Source: Oscillospiraceae bacterium
GTDB taxonomy: Bacteria; Bacillota; Clostridia; Oscillospirales; Ruminococcaceae
DNA: 64,000 nucleotides
Assembly (NCBI GenBank): GCA_017427265.1
Contig: JAFRTG010000046.1
Coordinates: 62,001-126,000 of the forward strand
Direction: 5' to 3'
The notes beneath the pieces were generated by a model. That model saw nothing but the letters and a program-made list of their open reading frames with translations, was not told the origin of the DNA and ran no database searches. A program made the translations under genes and the position numbers. Below are positions 1 to 64,000 of the stretch, piece by piece. The number at the start of each line of letters is the position of its first letter. The first letter of the stretch is position 1.

Positions 1-253
1 CGGTTTGTCACTTTCTGCTTTTCACATTCTCACATTTTTTCCACCTGACCTTCTGAAAAACCTTCGCCCGCAGTCGCAACCCGTTTTTTCAGGAACAAAG
101 CGGACTTCTCTCACCGCGCCGTATCCGTTCCAACAATTCAACACGCTCTACTATGACTGCTGTTTTATCTTTCTATTCCGTCCCTCCGTTTCCGTCCCTC
201 TGCCCTGTGGAAAACACGAAGCAGAGAAACTCAACTGAAAGGAAGCAATCCAG
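1..253. other. Region upstream of dnaN, no gene seen
   Basis: No convincing gene. In most Bacillota dnaA lies just before dnaN, so this is probably the dnaA-dnaN spacer. I found no clear cluster of DnaA boxes and no well-spaced promoter. A purine-rich ribosome binding site (AAAGGAAG, about 238-245) sits 8 bases before the dnaN start. An open frame at 5-238 has no family resemblance and is treated as chance. Confidence 0.5.
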
Positions 254-1363
254 ATGAAGATCACCTGTCAGAAATCTGACCTCTATGAAGTTCTGCCGAA
301 TGTTGCAAAGGCAACCGGCGTCAAAACACCGATGGAAGCACTTTCCGCCATTCGCCTGCGGGCATCCGGGCAGGAGCTGGAGCTGACCGGTTACGATCTG
401 GAGCTCGGTATCCGGACAACGATCCCGGCTGCCGTGGAAGAAGAAGGCGTATTGCTTGCTGACAGCAGACTGTTCTCCGAGATCGTCCGCAGAATGCCGG
501 AGGGCGTGCTCGTCATTGAAACAGACGAGCGCCTCAAGATCACCATGACAGGCGGCGGCACATCCTGCCAGCTGGCGGGCATGAATGCCGATGAATATCC
601 GGAGCTGCCGGATATCGAACAGCAGCAGGGCACGGTAATTCCGCAGAGCCTGCTGAAAAATATGATTGAACAGACCATCTATGCCGTTTCGATGGATGAA
701 ACCAAGCCGGTCTTTACAGGCGAGCTCATCGAGATCGCAGACGGCATCCTGAATATTGTTGCGCTGGATAATTACCGCATGGCGCTCCGCACGGAGCCGC
801 TGCCGGAGCAGGAATCCATGAAATTTGTGGTTCCGGCAAAGGCGCTGCGTGAAATCCAGCATCTGCTCGGCGATGACGAAAAGAACGAGCGTCCCTGCGT
901 GATCCGTCTGGATCAGCATCATGCCATCTTTGAAATCGACCGCTATACGGTTTACACCAGATTGCTGGCCGGAGAGTTTATCAATTATCGCCGGAGCATT
1001 CCGGAAACTGCAAAGACCGAGGTTCTGCTGAGCCGCCGTGAGCTGATGGACAGCCTCGACCGCTGCGGCCTGCTGATCTCCGAAAAGAACAAGACCGCAG
1101 TGCGGTTCCAGTTTGAGGAGGACCGCGTGCTCATCAGCTGTCAGAATGTCGTCGGCAGCGTGGACGATCAGATTTCCTGCGAGATCACCGGCGAAAAGCT
1201 CGTGATCGGATTCAATAACCGGTATCTGCTCGATGCAGTCCGTGCCGTGCAGAGTGACCGGGTGCGTCTGTTCCTGACGGCCGCAGACCGTGCCGTCAAG
1301 GTGATGGAAGCAGACGGCGACGGTTCGGTTGCTGTCATTATGCCGGTGCAGGTTCGCCGGTAA
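254..1363 (+). CDS. dnaN: DNA polymerase III beta subunit (sliding clamp)
   Basis: Forms the ring-shaped dimer that tethers the replicative polymerase to DNA. The 369 residues match the usual family length (about 365-380) and cover the three repeated clamp domains. Recognisable stretches are the N-terminal [10 protein letters not shown], the interdomain TGEL and the C-terminal VIMPVQVRR, the usual way clamps end (a P-[ML]-R-type tail that lines the partner-binding pocket). The ATG follows AAAGGAAG. It is the first gene of a tight run dnaN-yaaA-recF-remB-gyrB, the standard origin-proximal order in Bacillota, which strongly supports the call. Confidence 0.97.
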
Positions 1364-1400
1364 GCACCTGCAAGTCTATTTCGCGGAAAGGCGGATGCAA

Positions 1401-1634
1401 ATGGAAACAATCAATCTTTCGATCCGCACGCCGTTCATCAAGCTGGAACAGCTGCTGAAGCTCGCAGGTCTGACCGATACAGGCGGACTTGCAAAGGAGA
1501 TTATTCAGCAGGGATATGTCAGTGTGAACGGCGAGGTTTGCACCATGCGCGGAAAAAAAATCCGGAACGGTGACAGCGTGACCGTAGAGGACTATACGGT
1601 CATTGTGGAAGCACCGCTTGAAGAAATAACGTAA
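1401..1634 (+). CDS. yaaA: S4-domain RNA-binding protein (YaaA/RlbA family)
   Basis: A 77-residue S4 RNA-binding domain protein. The segment [18 protein letters not shown]...[21 protein letters not shown] carries the usual alpha-L fold with the V-NGE and RGKKI-GD signatures. In Bacillus subtilis the yaaA product sits at the same place between dnaN and recF and is linked to ribosome assembly; that role is inferred here. I chose ATG 1401 because AAAGGCGG (1387-1394) lies 6 bases before it; ATG 1395 and an upstream frame reaching back into dnaN are less likely. Its stop codon abuts the recF start. Confidence 0.9.
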
Positions 1635-2774
1635 ATGCGTGTATTATCTTTAGAGGCAGACGGCTTCCGGAATCTCAGTGAGATCCGGATGCAGCCGGAT
1701 CCGGACATGAACCTGATCTTCGGGAACAATGCGCAGGGCAAGACCAATCTGCTGGAAGCGATCTGGAGCTGTACCGGGTGCAGATCGTTCCGCGGCGCAA
1801 AGGAAAAGGATTTCATCCGGCTGAAGGCACCGGCCATGCATCTGAAGCTGCGGTTCCGGGACAGCCGCCGTGAACAGGAAATCCGGCTGCACCTCGGACG
1901 CGGAGAGGGAAAACAAAAGAAAATTCTGCTGAACGGCGTGCCGCTCAAAGGCGGCAGCGGATTGTTCGCGCAGTTTCAGTGTGTGATTTTTTCGCCGGAT
2001 GACCGGGAGCTGATCCGCTCCGGGCCGGAACGGCGGCGCGCATTCATGGATCTGTGCGGCTCGCAGCTGACACCGGCAATGCTCGGCTGTCTGCGGCGGT
2101 TTGACCAGCTGACCGCGCAGCGCAATGCGGTTCTGAAACAGATTCAGCTCGGAAATGCTGCAAAATCCGATCTTTCGGACTGGGATTTACAGCTTGCGGC
2201 GCACGGCAGTCTGCTGACATGTCTGCGTTATGCGTATATCCGGCAGCTTGCAGAGGTCTGCGGTCAGCTTTACGGCAGAATTACGGACGGCGCCGAGAAG
2301 CTCTCGGTGAAATACCGTTCCAATCTGTTCCGGAATTCGGAAATTCCGAAGAAACCGACAACAGAAATGCAGCAATATTATTATGAACAGCTGCAAAAAT
2401 CGGCTGCGGACGATATCCGTCTCGGCTTTACGTCAAAGGGCGCAGGCCGTGATGATTTTTCGTGCAAAATCGGCGGATTATCCGTGCGGGAATTCGGCTC
2501 GCAGGGGCAGCAGAAGAGCACGGCACTTGTGCTGAAGCTGGCGCAGGCCGCGGTCTTTTATGAGAATAAGGAAGAAACACCTGTGATTTTGCTGGATGAC
2601 GTCATGGGGGAGCTTGACGCGGGACGGCAAAAGCTGGTTTACGATATTGTGCAGGATATGCAGATTTTTCTGACGACCTGTCAGCCGGAATCGGTCGGGC
2701 AGAAGTCAAAGGGCGCTGTATATTTCATGGAAAACGGCTGTCTGACGGCAGCAGCAGATCGTGCATTGACTTGA
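1635..2774 (+). CDS. recF: DNA replication and repair protein RecF
   Basis: SMC-like ATPase that helps load RecA at single-strand gaps (RecFOR pathway) and at stalled forks. The 379 residues fit the family. The Walker A loop is GNNAQGKTNLLEA (about residue 31), the ABC-type signature is in FGSQGQQKS, and the Walker B region is VILLDDVMGELD. The ATG begins directly after the yaaA stop codon, so translation is probably coupled. The N-terminus MRVLSLEADGFRNL fits the family pattern. Confidence 0.96.
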   Translation: MRVLSLEADGFRNLSEIRMQPDPDMNLIFGNNAQGKTNLLEAIWSCTGCRSFRGAKEKDFIRLKAPAMHLKLRFRDSRREQEIRLHLGRGEGKQKKILLNGVPLKGGSGLFAQFQCVIFSPDDRELIRSGPERRRAFMDLCGSQLTPAMLGCLRRFDQLTAQRNAVLKQIQLGNAAKSDLSDWDLQLAAHGSLLTCLRYAYIRQLAEVCGQLYGRITDGAEKLSVKYRSNLFRNSEIPKKPTTEMQQYYYEQLQKSAADDIRLGFTSKGAGRDDFSCKIGGLSVREFGSQGQQKSTALVLKLAQAAVFYENKEETPVILLDDVMGELDAGRQKLVYDIVQDMQIFLTTCQPESVGQKSKGAVYFMENGCLTAAADRALT

Positions 2775-2793
2775 AAATAAGGAATATATTGCT

Positions 2794-3048
2794 ATGTACA
2801 TTCATCTCGGAGAACAGATTTCGATCAATGATACAACAGTCATCGGGGTATTCGATCTGGAAAACACGACAATCGGGCAGGATACCCGCGCTTATCTGAA
2901 CCGTCTGAAAAAAGAGGGCAAGGCCGTTGAAGTATCTGCGGAGATGCCGAAGAGCTTCGTGGTCTGCATCGAGAACGGCGAAGAGGTTGCCTATATTTCC
3001 GCGATTTCGGTTTCAACACTCAAAAAGCGCGCAAGAACACTATTCTGA
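2794..3048 (+). CDS. remB: RemB-like extracellular matrix regulator (DUF370)
   Basis: An 84-residue DUF370 protein. In B. subtilis the homologous gene (yaaB/remB) lies at the same position between recF and gyrB and takes part in biofilm matrix gene control; the related RemA is a DNA-binding ring protein. Typical features are the start MYIHLGEQISI, the NTTIGQDTRAYL motif and the end STLKKRA. The matrix role is family knowledge; the target genes here are unknown. It is 19 bases after recF and probably in the same transcript. Confidence 0.88.
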   Translation: MYIHLGEQISINDTTVIGVFDLENTTIGQDTRAYLNRLKKEGKAVEVSAEMPKSFVVCIENGEEVAYISAISVSTLKKRARTLF

Positions 3049-5109
<2,061 letters not shown>

Positions 5110-5112
5110 AAG

Positions 5113-5157
5113 CGGTATCTCCGATGGATTTGTAATGAGGCACAGCCTCAAACGCCG
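5113..5157 (+). repeat. Dispersed hairpin repeat, family I (partial copy)
   Basis: The lead sequence GGTATCTCCGATGGATTT (5114-5131) is followed by a stem-loop TGAGGC-aca-GCCTCA (5136-5150). The same lead plus a different but self-complementary stem occurs near 24850, and in reverse near 25245 and 50593. It lies just after gyrB. Confidence 0.6.
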
Positions 5158-5271
5158 CCGGTGATGCTTGTATCAAATTTTCACAGACATAAAAATACAG
5201 CAGCTTCGCAATTTTTCCATACATAAAACCGTTGCGGAGCGATACCTGAATAACGAAAAGGAAACAGAACA

Positions 5272-6117
5272 ATGGCAAAGGAAGAAAAAATTCTGACGGT
5301 CCGGAGCAAGCTGAACGACCGCGATTTTGAAGATGTTTTCAAGATTTATCTGGAAACGGAGCGCACCAAGGACAAGAGCATCGGTCTGCTGACCTGCGGC
5401 GTGCTGTGCATCATCTGCATCATTCTGATGATTCTGCTGCATACGATCACATTTCTGTTCTATGCGCTCGGCTGCGTCATCATCGCAATTTCGTATATGC
5501 TGGTGCCGGTGAACAAAAAGTTCATTGCAAACAACAAGCTGCAGTTCGGCGAATGGCGCGAAACGACGTTCTATCCGCACAGCATTTCCGTGATGGAAAT
5601 TTTTGAGGAGAACGAGCGGGACACGATGGACGAAGAGGAAATCGAAGAAGCTACGACGGAAATCTCCACCGTTTCGCTGACAGCATACGAAAATGAGCGC
5701 GGTTTTCTGTTTGCCGACAGCAAGATTGTCAATCAGTTTCTGTATATTCCGAAGCGCGGCCTGAAAAAGCAGGAGCTTGCCGATATTCAGGAATTTGCGA
5801 AGGAACGCTGTTCCGGCGGCTATACGATGCTGGAAATGAACTCCATGATCGAGGAAGAAGCTGAAGAAGAGGAAGAAACCGGAACATCGGTGACATCCGC
5901 GGTCTGCGAGCAGTTTTACAGTGCAAAAAAGCTGCATCTTTATAATGCTGAGGGGCACCGCGTCGATTTTGACGAGGAGGGAAAAGCTCCTGAAAATGAA
6001 GAAGATGCGCAGGAAACTGATTCCGACGAGCGCCCGTCCGATGTGCCGGAGCTGAATGTCGATGAGGAATGGGAGCGCATCGTTTCGGAGGATGCAGAGG
6101 GGGAAGCGCATGAATAA
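5272..6117 (+). CDS. YcxB-like membrane protein with acidic tail
   Basis: A 281-residue protein of unknown function. Two hydrophobic helices occupy about residues 36-78 (GLLTCGVLCIICIILMILL and LFYALGCVIIAISYMLVPV). The following part, with FYPHSISV, AYENERGFLFADSK and YIPKRGLKKQELADIQEF, resembles the cytoplasmic domain of YcxB-like proteins, in which a beta-rich stretch ends in an I-PKR motif. The last 90 residues are rich in Glu and Asp. The next gene encodes a shorter protein of the same plan and overlaps it by 8 bases, so the pair is probably co-translated. The family assignment is inferred by eye. Confidence 0.75.
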   Translation: MAKEEKILTVRSKLNDRDFEDVFKIYLETERTKDKSIGLLTCGVLCIICIILMILLHTITFLFYALGCVIIAISYMLVPVNKKFIANNKLQFGEWRETTFYPHSISVMEIFEENERDTMDEEEIEEATTEISTVSLTAYENERGFLFADSKIVNQFLYIPKRGLKKQELADIQEFAKERCSGGYTMLEMNSMIEEEAEEEEETGTSVTSAVCEQFYSAKKLHLYNAEGHRVDFDEEGKAPENEEDAQETDSDERPSDVPELNVDEEWERIVSEDAEGEAHE

Positions 6118-6763
6118 AACCGGAAAACCGATTCTTTCCCGCAGCTATCATATCCCGCTTTCCATGTTTGATGAAGCGTTCATTGCGTTCCAGAAAAAGT
6201 TTGTGTATCCGCAGAACATTTTGCTGACGGTTGTGCTGCTGGCCATTGCCGGCGTGTATATTCATGCAGCAATAAAAGACAATTCTCAGACCTTTGCCTA
6301 TCTGCTGATCGTGGTCTGCTTTGCACTGATTATCGTGCGCTGGTACCGGACGTTCAAGCTGCGGCGCGCCGTGCACGATGCGCTGAAGGGTGTCGAGCAG
6401 GATACTTATGAACTTTCGGTTTATAACGAAGGACTCGTTGTCCGCATGGAGGAAGCCGTTTCTGAGTGCGAAAAACCGGAAAAAAGTGATGAAAACCTGT
6501 CTGAAACCCCATCTGCTGAAAATCCCGAAAAATTGGAGTCAGACGGAAACGGATTTCAGCAGCTCTTCCCGGAGGAGCCGGCAGAAAAGGGTTCGGTCGA
6601 ACCGACCGAGATTCCGTTCGGGTCGGGACTGAAAATTCTCGAATACCCGGAATATTTCATGGCATATATTGTCAAGCAGAATTTTTATGTCATCCCGAAG
6701 AAGGATTTCTCTGCGGATGAAATTGAACAGCTCAGAACGCTGTTTCAGAAGAAAACAGGTTAA
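6110..6763 (+). CDS. YcxB-like membrane protein, paralogue of the preceding gene
   Basis: 217 residues from ATG 6110, which follows GAGGGGGAAG and overlaps the end of the upstream gene. Two membrane helices lie near residues 38-80 (LTVVLLAIAGVYIHAAI and YLLIVVCFALIIV). A linker rich in Glu, Pro and Ser follows, then a tail YFMAYIVKQNFYVIPKKDFSADEIEQL, the same I-PK motif as in its neighbour and in YcxB-like proteins. The function is unknown. A frame opening at 6056 would run through the neighbour's coding sequence and is less likely to be the start. Confidence 0.75.
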   Translation: MNKTGKPILSRSYHIPLSMFDEAFIAFQKKFVYPQNILLTVVLLAIAGVYIHAAIKDNSQTFAYLLIVVCFALIIVRWYRTFKLRRAVHDALKGVEQDTYELSVYNEGLVVRMEEAVSECEKPEKSDENLSETPSAENPEKLESDGNGFQQLFPEEPAEKGSVEPTEIPFGSGLKILEYPEYFMAYIVKQNFYVIPKKDFSADEIEQLRTLFQKKTG

Positions 6764-6974
6764 GAATATCTCTGAGAAACTGTGACGCGGGCGCTGTTCC
6801 CGTATCTCCGGAAAAAATGATTGTTCCACACTTCATTTTATAAAAATAATGTGAATGCGATAAAAAAACAATCATTTGAAAGCGGAGCATAATTTCTGAA
6901 AGGGTCTGAAAGAAAATACCCGTAATCTTGCATCCGCTTTGCGGATATTGCTATAACGGAAGGGGCAGAAACAG
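6764..6974 (+). other. gyrA upstream region with a short hairpin
   Basis: No gene. A stem-loop GCATCCGC-ttt-GCGGATAT at 6930-6948 is a variant of the GCATCCGCGAAGCGGATAC motif that closes the family II repeats near 22889, 25160 and 27762. GGAAGGGG at about 6958-6965 is the gyrA ribosome binding site. No well-spaced promoter was identified. Confidence 0.45.
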
Positions 6975-9656
6975 TTGTACGACACAAGTAATGCTATTAT
7001 GATCCGCCGCGACATTGAGGAAGAAATGCGGTCATCGTTCCTTGCATATTCGATGTCCGTTATTACATCCCGTGCGCTGCCGGATGTCCGCGACGGTCTG
7101 AAACCGGTGCACCGCCGCATTCTGTATACGCTCTTTGAAAAGAGCCTGACACCGGATAAGCCGTACCGTAAGTGCGCCGACATCGTCGGTTCCGTGCTCG
7201 GTGAATATCACCCGCACGGTGATGCTTCGGTTTATATGGCCCTGGTGCGTCTTGCGCAGAGCTTTTCGATGCGTTATCCGCTGGTGGACGGTCACGGAAA
7301 CTTTGGTTCCATTGACGGCGACCCGCCTGCTGCATACCGTTATACGGAAGCAAAAATGACGAAAATGTCCGTCAATATGCTGACGGATATTCAGAAGGAA
7401 ACGGTTGATTTTCAGTCGAACTACGATGACCGTCTGAAGGAGCCTGCCGTTCTGCCTGCAAGATTCCCGAATCTGCTGGTCAACGGCTCGGAGGGCATCG
7501 CGGTCGGCATGGCTTCGCATATTCCGCCGCACAACCTCGGCGAGGTCATTGACGGCCTTGATTATCTGATTGAGAATCCGGATGCGACGCTCGAACAGCT
7601 GATGACCTTCATCAAGGGACCGGACTTCCCGACCGGCGGCATCATCATGGGCAGAGCAGGTCTGCGCGCGGCCTATGCGACCGGAAGAGGCAAGCTGACC
7701 GTCCGCTCCAAAACCGAAATCACCGAAATCAAGAACCGTCAGTGCATCATCGTCACGGAAATCCCGTACATGGTCAACAAGGCGGAGCTCATCAAATCCA
7801 TTGCGGAGCTGGCAAAGGAAAAGCGCGTCGAGGGCATTCACGATATCCGCGACGAATCCGACCGGCAGGGTCTCCGCATCTGCATTGAACTAAAAAAAGA
7901 CGCAAATGCGAACCTTATCCTCAATCAGCTGTTCCGCTATACACAGCTGCAGGATACCTACGGCGTCATCAATCTGGCGCTGGTCAACGGCATTCCGAAG
8001 GAGCTTTCTCTCAAGGAAATTCTTGAACATTATCTGAATCATCAGATCGACGTTGTGCAGCGCGCAAGCCGCTTTGATCTGCGCAAGGCCAGAGAGCGTG
8101 CGCATATTCTGCAGGGCTTTGTCGTCGCGCTGGACTTCATTGACGAGGTCGTTGATATTCTGCGTACCTCAAAAACGATCCCTGAGGGCAAGCAGCGCCT
8201 GATCGAGCGCTTTGCAGAGGTCGATCTGCACACGCTGCTGGACGATCCTGCTTACCGCGAGGCGATGGGCGGCACCGTCGATCCCTCCGAAAAGGAATAT
8301 GCGACGATCGGCCTTTCCGATGCGCAGGCTGATGCAATCGTGCAGATGCGTCTCGGTCAGCTGACCGGTCTGGAGCGCGACAAGATCCTCAGTGAGGTGC
8401 TGGCGCTCTGTGCAAAAATCAACGATCTGCGCGATATTCTGGCAAACAAGGAGCGCGTGCTCGGCATCATCCGTGACGACCTTGAGGAGATTCGCGGCAA
8501 GTTCGGCGACGAGCGCCGCACCCAGATCGAAAGCATCAGCGGCGAAATGGACATCGAGGATCTGATTCCGGTCGAGGACTGCGTTGTCACTTACACGAAC
8601 TTCGGCTATATCAAGCGCGTGCCGCTTGCCGTGTATAAATCGCAGCGCCGCGGCGGCAGAGGCGTCACCGGCATGAAGCAGCGCGAGGAGGATTTTGCAT
8701 CCGAAATGTTCGTAGCTTCGAGCCATGATCATGTGCTGTTCTTCACGAACCGCGGCATCATGTTCGATCTCAAATGCTATGAGATTCCGATGGGCGGCAA
8801 GGATTCCAAGGGTACCAATATCGTCAATATGCTGCCGCTCGCCGAAAATGAAAAAATCGCAGCCATGATGAAGGTCAGCGAGTTCAATGATGAAAGCTAT
8901 ATTGTCATGGTGACAAAGAACGGCAAGATCAAGAGAACGCCGCTGCCTGCATATAAAAATGTACGTAAAAACGGCCTGATTGCCATTAAACTGGAGGAGG
9001 GCGACGAGATTGCGGGCGTCCGCATGACCGGCGGCTCCGATCAGCTTTTTGTCGCAACCAGAAACGGTATGGCAATCCGTACCGAGGAAACCTGCATCCG
9101 TCCGCAGGGCAGAAGCGCACACGGCGTGCGCATCATGAAGCTGCGCGGCGATGACGAGATTGTCTCGATGGCGAGAGTCCGCGAGGGCGCAACGCTGCTG
9201 ACTGTCACCGAAAAGGGCTTCGGCAAGCGCTCCGAGATTGACAGCTATCCGATCCGCAACCGCGGCGGCTTCGGCGTCACGAACTATAAGCCGGATGACG
9301 AGCGCGGCAAGGTCTGCGGCATCAAGGTTGTGGACGAAACCGACGATATTATGATGATTTCCAGCGACGGTATCATCATCCGCATCCGCACGAGCGATAT
9401 CCGCATCATGGGCAGAATCGCAAAGGGCGTCCGCGTGATGCGCGTTTCCGAGGAGGGCAGAGTGATGTCCTTCGCAAGAACCGAGCATGAGGATGACGCC
9501 GAAATTACGGAGGTCGAGCAGCTCTCTGAGGACGAGCTCAAGGCACAGGAGGCTGAGGCCGCAGCGGAGGAATCTGCGGAGGCTGCACAGCCTGAGGAGC
9601 CTGCTGAGCCGGACGACGATGCGACTGAGGATGAGACCGAGGATACAGAAGAATAA
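6975..9656 (+). CDS. gyrA: DNA gyrase subunit A with acidic C-terminal tail
   Basis: Breakage-reunion subunit of gyrase, 893 residues. The start appears to be TTG 6975, nine bases after GGAAGGGG. The active-site pair is Arg122-Tyr123 in [10 protein letters not shown]. The quinolone-contact segment reads [17 protein letters not shown], with Ala84 and Met88 at the positions of E. coli Ser83 and Asp87. The beta-pinwheel carries the GyrA-box sequence QRRGGRG in [14 protein letters not shown]. After the last blade comes a strongly acidic, Ala/Glu-rich tail of about 60 residues. GyrA and GyrB genes are separated here by two membrane-protein genes instead of being adjacent. Confidence 0.96.
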
Positions 9657-9662
9657 TCTGAC

Positions 9663-10094
9663 ATGAACAAACAAAACTTTCGTAAATTTGCGGTTTTCCT
9701 GCTGATTCCGCTGCATCTGATCCTTGCGTATTTGTTCACGACCGGCAATCATTCCGGGACGTTCTATCTGCTGAGCGTGCTGCTTGTACTGCTGGCGGAT
9801 TTTGTGCTGTCCTTCTGGCTGACGGAGGTCATGACCTCGCGGCGGAACAGCATCCGCGTGTTTGCAAGTGATTTTCTGCCGCATTTTTGGCTGAAGCTGG
9901 TGATGATTGCTGCAGAAGGCGTGCTGATGCATGTGATCTGCAAAGGAAAATACGGGCTTTTGGATACCGGTTTCGGCTATTTGCTTGCATATGCTGCGGC
10001 CGTTGCATCTATGCTGCTGAGCGCGCTTGTCACGTTTGTGACCGGCGCCGCCCGCACGATGCTCTATCACGATGAAAAGGGGGAAACGAAATGA
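9663..10094 (+). CDS. Small four-helix membrane protein of unknown function
   Basis: 143 residues with four predicted membrane helices at about 8-25, 33-55, 66-86 and 101-122, short loops and a basic start (MNKQNFRKF). I recognise no family. ATG 9663 is six bases after the gyrA stop, and its own end overlaps the deoC start by four bases (ATGA), so it is likely translated with both neighbours. Confidence 0.7.
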   Translation: MNKQNFRKFAVFLLIPLHLILAYLFTTGNHSGTFYLLSVLLVLLADFVLSFWLTEVMTSRRNSIRVFASDFLPHFWLKLVMIAAEGVLMHVICKGKYGLLDTGFGYLLAYAAAVASMLLSALVTFVTGAARTMLYHDEKGETK

Positions 10095-10738
10095 CAAACG
10101 CAGAGATTCTTTCTCATATTGACCATACGGTTTTGAAACAGGATGCAAAATGGGAAGATATTGCGCAGATTTGCGAGGAAGCGCTCCGGTACGGAACGGC
10201 TTCGGTCTGCATCCCTTCCTACTATGTGAGACGCGCAAAAACGGCCTATCCGGCGCTGAATGTCTGCACGGTCATCGGCTTTCCGCTCGGCTATCAGCCG
10301 GGGAATGTCAAGGCCTTTGAGGCGGCGGAAGCCGTCTCCGACGGTGCGGACGAAATTGACATGGTGATTAACGTATCTGCGCTGAAAAACGGTGAGAATC
10401 AGGTCGTGCTCGATGAGATAAAGGCTGTCAGAAAGGCTTGTGAAAATCAGGTTCTGAAGGTCATCATTGAGACATGCTACCTGACTGAAGATGAAAAAAT
10501 CCGCTGCTGCGGACTTGTCACCGAGGGCGGCGCGGACTACATAAAGACCTCGACGGGCTTCGGCAGTGCCGGCGCTCAGTTGGAGGATATTGCGCTGTTT
10601 AAGGCGCATATCGGGGAGAATGTCAGAATCAAGGCTGCGGGCGGTATCCGCACGCGCGAGCAGATGGAGGCGTTCCTCGATGCAGGCTGCAGCCGCATCG
10701 GGTGCAGCGCTGCGCGCATTCTGTTTGACGAAGCATGA
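10091..10738 (+). CDS. deoC: Deoxyribose-phosphate aldolase
   Basis: Class I aldolase that splits 2-deoxyribose 5-phosphate into glyceraldehyde 3-phosphate and acetaldehyde during deoxynucleoside salvage. The 215 residues fit the family. Motifs include HTVLKQDA, DEIDMVINVSALKNG, the Schiff-base lysine region LKVIIETCYL, and ADYIKTSTGFG with the second active-site lysine, followed by KAAGGIRT. The start is ATGA-overlapped with the membrane protein upstream, and the stop overlaps the phosphopantetheinyl transferase start. Confidence 0.95.
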   Translation: MTNAEILSHIDHTVLKQDAKWEDIAQICEEALRYGTASVCIPSYYVRRAKTAYPALNVCTVIGFPLGYQPGNVKAFEAAEAVSDGADEIDMVINVSALKNGENQVVLDEIKAVRKACENQVLKVIIETCYLTEDEKIRCCGLVTEGGADYIKTSTGFGSAGAQLEDIALFKAHIGENVRIKAAGGIRTREQMEAFLDAGCSRIGCSAARILFDEA

Positions 10739-11337
10739 CGGAGCTGATCTCCGGATACGATAAAAGCACGCAGAAGCTGATGTTTCGCGTCTATGCCGAA
10801 CCGCTTGAAGATACCGGAAAGCGGCAGAAGCATAAGGATGCACATTTTGCTGCACTCGATCTGCTCGGTGCGGCGCTTGCAAAGGATTTTGATCTGCATC
10901 ATGCGGTGATCCGCCGGATCGGGCTTGGAAAACCGCAGCTGATACATGATTTTCTGCATGTGAACATTTCGCATTGCAGAGGGCTTGCCGTTGCGGCTGC
11001 CGGGTATATGCCGCTCGGTGTTGACGCAGAGGGGCCGCGGCAGATCCGCGAATCGCTGCTGCGAAAGGTCTGTACGCCGGAGGAGGCGGAAACTATTCTC
11101 GGTGCGGCGGACGGAAATCTCGCATTTTCGCGGTTCTGGACGCTCAAGGAGGCCTATGCAAAATATACCGGCGAAGGCATCGGACTGGATTTTTCAATAC
11201 TCGGGTTTTCGCTTGGGGAGGAAATCGTCTTTCATCATCCCGATGCGGAAAAACTGCGGTTTTATCAGATCATACTGGAAAATCAGACCGTGGTTTCGCT
11301 TTGTACGGAAGCCGGCGGCTATACGGTCTGCACCTGA
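10735..11337 (+). CDS. 4'-phosphopantetheinyl transferase superfamily protein
   Basis: Likely moves the phosphopantetheine arm of CoA to a carrier-protein serine. The 200 residues fit Sfp-type enzymes. The metal and CoA signature is present: GVDAEGPRQI (first acidic site) and FSRFWTLKEAYAKYTGEGIGLD (W-KEA-K motif), plus NISHCRGLAVAAA upstream. Whether it serves fatty acid ACP or a secondary-metabolite carrier cannot be told; no carrier protein or synthase is nearby. The ATGA overlap with deoC implies coupled translation. Confidence 0.88.
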   Translation: MTELISGYDKSTQKLMFRVYAEPLEDTGKRQKHKDAHFAALDLLGAALAKDFDLHHAVIRRIGLGKPQLIHDFLHVNISHCRGLAVAAAGYMPLGVDAEGPRQIRESLLRKVCTPEEAETILGAADGNLAFSRFWTLKEAYAKYTGEGIGLDFSILGFSLGEEIVFHHPDAEKLRFYQIILENQTVVSLCTEAGGYTVCT

Positions 11338-11351
11338 AAGAAGGGAATACC

Positions 11352-11840
11352 ATGGAGCTTGCGGAATTTCAGCGGTTTTTGCAGTTCTATGTTTCCCGTT
11401 TTCCGGCATATAAACCGATGCCGGAGGAGCAGATTCAGCTCATCTGCGCGCAGTTTCCGCACAGGAAAATGCCGGAATTCGTGCTGACTTATCTGCGCAC
11501 ATGCGGCGGATGGCTTGCGGCAGGCGCTTCTGAAGCACCTTGCAAACTCATTGAGGACGGAATATTTCACGATTACGGCGAATTCATCCGGGCGTGGGAT
11601 GATTCAGACGAAGGATTCCGGCAATACGGCTTTGCTTATGAGGACTGCTTCTTTTTTCTGGATAGTCAGGATTTGCTGTATGAATTTATTCATCTGGACG
11701 GTCTGCGGGATGATCCGCTTGTATATAGGTTCTGGGTATTATACGACTACGACAGGCAATCGGAGCCGATCCTCTTTTCTCAGTGGTGCATCAACTTATA
11801 TAACAGACGGGTGCCGGACGAAGAAAAATGGACCGGATAA
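11352..11840 (+). CDS. Hypothetical protein, possibly SUKH-like
   Basis: 162 residues with many aromatic and acidic residues (for example YEDCFFFLDSQDLLYEF and VYRFWVLYDYD). The run MPEFVLTYLRTCGGW has the flavour of the P-x-x-x-x-x-L...GG signature of SMI1/KNR4 (SUKH) proteins, but the match is weak. ATG 11352 is preferred over a longer frame from 11301 because the PPTase gene ends at 11337 and AAGAAGGGAA stands before 11352. The function is unknown. Confidence 0.6.
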   Translation: MELAEFQRFLQFYVSRFPAYKPMPEEQIQLICAQFPHRKMPEFVLTYLRTCGGWLAAGASEAPCKLIEDGIFHDYGEFIRAWDDSDEGFRQYGFAYEDCFFFLDSQDLLYEFIHLDGLRDDPLVYRFWVLYDYDRQSEPILFSQWCINLYNRRVPDEEKWTG

Positions 11841-11872
11841 GCCGGTGCTGACCCCTTCGCCGTCTGTGAACG

Positions 11873-12018
11873 GCATGATGTGGGGAGAAGTACGAAAAAA
11901 GAAGCCGCGTTTCGCGGCGTGAATGTGAAAAAATGGGGGAGCTCTGCTGCCGGCGCCCGGAGGAAAAAGGGTGTGGGCACTGCCCACCCGGAGGGAAACG
12001 GAAGCGGGCACTGTCCGC
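11873..12018 (+). repeat. Dispersed hairpin repeat, family III
   Basis: Begins with the family lead GGGGAGAAG (11882-11890). Stem 1 is GCCGCG-ttt-CGCGGC (11904-11918). Then come GGGGGAGCTCTGCTGCCG and stem 2 GTGGGC-act-GCCCAC (11973-11987), and a second version of stem 2, GCGGGC-act-GTCCGC (12004-12018). The last part appears duplicated in tandem. Other copies are near 25927, 29353, 42974, 56075 and 56246. Confidence 0.75.
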
Positions 12019-12069
12019 ATGCAATGGGGAATCAACCGAATTACTTCGTTTTACTGGAGGTTTTTTCTT

Positions 12070-12840
12070 ATGCTGACGATTGATCTTCGCGGCAATCTTG
12101 CTGTCATTACCGGTGCGTCCGGTATGCTCGGCAGAGTGATTGCGCGAACCTTCGCAGACTGCGGCGCCGATCTGGTGCTGCATTACTATCACAATAAGGA
12201 TGAAGCAGATATGCTTGCCGGCGAGCTCCGCCGCAAAACCGGGCGGCGCGTCATGACCGTGCAGGGGGATCTGACCTCTGCTGAGGATGTCGCACGCATG
12301 AAGGACGAAATTACCGCAAAAATCGGCGTGCCCGATATCCTCGTGCACAATGCCGTCATTCAATATGAACGGAAATCCGTGCTTGAACAGCCGCTGGCGG
12401 ATTTTGAATCCCAGTTCGGCTCCTGCGTCATGCAGACCGTGCATATGACAAAGGCCTTTGTGCCGGACATGATCGCACGCGGGAACGGCGGGCGCATCGT
12501 TGTCATCAACTCGGAATGCGCGTCCCTTGCGGAACCGGATTTCGGTGCCTATGTCGCCGGAAAGCGCGGCCTCGACGGCCTCGTCCGTGTGCTCGCAAAA
12601 GAGCTCGGCCCGCACAAAATTACCGTCAATCAGGTTGCGCCCGGCTGGACCATCACCGAAAATGACCGCCGCGATCATACCGAATCGCAGCCGGAATATG
12701 AAAAAACGGTGCCGCTCGGTCGGCGCGGGACTGATGAGGAAATCGCGCAGATGTGTGCTTTTCTTGCGTCCCCGCTCGCTTCCTTTACGACCGGTGCCTA
12801 TATTCCTGTCTCCGGCGGCAGAGTGATGCCCGCCATCTGA
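12070..12840 (+). CDS. Short-chain dehydrogenase/reductase (FabG-like)
   Basis: NAD(P)H-dependent SDR of 256 residues. The Rossmann motif is ITGASGMLG (about residues 13-21), NAVIQYE stands for the NNAG element, the catalytic Ser is in VVINSECA, and Tyr-Lys are in AYVAGK. The C-terminal SPLASFTTGAYIPVSGG is typical of 3-oxoacyl-ACP reductase-like SDRs. The substrate is unknown and no fatty acid genes are adjacent. ATG 12070 follows CTGGAGG (12054-12060). The in-frame extension back to 11971 lies inside a dispersed repeat and is not believed. Confidence 0.88.
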   Translation: MLTIDLRGNLAVITGASGMLGRVIARTFADCGADLVLHYYHNKDEADMLAGELRRKTGRRVMTVQGDLTSAEDVARMKDEITAKIGVPDILVHNAVIQYERKSVLEQPLADFESQFGSCVMQTVHMTKAFVPDMIARGNGGRIVVINSECASLAEPDFGAYVAGKRGLDGLVRVLAKELGPHKITVNQVAPGWTITENDRRDHTESQPEYEKTVPLGRRGTDEEIAQMCAFLASPLASFTTGAYIPVSGGRVMPAI

Positions 12841-13088
12841 ACAGCTTTGATTGCTGCACTGCTGCGGTTTTCAAAATTGTTGAAAACTCTGTTGAATATA
12901 TTGAAAACTCACCCGCGTGTCTCGTGCGGAATCTCCGCTGATTCCATTCCAAATGCCCTTTGGGGAGAATGTTGAAAGGGAAAGCGGCATCGCTGCACGA
13001 TCATTTTGAATGGGGATTCTGCCCCCCAAGGCCGTATCCCGCGGTGTGTGAAAATGCAGAGAAAAATCTGCTTTGAAATCAACTGCAC
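12841..13088 (+). repeat. Intergenic stretch with palindrome and degenerate repeat copy
   Basis: No gene. There is an inverted repeat GTTTTCAA-aattg-TTGAAAAC (12867-12887). A degenerate relative of family I follows at about 12930-13060: ATCTCCGCTGATT, ATTCCAAATGCCCTTTGG, then a GGGGATTCTGCCCCCC segment and ATCCCGCGG. Confidence 0.4.
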
Positions 13089-13117
13089 CTGCCGTTCATG
13101 CGGCAGTGATTTTTTGA
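13089..13117 (+). terminator. Terminator-like hairpin just before purB
   Basis: CTGCCG-ttcatg-CGGCAG (13089-13106) is followed by TGATTTTTTG. It stands only about 12 bases before the purB ribosome binding site (AAGGAGG, 13127-13133), so it could be an intrinsic terminator of an upstream transcript or an attenuator of purB. I saw no purine-riboswitch core. Confidence 0.5.
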
Positions 13118-13142
13118 ATATCCATCAAGGAGGATACTTTTC

Positions 13143-14576
13143 ATGAGTACCAACAGCTATGAATCCCCGTTCTGCACACGCTATGCGAGCAAAGAGATGC
13201 AGTATCTCTTTTCTGCAGACAAGAAGTTTTCCACATGGCGCCGCCTGTGGGTCGCACTGGCCAGAGCAGAGCATGAGCTCGGTCTGAACGTCACCGCGGA
13301 GCAGGTCGCGGAGCTGGAAGCGCATATCAATGACATTGATTATGAGGCTGCCGCAAAGCGCGAGAAGGAATGCCGCCACGACGTCATGTCCCATGTCTAT
13401 GCCTACGGCCTTGTCTGTCCGAATGCAAAGGGTATCATTCACCTCGGCGCGACGTCCTGCTATGTCGGCGACAATACCGATATTATCATCATGCGGGATG
13501 CGCTGAAGCTCGTCCGCACAAAGCTCGTGACCGTGCTCGGCAACCTCGCAAAATTCGCTGAGGAATGGAAGGCACAGCCCTGCCTCGCCTATACGCACTG
13601 CCAGCCGGCGCAGCTGACGACCGTCGGCAAGCGCGCAACGCTCTGGATGAATGAGCTGCTGATGGATCTCGAAGAGCTCGATTTCCAGCTCGGCAGAATG
13701 AAGCTGCTCGGCTCCAAGGGTACAACCGGCACGCAGGCTTCCTTTATGGAGCTGTTCCACGGCGACGGCGCGAAGATCCGCGCAATGGAGCAGAAAATTG
13801 CCGCTGAGATGGGCTTTGCACCGGATGCGGTCGTTCCCGTTTCCGGACAGACATACTCCCGCAAAGTCGATGCACAGGTGCTCAATGTGCTTTCCGGCAT
13901 TGCACAGAGCGCCATGAAGTTCGCAAACGATCTGCGCCTGCTGCAGTCCTTCAAGGAGATGGAGGAGCCGTTTGAATCCGGCCAGATCGGTTCGTCCGCA
14001 ATGGCCTACAAGCGCAACCCGATGCGCAGCGAACGCATCACCGCACTCGCCCGCTACCTCATCACCGATACGCTGAACCCGGCCTTCACTGCCGGTACCC
14101 AGTGGTTCGAGCGCACGCTCGACGATTCCGCAAACAAGCGCATTGCCGTTGCAGAGGGCTTCCTTGCGGCAGACGCGATCCTCAACATCATGATGAATGT
14201 CACGAGCGGCATGGTCGTTTATCCGGCTGTTATCCGCCAGCGCGTCATGAATGAGCTGCCTTTTATGGCGACCGAAAACGTCATCATGGATGCGGCTGCC
14301 CGCGGCGGCGACCGGCAGGAGCTGCATGAGCATATCCGTGTGCATTCTATGGCCGCAGGTGCTGAGGTCAAGCAGAAGGGTCTGAAAAACGACCTCTGCG
14401 AGCGCATCGTCAATGACCCGATCTTCGGCGTGACCGCTGAGGAGCTTGAGGGCAGGCTCGATCCCGCAAACTATACCGGCAGAAGCGTTCAGCAGGTCGA
14501 GGAATTCCTCGCGGAGTACATCAGACCGGTGCTCGCGGATGCCGAATCTGCTGCCGATGTCGAGCTGACCGTCTGA
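13143..14576 (+). CDS. purB: Adenylosuccinate lyase
   Basis: Catalyses two purine steps: SAICAR to AICAR plus fumarate, and adenylosuccinate to AMP plus fumarate. The 477 residues match the longer clostridial/animal-like PurB. The fumarase-superfamily signature GSSAMAYKRNPMRSE (about residues 282-296) has the flexible catalytic loop, with HDVMSHV and YTHCQPAQ upstream. AAGGAGG (13127-13133) precedes the ATG. It is unlinked to the main purine cluster 20 kb downstream. Confidence 0.95.
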   Translation: MSTNSYESPFCTRYASKEMQYLFSADKKFSTWRRLWVALARAEHELGLNVTAEQVAELEAHINDIDYEAAAKREKECRHDVMSHVYAYGLVCPNAKGIIHLGATSCYVGDNTDIIIMRDALKLVRTKLVTVLGNLAKFAEEWKAQPCLAYTHCQPAQLTTVGKRATLWMNELLMDLEELDFQLGRMKLLGSKGTTGTQASFMELFHGDGAKIRAMEQKIAAEMGFAPDAVVPVSGQTYSRKVDAQVLNVLSGIAQSAMKFANDLRLLQSFKEMEEPFESGQIGSSAMAYKRNPMRSERITALARYLITDTLNPAFTAGTQWFERTLDDSANKRIAVAEGFLAADAILNIMMNVTSGMVVYPAVIRQRVMNELPFMATENVIMDAAARGGDRQELHEHIRVHSMAAGAEVKQKGLKNDLCERIVNDPIFGVTAEELEGRLDPANYTGRSVQQVEEFLAEYIRPVLADAESAADVELTV

Positions 14577-14602
14577 GTTTCCTGCAAATTGTCTGAAATC
14601 GC

Positions 14603-14631
14603 TTGACATTTTTCCAAAAATGCACTATAAT
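14603..14631 (+). promoter_or_regulatory. Sigma-A promoter for secDF
   Basis: A consensus promoter: TTGACA (14603-14608), 17-base spacer, TATAAT (14626-14631). The secD start is about 75 bases downstream. Confidence 0.85.
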
Positions 14632-14706
14632 GAAAATTACTTGTCGGCATATGTCAGAAGATCTGCTGCTATGCCCGATTAGTTCAAAAAACAAGGAGGC
14701 TTGGCA

Positions 14707-16164
14707 GTGAAGACCAACAAATCAGTCTTTTTCATCGTGTTCTTTCTGATTATCGCGTTTGCGGCTTCGACCGTGTTCGGTGTCAGAAATCAATACGGTG
14801 ATCTGACGACCGTCTATATCAAGGGCCTGAAGGATATCCGTCAGGGCATTGATATTCAGGGCGGTGTCGATGTCACGTTCGGACCTGCGGACGGCGTCGA
14901 TGCAACCAAGGAACAGCTCGAAGCTGTGCAGGAAGTCATGAAGTCCCGTCTGGTGACGCTCGGCATCAATGACTATGAAGTTTACATGGATGAGAACAAT
15001 GACAAGGTCATCGTTCGATTCCCGTGGCAGACGGGCGAAACCGATTTCGACCCGACCGCCGCAGTCAAGGAGCTCGGCGATACCGCAAAGCTGCAGTTCC
15101 GCAAGGGCTTCGTCTACACATCTGATGTGGATGACGACGGCAATACCACGATTACCCCGGGCGGTGCCGTCATCCTCGAAGGTACGGATGTCGAGGAAGC
15201 ATATGTCTCGCAGGAGCGCGACGACAACGGCGGCCTGACCGGAAACTTCAGCGTCAGCCTGGAGCTCAAGGACAGCGGCAAGGAAGCCTTTGCCACGGCA
15301 ACCGGCGAGGCTGTTGCAAAGAACAGCGAATACCTTGACGTCAACGGTTCCAATTCCAATTATGTTATTTCGATCTGGATGGATACCAACTGCATTTCCT
15401 ATCCGTCCGTCAATGCGCAGATCAGCGACGGCCGTGCTGTCATCACCGGCAATTTCGATTATGACGGCGCAAAGGCTCTCGCAGACAAGATCAACGGCGG
15501 TGCGCTGCCGTTCAACCTGACCACCGAATCCTTCAGCTCGATTACCTCCAGCATGGGCAACGGCGCGCTGAAAATCATGATGACCGCGGGCGTCATTGCA
15601 CTGGTTCTCATCATGATCTACATGATCGTGCTGTACCGTCTGCCGGGCTTTGTCGCAGCAGTCGCACTGCTCGGACAGGTTGCCGGTACGCTGGCTGTTA
15701 TCTCCGGCTGGTTCGGATTTGAGGATTCCAACACACTGACCATTCCGGGTATTGCAGGTATCATCCTCGCAATCGGTATGGGCGTTGACTGTAACATCAT
15801 CACCGGCGAGCGCATCAAGGAAGAGCTCAACACCGGCAAGTCGCTGGATGCTTCCCTGAAAGCCGCTTACAAGCGTTCGTTCACCTCGATCCTCGACGGC
15901 AACATGACCGTTATCATCGTTTCCATCATTCTGATGGGCGCATTCGGCGTGTCCTCCAGCTTCTTCGCAAAGCTGCTGTCGTTCCTGTTCAGATGGTTCG
16001 GCGTTTCCACCGAGGGTACCATTTTCTCCTTCGGCTTCACGCTGCTGACAGGTGTTATCTTCAACTTTATCATGGGCGTTCTGGCTTCTCGTCTGATGCT
16101 GACCTCCCTCTCGAAGTTCAAATGCTTCCAGAACAGAAAGCTGTACGGAGGTGCTGAGAAATGA
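14707..16164 (+). CDS. secD: Protein translocase subunit SecD
   Basis: With SecF it uses the proton gradient to help SecYEG release exported proteins. 485 residues from GTG 14707, chosen because AAGGAGG (14693-14699) is seven bases upstream; TTG 14701 is too close. One N-terminal helix (SVFFIVFFLIIAFAAS) precedes a large extracytoplasmic domain with the RQGIDIQGGVDV element. Five helices follow from about residue 290, including the GIAGIILAIGMGVDCNI motif of RND-type exporters. SecF overlaps by four bases (ATGA). Confidence 0.95.
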   Translation: MKTNKSVFFIVFFLIIAFAASTVFGVRNQYGDLTTVYIKGLKDIRQGIDIQGGVDVTFGPADGVDATKEQLEAVQEVMKSRLVTLGINDYEVYMDENNDKVIVRFPWQTGETDFDPTAAVKELGDTAKLQFRKGFVYTSDVDDDGNTTITPGGAVILEGTDVEEAYVSQERDDNGGLTGNFSVSLELKDSGKEAFATATGEAVAKNSEYLDVNGSNSNYVISIWMDTNCISYPSVNAQISDGRAVITGNFDYDGAKALADKINGGALPFNLTTESFSSITSSMGNGALKIMMTAGVIALVLIMIYMIVLYRLPGFVAAVALLGQVAGTLAVISGWFGFEDSNTLTIPGIAGIILAIGMGVDCNIITGERIKEELNTGKSLDASLKAAYKRSFTSILDGNMTVIIVSIILMGAFGVSSSFFAKLLSFLFRWFGVSTEGTIFSFGFTLLTGVIFNFIMGVLASRLMLTSLSKFKCFQNRKLYGGAEK

Positions 16165-17159
16165 GCAAGTCTAACAAGAAGAAAAACGCAACGAATACGA
16201 ATATCCAGTCCATCATTGAGCAGGTCAAGATCCGTGATTTTTACGGCACGCGCAAGGTGTTCTTCACCCTGTCCGCGATCCTGATGGTGCTGGTGCTGCT
16301 CGCCTGCTTCATTTTCGGCGTGCATATTTCCATTGAGTTCAAGGGCGGTACGCTCGCTTCCTATACCTACAGCGGCACGATCAATGAAAACGATATCGCC
16401 GCTCTGGCAAAGGATTATCTCGGCACACAGGTCAATGTGCAGACCGGTGAAACCTTTACCGGTGAAAAGACCCAGACCTTTACGCTCTCGTTCAGCATGG
16501 AAAAGGCATTCTCCTCCGAAATGCAGGATACTTTGCTCAACAAGCTGAAGGACAAGTATCCGGATGCACACATCGAGACCCTGCAGACCAGTGACGTCGC
16601 TGCAAAATCCGGTAAGCGCTTCCTGATGAAGTGCCTCGTTGCCGCGATCTTTGCTTCGATCGTTCTGATTCTTTACATCTCCTGGAGATTCAAGCGCATT
16701 TCCGGCTGGAGCGCAGGTATCTTTGCAGTTGTCGCGCTGATTCATGACCTGATTATCGTATTCGGTACCTTTGTGGTCTGCCGCTTTGAGATCGACGCAA
16801 ACTTCATGGCCGTCATCCTGACAATCCTCGGTTATTCCGTCAACGATACCATCGTTATCTACGACAGAATCCGTGAAAATCAGGCACTGCTGCCGGAGAA
16901 CACCAAGCTGCCGGAGCTCGTCAACATCTCCCTCAGCCAGACTATCCGCAGAACCGTCCGTACTTCGGTCACAACGATCGCTGCAATGCTCATCGTCACG
17001 ATTCTGGCACTGGTCAACGGCGTGGATTCCATCATGCGGTTCTCCATTCCGATGACCGTCGGTATGATTTCCGGATGCTATTCCTCGCTGTGTCTGGCTC
17101 CGATGCTCTGGACAGCATGGAAAATGCGTGAGAAGAAAACCGCAGCTTCTGAGGAATGA
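16161..17159 (+). CDS. secF: Protein translocase subunit SecF
   Basis: Partner of SecD in protein export. 332 residues with a basic cytoplasmic start, a helix at about 36-54 (FTLSAILMVLVLLACFIFG), the extracytoplasmic domain with SIEFKGGTL, and five more helices. The RND-like motif is ILTILGYSVNDTIVIYDRIRE, followed by RTVRTSVTTIAAML. A short charged tail ends in KKTAASEE. The ATG overlaps the secD stop, so the two are translationally coupled. Confidence 0.95.
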   Translation: MSKSNKKKNATNTNIQSIIEQVKIRDFYGTRKVFFTLSAILMVLVLLACFIFGVHISIEFKGGTLASYTYSGTINENDIAALAKDYLGTQVNVQTGETFTGEKTQTFTLSFSMEKAFSSEMQDTLLNKLKDKYPDAHIETLQTSDVAAKSGKRFLMKCLVAAIFASIVLILYISWRFKRISGWSAGIFAVVALIHDLIIVFGTFVVCRFEIDANFMAVILTILGYSVNDTIVIYDRIRENQALLPENTKLPELVNISLSQTIRRTVRTSVTTIAAMLIVTILALVNGVDSIMRFSIPMTVGMISGCYSSLCLAPMLWTAWKMREKKTAASEE

Positions 17160-17255
17160 TGCGTTTTCTGCATGCAGCCTTGTAAAATATGCATGCGAAA
17201 AAACAAAAAATCATTCAGAAATCTGCGCGTTCCTTGTGTGATATTCTGAAAATCA

Positions 17256-17287
17256 ACGAAGCACCTTGCGTTTGCAGGGTGCTTCGT
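17256..17287 (+). terminator. Strong hairpin after secF
   Basis: A near-perfect 14-bp stem with four-base loop: ACGAAGCACC...TTGC-gttt-GCAG...GGTGCTTCGT. It lacks a clean T-run and runs straight into GCTATAAT, so it may be both the secDF end signal and part of the next promoter. Confidence 0.55.
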
Positions 17288-17295
17288 GCTATAAT
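17266..17295 (+). promoter_or_regulatory. Possible promoter of the TIM-barrel gene
   Basis: TTGCGT (17266-17271), 18-base spacer, TATAAT (17290-17295), overlapping the hairpin above. A second TATAAT lies at 17303-17308. Weak -35, so moderate support only. Confidence 0.4.
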
Positions 17296-17379
17296 ACGAC
17301 TGTATAATAATGGAATAATTTGCCGGTCTGTAAAATATCAGACCGATGTGAAACAAATTGTTCATCGGAGAAGATTGTC

Positions 17380-18183
17380 ATGATTCCAGCCGTTTCTACC
17401 GCGTGTCTTTATCCGAAACCGACAGAGGATGCACTTTACGATCTCTGTCTGCACGGCATCCAGACGGTTGAATTATTTCTGAATTCGCCCTCAGAGTGCA
17501 AACCCGTTTTTGCCGGCGATCTGCACGCAATGCTCAAGCGGTTCGGCGTCAGCTGTTTTTCTGTGCATCCCTGGACGGCGACCAGCGAGGGCTTTATGCT
17601 CTTTTCCAATTATCCGCGCCGGTGTGCGGATTTTCTGGAGGAGACAAAGCATGTGTTTGCGCTGATGGAACGCATCGGGGCGAAATACTATATCCTGCAC
17701 GGTGCGCCGGCAGGCAGGGTTCCTGCGGAGATCTACTGCGAACGGTTTCATCTGCTCGCGGAGACCGCAAAGCCCTTCGGCGTGACTGTGACACAGGAAA
17801 ACGTCAACAAATTCGAGAGCCAGAGCCTGCGCTTTCTCAAGGAATTTTGCAGGCAGCTCGGCGATGACGCTAAGATCACTTTTGATACCAAGCAGGCCGT
17901 GCGCGCCGGAATGGATATTTCCGAGGCCGTGCGTGCGGTCGGAGATAAGATTGTGCATGTGCACCTCAGCGACCACGGCAGCCTCGGCGACTGCCTGCGC
18001 ATCGGAAAAGGCCGGTTTCAGATCGCACCGTTTCTTTCCGCGCTTGCTGCGCAGGGCTTTGACGGCACTGTGACGCTGGAGCTGTACCGCGAGGCGTTCG
18101 GCTCTACGGCAGAGCTTGCCGAGGACTGGCAGCGCATCGCAAGACTCATCCGCGCTGCGGAGAAGGCGTCTTCGGCAGATTGA
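17380..18183 (+). CDS. Sugar phosphate isomerase/epimerase-like TIM-barrel protein
   Basis: 267 residues of the xylose-isomerase-like (AP endonuclease 2) fold. Metal-ligand type residues recur at strand ends: VELFLNS, YYILHGAP, VTQENVN (Glu), TFDTKQA (Asp), HVHLSDHG (His, Asp) and VTLELYREAFG (Glu). The substrate cannot be told; the family includes sugar epimerases, inositol enzymes and hydroxypyruvate isomerase. ATG 17380 follows CGGAGAAG; the upstream in-frame extension to 17320 is unlikely. Confidence 0.8.
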   Translation: MIPAVSTACLYPKPTEDALYDLCLHGIQTVELFLNSPSECKPVFAGDLHAMLKRFGVSCFSVHPWTATSEGFMLFSNYPRRCADFLEETKHVFALMERIGAKYYILHGAPAGRVPAEIYCERFHLLAETAKPFGVTVTQENVNKFESQSLRFLKEFCRQLGDDAKITFDTKQAVRAGMDISEAVRAVGDKIVHVHLSDHGSLGDCLRIGKGRFQIAPFLSALAAQGFDGTVTLELYREAFGSTAELAEDWQRIARLIRAAEKASSAD

Positions 18184-18189
18184 TGATAA

Positions 18190-18262
18190 GGTACGGGGAG
18201 CGTGTCCCCGGCAGGAATGAGGGAAAAGCCCTCAGATATCGCGCAGCGATTCCGCTGCTGTA
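18190..18262 (+). repeat. Multi-hairpin intergenic element
   Basis: Three small stems in a row: CGGGGA-gcgtg-TCCCCG, GAGGG-aaaag-CCCTC and ATCGC-gca-GCGAT. The last stem is identical to the one that ends the family I copy near 50650. Lies between the TIM-barrel gene and nrdR. Confidence 0.45.
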
Positions 18263-18278
18263 GAAAGGAGCGTGCGCT

Positions 18279-18755
18279 ATGCGTTGTCCGTGGTGCGGAG
18301 AAGAGGATACAAAGGTCATTGATTCACGCTCTGTTGAGGGGAAGAAAAAGCGCCGCAGATGCTGCACAAAATGCGGCAAGCGCTTCACGACCTTTGAATG
18401 CGTCGAGCGGCCGCTGCTGATGGTCGCAAAAAGAGACGGCTCGTTTGAGCCGTTCAATCGCAACAAGCTGATGGGCGGCATCTTTAATTCCATCAAGAAG
18501 CGGCCTGTCAAAATGGAGCAGGTCAATGCGCTTGTGGATGAGATCGAGGCCGAGCTTGCAAATGAGATGGTGCAGACCGTTTCGCCCGACCGGATCGGCA
18601 GCATGGTCATGGAACGGCTGATGAATATTGATCCGGTCGCCTATGTCCGCTTTGCTTCCGTCTATCTGCGCTTTTCCGATGCGGCCGATTTTGTCCGCAT
18701 CATCAGCGAAATGCAGGAACGTTCCGGAAACGGCGCTAACGGACAGAACGCATGA
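18279..18755 (+). CDS. nrdR: Transcriptional repressor NrdR
   Basis: Zinc-ribbon and ATP-cone repressor of ribonucleotide reductase genes that senses nucleotide levels. 158 residues, typical length. Four zinc cysteines lie in CPWC and CTKC near the N-terminus, followed by GKRFTTFE; the ATP-cone covers about residues 46-136 (VAKRDGSFEPFNRNKL to VYLRFSDAADF). GAAAGGAG precedes ATG 18279. No ribonucleotide reductase gene is in the window. Its last 20 bases overlap the convergent gene on the other strand. Confidence 0.95.
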   Translation: MRCPWCGEEDTKVIDSRSVEGKKKRRRCCTKCGKRFTTFECVERPLLMVAKRDGSFEPFNRNKLMGGIFNSIKKRPVKMEQVNALVDEIEAELANEMVQTVSPDRIGSMVMERLMNIDPVAYVRFASVYLRFSDAADFVRIISEMQERSGNGANGQNA

Positions 18756-19158
18756 CCTGCGTCTGTGCGTCGTAAACCTGCGCGCCGGCCAGTGCGTCGC
18801 CGCAGAGCAGAAGCTCTGCATAAAGATGCGTTTTTCCGCCGTTTTCAACCGGATATACATATCGTTTTGCCGCGCTGCCGGCATATTGCTCCGGCGAAAG
18901 ACCCTGCCCGTGCTGCAGCTGCAGCCAGCGCTGTCCCGCCGGTGTCACCCATTCGCACGGCAGATAGGTCTCACTGACTGCCGGTTCCGCGACGACCCAG
19001 CCGCGGAGATTCAGCCATGCTTCCCGCGCCTGCGCATCCGAAAGAATGACCGCGTCTTGCGGCGCCCGCTGCAGCCGCTGCCGGAGCAGAAATCCGGCCG
19101 CAAGCAGCAGAAGCATCACGGCAAACAGCCGCAGCATCCGTCTGTTCGGTTGTTTCAT
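18736..19158 (-). CDS. DUF4830-like membrane-anchored protein
   Basis: 140 residues with one N-terminal helix (LRLFAVMLLLLAAGFLL) and an extracytoplasmic domain. The domain pattern WLNLRGWVVAEPAV...YLPCEW...QLQHGQGLSPEQYAGSAAKRYVYPV resembles DUF4830, where a short YN-lQ---G-dL--Y-G---RYtY motif is usual; this is recognised by eye. The function is unknown. It is one of few minus-strand genes in this part and converges on nrdR with a 20-base overlap of the coding ends. Confidence 0.72.
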   Translation of the reverse strand: MKQPNRRMLRLFAVMLLLLAAGFLLRQRLQRAPQDAVILSDAQAREAWLNLRGWVVAEPAVSETYLPCEWVTPAGQRWLQLQHGQGLSPEQYAGSAAKRYVYPVENGGKTHLYAELLLCGDALAGAQVYDAQTQVMRSVR

Positions 19159-19266
19159 ACAGAGTTCACCCCCCGGTGCATATTATGCAGCCGGATTTCA
19201 TAAAAGAACCGCCTGTGCAGGCTGACTGCGCAGACGGGATTTCATTCCGCAGGAGGCACGGTTATC

Positions 19267-20046
19267 ATGCGACTTGACCGCTTTTTGTCCGGGCAGACGG
19301 CCTTTTCCCGCCGGGAGCTGACAGAGCGCATCCGCAGCGGTGCCGTAACCTGCAACGGCACGGTCATCCGGAAGCCCGATGCGGCCGTAAATCCCGGAAC
19401 CGATGCGGTCACACTGCTGGGAAAACCCATTGTTTACAGCGAATTTCACTGGTTTCTGCTCCATAAGCCGGAGGGCGTCATCACTGCTGCCCGCGATCCG
19501 AAGCAGAAAACCGTGCTCGATCTGCTCAGACCGGAGGATCGCCTTCCGCGGCTCGCGCCGGTCGGCAGACTCGACAAGGATACGGCCGGAATGCTGCTCA
19601 TCACCGATGACGGCGTCACGGCGCATCAGATGATCTCGCCGAAGCACCATGTCGCAAAGTACTATCTTGCGGCGCTGCGGGATCCGTTCCGGCAGGATTA
19701 TATATCAGCTTTCCGCAGCGGCATGCTGCTGCGCGAGGGCGGCTCTGAGGAGCAGTGTCTGCCCGCGGAATGTATGCAGATCGGGGAGCGGCTTGCCGTT
19801 CTGGAGCTGCATGAGGGCAGATATCATCAGGTGCGGCGGATGTTTGCCGCAGCCGGAAATCATGTGGAAAACCTGCTCCGCGTGCAGATCGGACAGCTCA
19901 GATTACCCCCCGATCTGCCGAAAAATGACTATTTGCCAATTTTCAACAAAGATGTGGAATCTGCGTTGAAAAATTCGGATATTTCAGAAGTTTGTGCGTT
20001 TTGCGCGCAAGATTATTCGTCATATTGGATAAAGACCGGGATTTAA
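19267..20046 (+). CDS. Pseudouridine synthase, RsuA family
   Basis: Converts a specific uridine in rRNA to pseudouridine; RsuA acts on 16S U516, but the target here is inferred. 259 residues with an N-terminal S4 domain (MRLDRFLSGQTAFSRREL) and the catalytic motif VGRLDKDTAGMLLITDDG containing the essential Asp (about residue 102). RYHQVRRMFAAAGNHV follows. About 35 residues past the usual end (from PKNDYLPIF) look unrelated to the family. GCAGGAGG precedes the ATG. Confidence 0.9.
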   Translation: MRLDRFLSGQTAFSRRELTERIRSGAVTCNGTVIRKPDAAVNPGTDAVTLLGKPIVYSEFHWFLLHKPEGVITAARDPKQKTVLDLLRPEDRLPRLAPVGRLDKDTAGMLLITDDGVTAHQMISPKHHVAKYYLAALRDPFRQDYISAFRSGMLLREGGSEEQCLPAECMQIGERLAVLELHEGRYHQVRRMFAAAGNHVENLLRVQIGQLRLPPDLPKNDYLPIFNKDVESALKNSDISEVCAFCAQDYSSYWIKTGI

Positions 20047-20064
20047 GTTTGGTCAATAATCATC

Positions 20065-20093
20065 TTGACCGGAAGCGGAAAATCTGGTATGAT
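20065..20093 (+). promoter_or_regulatory. Sigma-A promoter for the ABC ATPase gene
   Basis: TTGACC (20065-20070), 17-base spacer, TATGAT (20088-20093) with an extended -10 TG two bases upstream. It starts 19 bases after the pseudouridine synthase gene and gives a leader of about 175 nt before the ATPase start. Nothing else was recognised in the leader. Confidence 0.7.
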
Positions 20094-20274
20094 TGTATCA
20101 GCGGTGTTATGGGCTGTTCCGGTGCCTTTTCGGAGTGCCTTCCGCCGCAGAAAATCGTTTCATTATGTATGCGGTCAGGCGCATACTTGCAGGATGAGAC
20201 TTTCCGGATCGTCCGTCCGGACTGTCGGCTCTGCATGGATAAATTTTTTTGATAATTCACAGGAGGACATGAGA

Positions 20275-21414
20275 ATGGCAAGTTTGTCTTTGCGGGGTAT
20301 CTATAAAAAATATCCCGGCGGCGTTGTCGCTGTATCCGATGTAAACCTCGAAATCCGCGACAAGGAATTCATCGTTCTGGTCGGCCCGTCCGGCTGCGGT
20401 AAGTCTACTACACTGCGTATGATCGCCGGTCTGGAGGAGATCTCCGAGGGTGAACTGTATATCGGCGACCGTCTGGTCAATGACATTGCCCCGAAGGATC
20501 GCGATATCGCAATGGTGTTCCAGAACTACGCTCTTTATCCGCATATGACGGTTTTTGATAACATGGCATTCGGTCTGAAGCTCCGCAAGGTGCCGAAGGA
20601 CGAGATCGCCCGCAAGGTGGAAGAGGCTGCAAGAATCCTCGACCTGACTCCGCTGCTCAACCGCAAGCCGAAGGCAATGTCCGGCGGTCAGCGTCAGCGT
20701 GTGGCGCTCGGCCGTGCAATCGTCCGTAACCCGCAGGTCTTCCTGCTCGACGAGCCGCTGTCGAACCTCGACGCAAAGCTCCGTGCGCAGATGAGAACTG
20801 AGATCTCCCTGCTGCACAAGCGTCTCGGCACCACGTTCATCTATGTTACGCATGACCAGACCGAGGCTATGACGATGGGCGACCGTATCGTCGTTATGAA
20901 GGGCGGCTTCGTCCAGCAGATCGACTCTCCGCAGAACCTCTATGAGACTCCGTGCAACAAGTTCGTTGCAGGCTTCCTCGGTTCTCCGCAGATGAACTTC
21001 ATCGACGCTGTCCTCACCTACCGTGACGGCCAGTATGTCGTGACCTTCGGCTCCCAGGATACCAAGAACTACAGAGGCGTCACCTCTGAGGTCATCCTGC
21101 CGCAGAGCAAGGTTACCCCGGATCTCGAGCACTACATCGACAAGGAAGTTATCATGGGCATCCGTCCGGAGAACGTCCACGATGAGCCGCAGTACCTCGC
21201 AAATGCAACGACCGGTATTGTCAAGTGCAATGTTGAGATCACCGAGCTGATGGGCGCTGAGACCTATCTCTACCTCGACTTCGAGGGTGTCAAGCTGACC
21301 GCCCGTGTTTCTCCGAAGTCCACTGCGCGCCCGCAGGATGAGATTGATGTCGTCTTTGATGCCGAAAAGATTCACCTCTTTGACAAAGAGACCGAAAAGA
21401 CCATCATTAACTGA
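20275..21414 (+). CDS. ugpC: Sugar ABC transporter ATP-binding protein (MalK/MsmX/UgpC type)
   Basis: ATPase shared by several carbohydrate importers. 379 residues, as usual for the MalK/MsmX group: Walker [12 protein letters not shown] (about residue 37), Q-loop [12 protein letters not shown], signature [17 protein letters not shown], Walker [17 protein letters not shown], and a C-terminal regulatory OB-fold with GIRPENV. No permease or solute-binding gene is nearby, consistent with an MsmX-like ATPase serving many systems. ATG 20275 is eight bases after AGGAGG (20261-20266). The codon choice is strongly biased, suggesting high expression. Confidence 0.92.
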
Positions 21415-21428
21415 TTCTGTTCGTACAA

Positions 21429-21464
21429 AGACCCGTTCTGCTGTCCGGCAGAGCGGGTTCTTTT
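21429..21464 (+). terminator. Intrinsic terminator after ugpC
   Basis: An 11-bp stem ACCCGTTCTGC / GCAGAGCGGGT (one G-T pair) with a short loop, followed by TCTTTT. It lies 15 bases after the stop codon. Confidence 0.85.
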
Positions 21465-21487
21465 CACTGTAAAAAGGAGGTTTTGTT

Positions 21488-21709
21488 ATGTTTTTGAAAA
21501 TTCGTGATACGATCATTGATTCGGAAGCGGTGGCATATGTCCGGCAGTTCCGGAACGAGAGCAGCCCTTTGAATATCAAGGAGACATACGGCCTCAGGAT
21601 CGGGTTCAAAAATTCGGATGCTGCCGTCAGCATCCCGTTTGATAACGAAAAAGACGCCCGCAAATATTACGATGAGCTCGGCAGTATGCTGGAAGCTGTC
21701 AGTCTGTGA
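21488..21709 (+). CDS. Small hypothetical protein
   Basis: 73 residues, soluble, with MFLKIRDTIIDSEAVAYVRQ and a final EKDARKYYDELGSML helix. The layout (short beta strands, then a helix at the end) recalls small PH-like or YcxB-tail modules, but I do not recognise the family. AAAAGGAGG (21472-21480) is a strong ribosome binding site, which supports it being real. It sits alone between the ugpC terminator and the dehydrogenase gene. Confidence 0.7.
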   Translation: MFLKIRDTIIDSEAVAYVRQFRNESSPLNIKETYGLRIGFKNSDAAVSIPFDNEKDARKYYDELGSMLEAVSL

Positions 21710-21748
21710 CGGCTTCTGTCTCCCCTGAATAAACGGAGTGATGCACTT

Positions 21749-22765
21749 ATGAGATTTGCTTTTTTTGATGCGAAGGCCTACGACAAGCCGTCCTTTGAGC
21801 GCTTCGGCGCCGAGCACGGCATCAAGTTCAAGTTTTACGATACCAGACTGACCGAGGACACCGCAGAGCTTGCGCGCAACTGCGACGGCGTCTGCGTGTT
21901 CGTCAACGATACACTGAATGCAGATGTACTGGAAAAGCTCGCCGACCTCGACTGCAAGTATATCGCGCTGCGCTGCGCCGGCTATAACAATGTCGATCTG
22001 AAGGCGGCTGCCGACTGCGGTCTGCGGGTTGCGCATGTGCCCGCCTATTCGCCCTATGCAGTCGCGGAGCATGCGATGGCGCTGCTGCTGTGCTCGGTGC
22101 GCCGCATCCACAAGGCGTATATCCGCACAAGAGATTTCAATTTCTCCCTGAACGGCATGACCGGCTTTGATCTCCACGGCAAGACTGTCGGCGTGGTCGG
22201 CACCGGAAAGATCGGCAGAGTGTTTATCAATATCTGCCGCGGCTTCGGGATGCATGTAATCGCATACGACAAGTTCCCGGCAAAGGATACGGATATTGAA
22301 TACGTATCGCTGGAGGAGCTGCTCTCCCGCAGTGACATCGTTTCGCTGCACTGCCCGCTGACCGATGAGACAAGGCATCTCATCAACTGCGAGACCATCC
22401 GGCTGATGAAAAAGGGCGTTGTCATTATCAATACATCCCGCGGTGCGCTGATTGACGCCGAATGCCTGCTCGAAGGCATCAAGGCACGGCAGATCGGTGC
22501 GGCCTGCCTCGATGTTTACGAGGAAGAAACCGAATATTTCTATGAGGATCTTTCCGGGCATATCATCAGTGACGATGTGCTCGCAAGACTGATTTCCATG
22601 CCGAATGTCATTGTGACATCGCATCAGGCGTTTCTTACCGAGGAGGCGCTGAGCAATATCGCGGAGACCACGGTTCTCAATATGAAGCAGCTCCACGATG
22701 ACGGCGCCTGCGCAAACGAGCTGATCTGGAAAAACGGCGAGATTGTCCACGGGAGCGCGAAATAA
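21749..22765 (+). CDS. D-2-hydroxyacid dehydrogenase, D-lactate dehydrogenase type
   Basis: Likely reduces pyruvate to D-lactate with NADH. 338 residues. The NAD-binding motif is VGVVGTGKIGRVFINICRGFG (about residue 148). The catalytic Arg is in NTSRGALID, the Glu in DVYEEETEYF and the His in VIVTSHQAFLTEEAL, which closely follows the LdhA pattern of an active-site TSHQAF. Other 2-hydroxyacids are possible. Together with the PFOR at 58 kb it fits fermentative pyruvate use. Confidence 0.88.
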   Translation: MRFAFFDAKAYDKPSFERFGAEHGIKFKFYDTRLTEDTAELARNCDGVCVFVNDTLNADVLEKLADLDCKYIALRCAGYNNVDLKAAADCGLRVAHVPAYSPYAVAEHAMALLLCSVRRIHKAYIRTRDFNFSLNGMTGFDLHGKTVGVVGTGKIGRVFINICRGFGMHVIAYDKFPAKDTDIEYVSLEELLSRSDIVSLHCPLTDETRHLINCETIRLMKKGVVIINTSRGALIDAECLLEGIKARQIGAACLDVYEEETEYFYEDLSGHIISDDVLARLISMPNVIVTSHQAFLTEEALSNIAETTVLNMKQLHDDGACANELIWKNGEIVHGSAK

Positions 22766-22766
22766 G

Positions 22767-22910
22767 GTGTCTCCGACGGATTTTGAAATGAAAGTTTTGA
22801 CCAAACTTTTTCAGAAGTTTGCGGGAGTCCGGAAGCGAGGAGCCTCTGGTCGCTCACCGCAGTAAGCGAAATTCCCCATTCCGTAATCGCATCCGCGAAG
22901 CGGATACATC
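22767..22910 (+). repeat. Composite dispersed repeat (family I lead plus family II)
   Basis: Starts with TGTCTCCGACGGATTTTG (family I lead) and passes into AAAGTTTTGACCAAACTTTTT...GTTTGCGGGAG (family II). Later come GCTCACCGCAGTAAGC (22852-22867) at the place of the GCTCTC-cgca-GAGAGC stem of other copies, and the closing GCATCCGCGAAGCGGATAC (22889-22907). The long G-rich stem of other copies is missing. Lies between the dehydrogenase and the flavodiiron gene. Confidence 0.65.
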
Positions 22911-23051
22911 ATAATTTGAAAAGGCTAAATAAGGACATAATGAAAAAAAAGATAGAGCTATTTGAGCAAGCATTCCGAAGAAACCGGTGAAAGTATTCTT
23001 GTGGGAGATAGCTGTATCAGAAATCAAAAAAATATAGTTAAGGAGCAATGC

Positions 23052-24845
23052 ATGATGAATATTACAAACGATATCCGCTATGTCGGCGTCAATGACCACC
23101 AGATCGACCTGTTTGAGGGTCAGTATGATGTCCCGAACGGTATGGCCTATAATTCCTATGTTATCATGGATGAGAAAATTGCTGTTATGGATACCGTTGA
23201 CCGCAATTTTACGCATGAGTGGCTCGACAATCTCGCTGGCGTGCTCGGCGGCAGAAAGCCCGATTATCTCGTCGTGCAGCATATGGAGCCCGATCACTCC
23301 GCCAATATCGCAAACTTCCTGAACCTCTATCCGGATGCCGTTGTGGTCGCTTCCGCAAAGGCATTCCAGATGATGCAGAATTTCTTCGGAACCGATTATG
23401 CTGACCGCAGAAAGGTCGTCAAGGAAGGCGATACGCTCGGACTCGGCAAGCATACGCTCCATTTTGTCGCTGCGCCGATGGTGCACTGGCCGGAGGTTCT
23501 GATGACCTATGACAGCACGGACAAGGTGCTCTTTTCCGCTGACGGCTTCGGCAAGTTCGGTGCGCTCGACGTCGAGGAGGACTGGGCCTGCGAGGCAAGA
23601 CGCTATTACTTCGGCATCGTCGGCAAGTACGGCGCACAAGTGCAGGCTGTGCTCAAAAAGGCCGCCGGCCTTGATATTCAGATCATTTGTCCGCTGCACG
23701 GCCCTGTGCTGACCGAGAACCTCGGCTACTATATCGGGCTTTATGATACATGGTCGTCCTACGGCACCGAGACAGAGGGCATTGCCGTGTTCTATACCTC
23801 TGTCTACGGCAACACGAAGCGCGCCGCAGAAAAGCTCGCGGAGGAGCTGAAAGCGAACGGCTGCCCGAAGGTCGCGCTCAACGACCTCGCCCGCGAGGAT
23901 ATGGCAGAGTGCGTTGAGGATGCATTCCGCTACGGCAAAATCGTGCTCGCAACCACGACCTATAATGCGGAGATTTTCCCGTTCATGCGTACATTCATCG
24001 AGGAGCTCACCGAGCGCAATTTCTCGAACCGCACCGTCGGTCTGATCGAGAACGGCTCATGGGCGCCGCAGGCCGAAAAGGTCATGAAGAAAATGCTCGA
24101 AGGCTGCAAAAATGTCACCTTTGCGGAGAATACCGTGCATATCAAGTCTGCGCTGAATGAGGAAAACAGCAAGCAGATCAAAGCGCTCGCAGATGAGCTC
24201 TGTCAGGAGTATCTCGCGCAGCATGACGATACCGCTGACAAAAACGATCTGACTGCGCTGTTCCGCATCGGCTACGGGCTTTATGTCGTCACCTCCAATG
24301 ACGGCAAGCAGGATAACGGCCTCATTGTCAACACGGTCACGCAGGTCACCAATACCCCGAACCGCATTGCCGTCACGATCAATAAGGAAAACTATTCGCA
24401 CCATGTCATCAAGCAGACCGGCATCATGAATGTCAACTGCCTGTCCGTCGATGCACCATTCAAGGTGTTTGAGAACTTCGGATTCCGCAGCGGCCGGAAT
24501 GCCGACAAGTTCGAGGGCTGCAGTCCGATCCGTACCGAAAACGGCCTGCTTATGCTCCCGCATTATATCAATGCCATGATGTCGCTCAAGGTTGAGCAGT
24601 ATATCGACCTCGGAACGCACGGCATGTTCATCTGCGAAATCACTGAGGCGCGCGTGATCTCCAACGCCGATACCATGACCTATACCTACTATCAGGAGCA
24701 TGTCAAGCCGAAGCCGCAGACTGACGGCAAAAAGGGCTGGGTCTGCACAATCTGCGGCTATGTCTATGAGGGCGAGGAGCTCCCCGATGACTTTGTCTGC
24801 CCGCTTTGCAAGCACGGCGCTTCCGACTTCGAGCCGATCGAATGA
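23052..24845 (+). CDS. Flavodiiron protein fused to flavin reductase and rubredoxin domains
   Basis: Likely reduces oxygen and/or NO to protect an anaerobe. 597 residues in four parts. The metallo-beta-lactamase diiron domain (about 1-250) has QHMEPDHSAN (H-x-E-x-D-H) and LHGPV. A flavodoxin domain (about 255-395) begins VFYTSVYGNTKRAAEKLAEEL. A flavin-reductase-like FMN domain (about 415-550) has GLYVVTSND and NGLIVNTVTQVT. A C-terminal rubredoxin has CTICGYVYEGEELPDD and CPLC. ATG 23052 follows AAGGAG; ATG 23055 is also possible. The fusion puts electron donor and terminal reductase in one chain. Confidence 0.92.
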   Translation: MMNITNDIRYVGVNDHQIDLFEGQYDVPNGMAYNSYVIMDEKIAVMDTVDRNFTHEWLDNLAGVLGGRKPDYLVVQHMEPDHSANIANFLNLYPDAVVVASAKAFQMMQNFFGTDYADRRKVVKEGDTLGLGKHTLHFVAAPMVHWPEVLMTYDSTDKVLFSADGFGKFGALDVEEDWACEARRYYFGIVGKYGAQVQAVLKKAAGLDIQIICPLHGPVLTENLGYYIGLYDTWSSYGTETEGIAVFYTSVYGNTKRAAEKLAEELKANGCPKVALNDLAREDMAECVEDAFRYGKIVLATTTYNAEIFPFMRTFIEELTERNFSNRTVGLIENGSWAPQAEKVMKKMLEGCKNVTFAENTVHIKSALNEENSKQIKALADELCQEYLAQHDDTADKNDLTALFRIGYGLYVVTSNDGKQDNGLIVNTVTQVTNTPNRIAVTINKENYSHHVIKQTGIMNVNCLSVDAPFKVFENFGFRSGRNADKFEGCSPIRTENGLLMLPHYINAMMSLKVEQYIDLGTHGMFICEITEARVISNADTMTYTYYQEHVKPKPQTDGKKGWVCTICGYVYEGEELPDDFVCPLCKHGASDFEPIE

Positions 24846-24849
24846 CAGT

Positions 24850-24935
24850 TGTGTCTCCGACGGATTTGGAATGGGGGCGCTGCCCCCAAGCCCCTGCCAA
24901 AGGGAAAGAGTCCCTTTGGAATCCCGCGATGATGT
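24850..24935 (+). repeat. Dispersed hairpin repeat, family I
   Basis: Lead TGTCTCCGACGGATTTGG, then stem GGGGGC-gct-GCCCCC (24873-24887), then stem CCAAAGGGA-aagag-TCCCTTTGG (24897-24919), then ATCCCGCGATGATG. A reversed copy with altered stems lies at 25245-25316. Confidence 0.75.
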
Positions 24936-24948
24936 GAGAATATGATAA

Positions 24949-24983
24949 AACCGCCTGATTGTTACGTTTACAGTCAGGCGGTT
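24949..24983. terminator. Hairpin after the flavodiiron gene
   Basis: AACCGCCTGA (24949-24958) pairs with TCAGGCGGTT (24974-24983) across a 15-base loop. There is no T-run, so it may be an end signal, or one end of the family II element that starts directly after it (CAGACTGTCGATAAAC). Confidence 0.5.
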
Positions 24984-25178
24984 CAGACTGTCGATAAACC
25001 TTCTTTGACCCAAAATTAAAGTTTTTGGTCGAGCTTTTTTTCAAAAAGGTCGCGGGTCGAGGGCAGCGCCCTCGTCGCTCTCCGCAGAGAGCGAAATTCC
25101 CTTGCGTTTAAGCGCCTGCGGGTTTGGGGGCTTGTAAGAGAAGCCCCCATTCTATGATAGCATCCGCGAAGCGGATAC
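24984..25178 (+). repeat. Dispersed hairpin repeat, family II
   Basis: Starts CAGACTGTCGATAAAC and includes AAAATTAAAGTTTTTGGTCGA. Stems follow in order: GAGGGC-agc-GCCCTC (25059-25073), GCTCTC-cgca-GAGAGC (25077-25092), GGGGGCTT-gtaagag-AAGCCCCC (25126-25148) and the closing GCATCCGCGAAGCGGATAC (25160-25178). A second full copy is at 27584-27780. Confidence 0.8.
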
Positions 25179-25193
25179 CTTTTTGATAAACCG

Positions 25194-25232
25194 AACCGCC
25201 TGACTGCATAAAACGGTCAGGCGGTTGTTTTT
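25194..25232 (+). terminator. Intrinsic terminator-like hairpin
   Basis: AACCGCCTGAC (25194-25204) pairs with GTCAGGCGGTT (25216-25226), followed by GTTTTT. Its stem nearly repeats the hairpin at 24949, so the family II copy is bracketed by two similar hairpins. Confidence 0.65.
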
Positions 25233-25244
25233 CTGCTTTATATC

Positions 25245-25316
25245 GGGATTCCAAAGGGATAGATCCCTTTGGCGGAGGGTTGGGGGCAGCGCCCAAATTA
25301 TAAATCCATCGGAAAT
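25245..25316 (-). repeat. Dispersed hairpin repeat, family I (reverse orientation)
   Basis: In + reading: GGGATT, stem CCAAAGGGAT-ag-ATCCCTTTGG (25251-25272), GGGC-agc-GCCC (25084-type stem at 25284-25294), then AAATCCATCGGAAATACC, the complement of the family lead. It lies just downstream of the spoVAC stop codon on that gene's strand. Confidence 0.7.
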
Positions 25317-25320
25317 ACCT

Positions 25321-25791
25321 CTATTTCTGTATCAGCCAGTAAATCAGGCCGTACACGGCAGAAGCGGCGGTGCCGTAAAGAAGCACCGGGCCTGCGATCG
25401 TAAAAATTTTTGTGCCGACGCCGAGGATAAAGCCCTCTGTTTTGGATTCGACCGCTGCCGAGGCAACCGCGTTCGCAAAGCCTGTGACCGGGACGAGCGT
25501 GCCGGCGCCGCCGTGCTTTGCAATTTTCTGATAGACACCGAGGCCGGTCAGCAGCGCAGAGCAGAATACCAGAATCACCGATGTCCATGCGCCTGCGGCT
25601 TCCTCGTTCAGACCGCGCCGCAGCAGATATTGCCGGAGGATCTCGCCTGCCAGGCAGATGCTCCCGCCGATCAGAAAGGCTTTTGTCACGGTTGCGGGGA
25701 TGTCGGTTCTGCGGGAGGCCTGTGCGACCATTTCGCGGTATTCGTTTTTTCCGGGATCGCGCAATCCCTGTGAATGCAGGATCTTTGTCAT
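25321..25791 (-). CDS. spoVAC: Stage V sporulation protein AC-like membrane protein
   Basis: 156 residues resembling SpoVAC, part of the spore membrane channel that moves dipicolinic acid. Helices lie at about 38-57, 71-90 and 121-154. The hallmark stretch TLVPVTGFANAVASAAVE (about 97-114) and EGFILGVGTKIFTIAGPVLLYG match the family well. A ribosome binding site ATAGGAGTGAG precedes the ATG on the minus strand. No spoVAD or spoVAE/AEB gene is adjacent, whereas these usually form an operon, and the gene is flanked on both sides by dispersed repeats. Confidence 0.87.
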   Translation of the reverse strand: MTKILHSQGLRDPGKNEYREMVAQASRRTDIPATVTKAFLIGGSICLAGEILRQYLLRRGLNEEAAGAWTSVILVFCSALLTGLGVYQKIAKHGGAGTLVPVTGFANAVASAAVESKTEGFILGVGTKIFTIAGPVLLYGTAASAVYGLIYWLIQK

Positions 25792-25861
25792 ATGCTCACT
25801 CCTATCTGCCGGTAGGATATGCAGCAGATGCGGGATTATACCTATCCTTTCAAAAGAAGGC

Positions 25862-26043
25862 GCGGGCTCCCCGCTCTTTGAGGTGACCCCTCAGTCTGCT
25901 TCGCAGACAGCTCCCCTTTCAGGGGAGCCAGAACATGGGGGAGAATCTGCCTTTGAGAAGCCGCGAACAGCGGCGTGAAGGTGAAAAAAAGGGGGAGCTT
26001 CGCTGCCGTCGCCCGGAGGGAAATGCCCGCGGGGGCTCCCCGC
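25862..26043 (+). repeat. Composite repeat, family IV plus family III
   Basis: Begins GCGGG-ctc-CCCGC (25862-25874) and TCTTTGAGGTGACCCC. Then come GTCTGC-ttc-GCAGAC and GGCTCCCC/GGGGAGCC type stems (family IV, to 25929). Family III follows, with GGGGGAGAA, stem GCCGC-gaaca-GCGGC (25960-25974) and final stem GCGGGG-gct-CCCCGC (26029-26043). The same order of modules is seen at 56075-56356. Confidence 0.75.
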
Positions 26044-26135
26044 CTGCTCGCCGAAATCCGGAAAAATTGATAAGAAAATACGGAAAAATGCGGGTTCTTT
26101 TTTCATACCGGCACGCAAAAAACTTGAAAAATCTC

Positions 26136-26164
26136 TTGCACTTTCCTGTTTTTTATGGTATAAT
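26136..26164 (+). promoter_or_regulatory. Sigma-A promoter for the aminotransferase gene
   Basis: TTGCAC (26136-26141), 17-base spacer, TATAAT (26159-26164) with an extended -10 TG. About 70 nt of leader before the start codon. Confidence 0.75.
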
Positions 26165-26241
26165 AAATTGTTGAAACGCGAGATTGTGAAATTTTTGTCA
26201 ATCCGCATGGTGAATACCGCGATAGAAAGGATGTTCCGGAT

Positions 26242-27528
26242 ATGGAAAAAAAGCCGCTCAGTGAACTTGCCCCCGCTGCACTCGAGGCAATGCTCCAGGA
26301 AACAAAAGCCGCATACGACGCCTTTCAGGCAAAGAAACTCAGCCTGAATATGGCACGCGGCAAGCCCGGCCCCGAGCAGCTTGATCTGACAATGCCTCTG
26401 CTTGACGCACTGCCCTCCGGTGCAAGCGCAATCTCCGAAAGCGGAGACGACTGCCGCAATTACGGTCTGCTCTCCGGCATCGCCGAGGCCAAAAAGCTCT
26501 TTGCCGATATCCTCGGTGCGGATCCTGCGGAGATGTTTGTCGGCGGCAGCTCCAGTCTGGAACTGATGTTTGCATGTCTGCAGATTGCCTATGTCAAGGG
26601 CATCGCAGGATGTACGCCGTGGAGTAAGCTGGATGAGGTTAAGTTCCTCTGCCCTGTTCCCGGCTATGACCGCCACTTTGCGCTGACCGAATATTTCGGT
26701 GTGAAGATGATTACGGTTCCGACCGACGAAAACGGCCCGGATATGGAAATCGTCAGGAAGTACGTCGAAAACGATGATACCGTCAAGGGTATCTGGTGCG
26801 TGCCGGTTTACGCAAACCCCTCCGGCATTGTGTACAGCGACGAGACCGTCCGTGCATTTGCCGCGCTTAAGCCCGCTGCCAAGGACTTCCGTATCTTCTG
26901 GGATAATGCATACTGCATTCATCACCTTGTTGAAAATCCGAAGAAGCCGCTGACGATCAATCAGGCCTGTGCCGAGGCCGGCAGCAACGGCATCTTTTAT
27001 CAGTTTGTTTCGACCTCCAAAGTCACATTCCCCGGCGCAGGTGTCGCTGCGTTCAATACATCCAAGGCCAATCTCGAAGAGCTGCAGAAGCATCTCGGCA
27101 TTCAGACGATCGGCTTTGACAAGATGAATATGCTCCGTCATGTGCGCTTTTTCCACGGCAGCGCAGACGAAATGCGTGCACATATGGAAAAGCACCGCGC
27201 AGTTCTGGCTCCGAAGTTTGCCGTCGTGCTCGACATGCTCGAAAAGGAGATTGCACCGCTCGGCATCGGTAAGTGGACAAAGCCGGAGGGCGGCTACTTT
27301 GTTTCGTTCTTTGCGCCGAATGGTACCGCAAAGCGCATTGTGCAGCTCTGCAAGGAGGGCGGCGTGACGCTGACCGGCGCAGGCGCGACTTATCCCTATA
27401 AAAATGACCCGGATGACAGCAACATCCGCATTGCGCCGACCTATCCTTCTCCCGCAGAGCTGGAGCAGGCGATGGAGCTGTTCTGCATCTGCGTGAAGCT
27501 GGCCGCGCTGGAACAGCTTGTGAAGTAA
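26242..27528 (+). CDS. PLP-dependent aminotransferase (aspartate aminotransferase-like)
   Basis: Class I fold aminotransferase of 428 residues, probably in the group of atypical aspartate aminotransferases common in Clostridia. Motifs: LNMARGKPGPEQLDL near the N-terminus, VGGSSSLELM (cofactor phosphate contact), PVYANPSGIVYSDE, IFWDNAYCIHHL (pyridine-nitrogen Asp) and the PLP lysine in FVSTSKVTFPGAGVA. The C-terminal substrate arginine is likely the Arg of NIRIAPTYPS. The amino-acid substrate is inferred only. GAAAGGATG precedes ATG 26242. Confidence 0.87.
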   Translation: MEKKPLSELAPAALEAMLQETKAAYDAFQAKKLSLNMARGKPGPEQLDLTMPLLDALPSGASAISESGDDCRNYGLLSGIAEAKKLFADILGADPAEMFVGGSSSLELMFACLQIAYVKGIAGCTPWSKLDEVKFLCPVPGYDRHFALTEYFGVKMITVPTDENGPDMEIVRKYVENDDTVKGIWCVPVYANPSGIVYSDETVRAFAALKPAAKDFRIFWDNAYCIHHLVENPKKPLTINQACAEAGSNGIFYQFVSTSKVTFPGAGVAAFNTSKANLEELQKHLGIQTIGFDKMNMLRHVRFFHGSADEMRAHMEKHRAVLAPKFAVVLDMLEKEIAPLGIGKWTKPEGGYFVSFFAPNGTAKRIVQLCKEGGVTLTGAGATYPYKNDPDDSNIRIAPTYPSPAELEQAMELFCICVKLAALEQLVK

Positions 27529-27557
27529 GAGCGCATTAAATTGAAAACGAAATAAAA

Positions 27558-27582
27558 CAGGTCAGGTTTTCGCCTGACCTGT
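27558..27582. terminator. Hairpin after the aminotransferase gene
   Basis: ACAGGTCAGG-ttttc-CCTGACCTGT-type stem (27558-27582) with no T-run after it. It stands directly before a family II repeat, as the hairpin at 24949 does before its copy. Confidence 0.55.
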
Positions 27583-27583
27583 C

Positions 27584-27780
27584 AGTCTGTCGATAAACTT
27601 GCGAAAAACCAAAATTAAAGTTTTTGATCGACCTTTTTTCAAAAAGGTCGCGGGTTCTTAGGGCAGAGCCCTGAGTCGCACTCCGCAGAGTGCGAAACTC
27701 CTTTGCGTTCAGGAGCTCGGCGGGCTTGGGGACCTGCGATAGAGGTCCCCATTTCTGAATAGCATCCGCGCAGCGGATAC
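27584..27780 (+). repeat. Dispersed hairpin repeat, family II
   Basis: Second full copy. AGTCTGTCGATAAAC, AAAATTAAAGTTTTTGATCGAC, then stems AGGGC-aga-GCCCT (27660-27672), GCACTC-cgca-GAGTGC (27678-27693), GGGGACCT-gcgatag-AGGTCCCC (27728-27750) and the closing GCATCCGCGCAGCGGATAC (27762-27780). Loop sizes are the same as in the 24984 copy, while the stems differ in paired positions. Confidence 0.8.
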
Positions 27781-27828
27781 CTCTTTCATAAATCCCCGAT
27801 TATCCACTCCCGCGCGGTTTCAGCCCCC

Positions 27829-27857
27829 TTGACTGAATGCCGAAACTGTGTTATAAT
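27829..27857 (+). promoter_or_regulatory. Sigma-A promoter for serS
   Basis: TTGACT (27829-27834), 17-base spacer, TATAAT (27852-27857) with an extended -10 TG. The leader is only about 65 nt, too short for a T-box, which many clostridial serS genes carry. Confidence 0.8.
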
Positions 27858-27930
27858 AAATCAGATATCCGGATACGTCCGGACTGCGAAATTGCTATAA
27901 AAAGCGGAGATTTCCGCGGAGGAGATTAAA

Positions 27931-29220
27931 ATGCTCGATATTAAGTTTCTGATTAACAACAAAGACGCTGTCAAGGAGAACATCAAGAAGAAGTTCCAGG
28001 ATGACAAGCTCCCGCTCGTTGATGAGGCAGCAGAGCTCTATGCTCAGATCATGGATGCAAAACACATCTCCGAGGATCTGCGCGCACAGCGCAACAAGCT
28101 CTCGGCACAGGTGCCGGCACTCATGAAGGCCGGCAAAAAGGATGAGGCCGAGGCCATCAAAAATCAGGTCAAGGAAAATGCCGGCATCATGAAGGAAAAA
28201 GAAGCCCTCATGGATGAGGCAAGCGTAAAGCTCGATGACATCATGAAGCGCATTCCGCAGATGATCGACGCTTCCGTGCCGATCGGCAAGGACGACAGCG
28301 AAAATGTCGAGGTCGAGCGCTTCGGCGAGCCGGTCGTGCCGGATTATGAGATTCCGTATCACGCCGATATCATGACCAGCCTTTCGGGTCTGGACAAGGA
28401 CGCCGCAGGCAGAGTTGCCGGTACCGGTTTCTACTATCTCATGGGCGATATCGCAAGACTGCATGAGGCTGTGCTTGCCTATGCAAGAGACTTTATGATT
28501 GACCACGGTTTTACCTACATGATTCCGCCGTTCATGATGCACAGAAGCATCGTCGAGGGCGTCATGAGCTTTGAGGAAATGGAAGCCATGATGTACAAGA
28601 TCGAGGGTGAGGATCTCTACCTGATCGGTACCTCCGAGCACACCATGATCGGCCGGTTTGTCAACCAGATCGTTGACGAAAGCTCGCTGCCGCTGACGCT
28701 GACATCCTACTCCCCCTGCTTCCGCAAGGAGATCGGTTCGCACGGTCTGGAGGAGCGCGGCGTCTACAGAATCCATCAGTTTGAAAAGCAGGAAATGATC
28801 GTCCTCTGCAAGCCGGAGGAGAGCATGGACTGGTATAACAAGATGTGGAAGCTCTCCGTTGAGCTGTTCCGCAGCATGGAGATTCCGGTGCGTCAGCTCG
28901 AATGCTGCTCCGGTGACCTCGCAAACCTCAAGGTCAAGTCCTGCGACATTGAGGCATGGAGCCCGCGTCAGCAGAAGTATTTTGAGGTCTGCTCCTGCTC
29001 GAACCTCGGCGATGCACAGGCTCGCCGCCTGAAGATCCGCACAAAGGGCGAGAACGGCACCTACCTCGTGCACACGCTGAACAATACCGTTGTGGCACCG
29101 CCGAGAATGCTCATCGCACTGCTTGAGAATCACTATCAGGCAGACGGCTCTGTCACGATTCCGGCTGTTCTGCAGCCGTACATGGGCGGCAAGGATCGTC
29201 TTGTTCCTGCCGGCAAATGA
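27931..29220 (+). CDS. serS: Serine--tRNA ligase
   Basis: Charges tRNA-Ser (and tRNA-Sec where present) with serine. 429 residues. The N-terminal coiled-coil arm (about residues 30-105, rich in Lys/Glu/Ala) reaches the long variable arm of tRNA-Ser. Class II motifs: motif 2 SPCFRKEIGSHGLEERGVYRIHQFEKQEM and motif 3 near NNTVVAPPRMLIALLEN, with TSEHTM for the substrate. The ATG follows GCGGAGGAG. A terminator lies just downstream, so the gene is probably transcribed alone. Confidence 0.96.
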   Translation: MLDIKFLINNKDAVKENIKKKFQDDKLPLVDEAAELYAQIMDAKHISEDLRAQRNKLSAQVPALMKAGKKDEAEAIKNQVKENAGIMKEKEALMDEASVKLDDIMKRIPQMIDASVPIGKDDSENVEVERFGEPVVPDYEIPYHADIMTSLSGLDKDAAGRVAGTGFYYLMGDIARLHEAVLAYARDFMIDHGFTYMIPPFMMHRSIVEGVMSFEEMEAMMYKIEGEDLYLIGTSEHTMIGRFVNQIVDESSLPLTLTSYSPCFRKEIGSHGLEERGVYRIHQFEKQEMIVLCKPEESMDWYNKMWKLSVELFRSMEIPVRQLECCSGDLANLKVKSCDIEAWSPRQQKYFEVCSCSNLGDAQARRLKIRTKGENGTYLVHTLNNTVVAPPRMLIALLENHYQADGSVTIPAVLQPYMGGKDRLVPAGK

Positions 29221-29239
29221 CTCTGAAATCATAGGATCT

Positions 29240-29280
29240 CACTGCCTGACTGTTTTTATGACGGTCAGGCAGTGATAATT
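29240..29280 (+). terminator. Terminator-like hairpin after serS
   Basis: CACTGCCTGAC (29240-29250) pairs with GTCAGGCAGTG (29264-29274), followed by ATAATTT. The core GCCTGAC/GTCAGGC is shared with the hairpins at 24949, 25194 and 27558. Confidence 0.6.
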
Positions 29281-29352
29281 TATGGTTATTGTACTTTTAT
29301 CCTTTTGTCTGATGGCTGTTTTTACCGGGCGCGAATGTTTGCGGGGTGCTTT

Positions 29353-29464
29353 TGCATGGGGAGAGTTTGTCTTTCAGAAGCCGCGAACAGCGGCGTGAAA
29401 GTGAAAAAATTGTGGGAGCTCCGCTGCCGCCCTCCGAAGGTAATTGGAAGCGGGCACTGTCCGC
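29353..29464 (+). repeat. Dispersed hairpin repeat, family III
   Basis: CATGGGGAGAG lead, stem GCCGC-gaaca-GCGGC (29380-29394), GGGAGCTCCGCTGCCGCC, and final stem GCGGGC-act-GTCCGC (29450-29464). It ends four bases before the -35 of the traX promoter. Confidence 0.75.
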
Positions 29465-29468
29465 CCGG

Positions 29469-29497
29469 TTGACAAAGATTCTGCTTTTGTGTATAAT
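29469..29497 (+). promoter_or_regulatory. Sigma-A promoter for the traX-like gene
   Basis: TTGACA (29469-29474), 17-base spacer, TATAAT (29492-29497). The -35 box directly follows a family III repeat. Confidence 0.85.
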
Positions 29498-29531
29498 GAT
29501 AGCAGAATATTCAAGCAGGGAGGCTCTTGAT

Positions 29532-30272
29532 ATGGAACAATCCGCAGAATCCGTTTTTCCGGAGAAATACCGCGTGCTCTCCGGCAGCGCCCTGAAAATG
29601 ATCGCGCTCATCACCATGATTATTGACCATATCGGCGCTGTGCTCCTCAGTCAGCAGGGCTCCGCGCTCCTGCCGCTCTTTGACGGCGCGCCGGAATCCC
29701 TGACGCTTTATCAGATCTTCCGCACGATCGGCCGGATCGCATTTCCGCTCTATTGCTTTCTGATTACCGAAGGCTGCGTGCATACGCATGACCGGAAAAA
29801 ATACGGCGCCAATCTGCTGATTTTTGCGCTGCTCTCGGAGCTGCCGTGGAATCTGGAGCATTCCGGCACATGGCGCTACAGCGGGCAGAATGTCTTTTTC
29901 ACGCTGTTCCTCGGCTTCTGCTGCATCTGCATTTACGACCGCTTCCGGGACGATACCAAAAAGCAGATCATCGGTCTGCTCTGCATGATTCTGATTTCCC
30001 TCGTGATTCGTGCGGATTACGGCACCGTCGGCATGGGCTTCATTCTGATGCTCTATGTCCTGCGGGAGAAAAAGGTCGCGCAGGCGATTCTCGGCTGCTG
30101 CCTGCTCAATACGGCGTGGAAAATACTCCCGGCCTTTGCGCTCATCAATCTCTATAACGGCAAGCGCGGATTCATCCGCGGAAAGGTGCTCAAATATCTG
30201 TTCTATGCTGCCTATCCGGTACACATGCTGATTCTGTATCTGATCCGGGTGCGCAGCTTCGGCGGCTATTGA
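29532..30272 (+). CDS. TraX family membrane protein
   Basis: 246 residues with about seven membrane helices. It has the TraX pattern: SGSALKMIALITMIIDHIG at the start (the K-IA---M--DHIG motif), then IGRIAFPLYCFLITEGC, a loop with THDRKKYGANLL, and YPVHMLILYLIR at the end. TraX acetylates F-pilin on the F plasmid; chromosomal relatives in Clostridia have no known role and are probably membrane acyltransferases. No conjugation genes are nearby. ATG 29532 follows AGGGAGG; the extension back to 29346 lies in a repeat. Confidence 0.85.
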   Translation: MEQSAESVFPEKYRVLSGSALKMIALITMIIDHIGAVLLSQQGSALLPLFDGAPESLTLYQIFRTIGRIAFPLYCFLITEGCVHTHDRKKYGANLLIFALLSELPWNLEHSGTWRYSGQNVFFTLFLGFCCICIYDRFRDDTKKQIIGLLCMILISLVIRADYGTVGMGFILMLYVLREKKVAQAILGCCLLNTAWKILPAFALINLYNGKRGFIRGKVLKYLFYAAYPVHMLILYLIRVRSFGGY

Positions 30273-30293
30273 ACATGCGGAAAGGAGTCAGGC

Positions 30294-30791
30294 ATGGAAC
30301 CGAAATATGCAGAAAATATCATCGTCGGTGTGATCTTCAAAAAGAAGTTTCAGTGGTATATCACGGATAAAAGCATCTGGCGGCTGGATTACCGGAAATT
30401 TTATGACGAATGGGCTGCGACCTACCGCAGCCGCGGCAAGGATCAGGTCACGTTCATTAAAGAAGTCGGATCCTTCGGCGAATTCCTCAGCACCCGCTTC
30501 CGGATTCCGGTCGCGGACAAGGATACCGCAAAGGAGTTCCTGAAGCATATCAGCACAGAGATCAGCTCCGTCGGGGAGCTTGCATATCTCTACGACCGTG
30601 CCGGTACTGCCGAGGCGCAGAAGGCGCTGTTCCCGGCGCTGCTTGTCAATTTCGATGCGAAGGAGCTGTATTCGCAGTATCCCGAAAAGGACATTGAATT
30701 TGAGAAATATGTCCCGCAGGGCTGGCGCGCTTCGCACCGGCGCTTTGAAAATCTGATCCCGGCGGCAGAACGCTTCTGGGCTTACGCTTGA
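30294..30791 (+). CDS. Hypothetical protein
   Basis: 165 residues, soluble, no signal or helix. It begins MEPKYAENIIVGVIFKKKFQWYI and is rich in aromatic residues and charges (WRLDYRKFYDEWAATYR). I do not recognise the family. AAAGGAG precedes the ATG at good spacing. It follows the traX-like gene by 21 bases and is closed by a strong terminator, so both probably share one transcript. Confidence 0.7.
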   Translation: MEPKYAENIIVGVIFKKKFQWYITDKSIWRLDYRKFYDEWAATYRSRGKDQVTFIKEVGSFGEFLSTRFRIPVADKDTAKEFLKHISTEISSVGELAYLYDRAGTAEAQKALFPALLVNFDAKELYSQYPEKDIEFEKYVPQGWRASHRRFENLIPAAERFWAYA

Positions 30792-30797
30792 ATCCGG

Positions 30798-30848
30798 AAA
30801 GCATCTCTCCGGCAGGGCTTGTCCCTGTCCGGCGGGGTGCTTTTTTTC
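30798..30848 (+). terminator. Intrinsic terminator
   Basis: A long imperfect stem (AGCATCTCTCCGG...AGGG against CCCT...CCGGCGGGGTGCT) around a CTTGT loop, followed by seven T. It ends the traX-like transcript. Confidence 0.85.
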
Positions 30849-30926
30849 TCCGCGTGACAAGTTAGCCAATAATTTGCAGCCGACAGCTTTCCGTTCCTGC
30901 AATCTGCTTTTTTCTTGCATTTCCTC

Positions 30927-30955
30927 TTGCTTTTTTTGTTTGTATAGGGTATAAT
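30927..30955 (+). promoter_or_regulatory. Sigma-A promoter for the glycosyltransferase gene
   Basis: TTGCTT (30927-30932), 17-base spacer, TATAAT (30950-30955), leader about 65 nt. Confidence 0.7.
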
Positions 30956-31024
30956 ATATGGTGTATGATTATGCGAAAATGCCGATACCGTTTCATACAG
31001 CGGATCGGGTCAGGAGGAACGAAC

Positions 31025-33007
31025 GTGGATGAGAAAAAACTGATATCGGTCATTGTTCCCTGCTATAACGAGCAGGAGGTTCTGCCGATGTTTTTCAAGG
31101 AGATCAGAAAGGTCTCCGCACAGATGCAGGAAAAATATCCCGAAACTGAATTTGAATTTCTGTTTATAGATGACGGCTCCAAGGACAGCACGCTCAGCAT
31201 CCTGCGCGCACTGAAAAGAGAAGATTCCCGTGTGCGCTATATTTCGTTTTCCCGCAATTTCGGAAAGGAATCCGGAATCTATGCCGGACTTTCCAACGCA
31301 AAGGGTGATTACTGCGTCGTCATGGACGCGGATCTGCAGCATCCGCCGAAGTTTTTGCCGACGATGTACGAGGCAGTCAGAAGCGGCCGTTATGACTGCG
31401 CAACCACGCGCAGAGTCAGCCGCGAGGGCGAATCCAAGGTGCGCTCCTGGTTTGCGCGGCTGTTCTATAAGATCATGAACAAAATCTCTCAGACGGAGAT
31501 TGTGGACGGTGCTCAGGACTTCCGCTTCATGACCCGGCAGATGGTCGATGCAGTGCTTTCCATGAGCGAATACAACCGCTTTTCCAAGGGCATTTTCTCG
31601 TGGGTCGGCTTCCGTGTCAAGTATCTTGAATATGAGAATGTTGAGCGCGCGGCCGGCACGAGCGCATGGAGCTTCTGGGGACTGTTCCGCTATTCGCTGG
31701 AGGGTATCCTTGGCTTTTCGACGGCGCCGCTCACCGCAACGGCGATCATCGGATTTGTTTCCTGTCTGCTCGGCCTGATCCTGCTGCTGTTCACGGTCAT
31801 CAAGAAGCTGGCCGTCGGCGGTGACCCGCTCGGCTATGCGACCACGACCTGCTGTGTTATTTTCTTCGGCGGTCTGCAGGTGTTCTGCACGGGCATCCTC
31901 GGTCTGTATCTCGGCAAGACTTATCTGGAGGTCAAGCACCGCCCGGTTTATCTGGTGCGCGAGACTGACGAGAATGCAGAGCAGTTTGAAGAACCCGCAG
32001 AGGACGAGAATCCGGAGGAGATGGAAAAGCGCCTCAAGATGAATGCGGTCAAGCGCCTGAAGCTCGAAACCGAAACCGAGCAGGAGCTCGACGAGATCGT
32101 CACTGCTGCATTTGCTGATGAGGAACCGGAGGAAGCCGCCGCTGCGGAATACAGCGATGCGGCAGAGGATGAATCCGGAGACTGGGAAGAATCGCTGCCT
32201 TACGATGATGAAGCGGATGACGGCGAAATCGAATATGACGAAGAAGATTCGGATGATGCTGAGGCGGAATCCGATGCAGAAGAAATCGTTGAGGAAGCGG
32301 AAGCAGAATCCGACGCGGTAGAAACCGTTGAGGAAGCAGAAGCGGAATCCGACGAAGAAACCGTTGAGGAAGCAGAAGCAGAATCCGACGGGGAAGAAAC
32401 CGTTGAGGAAGCAGAAGCGGAATCCGACGAAGAAGCTGCTGAGGAAGCAGAAGCCGAGTACGACGAGGATGAAGATGACGAGGATGCAGCAGCAGAGCTT
32501 GAAGCTGCGCTGAAGGCTGCGCCGCGTGCGCCGAAACGGACTGAGAAATTTGAAATCAAGATCGACTACGACAGCATTGACTTTGATGAGGATGACGATT
32601 ACGACGGCGATGAAAAGCCTGCACCGCGCACAGCAAAGCGTCCTGCACAGAAAGCGCCCGCTCCGAAGAAAAAACCGGCTGCACATTATGAGGACGAGGC
32701 GCCGCAGGTTTCCGTCAAGGACAAGGCACTTGATATCTGGTATGCAATCAAGGACAAGGTGCTGACGCTCAAGGAGAAAATCTCCGAGAAGATCAATCAG
32801 GCGGCAAACGGCAAGTTCGATCCTGACGCCATTGAGCGGGAGCTCGATCCCGATGCCTTCGACGAGGATTTCGCCGATGATTACGACGAATACGACGGTG
32901 AGGATTACGACGATTATCCTGAGGATGACGGCTATGACGACGACCTCGATCCCGAATACGACGAGCACGCGGATGACGATGATGATTACCACGGCTCGCA
33001 TTTCTGA
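31025..33007 (+). CDS. GT2 glycosyltransferase (GtrB/DPM-like) with long acidic tail
   Basis: Likely transfers a sugar to undecaprenyl phosphate at the membrane. 660 residues from GTG 31025 (AGGAGG at 31012-31017). The GT-A domain (about 1-230) has SVIVPCYNEQEVLP, FLFIDDGSKDST, the VMDADLQHPP metal motif and QDFRFMTRQMVDAV. Two helices follow at about 238-262 and 278-300, as in GtrB. Residues from about 330 are a low-complexity, mostly acidic extension of some 330 residues with a 12-13-residue tandem repeat, a Lys/Pro segment near 535, a predicted helix (VLTLKEKISEKINQAANG) and a final Asp/Tyr-rich run. Usual GtrB proteins end at about 310-340 residues. Confidence 0.85.
   Translation: MDEKKLISVIVPCYNEQEVLPMFFKEIRKVSAQMQEKYPETEFEFLFIDDGSKDSTLSILRALKREDSRVRYISFSRNFGKESGIYAGLSNAKGDYCVVMDADLQHPPKFLPTMYEAVRSGRYDCATTRRVSREGESKVRSWFARLFYKIMNKISQTEIVDGAQDFRFMTRQMVDAVLSMSEYNRFSKGIFSWVGFRVKYLEYENVERAAGTSAWSFWGLFRYSLEGILGFSTAPLTATAIIGFVSCLLGLILLLFTVIKKLAVGGDPLGYATTTCCVIFFGGLQVFCTGILGLYLGKTYLEVKHRPVYLVRETDENAEQFEEPAEDENPEEMEKRLKMNAVKRLKLETETEQELDEIVTAAFADEEPEEAAAAEYSDAAEDESGDWEESLPYDDEADDGEIEYDEEDSDDAEAESDAEEIVEEAEAESDAVETVEEAEAESDEETVEEAEAESDGEETVEEAEAESDEEAAEEAEAEYDEDEDDEDAAAELEAALKAAPRAPKRTEKFEIKIDYDSIDFDEDDDYDGDEKPAPRTAKRPAQKAPAPKKKPAAHYEDEAPQVSVKDKALDIWYAIKDKVLTLKEKISEKINQAANGKFDPDAIERELDPDAFDEDFADDYDEYDGEDYDDYPEDDGYDDDLDPEYDEHADDDDDYHGSHF
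32260..32463 (+). repeat. In-frame tandem repeat coding for acidic 12-13-mers
   Basis: Five units of 36 or 39 bases plus a partial one, each coding for EAEAESD followed by variants of EETVE (units EAEAESDAEEIVE, EAEAESDAVETVE, EAEAESDEETVE, EAEAESDGEETVE, EAEAESDEEAAE). Units differ by in-frame codon gains or losses and silent changes, so copy number probably changes by slippage or recombination. Confidence 0.85.
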
Positions 33008-33046
33008 TCTGCGCTGCCCGGCGCTGCTGCGAAAGGAACGCCGCCT

Positions 33047-34051
33047 ATGAACCGCCGCATGAAGGTGCTGATTCTTGTGCTGCTGACCGCCGCGCTCTGT
33101 CTGAGTGCTGCCATTGCAAGCCTGCGGATGAATGACGGCGGAACGGAACCCGCTTCCTCGGAAACGGTTCCGGCTGCAGAGCCGCAGAATGTCTCACTGT
33201 TCAACGGCAAGGACGGGCTCTGGGGTGCGCGTACCGCAAACGGGCGCGTGCTGATTGCCCCGACATGGTTCTATCTCCGCAAGATGAGCGAGACTGTGCT
33301 GGTCGCACGCCGCAGCGGCGGAAAGAATGACCGCTTCGGTCTGATCCGCATGAACGGTGAGCAGCTGATTCCGTTCCTCTATGATTCCATTGCGCCCGCA
33401 GATCCCGGAGATTCCAATGTCTGGCTGGCGGCTTTTTCTGAAAACAGCACGGAGAAATATCATCTCTATCGCCCGGACGGAACACGCTGGATGGACGAAA
33501 CATGGGATTCCTGCTCGTATCAGGAAGGCATTCTGGATATCACAAAGGGGCAGAACCGCTATTCCTGCAGACTGACCCGGAACGGCATTGAATGGCTGAA
33601 CCGCTATGAGGAATATCCGGTCGGACTGCACAAGCTGGTGCTTGATTTCAACAGTACGGAAATGGCGCAGATGCCGCCTGCCGATACGATCAGCGGACTC
33701 GGAGAGGCTGCTGCTGTGTATCTGCGGTATCTGTTTATCACAAAAAAACCGCCGGACAGCTCGCTGCTCGGCTCAGAGAACGCTGTGCGTTCCGATTACG
33801 ATTACAATAACTGCCGGCTGCTCCGTGCAGAGGTCAGCCGGATCCGTGTGCTGGAAACGGACGGCCTCCCCGCTTATCTGATGCAGATTCAGACCGAATA
33901 TCTGCAGAGCGGAGAAGGGCCGGAAGAACGCATCAAAACTGCCATGATGCTGACAATCAGCAGAAATCTGGCAGGTGCATATATTTACAGCGATTTCACC
34001 GACGCCCGGCAGAGTGCGACCCGCACCGACCTGCTGGAATCGGAACGCTGA
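33047..34051 (+). CDS. Membrane-anchored WG-repeat-like protein
   Basis: 334 residues. An N-terminal helix or signal (VLILVLLTAALCLSAAIASL, about 6-25) is followed by a Ser/Thr/Pro-rich linker. The exported part has motifs like FNGKDGLWGARTANGRVLIAP and RFGLIRMNGEQLIPFLYDSI, which resemble WG (KWGLI--G--I-P-YD) beta-propeller repeats. The rest is unassigned. No lipobox Cys is obvious at the cleavage point. It follows the glycosyltransferase by 39 bases. The function is unknown. Confidence 0.72.
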   Translation: MNRRMKVLILVLLTAALCLSAAIASLRMNDGGTEPASSETVPAAEPQNVSLFNGKDGLWGARTANGRVLIAPTWFYLRKMSETVLVARRSGGKNDRFGLIRMNGEQLIPFLYDSIAPADPGDSNVWLAAFSENSTEKYHLYRPDGTRWMDETWDSCSYQEGILDITKGQNRYSCRLTRNGIEWLNRYEEYPVGLHKLVLDFNSTEMAQMPPADTISGLGEAAAVYLRYLFITKKPPDSSLLGSENAVRSDYDYNNCRLLRAEVSRIRVLETDGLPAYLMQIQTEYLQSGEGPEERIKTAMMLTISRNLAGAYIYSDFTDARQSATRTDLLESER

Positions 34052-34071
34052 GAGAAAGGAGCTGAACCATA

Positions 34072-34569
34072 ATGAAAAAGGTTGCTGTAATTATGGGCAG
34101 TGACAGCGATTTCCCGGTTGTCAAGAATGCCCTCACTGAGCTCAAGAGCTTCGGTGTTCCGTTTGAGGCGCATGTGATGAGTGCGCACAGAACCCCGGCA
34201 CTCGCTGCCGAATTTGCAGAGAATGCAGAGGCAAACGGCTTCGGCGTTATCATCTGTGCTGCCGGTATGGCGGCGCATCTTGCAGGTGTCATCGCCGGAC
34301 ACACCACACTGCCGGTCATCGGCATTCCGTGCAAGGGTGCCCAGCTGGACGGCCTCGATGCGCTCCTCGCAACGGTCATGATGCCTTCCGGAATCCCGGT
34401 GGCAACGGTCGCTGTGGACGGCGCAAAGAATGCTGCCATCCTTGCCGTGCAGATGCTTGCACTCTCTGATGAGGGACTTGCTGCACAGCTCAAAGCGCGC
34501 AAGGCTGATATGATTGCAGGCGTGCTGAAAAAGGATGCTGCCCTGCAGGAAAAAATCGCGGAGCTGTAA
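34072..34569 (+). CDS. purE: N5-carboxyaminoimidazole ribonucleotide mutase
   Basis: Class I PurE, converting N5-CAIR to CAIR in purine synthesis. 165 residues with MGSDSDFPV (substrate phosphate loop), VMSAHRTP (catalytic His) and the AAGMAAHLAGVIAGHT motif. Class I enzymes need PurK to make N5-CAIR; purK is not in the window. GAAAGGAG precedes the ATG. First gene of the main purine cluster. Confidence 0.95.
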   Translation: MKKVAVIMGSDSDFPVVKNALTELKSFGVPFEAHVMSAHRTPALAAEFAENAEANGFGVIICAAGMAAHLAGVIAGHTTLPVIGIPCKGAQLDGLDALLATVMMPSGIPVATVAVDGAKNAAILAVQMLALSDEGLAAQLKARKADMIAGVLKKDAALQEKIAEL

Positions 34570-34581
34570 GAGGAAAACAAG

Positions 34582-34821
34582 ATGAGCCTGACCAAAGATA
34601 TCAAAGACTTTTTTTATCCGGCCGACGGTGATTTGCCGGATAAGCCGGATGAAAAAGGGCGATTTGTACTGACCGGCCGTCAGATGATCGGCGGTATGCT
34701 GATCTGTACGGTCACAGACCGCGAGACCGGCGTCAGCTATATCACCAAGCCGGGCAATGACTGTCCGCTGACACCGCTGCTTGATGCAGACGGCAAACCG
34801 GAGCTGTATCGCGGAGAATAA
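34582..34821 (+). CDS. Small protein, DUF6440-like
   Basis: 79 residues. The C-terminal half, VTDRETGVSYITKPGNDCPLTPLLDADGKPELY, follows the pattern D--TGV-Y-------LTPLLD-DGKP of DUF6440 proteins (recognised by eye). The function is unknown. It sits between purE and the zinc-finger gene with 12- and 5-base gaps, so it is in the purine transcript. Confidence 0.7.
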   Translation: MSLTKDIKDFFYPADGDLPDKPDEKGRFVLTGRQMIGGMLICTVTDRETGVSYITKPGNDCPLTPLLDADGKPELYRGE

Positions 34822-34826
34822 ACAGA

Positions 34827-35246
34827 ATGTCAGATTTTACATTATGTGAGCAGTGCGGCAAAGAGCCTGCGGCCGTCTTTCTCGGTACGAAAGACGGTGA
34901 TGCAAAGAAGCGGCGCTCGCTTTGCCTGAACTGCGCGAAAGAATCGGGTATTCCGGAAGTGCAGGAATATCTCAGACGGAAGAATGCACAACAGATCGGT
35001 TCGCAGAAATGCGTGCAGTGCGGAAAGCTGCCTGCGGTCGTCTTTGTTTCAAAATACAGCGGCGGCGAAGCTGAACGCGAAGGGCTCTGCCTGTTCTGCG
35101 CAAGAGAGCAGAAGATTCCGCAGGTCACGGAATATCTGGCGCGGATGAATGTGTCAGATGACGAACTGCGGAAGCTGCATGAAGATTTGCAGGCACAGAA
35201 ACCGGACGGGCTGATCCGGAAAATCGGTCAGCTTTTCAAAAGCTAA
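34827..35246 (+). CDS. Double zinc-finger protein resembling Clp/McsA N-terminal domains
   Basis: 139 residues with two similar modules: [14 protein letters not shown]...[18 protein letters not shown] and [14 protein letters not shown]...[18 protein letters not shown]. Each has two CxxC pairs, as in the zinc domain at the N-terminus of ClpE-like ATPases and McsA. No ATPase part is attached. It may bind a Clp-type ATPase or nucleic acid; this is inference. It lies inside the purine cluster, 55 bases before purC. Confidence 0.75.
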
Positions 35247-35301
35247 GCAATGCGGAGCAATCCGCAAAAACATATGTCAACATTTTGAGGAGGAAATACC
35301 A

Positions 35302-36021
35302 ATGGCAAACGTAACGAAAGGCGAGCAGCTCTATGAGGGCAAGGCAAAGAAGGTCTTTGCAACCAGCGATCCCGATCTCGTGATCGTTGACTACAAGGAC
35401 GATGCAACTGCAGGCGACGGCGCCAAGAAGGGCACCATCAAGGGCAAGGGCGTCATCAACAACCAGATGACCAATGTCATGTTCTCCATGCTCGAAAAGG
35501 AAGGCGTTCCGACACATCTCGTTGAGGAGCTCAGCGAGCGCGAGACCCTCGTCAAGAAGGTCGAGATCGTTCCGCTGGAGGTCATCGTCCGCAATGTTGC
35601 CGCGGGCAGCTTCTCCAAGAGAATGGGCGTTGAGGAAGGCCGCAAGCTGCTCACCCCGATCCTCGAATTCAGCTACAAGAATGATGAGCTGCACGATCCG
35701 TTCATCAACGATTACTATGCACTGGCACTCGGCCTTGCAACCAAGGAAGAGATCGACACCATCGCAAAGTATGCATTCAAGGTCAATGAGTTCATGATCG
35801 GATTCTTCAAGAAGCTGAACATCGACCTCATCGACTTCAAGATTGAGTTCGGCCGCTTCCACGGTCAGATCGTCCTCGCAGACGAGATCTCTCCGGACAC
35901 CTGCCGCTTCTGGGATTCCACCACGCACGAGAAGCTCGACAAGGATCGCTTCCGCAGAGACATGGGCGGCGTTGAGGAGGCCTATCAGGAAATCATGAAG
36001 CGCCTCAAGGAAAATGCCTGA
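35302..36021 (+). CDS. purC: Phosphoribosylaminoimidazole-succinocarboxamide synthase
   Basis: SAICAR synthetase: joins aspartate to CAIR with ATP. 239 residues, normal length. N-terminal [16 protein letters not shown] (nucleotide binding), [18 protein letters not shown], and [28 protein letters not shown] (metal and substrate site) are all present. AGGAGG (35288-35293) precedes ATG 35302. Confidence 0.96.
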
Positions 36022-36167
36022 TAACAGACTGCTTTCGGATCAGACTGTAATTGCCGCATCCTTTTTTGTAAAACGGATTTCCGGAGGGGCTGTGTCCTTC
36101 CGGAGCGGCACGGGCAAATGCCCTCAAATTCTGTCCGCAGTGCGGACACCGAAACTGGAGGAAGTTT
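36022..36167 (+). other. purC-purF spacer with stem-loops
   Basis: Contains a stem TCCGGAGG...CCTTCCGGA (36079-36104) and a second one, GTCCGC-agt-GCGGAC (36134-36148). Neither has a T-run. They could be processing or pausing signals. An ACTGGAGGAAG ribosome binding site follows. Confidence 0.4.
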
Positions 36168-37568
36168 ATGGGCGGTATTTTCGGCGCAGTGTCCAGAGCG
36201 GACATTACGGTCGACCTGTTCTTCGGAACAGATTACCACACACATCTCGGCGCACGCAGAGGCGGCATGGCTGTCTATGCGGGAGACACCGGTTTTCAGC
36301 GTGCCATTCACAACATTGAGAATGCACCGTTCCGGACAAAGTTCGAGCACGATCTCAATGAAATGCACGGCAATATGGGCATCGGATGTATCAGTGATAC
36401 CGATCCGCAGCCGGAGCTGGTGCGCTCGCACCTCGGCAGCTATGCCCTGACAACCGTCGGCAGAATCAACAATGCCGAGGAGCTTGTCAACGATATCATT
36501 TCGCACGGCGGCCACTTCGGCGAGCAGAGCGGCGGCGTCATCAATCAGACCGAGCTCGTCGCTGCACTGATTGACCAGTGCGATACCATCCCGGACGGCA
36601 TCCGCTATGCACAGCAGAAGATCAAGGGCTCAATGACCCTGCTGCTGATGACAAAGGAAGGCCTTTATGCTGCGCGTGACTATATGGGCAGAACGCCGAT
36701 TATTCTCGGCCATAAGGAAGGTGCATACTGCGCCGCATTTGAATCGTTCTCCTATATGAACCTCGGTTATTCCTATGTCCGCGATCTGGCTCCGGGCGAA
36801 GTCGTCTTTATGACGCCGGATTCCTGCGAGCGCGTCATGGAACCGAATCATCAGATGAAGATCTGCGCATTCCTGTGGATCTATTACGGCTATACCACAT
36901 CCTGCTATGAGGGCGTCAATGTTGAGGTCATGCGCAACAACTGCGGCGCACTGCTCGCAAAGCGCGATCAGGGCATTGATGTGGACTATGTTGCCGGTAT
37001 TCCGGAATCCGGAAACGGCCATGCCATCGGCTATGCCAATGAGAGCGGCATCCGCTTTGCAAGACCGTTCATCAAATATACCCCGACATGGGTGCGCAGC
37101 TTTACGCCGGCCAAGCAGTCCGTGCGTGACCTGACTGCCCATATGAAGCTGATTCCCGTGGAGCAGCTGATCCGCGGCAAAAAGCTGCTGTTCCTCGACG
37201 ATTCCGTCGTCCGCGGCACGCAGATGCGCAATACCGTTGAGTTCCTTTATAACAACGGCGCCAAAGAGGTGCATATCCGTTCGGCCAGCCCGCCGAGCAT
37301 GTTCGGATGTAAGTTCCTGAACTTCTCGCCCGGAAAGTCCGATATGGATCTGATTGCGCGGCAGGTCGTCCGCAGCTTTGACGGCGATGACCGCTATCTG
37401 CATGATTACTGCACCGATAACACGGAACGCTATCAGGCAATGGTCGATGAGATCGCACACCGCCTGAACTTTACCTCGCTGAAGTATCATCTGCTCGCAG
37501 ATGTGCAGAAGGCCGTCGGACTCGATCCGGACATGCTCTGCACCTACTGCTTCACAGGTGAGGAATAA
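36168..37568 (+). CDS. purF: Amidophosphoribosyltransferase-like protein lacking the catalytic cysteine
   Basis: First committed purine enzyme family: PRPP plus ammonia from glutamine gives phosphoribosylamine. 466 residues. The PRPP loop [13 protein letters not shown] is intact, and the iron-sulphur cysteines of the B. subtilis type can be aligned (CAFLW, MFGCKF and the C-terminal CTYC). The normal N-terminus is MCGI, with Cys as glutaminase nucleophile after Met removal; here it reads MGGIFGAVS (GGC, Gly at position 2). RGGMAVY is kept. Either it uses free ammonia, or it is a PurF paralogue of different role. Its place between purC and purM supports a purine role. Confidence 0.85.
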
Positions 37569-37587
37569 TCTGCAAGGAGATTTGAGA

Positions 37588-38634
37588 ATGGGACACGAAA
37601 AAAACAGTTTTTCCGAGAGCTACGCAAAGGCCGGTGTTGATGTCACGGCCGGCTACCGTGCGGTTGACCTGATGAAGCAGTATGTCGCCCGCACCGTAAC
37701 CGCGGGCGTCATGGACGGAATCGGCGGCTTCGGCGGTCTTTTCCGGCTCGATGTCAAGGGCATGGAGTCTCCGGTGCTCGTTTCCGGTACGGACGGTGTC
37801 GGCACCAAAATCAAGATTGCTTTCATCATGGACCGCCACAATACCGTCGGTATCGACTGCGTGGCCATGTGTGTCAACGATGTCATCTGCTGCGGCGCAA
37901 AACCGCAGTTCTTCCTCGATTATATTGCGTGCGGCAAGAATGTTCCGGAAAAAATCGCAGCGATCGTTTCCGGCGTTGCGGAGGGCTGCGTGCAGTCCGG
38001 CTGTGCGCTTGTCGGCGGTGAGACCGCGGAGCATCCCGGTCTGATGCCCGATGACGAGTATGATCTCGCCGGCTTTACCGTCGGTCTGGTCGATGAGAAG
38101 AAGATTCTCAAGCCCGATACGCAGAAAAAGGGCGATGTGCTCATCGCAATCGCTTCCAGCGGCGTGCATTCCAACGGCTTCTCGCTCGTGCGCAAGGTGT
38201 TCAATGTCAACGAGCAGAACCTCGCCCGCCACTATGCCGACCTCGGCTCGACGCTCGGCGAATGTCTGCTGACACCGACCAGAATCTATGTCAAGCCGGT
38301 CATGAACCTGCTTGAGACCGTCAATGTCAAGGCGATCTCGCATATCACCGGCGGCGGCTTCTACGAGAATATTCCGCGCAGCCTGCCGGACGGCCTTTCC
38401 GCCCGGATCCCGCGCGAGAACGTGCAGGTTCTGCCGATCTTCGACCTCATTGCGCAGACCGGCAAGATTCCGGAGCGCGATATGTTCAACACCTTCAACA
38501 TGGGCGTCGGCATGATTGTTTCTGTCGCACCGGAGGATGCGGATGCAGCAGTTGCTTCGCTGAACGCTTCCGGCGAGAAGGCCTATGTCCTCGGCGAGCT
38601 TGTCGAGAGCAATGAAGGCGTCATAATTGAATAA
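37588..38634 (+). CDS. purM: Phosphoribosylformylglycinamidine cyclo-ligase
   Basis: AIR synthetase: closes FGAM to aminoimidazole ribonucleotide with ATP. 348 residues. Motifs: [16 protein letters not shown] at the start, [49 protein letters not shown] and [16 protein letters not shown] 37588 follows CAAGGAGA; the in-frame extension to 37501 lies inside purF and is rejected. Confidence 0.96.
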
Positions 38635-39031
38635 ACGGGATATGGATGTGCTGGATTTTGCGCGTGCAATCAGTATGCGCAGGAACAGTACTCCGATTGC
38701 AGATGTATTTGATGCGAAATACGGGCAGAATCAGAAATGCTGGTGGACATGTCAGCGTGAGCATCTGACAGTCTGGTGCCTGCATCAGCCAACAAATGGG
38801 GTAAAAGGATTTCGGCATCAGCCGAACAGCAGCGCACGCTGGATGTATTATCATTTCCGCAGACCGGAAACGCTGCTTTGGCTTGCAGAGTCTCTGGGTG
38901 AGGATCCTGCGCTGCTTGCAGAGCTTGCAGAGCAGATGGCGCAGTCCGATTATCCCCGAAACTTAACGATTCTGAGGGAACGGATTCCCTTTGACCGTAT
39001 TCTCGAACTGCTGGATACAGCCGATACATAA
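38627..39031 (+). CDS. Hypothetical protein coupled to purM
   Basis: About 134 residues if it starts at TTG 38627 (GAAGG eight bases upstream, inside the end of purM); ATG 38642 is the alternative. Trp-, His- and Arg-rich first half ([42 protein letters not shown]), then a helical end with a dyad [21 protein letters not shown] do not recognise the family. It lies between purM and purN, and its coding start overlaps the purM stop. Confidence 0.6.
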
Positions 39032-39100
39032 GTCTCCTGTATGCATGAATGCGGGGACAGGATTGCGAAAAACGGATAATCCTAAAAACGGAGGTGCCGC

Positions 39101-39733
39101 ATGGCACAGAAAAAGATAGTTGTTCTGGTGTCCGGCGGCGGCACCAATCTGCAGGCGCTCATTGACGCACAGCAGCGCGGGGAGCTCGGCGGCGGGGAAA
39201 TCACCTGCGTCATCAGCTCCAAGCCCGGCGTCTTTGCGCTGGAGCGCGCTGCAAAGGCCGGGATTGCGACCCGCGTGATCGTGCGGAAGGACTTTCCCGA
39301 TACGGCAAGCTACAGTGCGGCGATGCTCGAAGCATTCCGCGAGGAGCAGGCCGATCTGATTGTACAGGCCGGCTTTATGACGATTCTCGATGAGACGATC
39401 TGCCGCGCCTATCCGAACCGGATGATGAATGTGCATCCGGCACTGATTCCCAGCTTCTGCGGCAAGGGCTTTTACGGCCTGCATGTCCATGAGGCGGCGC
39501 TGAAAAAGGGCGTCAAGGTGACCGGCGCGACGGTGCATTTTGTGACCGAGATCTGCGACGGCGGCCCGATCATTTTGCAGAAGGCTGTTGCCGTCGAGCA
39601 GGGCGATACGCCGGAAACGCTGCAGAAGCGCGTTATGGAGCAGGCGGAATGGCATATTCTGCCGGAAGCCGTGCGGCTGTTCTGCGAGGACAGGCTCTCC
39701 GTGAAGGATGACATTGTCATAATCAGCGAATAA
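39101..39733 (+). CDS. purN: Phosphoribosylglycinamide formyltransferase
   Basis: Transfers a formyl group from 10-formyl-THF to GAR. 210 residues. N-terminal VVLVSGGGTNLQALIDA (phosphate loop), MNVHPALIPSF (catalytic Asn and His), and VTGATVHFVTEICDGGPIILQ with the catalytic Asp are all visible. ACGGAGGTG precedes ATG 39101. Confidence 0.96.
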   Translation: MAQKKIVVLVSGGGTNLQALIDAQQRGELGGGEITCVISSKPGVFALERAAKAGIATRVIVRKDFPDTASYSAAMLEAFREEQADLIVQAGFMTILDETICRAYPNRMMNVHPALIPSFCGKGFYGLHVHEAALKKGVKVTGATVHFVTEICDGGPIILQKAVAVEQGDTPETLQKRVMEQAEWHILPEAVRLFCEDRLSVKDDIVIISE

Positions 39734-39740
39734 ACGCCGG

Positions 39741-39893
39741 TTTGGAACCCCGGATTCGCAGTTTGTTCCGGGCTTTCAGGATGAGGCTGTTCAGGATGCG
39801 CTCAGGAGCATCCGGCAGCGCTGCAGCCTGACTGAAACACTGTATCAGAAGGACGGCAAAACGCCTTCCTACTGCGTATACCAGATTCCGTAA
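39741..39893 (+). pseudogene. Possible 3' gene remnant
   Basis: A frame with protein-like composition and no start codon ends in a normal stop: FVPGFQDEAVQDALRSIRQR then CSLTETLYQKDGKTPSYCVY and QIP. A stop codon lies just upstream (inside purN) and no start is found, so it looks like the tail of a lost gene. The family was not recognised. Short length makes chance possible. Confidence 0.3.
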
Positions 39894-39945
39894 CCCCGCC
39901 GCGGAATGCGGAGCCTATACTGAAATCAAACAGGAGGAAATCATT

Positions 39946-40662
39946 ATGGCTATGATCTCACTGGAACAGGAACTCAAGGGAAACAGCTATCCCGGCAGAG
40001 GCATCGTCCTCGGACGCTCGGCAGACGGCAAGCACGCTGTTGCTGCGTATTTCATCATGGGAAGAAGCGAGAATTCCCGCAACCGCATTTTTGTGGCGGA
40101 CGGTGAAGGCCTCAAGACACAGGCCTTTGACGAATCCAAGTGCACCGATCCTTCCCTCATCATCTATTCGCCGGTGCGTGTGCTCGGCAACAAGACCATC
40201 GTCACGAACGGCGACCAGACCGACACGATCTATGAGGGCATGGATCATCAGTTCACGTTTGAGCAGAGCCTGCGCTCCCGCAAGTTCGAGCCGGATGATC
40301 CGAACTTCACGCCCCGTATCTCCGGCATTATCCGCTGCGAAAAGGGCAGCTTCAACTATGCGCTTTCCATCCTGAAGAGCGCAGAGGGCAATCCGGAATC
40401 CTGCCAGCGCTTCACCTTTACCTACGAAAAGCCGCTCGCGGGACAGGGTCACTTCATTCACACCTATGTCGGTGACGGCAATCCGCTGCCGAGCTTCAAG
40501 GGCGAGCCGAAGCTCGTCGAGATTCCGGATGACATCGACGCCTTTGCAGAGATGCTCTGGAACAGCCTGAATGCAGATAACAAGATTTCCCTGTTTGTGC
40601 GCTACATTGACACGCAGGACAACAGCACGGAAACCCGCATCATCAACCGCTATACCAAATAA
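39946..40662 (+). CDS. IMP cyclohydrolase (PurO-like)
   Basis: Likely closes FAICAR to IMP, the last step of purine synthesis. 238 residues. The N-terminal part SYPGRGIVLGRSADGKHAVA followed by YFIMGRSENSRNRIF is characteristic of the IMP cyclohydrolase family best known from archaeal PurO, and DPSLIIYSPVRVLGN also fits. In most bacteria this activity is the N-terminal half of PurH; here the other half is a separate gene at 41787. CAGGAGG precedes ATG 39946. Confidence 0.88.
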   Translation: MAMISLEQELKGNSYPGRGIVLGRSADGKHAVAAYFIMGRSENSRNRIFVADGEGLKTQAFDESKCTDPSLIIYSPVRVLGNKTIVTNGDQTDTIYEGMDHQFTFEQSLRSRKFEPDDPNFTPRISGIIRCEKGSFNYALSILKSAEGNPESCQRFTFTYEKPLAGQGHFIHTYVGDGNPLPSFKGEPKLVEIPDDIDAFAEMLWNSLNADNKISLFVRYIDTQDNSTETRIINRYTK

Positions 40663-40771
40663 TCCGACATCCTCAGGGAGAGTCCGGAACGGCCGGATCA
40701 GTCATAATCACAATGTCTTGTTCGCAACCCCTTTTTTCTGATGCTTTTTGAACCGGAGAGGAGTGTGACCT

Positions 40772-41698
40772 ATGGGACTGTTTGATAAACTGATAAAGGA
40801 TGCTGTCAGCGGCGCAGTCGGCAATGCTGTCAGTGAAGCTGTGAAAAAGGCTGTGCAGCCGAAGGCGGATGCGCTTGCGGCCGATGCGGTCAATCAGGCT
40901 GCCAATGCGCTGAATCAGACTGCAAATCAGACCGCCGCTGCTGCCGGTGCAGTCAATCAGGCTGCGGCAGAGACGCAGTCTGCGGGCGGAACCGAGGCCG
41001 CGCCCTCGAAGGAGGAGATGCAGGCCGCACTCGGAACGCTCGGCTCGCTGCTCGGCGGATTTGCACAGCACGCTGCCGAAAACATGAAAATCTGTCCGAA
41101 ATGCGGAGAGGGCGCTTCGGCGGACAAGGACTTCTGTCCGTCCTGCGGCGCCAGGCTGCCGGATATGACCGTCGCGGACGGTGTGAAATGTACGAAATGC
41201 GGCAGGCAGAATGATCCGGGCACCAGATTCTGCGCCGGCTGCGGAGAAAAGCTCCCTGCGGCAATCGCGGCAGAGCAGGCAGCGGCAGAGGCCGATGCGG
41301 CTGTTCTGAAGGAATGGACAGAAAAGCTGCCGGAATTCCCTGTCTGGAGCTGCGGCGGCTCCGGCATGGCGCTGGAGCTGATTCCGGATACCGAGACCGA
41401 AACGCATTGTTTCAGTGTCCGGCTGGAATCCGGTGCCGCCGCACAGAATGCCGTCAGTCAGTACCGGCAGATTCTGATGCAGAACGGCTTCACAAAAGAA
41501 GGACAGTATCCTTCCGACGAGCACCTCTATAAGCGCGTGAACGGCGTCAGTATGCATGTTGATACGGAGCACTGCTTTGAGGGCGATGCGGACTGTCCGA
41601 GTATCTATTTCAATCACAGTCAGCCTTATGGCGGCTATGACTATAAAAAGCCGGAGAAAAAGCAATCCGGCGGACTGTTTGGCGCATTGTTCGGATAA
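40772..41698 (+). CDS. Double zinc-ribbon protein of unknown function
   Basis: 308 residues. The Ala/Gln-rich helical N-terminus (about 1-85, amphipathic, ANALNQTANQTAAAAGAV) may be a coiled coil. Two zinc ribbons follow: CPKCGEGASADKDFCPSCGARL (about 109-130) and CTKCGRQNDPGTRFCAGCGEKL (about 143-164), DZANK type. The C-terminal domain (about 185-295) is unassigned, and the end SGGLFGALFG mirrors the start MGLFDKL. It is placed between the two halves of the split PurH function; any link to purines is unknown. Confidence 0.72.
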   Translation: MGLFDKLIKDAVSGAVGNAVSEAVKKAVQPKADALAADAVNQAANALNQTANQTAAAAGAVNQAAAETQSAGGTEAAPSKEEMQAALGTLGSLLGGFAQHAAENMKICPKCGEGASADKDFCPSCGARLPDMTVADGVKCTKCGRQNDPGTRFCAGCGEKLPAAIAAEQAAAEADAAVLKEWTEKLPEFPVWSCGGSGMALELIPDTETETHCFSVRLESGAAAQNAVSQYRQILMQNGFTKEGQYPSDEHLYKRVNGVSMHVDTEHCFEGDADCPSIYFNHSQPYGGYDYKKPEKKQSGGLFGALFG

Positions 41699-41731
41699 AG
41701 CACCGGACGGAAAATGAATGCAGTCTGAACG

Positions 41732-41771
41732 CTTCCCGCTACGGGAAGAAATGATATACGATCAGATCGTA
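41732..41771 (+). promoter_or_regulatory. Hairpin and palindrome before the AICAR transformylase gene
   Basis: A perfect stem CTTCCCG-cta-CGGGAAG (41732-41748), then a palindrome TACGATC-a-GATCGTA (41757-41771) that runs directly into AAGGAGG, the ribosome binding site. Either could act on transcription or hide the ribosome site; neither matches a known operator that I recognise. Confidence 0.45.
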
Positions 41772-41786
41772 AGGAGGATCTTTATT

Positions 41787-42971
41787 ATGGAAACCGAACG
41801 TCTTTTGAAATACGGATGCAATCCGAATCAGAAGCCTGCCCGCGTTTATATGAATGACGGCAGCGCACTCCCGATTACCGTGCTTTCGGGCAATCCGGGC
41901 TATATCAATCTGCTGGATGCCTTCAACGGCTGGCAGCTTGTCCGGGAGCTCAAGGCTGCGACCGGTATGCCGGCTGCAACCTCGTTCAAGCATGTGTCTC
42001 CGGCCGGCGCTGCGATCGGCAGACCGCTTTCCGATACGCTGAAGAAGATCTATTTCGTGGACGATCTCGGTGAGCTCTCTCCGCTGGCCTGTGCCTATGC
42101 AAGAGCCAGAGGCGCGGACAGAATGTCCTCCTTCGGCGACTGGATTTCCCTCTCTGACGAGTGCGATGCCATCACCGCAACGCTGATCGCACGCGAGGTC
42201 TCTGACGGCATCATCGCACCGGGCTATTCTCCGGAGGCACTCGAAATCCTCAAGACCAAGCGCAAGGGCAATTACAATATTGTGCAGATCGACCCGAACT
42301 ACGAGCCGCCGAAGGTCGAGCACAAGGAAGTGTTCGGCGTGACCTTCGAGCAGGGCCGCAACGATCTTGCAATCAATGAGCAGACCATGCTCTCGAACAT
42401 TGTCACCGAGAACAAGGACATCCCCGATGATAAGAAGTTTGATCTCATCATCTCGCTGATTACCCTGAAATATACGCAGTCGAATTCCGTCTGCTATGTC
42501 AAGGACGGTCAGGCAATCGGTATCGGCGCAGGCCAGCAGTCCAGAATTCACTGCACCAGACTCGCCGGCACCAAGGCGGATAACTGGTGGCTCCGTCAGG
42601 CACCGCAGGTTCTGAATCTGCCGTTCCGCGATGACATCAAGCGTCCCGACCGCGACAACGCAATCGACCTCTACATCGGTGAGGATTACATGGATATCCT
42701 CGCAGACGGCGAGTGGGAGCGCGTGTTCACCGAGAAGCCGCCGGTCTTTACAAAGGAAGAGCGCCAGGCATGGATTGCAAAGAATACCGATGTCTGCCTC
42801 GGCTCGGATGCCTTCTTCCCGTTCCCGGACAACATCGACCGCGCCTTCAAGAGCGGCGTCAAGTATATCGTTGAGCCGGGCGGCTCTATCCGCGATGATA
42901 TCGTCATTGAGCAGTGCAACAAGTACGGCATTGCAATGGCGTTCTGCGGCCTGAGACTGTTCCACCACTAA
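41787..42971 (+). CDS. purH: Stand-alone AICAR transformylase
   Basis: Formylates AICAR to FAICAR with 10-formyl-THF. 394 residues corresponding only to the C-terminal half of bifunctional PurH. The catalytic Lys-His pair is in TSFKHVSPAGAAIG, with KYTQSNSVCYVKDGQAIGIGAGQQSR and the C-terminal VEPGGSIRDD. The N-terminal IMP cyclohydrolase half is absent; that activity is supplied by the gene at 39946. ATG 41787 follows AAGGAGG (41771-41777). Confidence 0.93.
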   Translation: METERLLKYGCNPNQKPARVYMNDGSALPITVLSGNPGYINLLDAFNGWQLVRELKAATGMPAATSFKHVSPAGAAIGRPLSDTLKKIYFVDDLGELSPLACAYARARGADRMSSFGDWISLSDECDAITATLIAREVSDGIIAPGYSPEALEILKTKRKGNYNIVQIDPNYEPPKVEHKEVFGVTFEQGRNDLAINEQTMLSNIVTENKDIPDDKKFDLIISLITLKYTQSNSVCYVKDGQAIGIGAGQQSRIHCTRLAGTKADNWWLRQAPQVLNLPFRDDIKRPDRDNAIDLYIGEDYMDILADGEWERVFTEKPPVFTKEERQAWIAKNTDVCLGSDAFFPFPDNIDRAFKSGVKYIVEPGGSIRDDIVIEQCNKYGIAMAFCGLRLFHH

Positions 42972-42973
42972 GC

Positions 42974-43086
42974 GCGGGCAGCGCCCGCCGGCATTTCCCT
43001 CCGGGGACGGTTGGCGGAGCTCTCCCAACAATCCGAACGACACGCCGCTGTTCGCGGCTTCTGTAAAGTAACTCCTCCCGGTGTAT
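42974..43086 (-). repeat. Dispersed hairpin repeat, family III (reverse orientation)
   Basis: Read on +: stem GCGGGC-agc-GCCCGC (42974-42988), GGCATTTCCCTCCGGGGACGG, GGCGGAGCTCTCCC, then GCCGC-tgttc-GCGGC (43044-43058) and ACTCCTCCC. This is the family in reverse. Lies between the transformylase and phosphatase genes. Confidence 0.7.
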
Positions 43087-43156
43087 GGGCAGCACCCGCT
43101 GTCGCTGCGAAACGGACGGCAGCAGGTGCAGAACAGAAATAATAAGGATGAATGGC

Positions 43157-43717
43157 ATGAAAATTTATCTCATGCGCCACGGTGAACCGACCTACCGCGA
43201 TACAGCGGCACTTGGTCTGCCGGGCATGGGCGCGGAGCTCGGACAGCTGAAGCCTGAGGGCATTCAGCAGGCTGAGGAAGCCGCAAAGGACAGCCGCATT
43301 CAGGATGTTGACCTGATTGTCGCTTCGCCCTACCCTAGAGCGCTGCAGACTGCTGCGATCGTTTCGCGCCGGATTGACGCACCGATTGAGGTTGCTGTCG
43401 GCATCTTTGAATGGCTGCCGCGGATTGACTATTCGGCGCCGTCTCATACGGAAATCAAGGAAGCGTGGGACGAATATAAGGCAAATGCCGGCGTTCATAC
43501 TCCGGCGGACAAATATCCGCTCTGGGAAACGCATGAACAGATGCGCAAACGTGCGCTGAAAGCAATCACGCCCTATCTGGAACGGACGGATATCCAAAAG
43601 CTGCTGGTTGTCTGTCACGGCGGCATCATGCGCGCACTGATGAATACCCCGGCGCTCAAAAAGATCCACTTCTGTGAGATCAGAGAGCTGACATCTGATA
43701 TGCTGGAGAATGCATAA
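43157..43717 (+). CDS. Histidine phosphatase family protein
   Basis: 186 residues of the phosphoglycerate mutase-like superfamily. The catalytic RHG motif is LMRHGEPTY at the N-terminus, SPYPRALQTA carries the second conserved Arg, and VVCHGGIMRALM the second catalytic His. The substrate is unknown. It sits in the purine cluster, so a nucleotide or sugar-phosphate substrate is possible. ATG 43157 is eight bases after AAGGA; ATG 43148 is an alternative. Confidence 0.87.
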   Translation: MKIYLMRHGEPTYRDTAALGLPGMGAELGQLKPEGIQQAEEAAKDSRIQDVDLIVASPYPRALQTAAIVSRRIDAPIEVAVGIFEWLPRIDYSAPSHTEIKEAWDEYKANAGVHTPADKYPLWETHEQMRKRALKAITPYLERTDIQKLLVVCHGGIMRALMNTPALKKIHFCEIRELTSDMLENA

Positions 43718-43770
43718 TCCACCCGCTCTGTATCTGCGTCTGACTGGAAACATGCAGGAGGAAACGGCAA

Positions 43771-44208
43771 ATGGTTGATATTGAGAAAATCTGTGCGGAT
43801 GCCGTTCAGACGGCAGCTGAGCTCGGCGTAACGCTGAACTATCAGCCGGAGGATATCGCTGCTCTGGAAAATGTGATTATGCCGAAATGCAGTGCATGGC
43901 TCCGTGACGGAACGATTACCGAAAACATCGGCGCATGGAATCTGGCCGTGATATTCGGCATCTATCTCGGAGAAACCATGCTGCGGAATTATGCGGCGAA
44001 ATACGGCTATCACTGGGGGACACCGGATGGGGATTTTCCGGTTCTGATGCAGGATGACGGAAATCAGATGTCCCCGATTACAAAGGTTCATAAGCGCATC
44101 CTGAACGGCCCGGAGGACAGCATCAAATCATTTTACGATGTTGCTGTGTTTTTGGCCGACGGTCGCTTCGATCAGGCACGGGGAAATCTGAAGCCCCGTC
44201 AAGAATAA
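43771..44208 (+). CDS. Hypothetical protein
   Basis: 145 residues, acidic and soluble. It has a segment WNLAVIFGIYLGETMLRNYAAKYGYHW (moderately hydrophobic helix), then MSPITKVHKRILNGPEDSIKSFYDV. The layout recalls small immunity-like or DUF3806-type proteins, but I am not confident in any family. CAGGAGG precedes ATG 43771. It lies 24 bases before purD and is likely co-transcribed. Confidence 0.68.
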   Translation: MVDIEKICADAVQTAAELGVTLNYQPEDIAALENVIMPKCSAWLRDGTITENIGAWNLAVIFGIYLGETMLRNYAAKYGYHWGTPDGDFPVLMQDDGNQMSPITKVHKRILNGPEDSIKSFYDVAVFLADGRFDQARGNLKPRQE

Positions 44209-44232
44209 GAAACTCCGAAAGGAATTAAAACT

Positions 44233-45516
44233 ATGAAAGTATTAGTAGTCGGCGGCGGCGGCAGAGAGCACGCCATCATCATGAAGCTCAGCGAGTCCCC
44301 GCTGGTCACCGAACTCTACTGCGCGCCGGGCAACGGCGGCATTGCAAAATATGCTGAATGCTACCCGGTCAAGGCGACCGACCTCGACGGAATGCTTGCG
44401 CTGGCCAAAAAGCTGGCCGTGGACTGGGTATTCGTCGCGCCGGATGATCCGCTCGTGCTCGGCATGGCGGATCTGCTGCGCGCAAACGGGTTTAAGGTGT
44501 TCGGTCCTTCCAAGGCAGCAGCCATCATCGAGGGCAGCAAGGTCTTTTCCAAGAACCTGATGAAAAAATACGGCATTCCGACTGCGAAATACGAGGTCTT
44601 TACCGAGGCCGAAAAGGCGATTGACTATATCCGCAGCCAGAATACCTATCCGACTGTCGTCAAGGCGGACGGTCTGGCACTCGGCAAGGGCGTCATCATT
44701 GCCCAGTCCGAGCAGGAAGCCATCGACGCTGTGCGCTCCATCATGGAGGACAGAATCTTCGGCGAGAGCGGCTCCAAGCTGGTCGTGGAGGAGTTCCTGA
44801 CCGGCCCGGAGGTCTCCGTGCTTGCATTCACTGACGGCGAAACCGTCGAGCCGATGATCTCCTCGATGGATCACAAGCGCGCACTGGACGGCGACCGCGG
44901 CAAGAATACCGGCGGCATGGGCACCGTCTCCCCGAATCCTTATTATACCAAGGAAATCGCGGAGCAGTGTATGCGCGAGATCTTCCTGCCGACCATGCAC
45001 GCTATGAACGGCGAAAACAGAACCTTCCGCGGCTGCCTTTACTTCGGCCTGATGCTCACGCCGAACGGCCCGAAGGTGATCGAATATAACTGCAGATTCG
45101 GCGATCCGGAAACGCAGGTTGTGCTCCCGATGCTCAAAACCGATCTGCTGGATATCATGGAGGCCGTTGAAAAGCAGAAGCTCGCAGATCTGCCGATTGA
45201 GTGGAAAACAGGCGCCTGCGCCTGCGTCATTCTGGCGAGCGGCGGCTATCCCGAAAAGTATGAAACCGGCAAGGAGATCCGCGGCCTGAACGAAAAGGGT
45301 CAGACGGAAGGCGCGGCTGTGTATCACGCCGGCACCAAGCTCTCCGAGGACGGCAAGTTCCTGACCGCAGGCGGCCGTGTGCTCGGCATTACCGCTTCTG
45401 CACCGAAGCTGCGCGATGCGCTCGATGCTGCCTACCGTGCAGCCGCTGCCGTCACCTTCGATCAGGTGCATTACCGGCGCGATATCGGTCAGCGTGCGCT
45501 GGCTGCAAAAAAGTAA
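44233..45516 (+). CDS. purD: Phosphoribosylamine--glycine ligase
   Basis: GAR synthetase: joins phosphoribosylamine and glycine with ATP. 427 residues. N-terminal VLVVGGGGREHAI, ATP-grasp parts TVVKADGLALGKGVIIA and DHKRALDGDRGKNTGGMGTVSP, and the metal-binding NCRFGDPETQVVLP are complete. CGAAAGGAA precedes ATG 44233. Last recognisable purine gene of the cluster. Confidence 0.96.
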   Translation: MKVLVVGGGGREHAIIMKLSESPLVTELYCAPGNGGIAKYAECYPVKATDLDGMLALAKKLAVDWVFVAPDDPLVLGMADLLRANGFKVFGPSKAAAIIEGSKVFSKNLMKKYGIPTAKYEVFTEAEKAIDYIRSQNTYPTVVKADGLALGKGVIIAQSEQEAIDAVRSIMEDRIFGESGSKLVVEEFLTGPEVSVLAFTDGETVEPMISSMDHKRALDGDRGKNTGGMGTVSPNPYYTKEIAEQCMREIFLPTMHAMNGENRTFRGCLYFGLMLTPNGPKVIEYNCRFGDPETQVVLPMLKTDLLDIMEAVEKQKLADLPIEWKTGACACVILASGGYPEKYETGKEIRGLNEKGQTEGAAVYHAGTKLSEDGKFLTAGGRVLGITASAPKLRDALDAAYRAAAAVTFDQVHYRRDIGQRALAAKK

Positions 45517-45523
45517 ACTGATT

Positions 45524-46447
45524 ATGGGAAAGCAGAAGGTACAGACAGCGCGTGCGGAACGCCGCCGGAAGAACCGCACCGGCGAGGCTGCTGCCGAAAA
45601 GCTCTCGCGCTGGGATAAACGGGAAAATCTGCGTGAAAAACGCGGCAAACCCAAGTATACCCTGGCGGACTGTATGCGGTTCGGAATGATCGCAAATATC
45701 CTGTTTGTTGTTTTTATCCTGATCTGTCTCATCTATTATTATACAATCGGTATCAAGGGCAAGTATTCCATCCCGTTCGAGGTGGTCGCCTATACGATCG
45801 AATCGGTCGCATTTGTGCTGTTCACGATCAGCGCGGTCTGGATTGACCGTCTGGTGCGTGCACGCAGAGGCATGAAGTTTTTGCTGATCTTCTATATTAT
45901 AGTGGAAGTGATGCTCATGCTGCTGGAATTCAACTTTGTGCCGTTTGTCGAATATCCGGGCGTTTCGCTGCCGCTGATGCTTCTGCATGTCATTTTCTCC
46001 GCGGGCGTATCGTTCTCGATGCTGATGCTCGACCCGCAGAGCAAACGGATGCAGATCATTGTGACGATCACGACCACAATTATTCTGGCAGGCATGTTCC
46101 TCGGTCTTGCGGGTTACCGCATCTATGCGAGCGTGCTGCTTAATGCGATTGCATTCATTTTCTTCTTTACGGCGACCTACCGGCAGCTGCTGGAGGAGGA
46201 AATCAGCGTGGACTGCTACGGCGACCGCGCCGGTGAAACCGCTTTTTCTTCGACCATGTTTGCCGATACCCCGACCATGATCGAGGTGCCGGAATCGGAA
46301 AAGCCGCAGACGCTCGCGCAGAAGGCAAAGCATGTGGTCAACAAGCTGACGCCTGCTGACGAGAAAATCGTCCTGACCGACGATGATGAGGAATTTGAAT
46401 ACGAATTCGGCGCGGATGCGGATGACGAGGACGGCGAGGACGCATGA
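45524..46447 (+). CDS. Multi-helix membrane protein of unknown function
   Basis: 307 residues. A basic, Arg/Lys-rich start (MGKQKVQTARAERRRKNR) is followed by about six helices between residues 55 and 220 and a cytoplasmic acidic tail (TDDDEEFEYEFGADADDEDG). I recognise no family. ATG 45524 lies seven bases after the purD stop; its end overlaps the uvrC start (ATGA). Confidence 0.72.
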   Translation: MGKQKVQTARAERRRKNRTGEAAAEKLSRWDKRENLREKRGKPKYTLADCMRFGMIANILFVVFILICLIYYYTIGIKGKYSIPFEVVAYTIESVAFVLFTISAVWIDRLVRARRGMKFLLIFYIIVEVMLMLLEFNFVPFVEYPGVSLPLMLLHVIFSAGVSFSMLMLDPQSKRMQIIVTITTTIILAGMFLGLAGYRIYASVLLNAIAFIFFFTATYRQLLEEEISVDCYGDRAGETAFSSTMFADTPTMIEVPESEKPQTLAQKAKHVVNKLTPADEKIVLTDDDEEFEYEFGADADDEDGEDA

Positions 46448-48306
46448 ATCCCAGACTCCCCTACCTGCAGCGGAAAACGGCTGCCCTGACGACGAATCCC
46501 GGCGTGTATATCATGAAAAACGCGCAGGAGAAGATTATCTATATCGGCAAGGCAAAGAATCTCCGCAACCGCGTGACCAGCTATTTCCGCGATCATCCCG
46601 ACCATACCCCCAAGACCGCGCAGATGGTTTCGCAGGTCTATGACTATGATTTTATTGTCACCGCTTCGGAATATGAAGCGCTGGTGCTGGAGTGCTCGCT
46701 CATCAAGCAGCATAAGCCGCGCTATAATATTCTGCTGAAGGATGACAAGGGCTATCATTATATCCGGATCTCGCCGCCGCCTTATTCCCGCATCACGGCG
46801 GAGCTTCACGCAGACGGCGAGGGCACCTATCTCGGCCCGTATATGAGCGGATTCACCGCAAGGCAGACGGTCAATGCCGTCAACCGGATGTTCCGGCTGC
46901 CGACCTGTCACCGCGCCTTTCCGGAGAGCTTCCGCAAGGAGCGCCCCTGTCTCAATTATCACATCGGGCAGTGCATGGGTGTCTGCCGCGGAAATATTTC
47001 CGAGCAGGCATATGCGGAAGCCGTCAATGATGCCGTCCGGTTTATCCGGAACGGCGGCGACCATACGATTACGGCGCTGGAGCAGCGGATGCTTGCCGCT
47101 GCCGACCGGCTTGATTTTGAAGAAGCTGCCCGCCTGCGTGACCGCATTGCCGCGATCCGCAGTGCCGGCGAAAAACAGGATATCATGGATGCCGTCACCG
47201 CGGACACCGATGTCATCGCAGCGGCGGAATCCAATGATACGACGGCGATTTCTGTGCTGATCTACCGCGGCGGCAGACTCTACGACCAGAACTCGTTCCT
47301 CATCTCGTCAGAGGCGCTTTCGGAGCAGCCGCTGGACGATTTCCTGCCGCAGTATTACAGCAGCAGGGAGAAGGGCGATCTGCCGAAGGTCATTCTGGTG
47401 GAGCGGATGCCCGCGGAGTCGGAGCTGCTTTGCGAGATGCTCTCGGAACGTGCCGGAAGAACGGTCTCGCTGGAGCAGCCGGTGCGCGGCGCCAGACACC
47501 GCCTCGTGCTGATGGCCAAGCACAATGCCGGCGAAAAGCTCTCGATCCGCGCCGGACGAACCGGCAGAGAGCTGCTCGCGCTGGAGGAGCTTGCAGGTGC
47601 GCTCGGACTGGAACGCCCGCCGATGCGTATTGAATCCTATGATATTTCCAATCTGTCATCTTCTGCGATGGTTGCAGGCATGGTCGTGTTCGAGAACGGC
47701 AGACCGCTCAAGAATGCATACCGGCGGTTTTCGATCCGCGAACAGCAGCAGCAGAATGACTATGCGGCCATGCAGGAGGTTATCCGCAGGCGTTTCGGGG
47801 AATACTTCAAGGCGCAGGAGGAAACGGACGAAACGGCAAAGGCGCTCAATGCCTTCGGCGTGCTGCCCGATCTGATTCTGCTGGACGGCGGTCAGACCCA
47901 TGTGTCTGCCATTGCGCCGATCCTCGAAGAGCTCGGATTGCAGATTCCGCTGTACGGCATGGTCAAGGACAGCAAGCACCGCACCCGCGCCATCGCAGCA
48001 AACGGCGGAGAAATCGCCGTGCGGGAGCAGAAAGCTGCATTTGCGCTCTTGACCCGCATTCAGGATGAGGTGCACCGCTTCGCCATCACCTATATGAAAT
48101 CCAAGCATCAGAAAAACAGCTATGCGCTGACGCTTACGCAGGTGCCCGGCATCGGCGGGAAAAAAGCGCAGAAGCTGCTGCTGACCTATAAAACCCGTGC
48201 TCAGCTGAAGGCCGCAACGCCGGAGCAGCTGGCAAAAACTGCGGGCGTCGGGCCGGAAACCGGTCTTGCGCTCTTTGAACTGATCCGTGAGCTGCCGGAT
48301 AGCTGA
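46444..48306 (+). CDS. uvrC: Excinuclease ABC subunit C
   Basis: Makes both incisions in nucleotide excision repair. 620 residues. The GIY-YIG nuclease has GVYIMKNAQEKIIYIGKAKNLRNRV (about residues 20-45). The UVR motif is AADRLDFEEAARLRDRIAAI (about 218-237). The RNase H-like nuclease starts at ESYDISNLSSSAMVAGMVVF, with DLILLDGGQTHVSA. A C-terminal helix-hairpin-helix has VPGIGGKKAQKLL and GVGPETGLALFELI. The start overlaps the preceding gene by four bases. Confidence 0.95.
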   Translation: MNPRLPYLQRKTAALTTNPGVYIMKNAQEKIIYIGKAKNLRNRVTSYFRDHPDHTPKTAQMVSQVYDYDFIVTASEYEALVLECSLIKQHKPRYNILLKDDKGYHYIRISPPPYSRITAELHADGEGTYLGPYMSGFTARQTVNAVNRMFRLPTCHRAFPESFRKERPCLNYHIGQCMGVCRGNISEQAYAEAVNDAVRFIRNGGDHTITALEQRMLAAADRLDFEEAARLRDRIAAIRSAGEKQDIMDAVTADTDVIAAAESNDTTAISVLIYRGGRLYDQNSFLISSEALSEQPLDDFLPQYYSSREKGDLPKVILVERMPAESELLCEMLSERAGRTVSLEQPVRGARHRLVLMAKHNAGEKLSIRAGRTGRELLALEELAGALGLERPPMRIESYDISNLSSSAMVAGMVVFENGRPLKNAYRRFSIREQQQQNDYAAMQEVIRRRFGEYFKAQEETDETAKALNAFGVLPDLILLDGGQTHVSAIAPILEELGLQIPLYGMVKDSKHRTRAIAANGGEIAVREQKAAFALLTRIQDEVHRFAITYMKSKHQKNSYALTLTQVPGIGGKKAQKLLLTYKTRAQLKAATPEQLAKTAGVGPETGLALFELIRELPDS

Positions 48307-48423
48307 GCTGCGCACGGATCCCGTATCCTGACAGTCATACTCAGTATTGAAGCATTCATTGAAGCAAATATCCATCCCTTGTGAACCCACTGCAAATTCA
48401 TTTGATATCAGATATCAGAATGC

Positions 48424-48444
48424 GAACGGCACCGTGCCGTTTTA
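48424..48444 (+). promoter_or_regulatory. Hairpin before manA
   Basis: AACGGCAC (48425-48432) and GTGCCGTT (48434-48441) form a tight inverted repeat followed by TTAT. It could be a terminator remnant or a cruciform-type site. A TGATATCAGATATCAG stretch stands just upstream. Confidence 0.35.
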
Positions 48445-48466
48445 TGCTACGAAAGGGGATCATGCT

Positions 48467-49447
48467 ATGGAGCCTTTGAAACTTCTGCCTGCATTTCAGG
48501 ACTATATCTGGGGCGGTACACGGCTGCGCACCGAGTTCGGCAAGCACAGTAATCTGGAACGGATTGCGGAAAGCTGGGAGCTCTCCTGCCATGAGGCGGG
48601 ACAGTCGGTCATCATGAACAGCGTGCACAAAGGCATGACGCTGAAGGAATATCTGGAGCAGGACTGGGCTGCGCGCGTTGGAGAAGGCTCTGCGCGTTCC
48701 TCGGTCTTTCCGGTGCTCATCAAGCTGATTGACGCATGTCAGGATCTGAGCGTGCAGGTGCATCCCGATGACCGCTATGCACGCGAACATGAAAACGGCG
48801 AAAACGGAAAAACCGAATGCTGGTATATCGTGGACTGCGAGGAGGGCGCTGCGCTGGTCTACGGCCTGAACCGTGAGCTGACCAAGGCGGAATTCCGCAC
48901 GACAATCGAAAAGGGCGCACTGATGGACGCGGTTCAGCTGGTGCCGGTCAAAAAGGGCGATGTGTTCTTCATTGAAGCTGGAACGCTCCATGCCATCGGC
49001 GCAGGCATTCTGATTGCGGAGATTCAGCAGAATTCCAATCTGACCTACCGTGTCTATGACTATGACCGCAAGGGCTCTGACGGCAAGCCGCGGGAGCTGC
49101 ATATTGACAAGGCTGTGGATGTCACAAAAACATGGCCTGCTCCGCCGCGCCGTTCGGCATCCCGGACGGAATATGAAGGCTATACGGCGGCGGTCATTGC
49201 GGATTGTCCCTATTTTACAACAACAGAAATGCATATCACCGAGGAGGCTTCCTTCCCTGCGGGCGGCGGCGTTTCCTATACGCATCTGCTCTGTACGGAG
49301 GGAGAGGCGGCACTCGTCTATGACGACGGCGTGACCATGCCGATCATGAAGGGCGATTCGGTCTTTCTGCCGGCGAACTTCGGTGCATATCAGCTGCGCG
49401 GAGAAAACTGTACGCTGCTCAGCACGCAGACGCTCCCGCGCAGATAA
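48467..49447 (+). CDS. manA: Mannose-6-phosphate isomerase, class I
   Basis: Interconverts mannose 6-phosphate and fructose 6-phosphate. 326 residues, the short Gram-positive form. Zinc-site motifs: LSVQVHPDD (His), GKTECWYI (Glu) and FIEAGTLHAIGAGILIAEIQQNSN (His). ATG 48467 follows GAAAGGGGAT; the longer frame from 48347 has no family support. Mannose entry into glycolysis or GDP-mannose supply is the likely role. Confidence 0.93.
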   Translation: MEPLKLLPAFQDYIWGGTRLRTEFGKHSNLERIAESWELSCHEAGQSVIMNSVHKGMTLKEYLEQDWAARVGEGSARSSVFPVLIKLIDACQDLSVQVHPDDRYAREHENGENGKTECWYIVDCEEGAALVYGLNRELTKAEFRTTIEKGALMDAVQLVPVKKGDVFFIEAGTLHAIGAGILIAEIQQNSNLTYRVYDYDRKGSDGKPRELHIDKAVDVTKTWPAPPRRSASRTEYEGYTAAVIADCPYFTTTEMHITEEASFPAGGGVSYTHLLCTEGEAALVYDDGVTMPIMKGDSVFLPANFGAYQLRGENCTLLSTQTLPRR

Positions 49448-49456
49448 GGAGGATTT

Positions 49457-50320
49457 ATGGATATCGGCAAGCTGATGGGCATGTTCGGCTTCGGGGCGGA
49501 CGACCTGCAGGAGGTTATGGATGACCCGGATGTGCAGAACATGATGCAGTCAGAGCAGATGCAGCAGCTGCTGCAGAGCCCGGGTCTGTCGGGGCTGCTC
49601 GGCAAGGCCGGCGAGATCGCGGCGCAGGGCGGCATCATGCCCGATGATATGGACAGCATCATGGAAAGCACAGGCGGCATAGACGGCCTTCTGGCAGGTA
49701 TGGGCGACCTGTTCGGCAGCATGGGCTTTGATGAGATCGACTTAGACGAGGAAACAGAAAACTATGAGCCGGAAGCAGTGGATGCCGGCGACCGCGCATT
49801 TGTGACGGAGCTGAAGGCATGGCTCAAGGACACGCTGACCGATATTCCGGCGCAGGATGTCTGTATGCTGGAGATCGGGTATCACCTCGGCTATTCGGAG
49901 GATCAGACACCGGGCGCAGATCTCTGGCTTGCCTATAACACAACGCAGACCGATGCGGAAAACCGCACAAAAGGCGCCGAGCGCTGGAATTTTGCCAACT
50001 GGACGGATAATTATTTCCGCTCCATTGACGATGAACCGCTGACGGAGTGGCGCGAATCGCAGGGCTATGAACTGGAGGAAGATGACGGGGATATGACCCG
50101 GCATATTTACGATCTGGCCGTGCTTGCAGTCATGGAGCTGCATAAGGATCAGTTTACCGAGCAGCGCTTCGGACATAAGGTGCCGTTCATCATCGAGGAT
50201 TACGAGTATAACCAGAAAACCGCGATCCGTGCGGTCAAGGCCAACGGCGGAAAAGAGCTCTTTGACAAGGAGTTTTTCTCGGACTGCGGCTTTGAAGATG
50301 ACGAAGAAGAACAGGCATAA
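49457..50320 (+). CDS. Hypothetical protein, acidic
   Basis: 287 residues, soluble, very acidic. The N-terminal 90 residues are rich in Met, Gly, Asp and Gln (DDPDVQNMMQSEQMQQLLQS), like STI1-type or flexible helical modules. A folded part starts near 105 (DRAFVTELKAWLKDTLTDIP) with aromatic-rich YHLGYSEDQTPGADLWLAYN, followed by the helical LAVLAVMELHKDQF. I do not recognise the family. It follows manA by nine bases after AAGGAGG. Confidence 0.7.
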   Translation: MDIGKLMGMFGFGADDLQEVMDDPDVQNMMQSEQMQQLLQSPGLSGLLGKAGEIAAQGGIMPDDMDSIMESTGGIDGLLAGMGDLFGSMGFDEIDLDEETENYEPEAVDAGDRAFVTELKAWLKDTLTDIPAQDVCMLEIGYHLGYSEDQTPGADLWLAYNTTQTDAENRTKGAERWNFANWTDNYFRSIDDEPLTEWRESQGYELEEDDGDMTRHIYDLAVLAVMELHKDQFTEQRFGHKVPFIIEDYEYNQKTAIRAVKANGGKELFDKEFFSDCGFEDDEEEQA

Positions 50321-50348
50321 CAGAATGCGGATGCATTTTGATATATGA

Positions 50349-50549
50349 GACTGTGAAGGCACTGATTTAAGTACGGGTACACCGGTTCCTGAGCGCATAG
50401 AACCGGCATTTGAACCCGATAAAGCACGTATTATACGGGTGCTTGGCGCAAAAATGAAAAATCAGGCTTTTGATTTTGCCGGTGAATACCGGAACGAGCA
50501 TAAAGAAGCGCTGATTCAAAAAGGATTGCAGACAGCACTTCGTGTATGA
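50349..50549 (+). pseudogene. Gene remnant without a start codon
   Basis: A 66-codon open frame ends in a normal stop, and its composition is protein-like: GTPVPERIEPAFEPDKARII, RVLGAKMKNQAFDFAGEYRN, EHKEALIQKGLQTALRV. It has no start codon near its 5' end and is preceded by a stop. It looks like the 3' end of a degraded gene. The family was not recognised. Confidence 0.45.
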
Positions 50550-50592
50550 AAAAAATCATAAACACCAAGCTGGTCAAACATGTTGATTGCGG

Positions 50593-50685
50593 GATTCCAA
50601 AGGGGCTTTGTCCCTTTGGTCAGGCTTGGGCTGAAAGCCCATTCAAAATCATCGCGCAGCGATACCGAACATGCTGCACCGGAAC
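50593..50685 (-). repeat. Dispersed hairpin repeat, family I (reverse orientation)
   Basis: Read on +: GGGATT, stem CCAAAGGG-gctttgt-CCCTTTGG (50597-50619), stem GGGCT-gaa-AGCCC (50628-50640), then ATCGC-gca-GCGAT (50651-50663). It ends about 40 bases before the glucokinase start. Confidence 0.7.
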
Positions 50686-50708
50686 GGTGTGAAAAACGGA
50701 GGAACCAC

Positions 50709-51662
50709 ATGAAATATTACATTGGCATTGACCTCGGCGGCACCAACATTGTTGCCGGACTGGTAGACGAGAATTATAACATTCTCAGAAAAGTCTCCAG
50801 AAAGACCAACCGTCCGCGTCCCGCTGAGGAAATTGCGAAGGATATGGCGGCCTGCGCGCTTGACGCGATCAAGGAGGGCGGACTGACCAAGGATCAGATC
50901 GAGTGGATTGGCATCGGTACGCCGGGTATCGCTAATTCCGCGACCGGCGTGATCGAGTATTCCAACAACCTCGATTTCCACAATGTTCCGATGGTCAAAT
51001 GGATCTCGGAGATGACGGGTCTGCCGGCATTCGTCGAAAATGACGCAAATGCTGCGGCTTACGGCGAATTCGTCGCAGGCGCTGCAAAGGGTGCGGTCAA
51101 TGCGGTCTGCATTACGCTGGGCACCGGCGTCGGCGGCGGCATTGTCATCGACGGCAAGATCTATGCAGGCTCCAACTTTGCGGGTGCGGAGATCGGCCAC
51201 ACGATTCTCAACATGGACGGCCCGCAGTGTACCTGCGGCAGAAAGGGCTGCTTTGAGGTTTATTCCTCTGCAACCGGCCTCATCCGCATGACCGAGGAGG
51301 CCATCGCGGCACATCCGGAGAGCGAAATGGCGAAGGCAGCCGCTGAGCACGGCAAGGTCTCTGCACGGACAGCCTTTGACTGTATGCGCAAGGGCGATGC
51401 CGCTGCAAAAGAGGTCGTGGATTTCTATATCCGCGCACTCGCTGCCGGTATCACCAATACGATCAATATTTTCCAGCCGGATGTTCTCTGCATCGGCGGC
51501 GGCGTCTGCAATGAGGGCGATGCGCTTCTGATTCCGGTCAAGGAGCATGTTGCGCAGGAGGTCTATACCAGAAATTCGGAGAAGAATACCAAGATCGTGA
51601 TTGCACAGCTCGGAAACGACGCCGGCATCATCGGTGCAGCATTCCTCGGCAGAGCAATCTGA
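50709..51662 (+). CDS. glcK: ROK family glucokinase
   Basis: Phosphorylates glucose with ATP. 317 residues. N-terminal GIDLGGTNIVAGLVDENY (phosphate binding), VENDANAAAYGEF (catalytic Asp), GTGVGGGIVIDGKIY, and the ROK zinc site (HTILN...CTCGRKGCFEVYSSATG). Other hexoses are possible, since ROK kinases vary. ACGGAGG precedes ATG 50709; the extension back to 50580 lies in a repeat. Confidence 0.93.
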   Translation: MKYYIGIDLGGTNIVAGLVDENYNILRKVSRKTNRPRPAEEIAKDMAACALDAIKEGGLTKDQIEWIGIGTPGIANSATGVIEYSNNLDFHNVPMVKWISEMTGLPAFVENDANAAAYGEFVAGAAKGAVNAVCITLGTGVGGGIVIDGKIYAGSNFAGAEIGHTILNMDGPQCTCGRKGCFEVYSSATGLIRMTEEAIAAHPESEMAKAAAEHGKVSARTAFDCMRKGDAAAKEVVDFYIRALAAGITNTINIFQPDVLCIGGGVCNEGDALLIPVKEHVAQEVYTRNSEKNTKIVIAQLGNDAGIIGAAFLGRAI

Positions 51663-51671
51663 CGAACTGCC

Positions 51672-51772
51672 GCGCTAAGGCATCACAGACGGATTTTCAA
51701 CGGGGCTCTGCTCCAGACCCGCTGTCCCGCGATGGGGAAAGGGGTTTGGAGGCAGAGCCTTTGTGATGCGGT
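51672..51772 (+). repeat. Long hairpin element after glucokinase
   Basis: A large imperfect stem-loop. GCATCACA near 51681 can pair with TGTGATGC near 51763, and inside it GGCTCTGC-tCCAgACCC can pair with GGGtTTGGA-gGCAGAGCC. CAGACGGATTTTCAACGGGG resembles the family I lead. It may end the glucokinase transcript, although no T-run follows. Confidence 0.55.
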
Positions 51773-51930
51773 GCGGACATTGCTTGTTCCCGATAAAACG
51801 GTTTTTTTGTTTGGATTCACAGTCAGTCAGCAGGTTATTTTGTATAAGACGCTGTTTTTTCAGAATCGTGCAACCCCGGAGCCCGGAATGCTGTCTTAAT
51901 GGGCAGAGGAACATGAAAGGCGGTATCACC

Positions 51931-52488
51931 GTGAATGATGAAAAACTGATCGGATTGTTTGAGGCCCGCAGCGAGCGGGGGATCGAGGAGGCAGACCGTG
52001 CGTACGGCGGTCTGTGCAGATCCATTGCGAAGCGCATTCTTGCAGACAGCCGCGATGCGGAGGAATGCGTCAATGATGCGCTGCTCCATGTCTGGAACGC
52101 GATTCCGCCGCAGAAGCCAAAACGGTTTTCGGCTTTTTTTGCGGCAATTACGCGCAATCTTGCGCTCAATCGCTATGCGGCAGGTCATGCGGCAAGACGC
52201 GGCGGCGGGCAGATCCCGCTGGTGCTCGATGAGCTTGCGGAATGCATTGCTTCGCAGGAGCAGACCGATCAGGTGCTTGACAGAATGGCGCTTCGGGATG
52301 CGCTGGAACGGTTCCTCAAAACACTTTCAAAGCAACATGCTGATATTTTTATGCGCCGGTATTTTTCCATGATTCCGGTTTCGGAAATTGCAGCGGAGCT
52401 CGGCCTCAAGGAGAATACAGTCAAAAGTATTCTGCGCAGGTCAAGAGAAAAGCTGCATACGCAACTGAAGGAGGAGGAATTACTATGA
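51931..52488 (+). CDS. ECF-type RNA polymerase sigma factor
   Basis: 185 residues from GTG 51931 (AAAGGCGG seven bases upstream); ATG 51913 is the alternative. Region 2 has ILADSRDAEECVNDALLHVW and FFAAITRNLALNRY; region 4 has LSKQHADIFMRRYFSMIPVSEIAAELGLKENTVKSIL, the helix-turn-helix that reads the -35. The next gene overlaps its stop by four bases and encodes a membrane protein with PASTA domains, the usual place of an anti-sigma factor. Signals it answers to are unknown, with cell-wall state a fair guess. Confidence 0.88.
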   Translation: MNDEKLIGLFEARSERGIEEADRAYGGLCRSIAKRILADSRDAEECVNDALLHVWNAIPPQKPKRFSAFFAAITRNLALNRYAAGHAARRGGGQIPLVLDELAECIASQEQTDQVLDRMALRDALERFLKTLSKQHADIFMRRYFSMIPVSEIAAELGLKENTVKSILRRSREKLHTQLKEEELL

Positions 52489-53717
52489 AAACAGAAGATC
52501 TGCTCGAGGAAATCGGCAATGTCTCGCAGGATCTGATTGCAGATCATGCGCTGCCGGACGGCGCTTCTTCTGAACAGACCGGCCGCAATGCAAAGAAGGA
52601 GATTGTTATGAATTCCAAGCAGAAGTCTGAGTATATTAAAAACCCGTTTATCCGTCGTTTGCCTGCGGTCGCAGCGATTGCGGCAGTCGTGGTTGCCGCT
52701 GTTGTCATTCTCCCGAAGCTCGATCTGCGGGGGACACAGCCGCCGGTTCCGGCTGCAAGCATTGAACAGGAAGATGAATCATCATCCGCTCTGGATTTAA
52801 CGAACGGTATGCCGAGTCTGATCGGTATGAGTCTGGATGAAGTCCGCGCTGTCCTGGACGATCAGCTTGACATTGTCGTTGTCAGCAGAGAGTATTCCAG
52901 CGAGGAAGAGGGTATCATCTTCGATCAGGATGTTGTGCCGGGCAGTCCGGTTCAGAAGGGCGATCTGGTCAATGTCAAGGTTTCCCTCGGTGCAAAGATG
53001 GTTCAGCTTCCTGATATGAAGGGCTGGACCTATGAAATGGCAAAGAACGAGATTCTGCGCATCGGTCTGTTCGTGGACAAGCGTTCTGCCTATGACGATA
53101 CGGTTCCGGAAGGCAATGTCATTTCGACGGATCCGGCAGGCCCGATTGACCTTGAACCGGGCAGTTATGTTCGCATGACGGTTTCGTTGGGACCGAATCG
53201 TAATACGGTTGCAGTGCCGAATTTTGTCGGCATGGACTGGGATCTGGCACAGACCACGGCAGCAGGCATGTGTCTGAAGCTGGAAAAGACAGAAGTGGAC
53301 GACCCGGCACCGGCCGGCACCGTTCTGAGTCAGAATATCGCGGTCGGTGAGGAGGTCTCTGAGGAAACGGTCATTGAGCTGACCATCGCCAAGGGTGCCG
53401 CTGAAAAAGAAGGTGCGCTGCGCATCTCGTTTACAATTCCGGAAGGGGCAAATGGTCACTACCATATTAAGATGATGAAAGACGGTGTGGTGACATCTGT
53501 CAGTTCGGCGTTCAATCCGGAAAATGCGGCAGGTGTTACCAGCATCACGGTTGAAGGCGAAGGCGAAGCGGATCTGGTTGCGGTTCTGGTGAACGACGAT
53601 ACCCTTGCAGAGGCTACGATCGGTACCTATCATGTGAATTATGCAGACGGAACGAGTGAACTGAAATCCGGCAGCATCGAAGAAGCATTCCGGCAGCTCA
53701 ACAACGGAAACGAATAA
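52485..53717 (+). CDS. Membrane protein with three PASTA domains, probable anti-sigma factor
   Basis: 410 residues. A cytoplasmic N-terminus (about 1-58) is followed by one helix (LPAVAAIAAVVVAAVVILP, about 59-77) and three extracellular PASTA domains at about 103-166, 167-236 and 237-304 (GMSLDEVRAVLDD, GWTYEMAKNEILR, GMDWDLAQTTAAGM; each ends in a V-SLG or I-KG strand). A further beta domain (about 308-395) may be Ig-like. PASTA domains bind muropeptides or beta-lactams in Ser/Thr kinases and PBPs; here there is no kinase. The overlap with the sigma gene supports an anti-sigma role, which is inferred. Confidence 0.83.
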   Translation: MKTEDLLEEIGNVSQDLIADHALPDGASSEQTGRNAKKEIVMNSKQKSEYIKNPFIRRLPAVAAIAAVVVAAVVILPKLDLRGTQPPVPAASIEQEDESSSALDLTNGMPSLIGMSLDEVRAVLDDQLDIVVVSREYSSEEEGIIFDQDVVPGSPVQKGDLVNVKVSLGAKMVQLPDMKGWTYEMAKNEILRIGLFVDKRSAYDDTVPEGNVISTDPAGPIDLEPGSYVRMTVSLGPNRNTVAVPNFVGMDWDLAQTTAAGMCLKLEKTEVDDPAPAGTVLSQNIAVGEEVSEETVIELTIAKGAAEKEGALRISFTIPEGANGHYHIKMMKDGVVTSVSSAFNPENAAGVTSITVEGEGEADLVAVLVNDDTLAEATIGTYHVNYADGTSELKSGSIEEAFRQLNNGNE

Positions 53718-53756
53718 TACAAAAGCGGGTACTCCACCGCACATACAGAAACCAAA

Positions 53757-53791
53757 ACCGCACACCCGTTCATTGGGTGTGCGGTTTTCTG
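53757..53791. terminator. Bidirectional terminator between convergent genes
   Basis: AAACCGCACACCC-gttcat-GGGTGTGCGGTTT-like stem with a T-run on the + side (TTTTCT) and A-rich left side. It lies between the PASTA gene and the minus-strand anti-sigma gene and can serve both. Confidence 0.85.
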
Positions 53792-53799
53792 TATTGCGG

Positions 53800-55467
53800 T
53801 CAGTTTACGGTGTGGATTTTGAAACTCGTGATATAGAACCGGTTGTCGTGCTCCGGATCGTCGCTTTCCTCGATCGGCAGGCACTGATAAATGCCGCGGT
53901 CATCTCCGTTTTCATCTGTTCCGTTGGCCAGCAGCAGCCCCAGCCGTGCTTCCACAAGGAGGTCTTCCGGCATTGTATGATAATTCGCTTCGAGGCGCAT
54001 GGAGAAACGGAATGTGCCGTCGGCGTCGCAGTGCTGCGTGTTGACATCCGGATTCTCATTTGCCGTGATGTCGATGCCGTTTCCGTACACATCGTAGCCG
54101 TACATGTTGAGCACCAGACAGATATTGTCGCCTTCCGCGGCACCGATCTGCTCGTTGAACTTTACGCTGTAATTGACACGCGGCGTGCCGTCATCGTCAA
54201 AGGTGACGCTGTCAACGGTTACTGTGCCGAAGGAAAACGTCCGGCTGCGGTCTGCTGCATTCATGTCGCTCAGCGGTACATCGCCGTTCAGTCTGTCCTT
54301 GTCCTCTGCTGAGAATTCTACCTGAACTGTAGTCGTTTCTGTCTCGTCGAATGTTGCTGACTCGTTGGATGCTGTGGTCATATAGGATTCGCTTTTGTGC
54401 GCAGGAACGGCAATTCTTGTCTCGCCGACCTGAATGAAATCAACATCGGAGAGATCCATCGGATATTCAAATTCAATCCACTTGAAGTCTGCATTCCATC
54501 CGCTGTTGAATACCGGAACATCTGTGACTGTTTCCATGCTGACTGCATTGAACATGGTGACGGGCGTGAGCGCTTCCACAGTTTTGGAGAGCTCCATTCC
54601 GAACGGTGTGATGTAGCCGCCGACATTTTCGCCGGAATCCAGTGTCACAGCGAAGTACCCGCCTTTTTTAGCCTGATTGACAGAAAACGTCCGGAGATTA
54701 TCGGTGTAACCGGTTTCATCATCCGTATGGAAGAAGGCAGCGTCAAACTCCGTAATCTGGTTTGCGGTCAGGACGTTTTCCGGCCGTGCGGTATAAATGC
54801 GCCACGTTGTCTGCGGATCGTTCGGATCTGTCAGTGTCGGACGCTCGGCGCTTATGACACAGTCGCCGCGCAGAACTTCGTTTGAAACTTCCGTGGCCTG
54901 ATGCTGATCGGCAGAAGTTTCCAGCACAAACGAAAGATTGCTGTATTGGAAATCTTCTGTTTTGCCGGTGACGGAGGTCAGGAAATATGTGATGAGTCCG
55001 TCAGACACAGCAGCGTGCAGATGGGCGGTGCAGTCATCAAACTCCCATGTTTCGTTCAGATCGGTTCCGACCACATCGGAATAATCGTAGGGCTGCGGCT
55101 CGCCGGTTTTCCACTCAAAATACTGCCGGAACAGTGCCGCATAGCCGGTTGCCGGTTCTGTTTCGCTTTCGGCCGGCTCGGTCGTAACAGCCGGTGCAGA
55201 TTCCTCAACGACAGACAGCTCTGATTCAGCGCTGCCGGGCATTATATCTTTCCGGTTCTTCATTGAGACGATGCCGTAGATCAGTGCACCGTTCAGTGCC
55301 AGAACTGCTGCTGCAACGGCAACGCCTGTAAATCTGCGGATGATCGGCTTCTTTTCTGTATCCATTCTGTTTTCAATTCTCTCGGTTGTCATATCCAAGA
55401 CCTCCTGCCTGCAGTGATCTGCAATTTCCACGCGATCTGCGGCATGACGGTAATCCTGCATATTCAT
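53800..55467 (-). CDS. DUF4179-like membrane anti-sigma factor
   Basis: 555 residues. The cytoplasmic N-terminus (about 1-45) carries RHAADRVEIADHCRQEVLDM, one helix follows (FTGVAVAAAVLALNGALIYGIV, about 45-66), then a Glu/Thr/Pro linker and a large extracellular beta-rich part (about 100-555) with DLNETWEFDDCTAHLHAAVSD and TYFLTSVTGKTEDF. This layout resembles DUF4179 proteins, which pair with ECF sigma factors. The start codon overlaps the stop of the sigma gene upstream. The sensing function is inferred. Confidence 0.78.
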   Translation of the reverse strand: MNMQDYRHAADRVEIADHCRQEVLDMTTERIENRMDTEKKPIIRRFTGVAVAAAVLALNGALIYGIVSMKNRKDIMPGSAESELSVVEESAPAVTTEPAESETEPATGYAALFRQYFEWKTGEPQPYDYSDVVGTDLNETWEFDDCTAHLHAAVSDGLITYFLTSVTGKTEDFQYSNLSFVLETSADQHQATEVSNEVLRGDCVISAERPTLTDPNDPQTTWRIYTARPENVLTANQITEFDAAFFHTDDETGYTDNLRTFSVNQAKKGGYFAVTLDSGENVGGYITPFGMELSKTVEALTPVTMFNAVSMETVTDVPVFNSGWNADFKWIEFEYPMDLSDVDFIQVGETRIAVPAHKSESYMTTASNESATFDETETTTVQVEFSAEDKDRLNGDVPLSDMNAADRSRTFSFGTVTVDSVTFDDDGTPRVNYSVKFNEQIGAAEGDNICLVLNMYGYDVYGNGIDITANENPDVNTQHCDADGTFRFSMRLEANYHTMPEDLLVEARLGLLLANGTDENGDDRGIYQCLPIEESDDPEHDNRFYITSFKIHTVN

Positions 55468-55937
55468 AGCTCCAACTCCTCCCCAAGCGTTTTTTTCAGC
55501 ATTTTGCGGGCACGGTAAAGCTGTGTCTGCACGGCTGATTCACTGGTATCGGTAATCGTTCCGATTTCCCGCACGGAATACCCCTCATAATAATACAAAT
55601 GGATGACAATGCGGTACTTTGCGGGGAGTGCATTCACGGCATCCCAGACTGCGTGCTCATCCTGTGTGACACAGACATGTGCGGCATCATCCAGCGGGAC
55701 GGTGAATCTCCGGCGAAATGATTTCAGCAGATTTTTACACTTATTGATTGTTACGCGCAGCAGCCATGCCTTTTCCAGTTCCGCATTCGGGAAAGGATCC
55801 TCGTGCCGGAAGCGCGCGAGGAATACATCATGCGTGATGTCCTCGGCGTCCTGCACATTGCGGCAATAGGACAGCGCTGTGCGGTATACGGTGTTTTTCA
55901 TGCGGTCATAGATCGCTGCCATTTCTTTTTGTTCCAT
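55464..55937 (-). CDS. ECF-type RNA polymerase sigma factor
   Basis: 157 residues, minus strand. Region 2: TALSYCRNVQDAEDITHDVFLARF and AWLLRVTINKCKNLLKSF. Region 4: LPAKYRIVIHLYYYEGYSVREIGTI and the helix SESAVQTQLYRARKML. TAAGGAGCGCG precedes the ATG. The next gene encodes its likely anti-sigma factor with a four-base overlap. It is not closely related to the other sigma factor 3 kb to the left. Confidence 0.9.
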   Translation of the reverse strand: MEQKEMAAIYDRMKNTVYRTALSYCRNVQDAEDITHDVFLARFRHEDPFPNAELEKAWLLRVTINKCKNLLKSFRRRFTVPLDDAAHVCVTQDEHAVWDAVNALPAKYRIVIHLYYYEGYSVREIGTITDTSESAVQTQLYRARKMLKKTLGEELEL

Positions 55938-56074
55938 GGAACGCGCTCCTTAAATAAAAGCGTTTTTGAAGTCCTTCGATAATAAAACAACTGAACCCGG
56001 CAAAATATCACACGCTTTTCAAAAAAATTTTTCAGGTGCGGCACTGCCCGCCGCAAGCGTTTGTGGAATGCTTT

Positions 56075-56356
56075 AGCATAGGGAGAAGTTACGTCTGAGA
56101 AGCCGCGAACAGCGGCGTGAACTTGTCTCATTGGGAGAGCTTTGCTGCCGCCCTCCGAAGGGAATTGGAAGCGGGCACTGCCCGCTCTTTGAGGTGACCC
56201 CTCAGTCTGCTTCGCAGACAGATCCCCTTTCAGGGGAGGCCGATACATGGGGAGAAGTTACGTCTGAGAAGCCGCGAACAGCGGCGTGAACTTGTCTCAT
56301 TGGGGGAGCTCCGCTGCCGCCCTCCGAAGGGAAATGCCAGCGGGGGCTCCCCGCCC
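56075..56356 (+). repeat. Composite repeat: family III, family IV, family III
   Basis: First family III copy 56075-56185 (GCCGC-gaaca-GCGGC, end stem GCGGGC-act-GCCCGC at 56171-56185). Family IV module 56190-56243 (GTCTGC-ttc-GCAGAC, CCCCTTTCAGGGG). Second family III copy 56246-56356 with end stem GCGGGG-gct-CCCCGC (56340-56354). The two III copies share about 60 nearly identical bases but use different end stems. It ends two bases before a promoter -35. Confidence 0.8.
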
Positions 56357-56385
56357 TTGACTTTGGAGGCGGGTTATGTTATAAT
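56357..56385 (+). promoter_or_regulatory. Sigma-A promoter for the zinc-ribbon membrane gene
   Basis: TTGACT (56357-56362), 17-base spacer, TATAAT (56380-56385). It directly abuts the composite repeat. Confidence 0.85.
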
Positions 56386-56438
56386 TATAGCACAAAACAA
56401 ACCGTGTGTAAATAACCCGGAGAAATAAGGAAACTGCT

Positions 56439-57284
56439 ATGAAATACTGCCCGCACTGTGGTCTCCCCGTCCATAATAAACGCGCCGGAATCTGCGAGGA
56501 ATGCGGCAAACCGCTCTCCGGAAGCGCCCGCAGAAAAGAACAGCGCACAGCAGAATCGAAACCGCATGAGCCGCGGGATTTTGCAAGAGATATGCTCTCG
56601 AACTTTGAATCTGCTCACAATCGTCAGAAAAAAATGATGCGCAGATTCAAGGTCATTGCTGCTCTGATTACACTCGCGGCATGTCTGCTCATTGCCTATG
56701 CTGTTGTCAACATGACTTCGCATGTAAAGAACAGAAGAACAATCAGAGAACATGCCACAGAATATTCTGTGCCGGAATTTTCAATCCCGGAGTTTTCCAG
56801 ACCGGAGATCTCTGTTCCGGAATTCTCATGGCCGGATTCTGCGTTTCCTGCGCAGGATGCCCCCGTCATCCCCTCGCCCGGCGAACTCGACGGCGAAAGC
56901 CCTGTCAATCCGGACGGGACTTCCGGCGATACATCCGATGAAGCAGATGCGCTGCCCTATTCCGTCACGCTGACCGGACATGAGATGACAACCAATCTCT
57001 TCGGTGAGAATGTGCTTGTGCTCGATCTGGAATTCACCAACAACAGCAGTACTGCTGCATCCTTTTTCCAGACACTCACCGCAAAGGTCACGCAGAACGG
57101 TTCGCAGTGTATGCAGACCGCGGCCACCGTTGACCCGGCACTGACCGGCGTCAATACGGTTGAGCCCGGTGCTTCCTGCAAGGTGCAGCTGGCGTTCATT
57201 GCAGCCCCCGATACTGAAACGCAGATCACCGTCTCAACATGGCGCGGACAGCAGACCGTCATGGAAGAGAGCTTTACATCCTGA
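56439..57284 (+). CDS. Zinc-ribbon membrane protein with exported DUF5067-like domain
   Basis: 281 residues. The N-terminal zinc ribbon is CPHCGLPVHNKRAGICEECGKPL (about 4-27). After a basic stretch comes one helix (VIAALITLAACLLIAYAVV, about 70-89), then a five-residue repeat region of the type [SI]-P-E-F-S (VPEFSIPEFSRPEISVPEFS, about 107-128) and a Gly/Ser/Pro linker. The exported domain (about 170-281), LVLDLEFTNNSSTAASFFQTLTAKV, resembles DUF5067, seen on many Gram-positive lipoproteins. The function is unknown. A terminator follows. Confidence 0.77.
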   Translation: MKYCPHCGLPVHNKRAGICEECGKPLSGSARRKEQRTAESKPHEPRDFARDMLSNFESAHNRQKKMMRRFKVIAALITLAACLLIAYAVVNMTSHVKNRRTIREHATEYSVPEFSIPEFSRPEISVPEFSWPDSAFPAQDAPVIPSPGELDGESPVNPDGTSGDTSDEADALPYSVTLTGHEMTTNLFGENVLVLDLEFTNNSSTAASFFQTLTAKVTQNGSQCMQTAATVDPALTGVNTVEPGASCKVQLAFIAAPDTETQITVSTWRGQQTVMEESFTS

Positions 57285-57288
57285 ACCG

Positions 57289-57331
57289 AAAACACCCTTT
57301 CCGCATTTGCAGAAAGGGTGTATTTTTATAG
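57289..57331. terminator. Terminator between convergent genes
   Basis: ACACCCTTTC-cgcatttgca-GAAAGGGTGT followed by ATTTTTATA on the + strand. It can also act for the minus-strand gene ending at 57326. Confidence 0.85.
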
Positions 57332-57712
57332 GCTTCGTTTTTTGTGCAGCTTTTCCCTGAACGCCTGATACTGCTGCTTTGTTTTGATCCGTAGCGCCCT
57401 CCGCTTCCGGTCGATCATCGCAAGCGTCCGCGTATCTGACGGAAACAGTCTGCGCAGTATGAAAATCGCAAGCGGCAGCGTCAGCAGCTTTTCCGGCGTG
57501 CCCGGCAGCCAGAGCAGTCCGGCCCAGACCGTTCCTGCCTTCCAGAGCCATCCGATTCCAAGATATCCGCCGATGCCGATTGCACAGTATGCCCAGCCGT
57601 TTGTGATGAACCACGCAATTCCGACCGAAATCAGCAGGTGCGGATTTGTCAGCGCCCGTACCCACGGCCGCAGTTTTTCCCTGCATCCGGCCTTTGTGAT
57701 TTTGAATTTCAT
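57326..57712 (-). CDS. Small membrane protein of unknown function
   Basis: 128 residues with three or four helices between about 24 and 85 (LLISVGIAWFITNGWAYCAIGIG, YLGIGWLWKAGTVWAGLLWLP, KLLTLPLAIFILRRLF) and a basic tail (KRRALRIKTKQQYQAFREKLHKK). Proteins of this pattern, with the AWFITNGW motif, are known to me as common hypothetical proteins in Clostridia. AAGGAC precedes the ATG. A short transcript with its own terminator lies just upstream and may be its leader. Confidence 0.72.
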   Translation of the reverse strand: MKFKITKAGCREKLRPWVRALTNPHLLISVGIAWFITNGWAYCAIGIGGYLGIGWLWKAGTVWAGLLWLPGTPEKLLTLPLAIFILRRLFPSDTRTLAMIDRKRRALRIKTKQQYQAFREKLHKKRSL

Positions 57713-57754
57713 ATCTGTCCTTCTTCCCCCGCACTGCCGTCATCTGCAGCAATG

Positions 57755-57869
57755 AAAAAAAGCAGAGCAACTGCTCTGCTTTATAAATAAAATGAGGTCA
57801 AATCAAAATGTGTAGAACAAAAGAAAGGAGACAACAAAACGAGTGAAAATAACATTACATTATTTCACC
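57755..57869 (-). ncRNA. Candidate short transcript or attenuator leader
   Basis: On the minus strand a consensus promoter (next entry) would start a transcript near 57869, and it meets a GCAGAGCA/TGCTCTGC hairpin followed by seven T (57755-57782). The RNA would be about 115 nt. It could encode a 24-codon peptide starting MLFSLVLLSP. It ends 42 bases before the small membrane gene, so it may be an independent sRNA or a transcription attenuator. Confidence 0.5.
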
Positions 57870-57875
57870 GCCTTT

Positions 57876-57904
57876 ATTATACACGAAAAGCAGGAAAACG
57901 TCAA
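57876..57904 (-). promoter_or_regulatory. Minus-strand sigma-A promoter
   Basis: On the minus strand: TTGACG (57904-57899), 17-base spacer, TATAAT (57881-57876). It drives the short transcript above and perhaps the small membrane gene. Confidence 0.75.
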
Positions 57905-58057
57905 CCTTTTTTTCTCTTTTTCGCTGTTTTCAGACGGATTTTCGTGAATATATCCAAATTCAGGACGCGAATTTGCACATATTTGACAGCGGAAACAAGT
58001 ACAGTATCCGCTCTTTCGGCGGGATTCGTGAAAAATCATCGAAAATCCGGGAAGGGC
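57905..58057. other. Spacer between divergent promoters
   Basis: No gene recognised. AT-rich, with TTTTTTTCTCTTTTTCGC and AATATATCC stretches. It separates the minus-strand promoter from the PFOR promoter and could hold regulator sites that I cannot name. Confidence 0.4.
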
Positions 58058-58086
58058 TTTACTTTTTCACGTATTTGTGATATAAT
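58058..58086 (+). promoter_or_regulatory. Sigma-A promoter for PFOR
   Basis: TTTACT (58058-58063), 17-base spacer, TATAAT (58081-58086) with an extended -10 TG. Leader about 90 nt. Confidence 0.75.
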
Positions 58087-58183
58087 AGATAAGCGAAATT
58101 CTGTCCCGGAGCGAATGCGCTTCTGCGGCATTCCGGGCAGATTCCCAGCTCAATACTATACTATATAATGGAGGTACATTCTT

Positions 58184-61100
58184 ATGGCAATCGTTCGTAA
58201 GAAGAAGACGATGGACGGCAACAATGCTGCGGCATGGGTCTCCTACGCCTTCACGGAAGTCGCCGGTATCTACCCGATCACGCCTTCCAGCCCGATGGCC
58301 GACTACGTTGACCAGTGGTCTGCACAGGGCATGAAAAACATCTTCGGTACGACCGTTAAGGTTGAGGAGATGCAGTCTGAGGCGGGTGCTGCAGGTACGG
58401 TTCACGGCTCCCTGAATGCAGGTGCACTGACTACCACCTACACCGCTTCGCAGGGTCTGCTTCTCATGATCCCGAATATGTATAAAATTGCCGGTGAGCT
58501 GCTCCCGTGCGTGTTCCATGTTTCCGCACGCTGCGTCGCTTCCCATGCACTGAACATCTTCGGTGACCACTCCGACGTCTATGCATGTCGTCAGACCGGT
58601 TTCGCAATGCTCGCTGAAACCAACCCGCAGGAGGTCATGGATCTCGCTGCTGTTGCACATCTGGCTTCCATCAAGAGCCGTGTGCCGTTTATCAACTTCT
58701 TTGACGGCTTCCGTACCTCTCACGAGATCCAGAAGATCTCCATCTGGGATTATGAGGATCTCAAGGAAATGTGCGATATGGACGCTGTGCAGGCTTTCCG
58801 TCAGCGTGCTCTGAATCCGGAAGCTCCGGTTATGCGCGGTTCGCACGAAAACGGCGATATCTTCTTCCAGCACCGTGAAGCATGCAACTCCTACTACAAT
58901 GCTGTTCCGGCAATCGTTGAGGAGTACATGGACAAGGTCAACGCAAAGCTCGGCACCGATTACAAGCTGTTCAACTACTACGGCGCTGCTGATGCAGACC
59001 GCGTCATCGTTGCAATGGGCTCCATCTGCGACGTTGCTGAGGAAGTCATCGACTACCTGAACAAGAAGGGCGAGAAGGTCGGTATTGTCAAGGTTCGCCT
59101 GTTCCGTCCGTTCTCCGCTGAAAAGCTCGTTGAGGCAATTCCTGCTTCTGCAAAGACCATCGCTGTCCTTGACAGAACCAAGGAGCCGGGCTCTCTCGGT
59201 GAGCCGCTCTACCTCGACGTTGTTGCTGCTCTCAATGTGACCGGCAGAACCGGTATCAAGGTGATCGGCGGCCGCTACGGCCTCGGCTCCAAGGATACCC
59301 CGCCTGCATCCGTCTTTGCTGTCTATGCAGAGCTTGCGAAGGCAGAGCCGAAGCAGCAGTTCACCATCGGTATCGTGGACGATGTCACCAACCTCTCCCT
59401 CGCAGAAGAGGAAGCTCCGAACACCGCAGCTGAGGGCACCATCGAGTGCAAGTTCTGGGGTCTCGGCGGCGACGGTACCGTTGGCGCAAACAAGGACTCC
59501 ATCAAGATCATCGGCGACCACACCGATAAATACGTGCAGGCATACTTCCAGTATGACTCCAAGAAGACCGGCGGTATCACCATTTCGCACCTGCGCTTTG
59601 GTGACAAGCCGATCAAGAGCCCGTACTACATCAACAAGGCAGACTTCGTTGCATGTCACAACCCGTCTTATATCCTCAAGGGCTACAAGATGGTCAACGA
59701 CGTCAAGCCGGGCGGTGTGTTCCTCATCAACTGCCAGTGGAAGCCGGAGGAGCTCGATCAGCACCTCACCGCTGACACCAAGCAGTACATCGCAAAGAAC
59801 AACATCCAGCTCTATCTGGTGAACGCAATCGACCTCGCACAGGAGATCGGTCTGGGCAAGCGTACCAACACCATTCTCCAGTCTGCATTCTTCTCCCTCT
59901 CCAAGGTTCTGCCGGAGGCTGAGGCAATCGGCTACATGAAGGAGAAGGCTCAGAAGTTCATGAAGAAGGGCATCGAGATCGTTCAGATGAACGAGAAGGC
60001 GATCGACGCAGGCGCAAATGCTTACGTCAAGGTCGATGTTCCGGCTGAGTGGGCAAACGCTGTTGATAACGGCGCTGCTGCAAAGCTCGAAGGCCCGGAC
60101 AAGCTCGTCAAGATGGTTGACGGCATCATGAACCCGGTCGGCAAGATGCTCGGCGATACGCTGCCGGTTTCTGCATTCGCAGATCACGTTGACGGTACGT
60201 TCGAGCAGGGCGCTGCTGCATACGAGAAGCGCGGCGTTGCTGTTATGGTTCCGGAGTGGAACCCGGAGACCTGTGCAAAGTGTAACCGCTGCGCATTCGT
60301 CTGCCCGCACGCAACCATCCGTCCGTTCGCTCTGACCGACGCTGAGGCTGCTGCTGCTCCGTCCAACATCAAGCTCGCTCCGAAGCCGATTGTCAAGACC
60401 GAGTACAAGTACACCCTCGCTGTTTCTGCTATGGACTGCATGGGCTGCGGCGTCTGCATCGGCGTCTGCCCGACCAAGTCCCTCAAGATGGTTTCCAGAG
60501 AGTCTCAGGAACCGCAGCAGGCAGTGTTCGATTACTGTGTTGCAAAGGTCGAAGAGAAGGCAGACGTTGCAACCGACGCAACTGTCATCTCCAGCCAGTA
60601 CAAGAAGCCGCTGCTTGAGTTCTCCGGCTCCTGCGCAGGCTGCGCTGAGACCTCCTATGCACGTCTCATCACCCAGCTGTTCGGCTCCAGAATGTACGTT
60701 TCCAACGCAACCGGTTGTTCCTCCATCTGGGGCGGCCCGGCTGCAACCTCTCCGTACACCACCGATGCCAACGGCCACGGCCCGGCATGGGCAAACTCCC
60801 TGTTCGAGGACAATGCTGAGCACGGTCTCGGTATGTATCTCGGCCAGAAGGCAATCCGTGAGCGTCTGATCGACGAGATCAAGGAAGTCGCTGCAAACGA
60901 GAAGGCTTCCAACGAGCTCAAGACTGCTGCTCAGGCTTACCTCGATACCGTCAACGACGGCGCAAAGAACACCGAGGCAACTGCTGCTCTCGTTGCTGAG
61001 CTCGAAAAGTGCGCTGACAAGTGCGAGCTGAGCGCTGATATCGTTGCAAACAAGAACTACCTCTCCAAGAAGTCCGTCTGGATCTTCGGCGGCGACGGCT

Positions 61101-61717
61101 GGGCATATGACATCGGCTTCGGCGGTCTGGATCACGTTCTGGCAACCGGCGAGGATGTCAACATCATGGTCTTTGATACCGAGGTTTACTCCAACACCGG
61201 CGGTCAGGCTTCCAAGTCCTCTAACATCGGTCAGGTCGCACAGTTCGCTGCTGCAGGTAAGGCCATCGCTAAGAAGCGCCTTGCTGATATTGCAATGAGC
61301 TACGGCTACATCTATGTTGCACAGATCGCAATGGGTGCTGACATGAACCAGACCCTCAAGGCCATCAAGGAAGCTGAGAGCTATCCGGGCCCGTCCCTCA
61401 TCATCGGCTATGCACCGTGCGAAATGCACAGCATCAAGGGCGGTATGACCAACTGCCAGGCTGAGATGGAAAAGGCTGTCAAGTGCGGCTACTGGAACAA
61501 CTTCCGTTATGATCCGAGACTTGCTGCTGAGGGCAAGAACCCGTTCCAGCTGGATTCCAAGGCTCCGACCGAGTCTTATCAGGACTTCATCATGGGCGAG
61601 GCTCGTTACAGCGCTCTGACCCGTTCCTTCCCGGAGCGTGCAAAGGAGCTGTTCGAGAAGGCAGAAAAGACTGCTGAGGATCGTTACGCATACCTCACCA
61701 AGCTCGCTGACAAATAA
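58184..61717 (+). CDS. nifJ: Pyruvate:ferredoxin (flavodoxin) oxidoreductase
   Basis: Splits pyruvate with CoA into acetyl-CoA, CO2 and reduced ferredoxin, the central step of clostridial fermentation. 1177 residues, the normal single-chain length. Domain I begins with the pyruvate-site YPITPSSPMADYVDQW. The inserted ferredoxin domain carries two 4Fe-4S motifs, CAKCNRCAFVCPHA and CMGCGVCIGVCPTKS. The third cluster's cysteines are in GSCAGCAETSY and the TPP site in FGGDGWAYDIGFGGLDH, with NTGGQASKSS. Codon use is very biased (highly expressed). GGAGG precedes the ATG. Confidence 0.97.
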   Translation: MAIVRKKKTMDGNNAAAWVSYAFTEVAGIYPITPSSPMADYVDQWSAQGMKNIFGTTVKVEEMQSEAGAAGTVHGSLNAGALTTTYTASQGLLLMIPNMYKIAGELLPCVFHVSARCVASHALNIFGDHSDVYACRQTGFAMLAETNPQEVMDLAAVAHLASIKSRVPFINFFDGFRTSHEIQKISIWDYEDLKEMCDMDAVQAFRQRALNPEAPVMRGSHENGDIFFQHREACNSYYNAVPAIVEEYMDKVNAKLGTDYKLFNYYGAADADRVIVAMGSICDVAEEVIDYLNKKGEKVGIVKVRLFRPFSAEKLVEAIPASAKTIAVLDRTKEPGSLGEPLYLDVVAALNVTGRTGIKVIGGRYGLGSKDTPPASVFAVYAELAKAEPKQQFTIGIVDDVTNLSLAEEEAPNTAAEGTIECKFWGLGGDGTVGANKDSIKIIGDHTDKYVQAYFQYDSKKTGGITISHLRFGDKPIKSPYYINKADFVACHNPSYILKGYKMVNDVKPGGVFLINCQWKPEELDQHLTADTKQYIAKNNIQLYLVNAIDLAQEIGLGKRTNTILQSAFFSLSKVLPEAEAIGYMKEKAQKFMKKGIEIVQMNEKAIDAGANAYVKVDVPAEWANAVDNGAAAKLEGPDKLVKMVDGIMNPVGKMLGDTLPVSAFADHVDGTFEQGAAAYEKRGVAVMVPEWNPETCAKCNRCAFVCPHATIRPFALTDAEAAAAPSNIKLAPKPIVKTEYKYTLAVSAMDCMGCGVCIGVCPTKSLKMVSRESQEPQQAVFDYCVAKVEEKADVATDATVISSQYKKPLLEFSGSCAGCAETSYARLITQLFGSRMYVSNATGCSSIWGGPAATSPYTTDANGHGPAWANSLFEDNAEHGLGMYLGQKAIRERLIDEIKEVAANEKASNELKTAAQAYLDTVNDGAKNTEATAALVAELEKCADKCELSADIVANKNYLSKKSVWIFGGDGWAYDIGFGGLDHVLATGEDVNIMVFDTEVYSNTGGQASKSSNIGQVAQFAAAGKAIAKKRLADIAMSYGYIYVAQIAMGADMNQTLKAIKEAESYPGPSLIIGYAPCEMHSIKGGMTNCQAEMEKAVKCGYWNNFRYDPRLAAEGKNPFQLDSKAPTESYQDFIMGEARYSALTRSFPERAKELFEKAEKTAEDRYAYLTKLADK

Positions 61718-61737
61718 TTTCATTCTGAAATGACAAT

Positions 61738-61775
61738 CGCCCGCACGGTTCTGATGCCGTGCGGGCTTTGTTTTG
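61738..61775 (+). terminator. Intrinsic terminator after PFOR
   Basis: GCCCGCACGG-ttctgatg-CCGTGCGGGC followed by TTTGTTTT. Confidence 0.88.
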
Positions 61776-61803
61776 CTGCTGTTCGGCAGCGTGCAGAACT
61801 GAT

Positions 61804-61847
61804 ACAAAAAACCGGCAGTCTTGAGAATTACTCAAGCCTACCGGTTT
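61804..61847 (-). terminator. Intrinsic terminator of the carboxypeptidase gene
   Basis: On the minus strand: ACCGGTAGGCTTGAG-taatt-CTCAAGACTGCCGGT (two small mismatches) followed by TTTTT. Confidence 0.82.
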
Positions 61848-61871
61848 CTATTTCCTGCAGATTTGTGCGAC

Positions 61872-63020
61872 TCAATCCTCGTACTTGGATTCGATGCCGA
61901 AGTATTCCTCCAGACAAAGGCCGCTGTCATAGATCTTTTTGGCCCAGTCCTTGCCGACATAGCGAATATGCCACGACTCGTACATATAACCGGTCTTATC
62001 CTCTTTGCCCTTCGGGAAACGAATGATAAAGCCGTATTTCCAGCAGTTTTCTGCAAGCCACTTCGCTTCCGGCGTATTGTGGAACGCAGCGCCTGCGCAG
62101 TTCAGATCCATTGCAAGGCCGGTCTGGTGCTCCGAATGTCCCGGCCGCGCGGAGTACGTGTCAGCCTCTGCCTTGCCGTCACGATTGACATAGTTATGAT
62201 AAAGTGTATCCTGTTCTTCGTAACTCCGGAAACCTGATACGATCGTGTACGTGTAACCTGCATCAGCTCCGGCCTTTTCCAGCTCGTGAAATGCATCCAT
62301 CGTTTCCTTCGTCAGACCGCCCGGATTGTAGGTCTTCGGGAGCGCGTAGGTTTTGTTTGCAATCAGAATGCCGTGCACATAGGTTGCGCCGTCCTTCTCC
62401 TCAAGCCCGTCAACCTCTGCAGTATTCTTCGGTCTGGCGGTAGTCTGCGATGTTGCTGCAGTGGGTGCAGCTGTCGTTGCGGGGGCGTCCGGGTCTGCTA
62501 CGCGAACCGATACCTCCGCGAACACATCCGGGTTGTTGACAGACGTCACCTTAATGATACAGCTGCCTGCACCGACCGGTGTGATGCGGCCGATATCGTC
62601 AACCGTTGCGACACTCTTGTCTGAGGACTCCCACTTTTCCGATTTATCCTCTGCGTCCTCCGGGGTCATTGTGACGAGCGGCATGACGGTGTCGTCGCCG
62701 ACCTTCATGACAACTTCGGTGAAGGAGAGCGAAATGCCCGTGACCGATCCGGGCGGAAGGCTGCGCTGGGTCGTGGTGGTGGTTTCGGTCGTGGTGGTCA
62801 CCTCCGTGGTTACAGTCGTGCCGGGCTCTGTCTCGATCACAGAGGACTGCGCGGTGTTTTTCTCAGCGGCTGACCGGTCAAGGCCGGTCAGCACGAGCCA
62901 TGTGCCGCCGCAGACGCCTGCGACTGCAATCACTGTCAGCAGAAGCATCGGCAGAACAGATGATTTCTTTTTCTTTTTCCCGGCCGGTTTCCGGTTCGGA
63001 TTTTGTGCCTTTTCTGTCAT
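61872..63020 (-). CDS. VanY-type D-Ala-D-Ala carboxypeptidase with Ig-like domain
   Basis: Likely trims the terminal D-Ala of peptidoglycan peptides outside the cell. 382 residues from ATG 63020, chosen because AAAGGAA precedes it; ATG 63044 lacks a ribosome site. Basic N-terminus, one helix (LPMLLLTVIAVAGVCGGTWLVL), a Thr-rich linker, a bacterial Ig-like (Big2) domain (VTGISLSFTEVVMKVGD to VTSVNNPDVFAEVSVRV), a second Ala/Thr linker and the VanY domain. The zinc motifs are SEHQTGLAMDLN (His, Asp) and ESWHIRYVG (Glu, His). No van resistance operon is present. Confidence 0.9.
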   Translation of the reverse strand: MTEKAQNPNRKPAGKKKKKSSVLPMLLLTVIAVAGVCGGTWLVLTGLDRSAAEKNTAQSSVIETEPGTTVTTEVTTTTETTTTTQRSLPPGSVTGISLSFTEVVMKVGDDTVMPLVTMTPEDAEDKSEKWESSDKSVATVDDIGRITPVGAGSCIIKVTSVNNPDVFAEVSVRVADPDAPATTAAPTAATSQTTARPKNTAEVDGLEEKDGATYVHGILIANKTYALPKTYNPGGLTKETMDAFHELEKAGADAGYTYTIVSGFRSYEEQDTLYHNYVNRDGKAEADTYSARPGHSEHQTGLAMDLNCAGAAFHNTPEAKWLAENCWKYGFIIRFPKGKEDKTGYMYESWHIRYVGKDWAKKIYDSGLCLEEYFGIESKYED

Positions 63021-63101
63021 TTCGTGTTCCTTTCCGGTTTTCATACAGCATGGCTATACTTTGAACCTTTATTTGATGTGTACTGCAAACAGTACGCTAC
63101 T

Positions 63102-63130
63102 ATTATAGCACATTTTGCGGCATTTGTCAC
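63102..63130 (-). promoter_or_regulatory. Promoter of the carboxypeptidase gene with operator-like spacer
   Basis: On the minus strand: GTGACA (63130-63125), 17-base spacer, TATAAT (63107-63102). The spacer carries TAGCACATTTTGCGGCA (63106-63122), a version of the 17-mer found in the two promoters to the right. A separate inverted repeat GTACTG-caaa-CAGTAC lies at 63080-63095, downstream of the -10. Confidence 0.65.
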
Positions 63131-63165
63131 GGACAATTCTGCTTTTTTTGAATCTTTATAAAATT

Positions 63166-63402
63166 TTAATCTGTTGTATGAGACAGCACGGAATAGTGGC
63201 AGCGCTCTGCGGTCAGTCCGAGCAGATAGTCCACGTTCGTATGGTGGAATTCAGCCAGCGCGATCAGCACGGCCGTCGGGATGTCCCGCTGCCCCAGCTC
63301 ATAGTTGCTGTAAACCTGCTGCGAGCAGTGCAGATATTCCGCGACGTCGCGCTGCTTTAAGTCGGCGTCCTCCCGCAAATCCCGGATGCGATGATAAACC
63401 AT
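63166..63402 (-). CDS. XRE family transcriptional regulator
   Basis: 78 residues, little more than a Cro/CI-type helix-turn-helix: MVYHRIRDLREDADLKQRDVAEYL, CSQQVYSNYELGQRDIP (recognition helix SQQVYSNYE) and VLIALAEFHHTNVDYLLGL. ATG 63402 is chosen because AAGGAGG stands before it; the longer frame from 63444 starts inside the promoter. It probably binds the palindrome in its own upstream region and the similar sites in the two flanking promoters. Confidence 0.88.
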   Translation of the reverse strand: MVYHRIRDLREDADLKQRDVAEYLHCSQQVYSNYELGQRDIPTAVLIALAEFHHTNVDYLLGLTAERCHYSVLSHTTD

Positions 63403-63432
63403 ATTGAAATCCTCCTTTTTTCGGATGATTTC

Positions 63433-63458
63433 AATATAGCACACCGCATTTTGTTGTA
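63433..63458 (-). promoter_or_regulatory. Likely xre promoter with operator-like site
   Basis: Minus strand TATATT (63438-63433) with an extended -10 TG but no good -35. CACCGCATTTTGTTGTA (63442-63458) occupies the spacer and aligns at 13 of 17 positions with the site at 63551. Confidence 0.45.
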
Positions 63459-63463
63459 TGCTA

Positions 63464-63486
63464 GTTTACTGCATATTGCAGTAAAC
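63464..63486. promoter_or_regulatory. Perfect 23-bp palindrome, probable XRE operator
   Basis: Arms GTTTACTGCA and TGCAGTAAAC around TAT. It stands between the XRE gene and the divergent zinc-ribbon gene. The core TACTGCA-tat-TGCAGTA matches the 17-mer in the neighbouring promoters. Confidence 0.7.
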
Positions 63487-63542
63487 GGAGACACGCAAGC
63501 TGTCGGACTTGCACAAATTTTGTTTGTTTGTTGAATTATATA

Positions 63543-63571
63543 TTGACTTTTACTGCATTTTGCGGTATAAT
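63543..63571 (+). promoter_or_regulatory. Promoter of the zinc-ribbon gene with operator in the spacer
   Basis: TTGACT (63543-63548), 17-base spacer, TATAAT (63566-63571). The imperfect palindrome TACTGCA-ttt-TGCGGTA (63551-63567) fills the spacer, the classical place for a repressor. Confidence 0.75.
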
Positions 63572-63621
63572 AAAAGCAATAAATCGGAGGATGTTCTTCC
63601 GTGAGAAAGTGAGGTATGAAT

Positions 63622-64000
63622 ATGATGATTTGTAATCATTGCGGCCAGCAGGTTCAGGACGGAGCTGCACAATGCCCGTTTTGCGGTGCACCTTTGATGC
63701 AGCAGATGTATCAGCAAAATGCAGCGCCGAATCCACAGTTTGCGCCAAATATGAATGCGCCGCAGCAAGCGCCGAAGAAAAAACACGGCTGCCTCATTGC
63801 GGTTTTGGTTGTTGCCGGTCTCGGTTTTATCGGAATGCTTGGCGGTGCAGGGAAAACAAGGCAGAAGGATTCTGCTAAAGTTGAAGTGGAATCAAGCGAA
63901 GCGGCACCGGCGGAAAAGGACGCTGCCTCAGTTTCGGATGTTGATTCCGAGTCAACAGTGACAGAAGAAAGTTCAACGGAATCGAAAGATGAAAAGAATC
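63622..64000 (+). CDS. Zinc-ribbon membrane protein, cut off by the window end
   Basis: At least 126 residues, running off the right edge without a stop. The N-terminal zinc ribbon is CNHCGQQVQDGAAQCPFCGAPL, then a Gln/Asn/Pro-rich linker, one helix (HGCLIAVLVVAGLGFIGMLGG) and an acidic Ser/Glu-rich stretch. Same plan as the protein at 56439: ribbon, helix, linker, probably an exported domain. The start is one of three close ATGs (63616, 63622, 63625); GAGG at 63611 favours 63622. Likely repressed by the adjacent XRE protein. Confidence 0.75.
   Translation, partial: MMICNHCGQQVQDGAAQCPFCGAPLMQQMYQQNAAPNPQFAPNMNAPQQAPKKKHGCLIAVLVVAGLGFIGMLGGAGKTRQKDSAKVEVESSEAAPAEKDAASVSDVDSESTVTEESSTESKDEKN

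Follow-up and report, generated by a model that had tools for sequence, protein, structure and literature searches.

The locus around xre, a gene for a 78-residue helix-turn-helix protein, is probably a self-contained repressor divergon, in which the XRE protein would repress xre itself as well as the divergent gene, here one encoding a zinc-ribbon protein, through private operators. The operators are 17-bp palindromes of the consensus TACYGCA-NNN-TGCRGTA; these palindromes are genuine, and the two exact sites are far from chance. The original prediction, made from the 64,000-nucleotide stretch of DNA analyzed here (the window), had placed such palindromes in three promoter spacers, those of xre, of the zinc-ribbon gene, and of a gene for a VanY-type carboxypeptidase, and had read them as a small regulon that would connect the trimming of the cell wall with an envelope zinc-ribbon protein. 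The observation as a whole is partly confirmed and the interpretation as a whole partly supported. That is, the zinc-ribbon gene stands as a predicted target, with an operator filling its promoter spacer, but VanY does not, and since VanY is unsupported, the proposed regulon shrinks to the intergenic region between xre and the divergent gene.

The XRE protein and its operators in the window

Many small XRE genes of gut Clostridia are labeled merely "helix-turn-helix regulator." The xre protein of the window scores 45.5 bits against the Pfam family HTH_3 (PF01381), for which the gathering cutoff is 23, and thus carries an XRE/Cro-CI domain; a domain search returned no sensor or effector domain besides this single HTH_3. 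Against the model for the RstR family of repressors (NF041951), the score is 33.9 bits, below the cutoff of 80. Two solved structures are related to the protein, both distantly (7t8i and 9iaq). The features of the locus are collected in Table 1.

Table 1. Features of the xre locus and of the VanY gene in the window
Feature	Position	Strand	Remarks
xre, 78-aa solo helix-turn-helix protein	63166..63402	-	Pfam HTH_3, by domain search
Recognition helix of the xre protein, SQQVYSNYE	residues 27-35		
xre ribosome-binding site (RBS), GGAGGA	63410-63415	-	
xre -10 box, TATATT	63433..63438	-	extended by TG at 63440-63441; whole TGC-TATATT at 63433-63441
O2, xre-proximal operator, CACCGCATTTTGTTGTA	63442-63458	-	minus strand TACAACAAAATGCGGTG; 3 mismatches
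O1, perfect palindrome TACTGCA-tat-TGCAGTA, TACTGCATATTGCAGTA	63467-63483		0 mismatches to consensus
O3, exact operator, TACTGCATTTTGCGGTA	63551-63567		0 mismatches; 2 bases shared with the zinc-ribbon -10
Zinc-ribbon promoter, TTGACT-N17-TATAAT	63543..63571	+	TTGACT 63543-63548; TATAAT 63566-63571
Divergent zinc-ribbon gene, the predicted target; product with a single hydrophobic stretch and an FxLYD domain	63616..64000	+	runs past the window end
VanY promoter, GTGACA-N17-TATAAT	63102..63130	-	
VanY-promoter word, TAGCACATTTTGCGGCA	63106-63122		3 mismatches to consensus
VanY-type carboxypeptidase with Big_2 domain	61872..63044	-	own promoter, downstream of xre; judged outside the regulon

Re-reading of the window recovered all four palindromic words where they had been placed, including the perfect version, O1, between the xre and zinc-ribbon genes. 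O1 is 25 bp from O2 and 84 bp from O3. The 17-nt spacer of the zinc-ribbon promoter is occupied by O3, as had been described, and the divergent promoter thus has a third site of its own; the VanY word likewise overlaps the 17-nt spacer of its GTGACA/TATAAT pair. At xre, placement within a -35/-10 spacer is only half right: O2 ends 3 bp upstream of the extended -10 box, but no consensus -35 was found at the expected place, either in the window or in the aligned relatives. No RNA elements were detected in positions 57000-64000 at Rfam gathering scores.

In the 3.82-Mb genome, the exact operator TACYGCANNNTGCRGTA occurs in two copies, each of them in the region separating xre from the zinc-ribbon gene, and its reversed-pattern control in none. 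When one mismatch was allowed, 12 places were found, versus 1 with the pattern reversed. Each of the 10 places gained in this way lies within an open reading frame (ORF) of at least 90 aa, as do 577 of 600 random positions in the same stretches; they are therefore read as coding-sequence words, which accounts for the 12-versus-1 excess just in part. A wider regulon in this genome was rejected, every added one-mismatch place being intra-ORF. The genome scan proposed with the original prediction thus turned up no further intergenic copy of the operator, and the circuit therefore looks private, comprising the regulator, its own gene, and a neighbor.

At up to three mismatches, the window holds 17 places, 13 of them outside the locus, versus 5.45 expected, and none of 100 shuffles reached 17. 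Such words are frequent in the window and thus need other support. O2 is accepted despite its 3 mismatches because its 25-bp spacing to O1 is kept in relatives; the word at 63106, by contrast, has no support beyond the 3-mismatch match.

Conservation and layout in relatives

Loci in relatives were picked by protein similarity rather than by the DNA word, with the peptide patterns including part of the recognition helix. In the pattern-derived set, which consists of the best 80 of 308 loci, the closest named loci belong to MAGs, from rumen and gut, of uncultured members of Ruminococcus and Oscillospiraceae; for order-level xre matches, 30 loci and further retrieved loci were read. Below 60% identity fall 36 of the 37 phage-collection records and 34 of the 35 plasmid-collection records. 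A xre relative with the same helix, an exact O1, and the 25-bp partner was seen on a 387-kb circular element labeled as a plasmid (L333; Subdoligranulum, OY725846).

All eight genomes of the genus in which a close xre was found (E ≤ 1e-35) carry the exact site, as does 1 of the other 22, there inside an ORF. In the order as a whole, 13 of 147 genomes carry exact sites, 19 in total, 15 lying within ~300 bp of an xre match (E ≤ 1e-15) and the remaining 4 being intra-ORF. Exact copies away from the locus in relatives (G012, G089, G157, G093:C15, and G135:C104) were inside ORFs in five of five cases. The comparison of intergenic regions among relatives, also proposed at the outset, thus showed the sites between xre and the divergent gene to be conserved.

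For the count of operators by helix, 223 genes remained after duplicates and genes with less than 60 bp upstream had been dropped. Among the 88 nonredundant genes encoding the helix SQQVYSNYE, the 180 bp upstream contained an exact site in 80 cases, a site with one mismatch in 4, one with two mismatches in 2, and none in 2—that is, a site with at most two mismatches in 86 of 88, against a shuffled expectation of 0.05 per set (20 rounds). Of the two genes without a site, one (L103) has sites ~430 bp upstream, and the other (L107) is near a contig end. All-A/T spacers characterize 93 of the 94 exact sites in this set. Furthermore, of 81 anchored genes, 65 have a second site (at most 4 mismatches) at a distance of 25 bp and 8 have one at 24 bp, with other offsets from 17 to 60 seen in just 0–2 of the 81. 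Two sites at a constant distance thus share one intergenic region, the arrangement of a double-site divergon.

In the aligned relatives, O1 is followed by a GTCAA box, then by O2, and, after a gap of three bases, by the TATAAT of xre. Read in the opposite direction, GTCAA is part of the divergent -35, and the 17-bp spacer of that promoter contains O1. A TTGACA/TATAAT-like pair (at most 3 mismatches in total) spanning the operator and pointing away from xre, the same build as at the zinc-ribbon promoter, was present in 58 of the 88 same-helix loci, a count made without a shuffled control; the same scan gave no divergent promoter in 30 of the 88, which counts against the divergon reading. The layout in the genus of the window differs: O1 is not embedded in a divergent promoter, and the promoter spacer of the divergent gene instead holds an additional site, O3. 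A second exact or one-mismatch site resembling O3 was found in six of the eight close genomes and was absent in G008 and G016. In three relatives, a further exact operator lies 25–33 bp past O1 (L084, 2900-2916; L099, 837-853; L080, 2907-2923), which suggests longer operator arrays in some relatives.

Proposed mechanism

The simplest mechanism for such a divergon would be steric, with the repressor sitting in the divergent promoter spacer and against the xre -10 box. A dimer of the XRE protein would bind the 17-bp palindrome through its recognition helix. Occupation of O3 would then cover the spacer of the zinc-ribbon promoter and turn the gene off, and occupation of O2, beside the xre -10, would limit the protein's own synthesis. 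O1, which lies 25 bp upstream and is the better palindrome, would probably be occupied first and might assist the filling of O2. We infer dimer binding, repression, and this order of filling, with binding at the protein's own promoter drawn from co-occurrence and covariation. Repression might be relieved through the level of the protein, by proteolysis, or by an antirepressor, or the protein's own feedback might be all there is. Two further points weigh against the divergon reading: the divergent gene varies within the genus, and some helix classes gave no TA-ended palindrome.

A lambda-like dual action, in which the protein at O1 represses the divergent promoter and activates a weak xre promoter, with O2 filled and xre shut off only at high protein levels, so as to give a switch in place of plain feedback, appears rather unlikely, although several features would suit it. 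In the aligned relatives, the xre promoter combines a good -10 with the absence of a consensus -35, the divergent promoter is near consensus, and a better palindrome (O1) and a weaker one (O2) are fixed 25 bp apart. The activating lambda site is at about -42. Relative to the expected start of xre, however, the center of O1 is at about -49, more distant than that site, and extended -10 boxes could stand in for the -35.

Recognition helix and operator sequence

The operator changes with the recognition helix. Among 135 paralogues with other helices, the TACYGCA operator (at most 2 mismatches) was found in one, and this single exception (L073) shares an SQQV intergenic region as the divergent partner. 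In that locus (2667-2867), the divergent gene is itself a small XRE gene (helix SARTYAKYE), two regulators thus facing each other across one operator region. Another 17-bp palindrome with TA ends was found in 52 of the 135 other-helix genes, compared with a shuffled mean of 1.29, and was not found in 83 (for the helix SQTVYSRYE, in 0 of 11); TA ends were required by the scan, and their presence therefore proves nothing. The half-sites associated with individual helices include TAGGACA for DQSLYSKYE, TAGCGRA for SQRVYSNYE, TATCWCA for KQNTYSQYE, TAACCTG for SQTGYSKYE, and TAAGGSA for HQTTYSDYE. In three loci (L088, L094, and L109, the last two from Ruminococcus bromii; 3279-3306), a second paralogue with the helix DQSLYSKYE and TAGGACA operators lies next to xre, with a TACTGCATTTTGCGGTA site downstream of the first xre gene; the two genes possibly encode cross-wired mini-repressors.

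Correlations between helix residues and operator bases were sought in 67 helices and 243 genes, among which 28 distinct helices had a usable palindrome, SARTYAKYE (L073) and NIRTYGNYE (with an operator of the KQNT type) being kept. Residue 29 and base 3 share 1.02 bits, and residue 33 and base 5 share 1.26 bits, each matched in 0 of 500 shuffles, as was the tie of residue 29 to base 4; these shuffles are uncorrected for the 40 residue/base pairs and for shared ancestry. Weaker ties, of residue 29 to bases 5 and 6, residue 33 to base 4, and residue 27 to base 5, gave p values of 0.002–0.03, likewise uncorrected for 40 pairs. Positions 28, 29, and 33 are base-contacting in the 434 repressor, and the correlated positions 29 and 33 align with them.

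The individual rows are R29-G3 in 8 of 10 helices and N29-T3 in 3 of 3, and, for residue 33, D33-G5 in 4 of 4, R33-C5 in 6 of 6, Y33-A5 in 3 of 4, and Q33-T5 in 2 of 2, several of the helices being represented by one gene. N33 is split (G in 4, A in 3, T in 1), and K33, T29, and V29 are also without a single base. Kinship was handled by a matched-identity comparison alone, covering 49 genes and 26 helices with at most 4 genes per helix, SARTYAKYE and NIRTYGNYE being left out. With identity outside the helix matched, same-helix pairs have 0.90–1.00 of the variable half-site letters in common, versus 0.32–0.51 for different-helix pairs at up to 0.80 identity outside the helix; the two different-helix pairs above 0.80 identity are at 0.90. 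Helix residues thus correlate with bases beyond relatedness as matched in this way. The best plasmid-collection match, with the same helix, an exact site, and the 25-bp partner, and the best phage-collection match, with the helix SQVCYSNYE and without the exact site, were read afterwards and agreed with the link between helix and operator.

Parts of the operator thus appear to be readable from a few helix residues. The proposal that the sites suit a 78-residue Cro-like protein gains from their occurrence next to relatives of that protein, from the intra-ORF position of the five off-locus exact copies read, and from their variation with the recognition helix. That a different regulator binds the palindromes, with xre merely a frequent neighbor, is very improbable, given that, among proteins of matched overall identity, a different xre recognition helix goes with a different site, and given the ties of residues 29 and 33 to single bases.

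Divergent partner genes

The zinc-ribbon protein, as completed from the genome, has 332 aa counted from the ATG at 63622, and no solved relatives of it were found at E ≤ 1. The divergent gene differs among the eight close genomes, encoding a zinc ribbon in three (G000, G017, and G026), and 49 divergent proteins from the wider set fall into 27 similarity groups. By motif, a zinc ribbon is present in 11 of the 49, versus a baseline of 2 of 76; Pfam assignments for 48 of them (L084 being left out) gave Zn_Ribbon_1 in 12, BspA-type repeats in 4, and TM2 in 4. Counted by similarity group, zinc ribbons occur in only 2 of 27 (p 0.28), and the zinc ribbon is therefore a frequent rather than a defining partner; as a defining partner it was rejected. 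A hydrophobic segment was found in 39 of the 49 divergent proteins, versus 26 of 76 other ORFs, and in 21 of the 27 groups (p 1e-4). These counts come from a crude hydropathy rule applied to ORFs that were called mechanically and have an RBS-like word. "Envelope-type gene" sums up these partners fairly.

The variety of partners also bears on whether the locus could be a toxin-antitoxin module, with xre as an antitoxin-type autorepressor and the divergent gene as the toxin. Autoregulated XRE antitoxins with paired operators do exist, as described for Xre_2225 of Clostridium thermocellum in the portion of the source consulted (PMC8457756). A division of the 49 divergent proteins into 27 groups, most with a hydrophobic segment, nevertheless argues against a toxin, and the xre protein scores 18.9 bits against the MqsA-type antitoxin model TIGR03830, far under the cutoff of 61.8. 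A module of this kind is therefore very unlikely.

The VanY gene

Of the 30 genomes examined in the genus, 28 have a VanY match (E ≤ 1e-30). Among the seven relatives with a close xre, six have such a match, always on another contig or ~25 kb away, and none was found in G027. Among the 27 matched relatives, 17 have a GTGACA-N17-TATAAT promoter near the VanY start, a recurring element whose spacer sequence drifts (L162-L191); G017 and G019 of the 27 are without upstream sequence, and several starts come from partial alignments. The VanY upstream regions read contain no operator match better than 3 mismatches. In a few relatives, 3-mismatch words do occur upstream of VanY; one and the same word, for example, is present in L172 and L183 (G003 and G029), where it does not lie in the promoter spacer and where neither genome has a close xre. 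Upstream of VanY, G003 and G029 share a word resembling TTCCGCAAAATCCGGCA, which G021 has with one base different.

VanY as a target was rejected, given at least 3 mismatches in every upstream region read and its nonadjacent position in relatives. With matches this weak and VanY elsewhere in relatives, the word at 63106 is best taken as chance. The regulon first proposed, in which the protein also controls VanY and ties wall trimming to the zinc-ribbon protein, is thus most improbable: it could draw on the 3-mismatch match in the VanY promoter spacer and on the words upstream of VanY in some relatives, but no upstream match is better than this and 3-mismatch words are common in the window.

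Implications

Beyond the single divergon, and more tentatively, Clostridia might harbor a large set of solo mini-repressor cassettes that have their own 17-bp operators, are insulated from one another, are partly readable from residues 29 and 33, and are portable beside unrelated envelope-type genes. The specificity rows within this possible picture would be R29-G3, N29-T3, D33-G5, R33-C5, Q33-T5, and Y33-A5. The portable cassette would consist of O1, a TTGAC box, O2, a -10, and xre, and might provide private, feedback-controlled, and possibly bistable expression without a sensor domain. If the rules hold, the operators and controlled neighbors of small clostridial XRE genes would become predictable from sequence, and small, mutually insulated repressor/operator pairs would be available for anaerobe genetics. 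The role of a sensorless, self-limiting repressor for an envelope gene would also become testable.

Comparison with known systems

Among the papers searched, by operator string and by topic, none was found that describes this xre family or its operators. The kind of system, an autoregulated Cro/CI-type divergon with a recognition code, is already known. The lambda and 434 repressors belong to HTH_3, the Pfam family of the xre protein, and the 17-bp TA-ended palindrome resembles the lambda operators. Shared with the lambda/434-type Cro and CI proteins are the HTH_3 domain and palindromic operators overlapping divergent promoters. Unlike those repressors, the xre protein is a solo 78-aa protein with no further domain, and its gene lies beside mixed, mostly envelope-type genes with two operators 25 bp apart.

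For Cro, a recognition code relating helix residues to half-site bases has been described (Hall, Lefevre and Cordes, 2005, as cited in PMC4997575 and PMC5045206). Judging from these citing accounts, the type of rule is the same, with helix residues correlating with half-site bases, whereas the xre family is a different and mainly chromosomal one with its own rows (e.g., R29-G3, D33-G5, and R33-C5). In the LacI family, operators beside their own regulator revealed a two-residue, two-base code (PMC2978694); as far as the consulted part of that study goes, the approach from local autoregulation is the same, but the family is another, and the xre proteins are without a ligand domain.

In GntR divergons, a constant inter-site distance between the regulator and the divergent operon was read as cooperative control, and Arg-G and Asp-C were frequent among the predicted contacts (PMC4494728). 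These contacts would fit R33-C5 and D33-G5 on the assumption of contact with the opposite strand. The constant distance between two sites is likewise shared, but the regulator family is different, and the xre operator also fills a promoter spacer. The Xtr protein of Clostridium difficile, in the part of its description seen, binds a site unrelated to the xre operator. Xre_2225 of C. thermocellum has its two best sites in front of the operon to which it belongs, with scores well beyond those of other regulatory matches (PMC8457756). On the evidence of the excerpt consulted, it is likewise an XRE protein with two private operators, in its case belonging to a toxin-antitoxin operon and recognizing an 18-bp operator, TACATCnnnnnnGATGTA.
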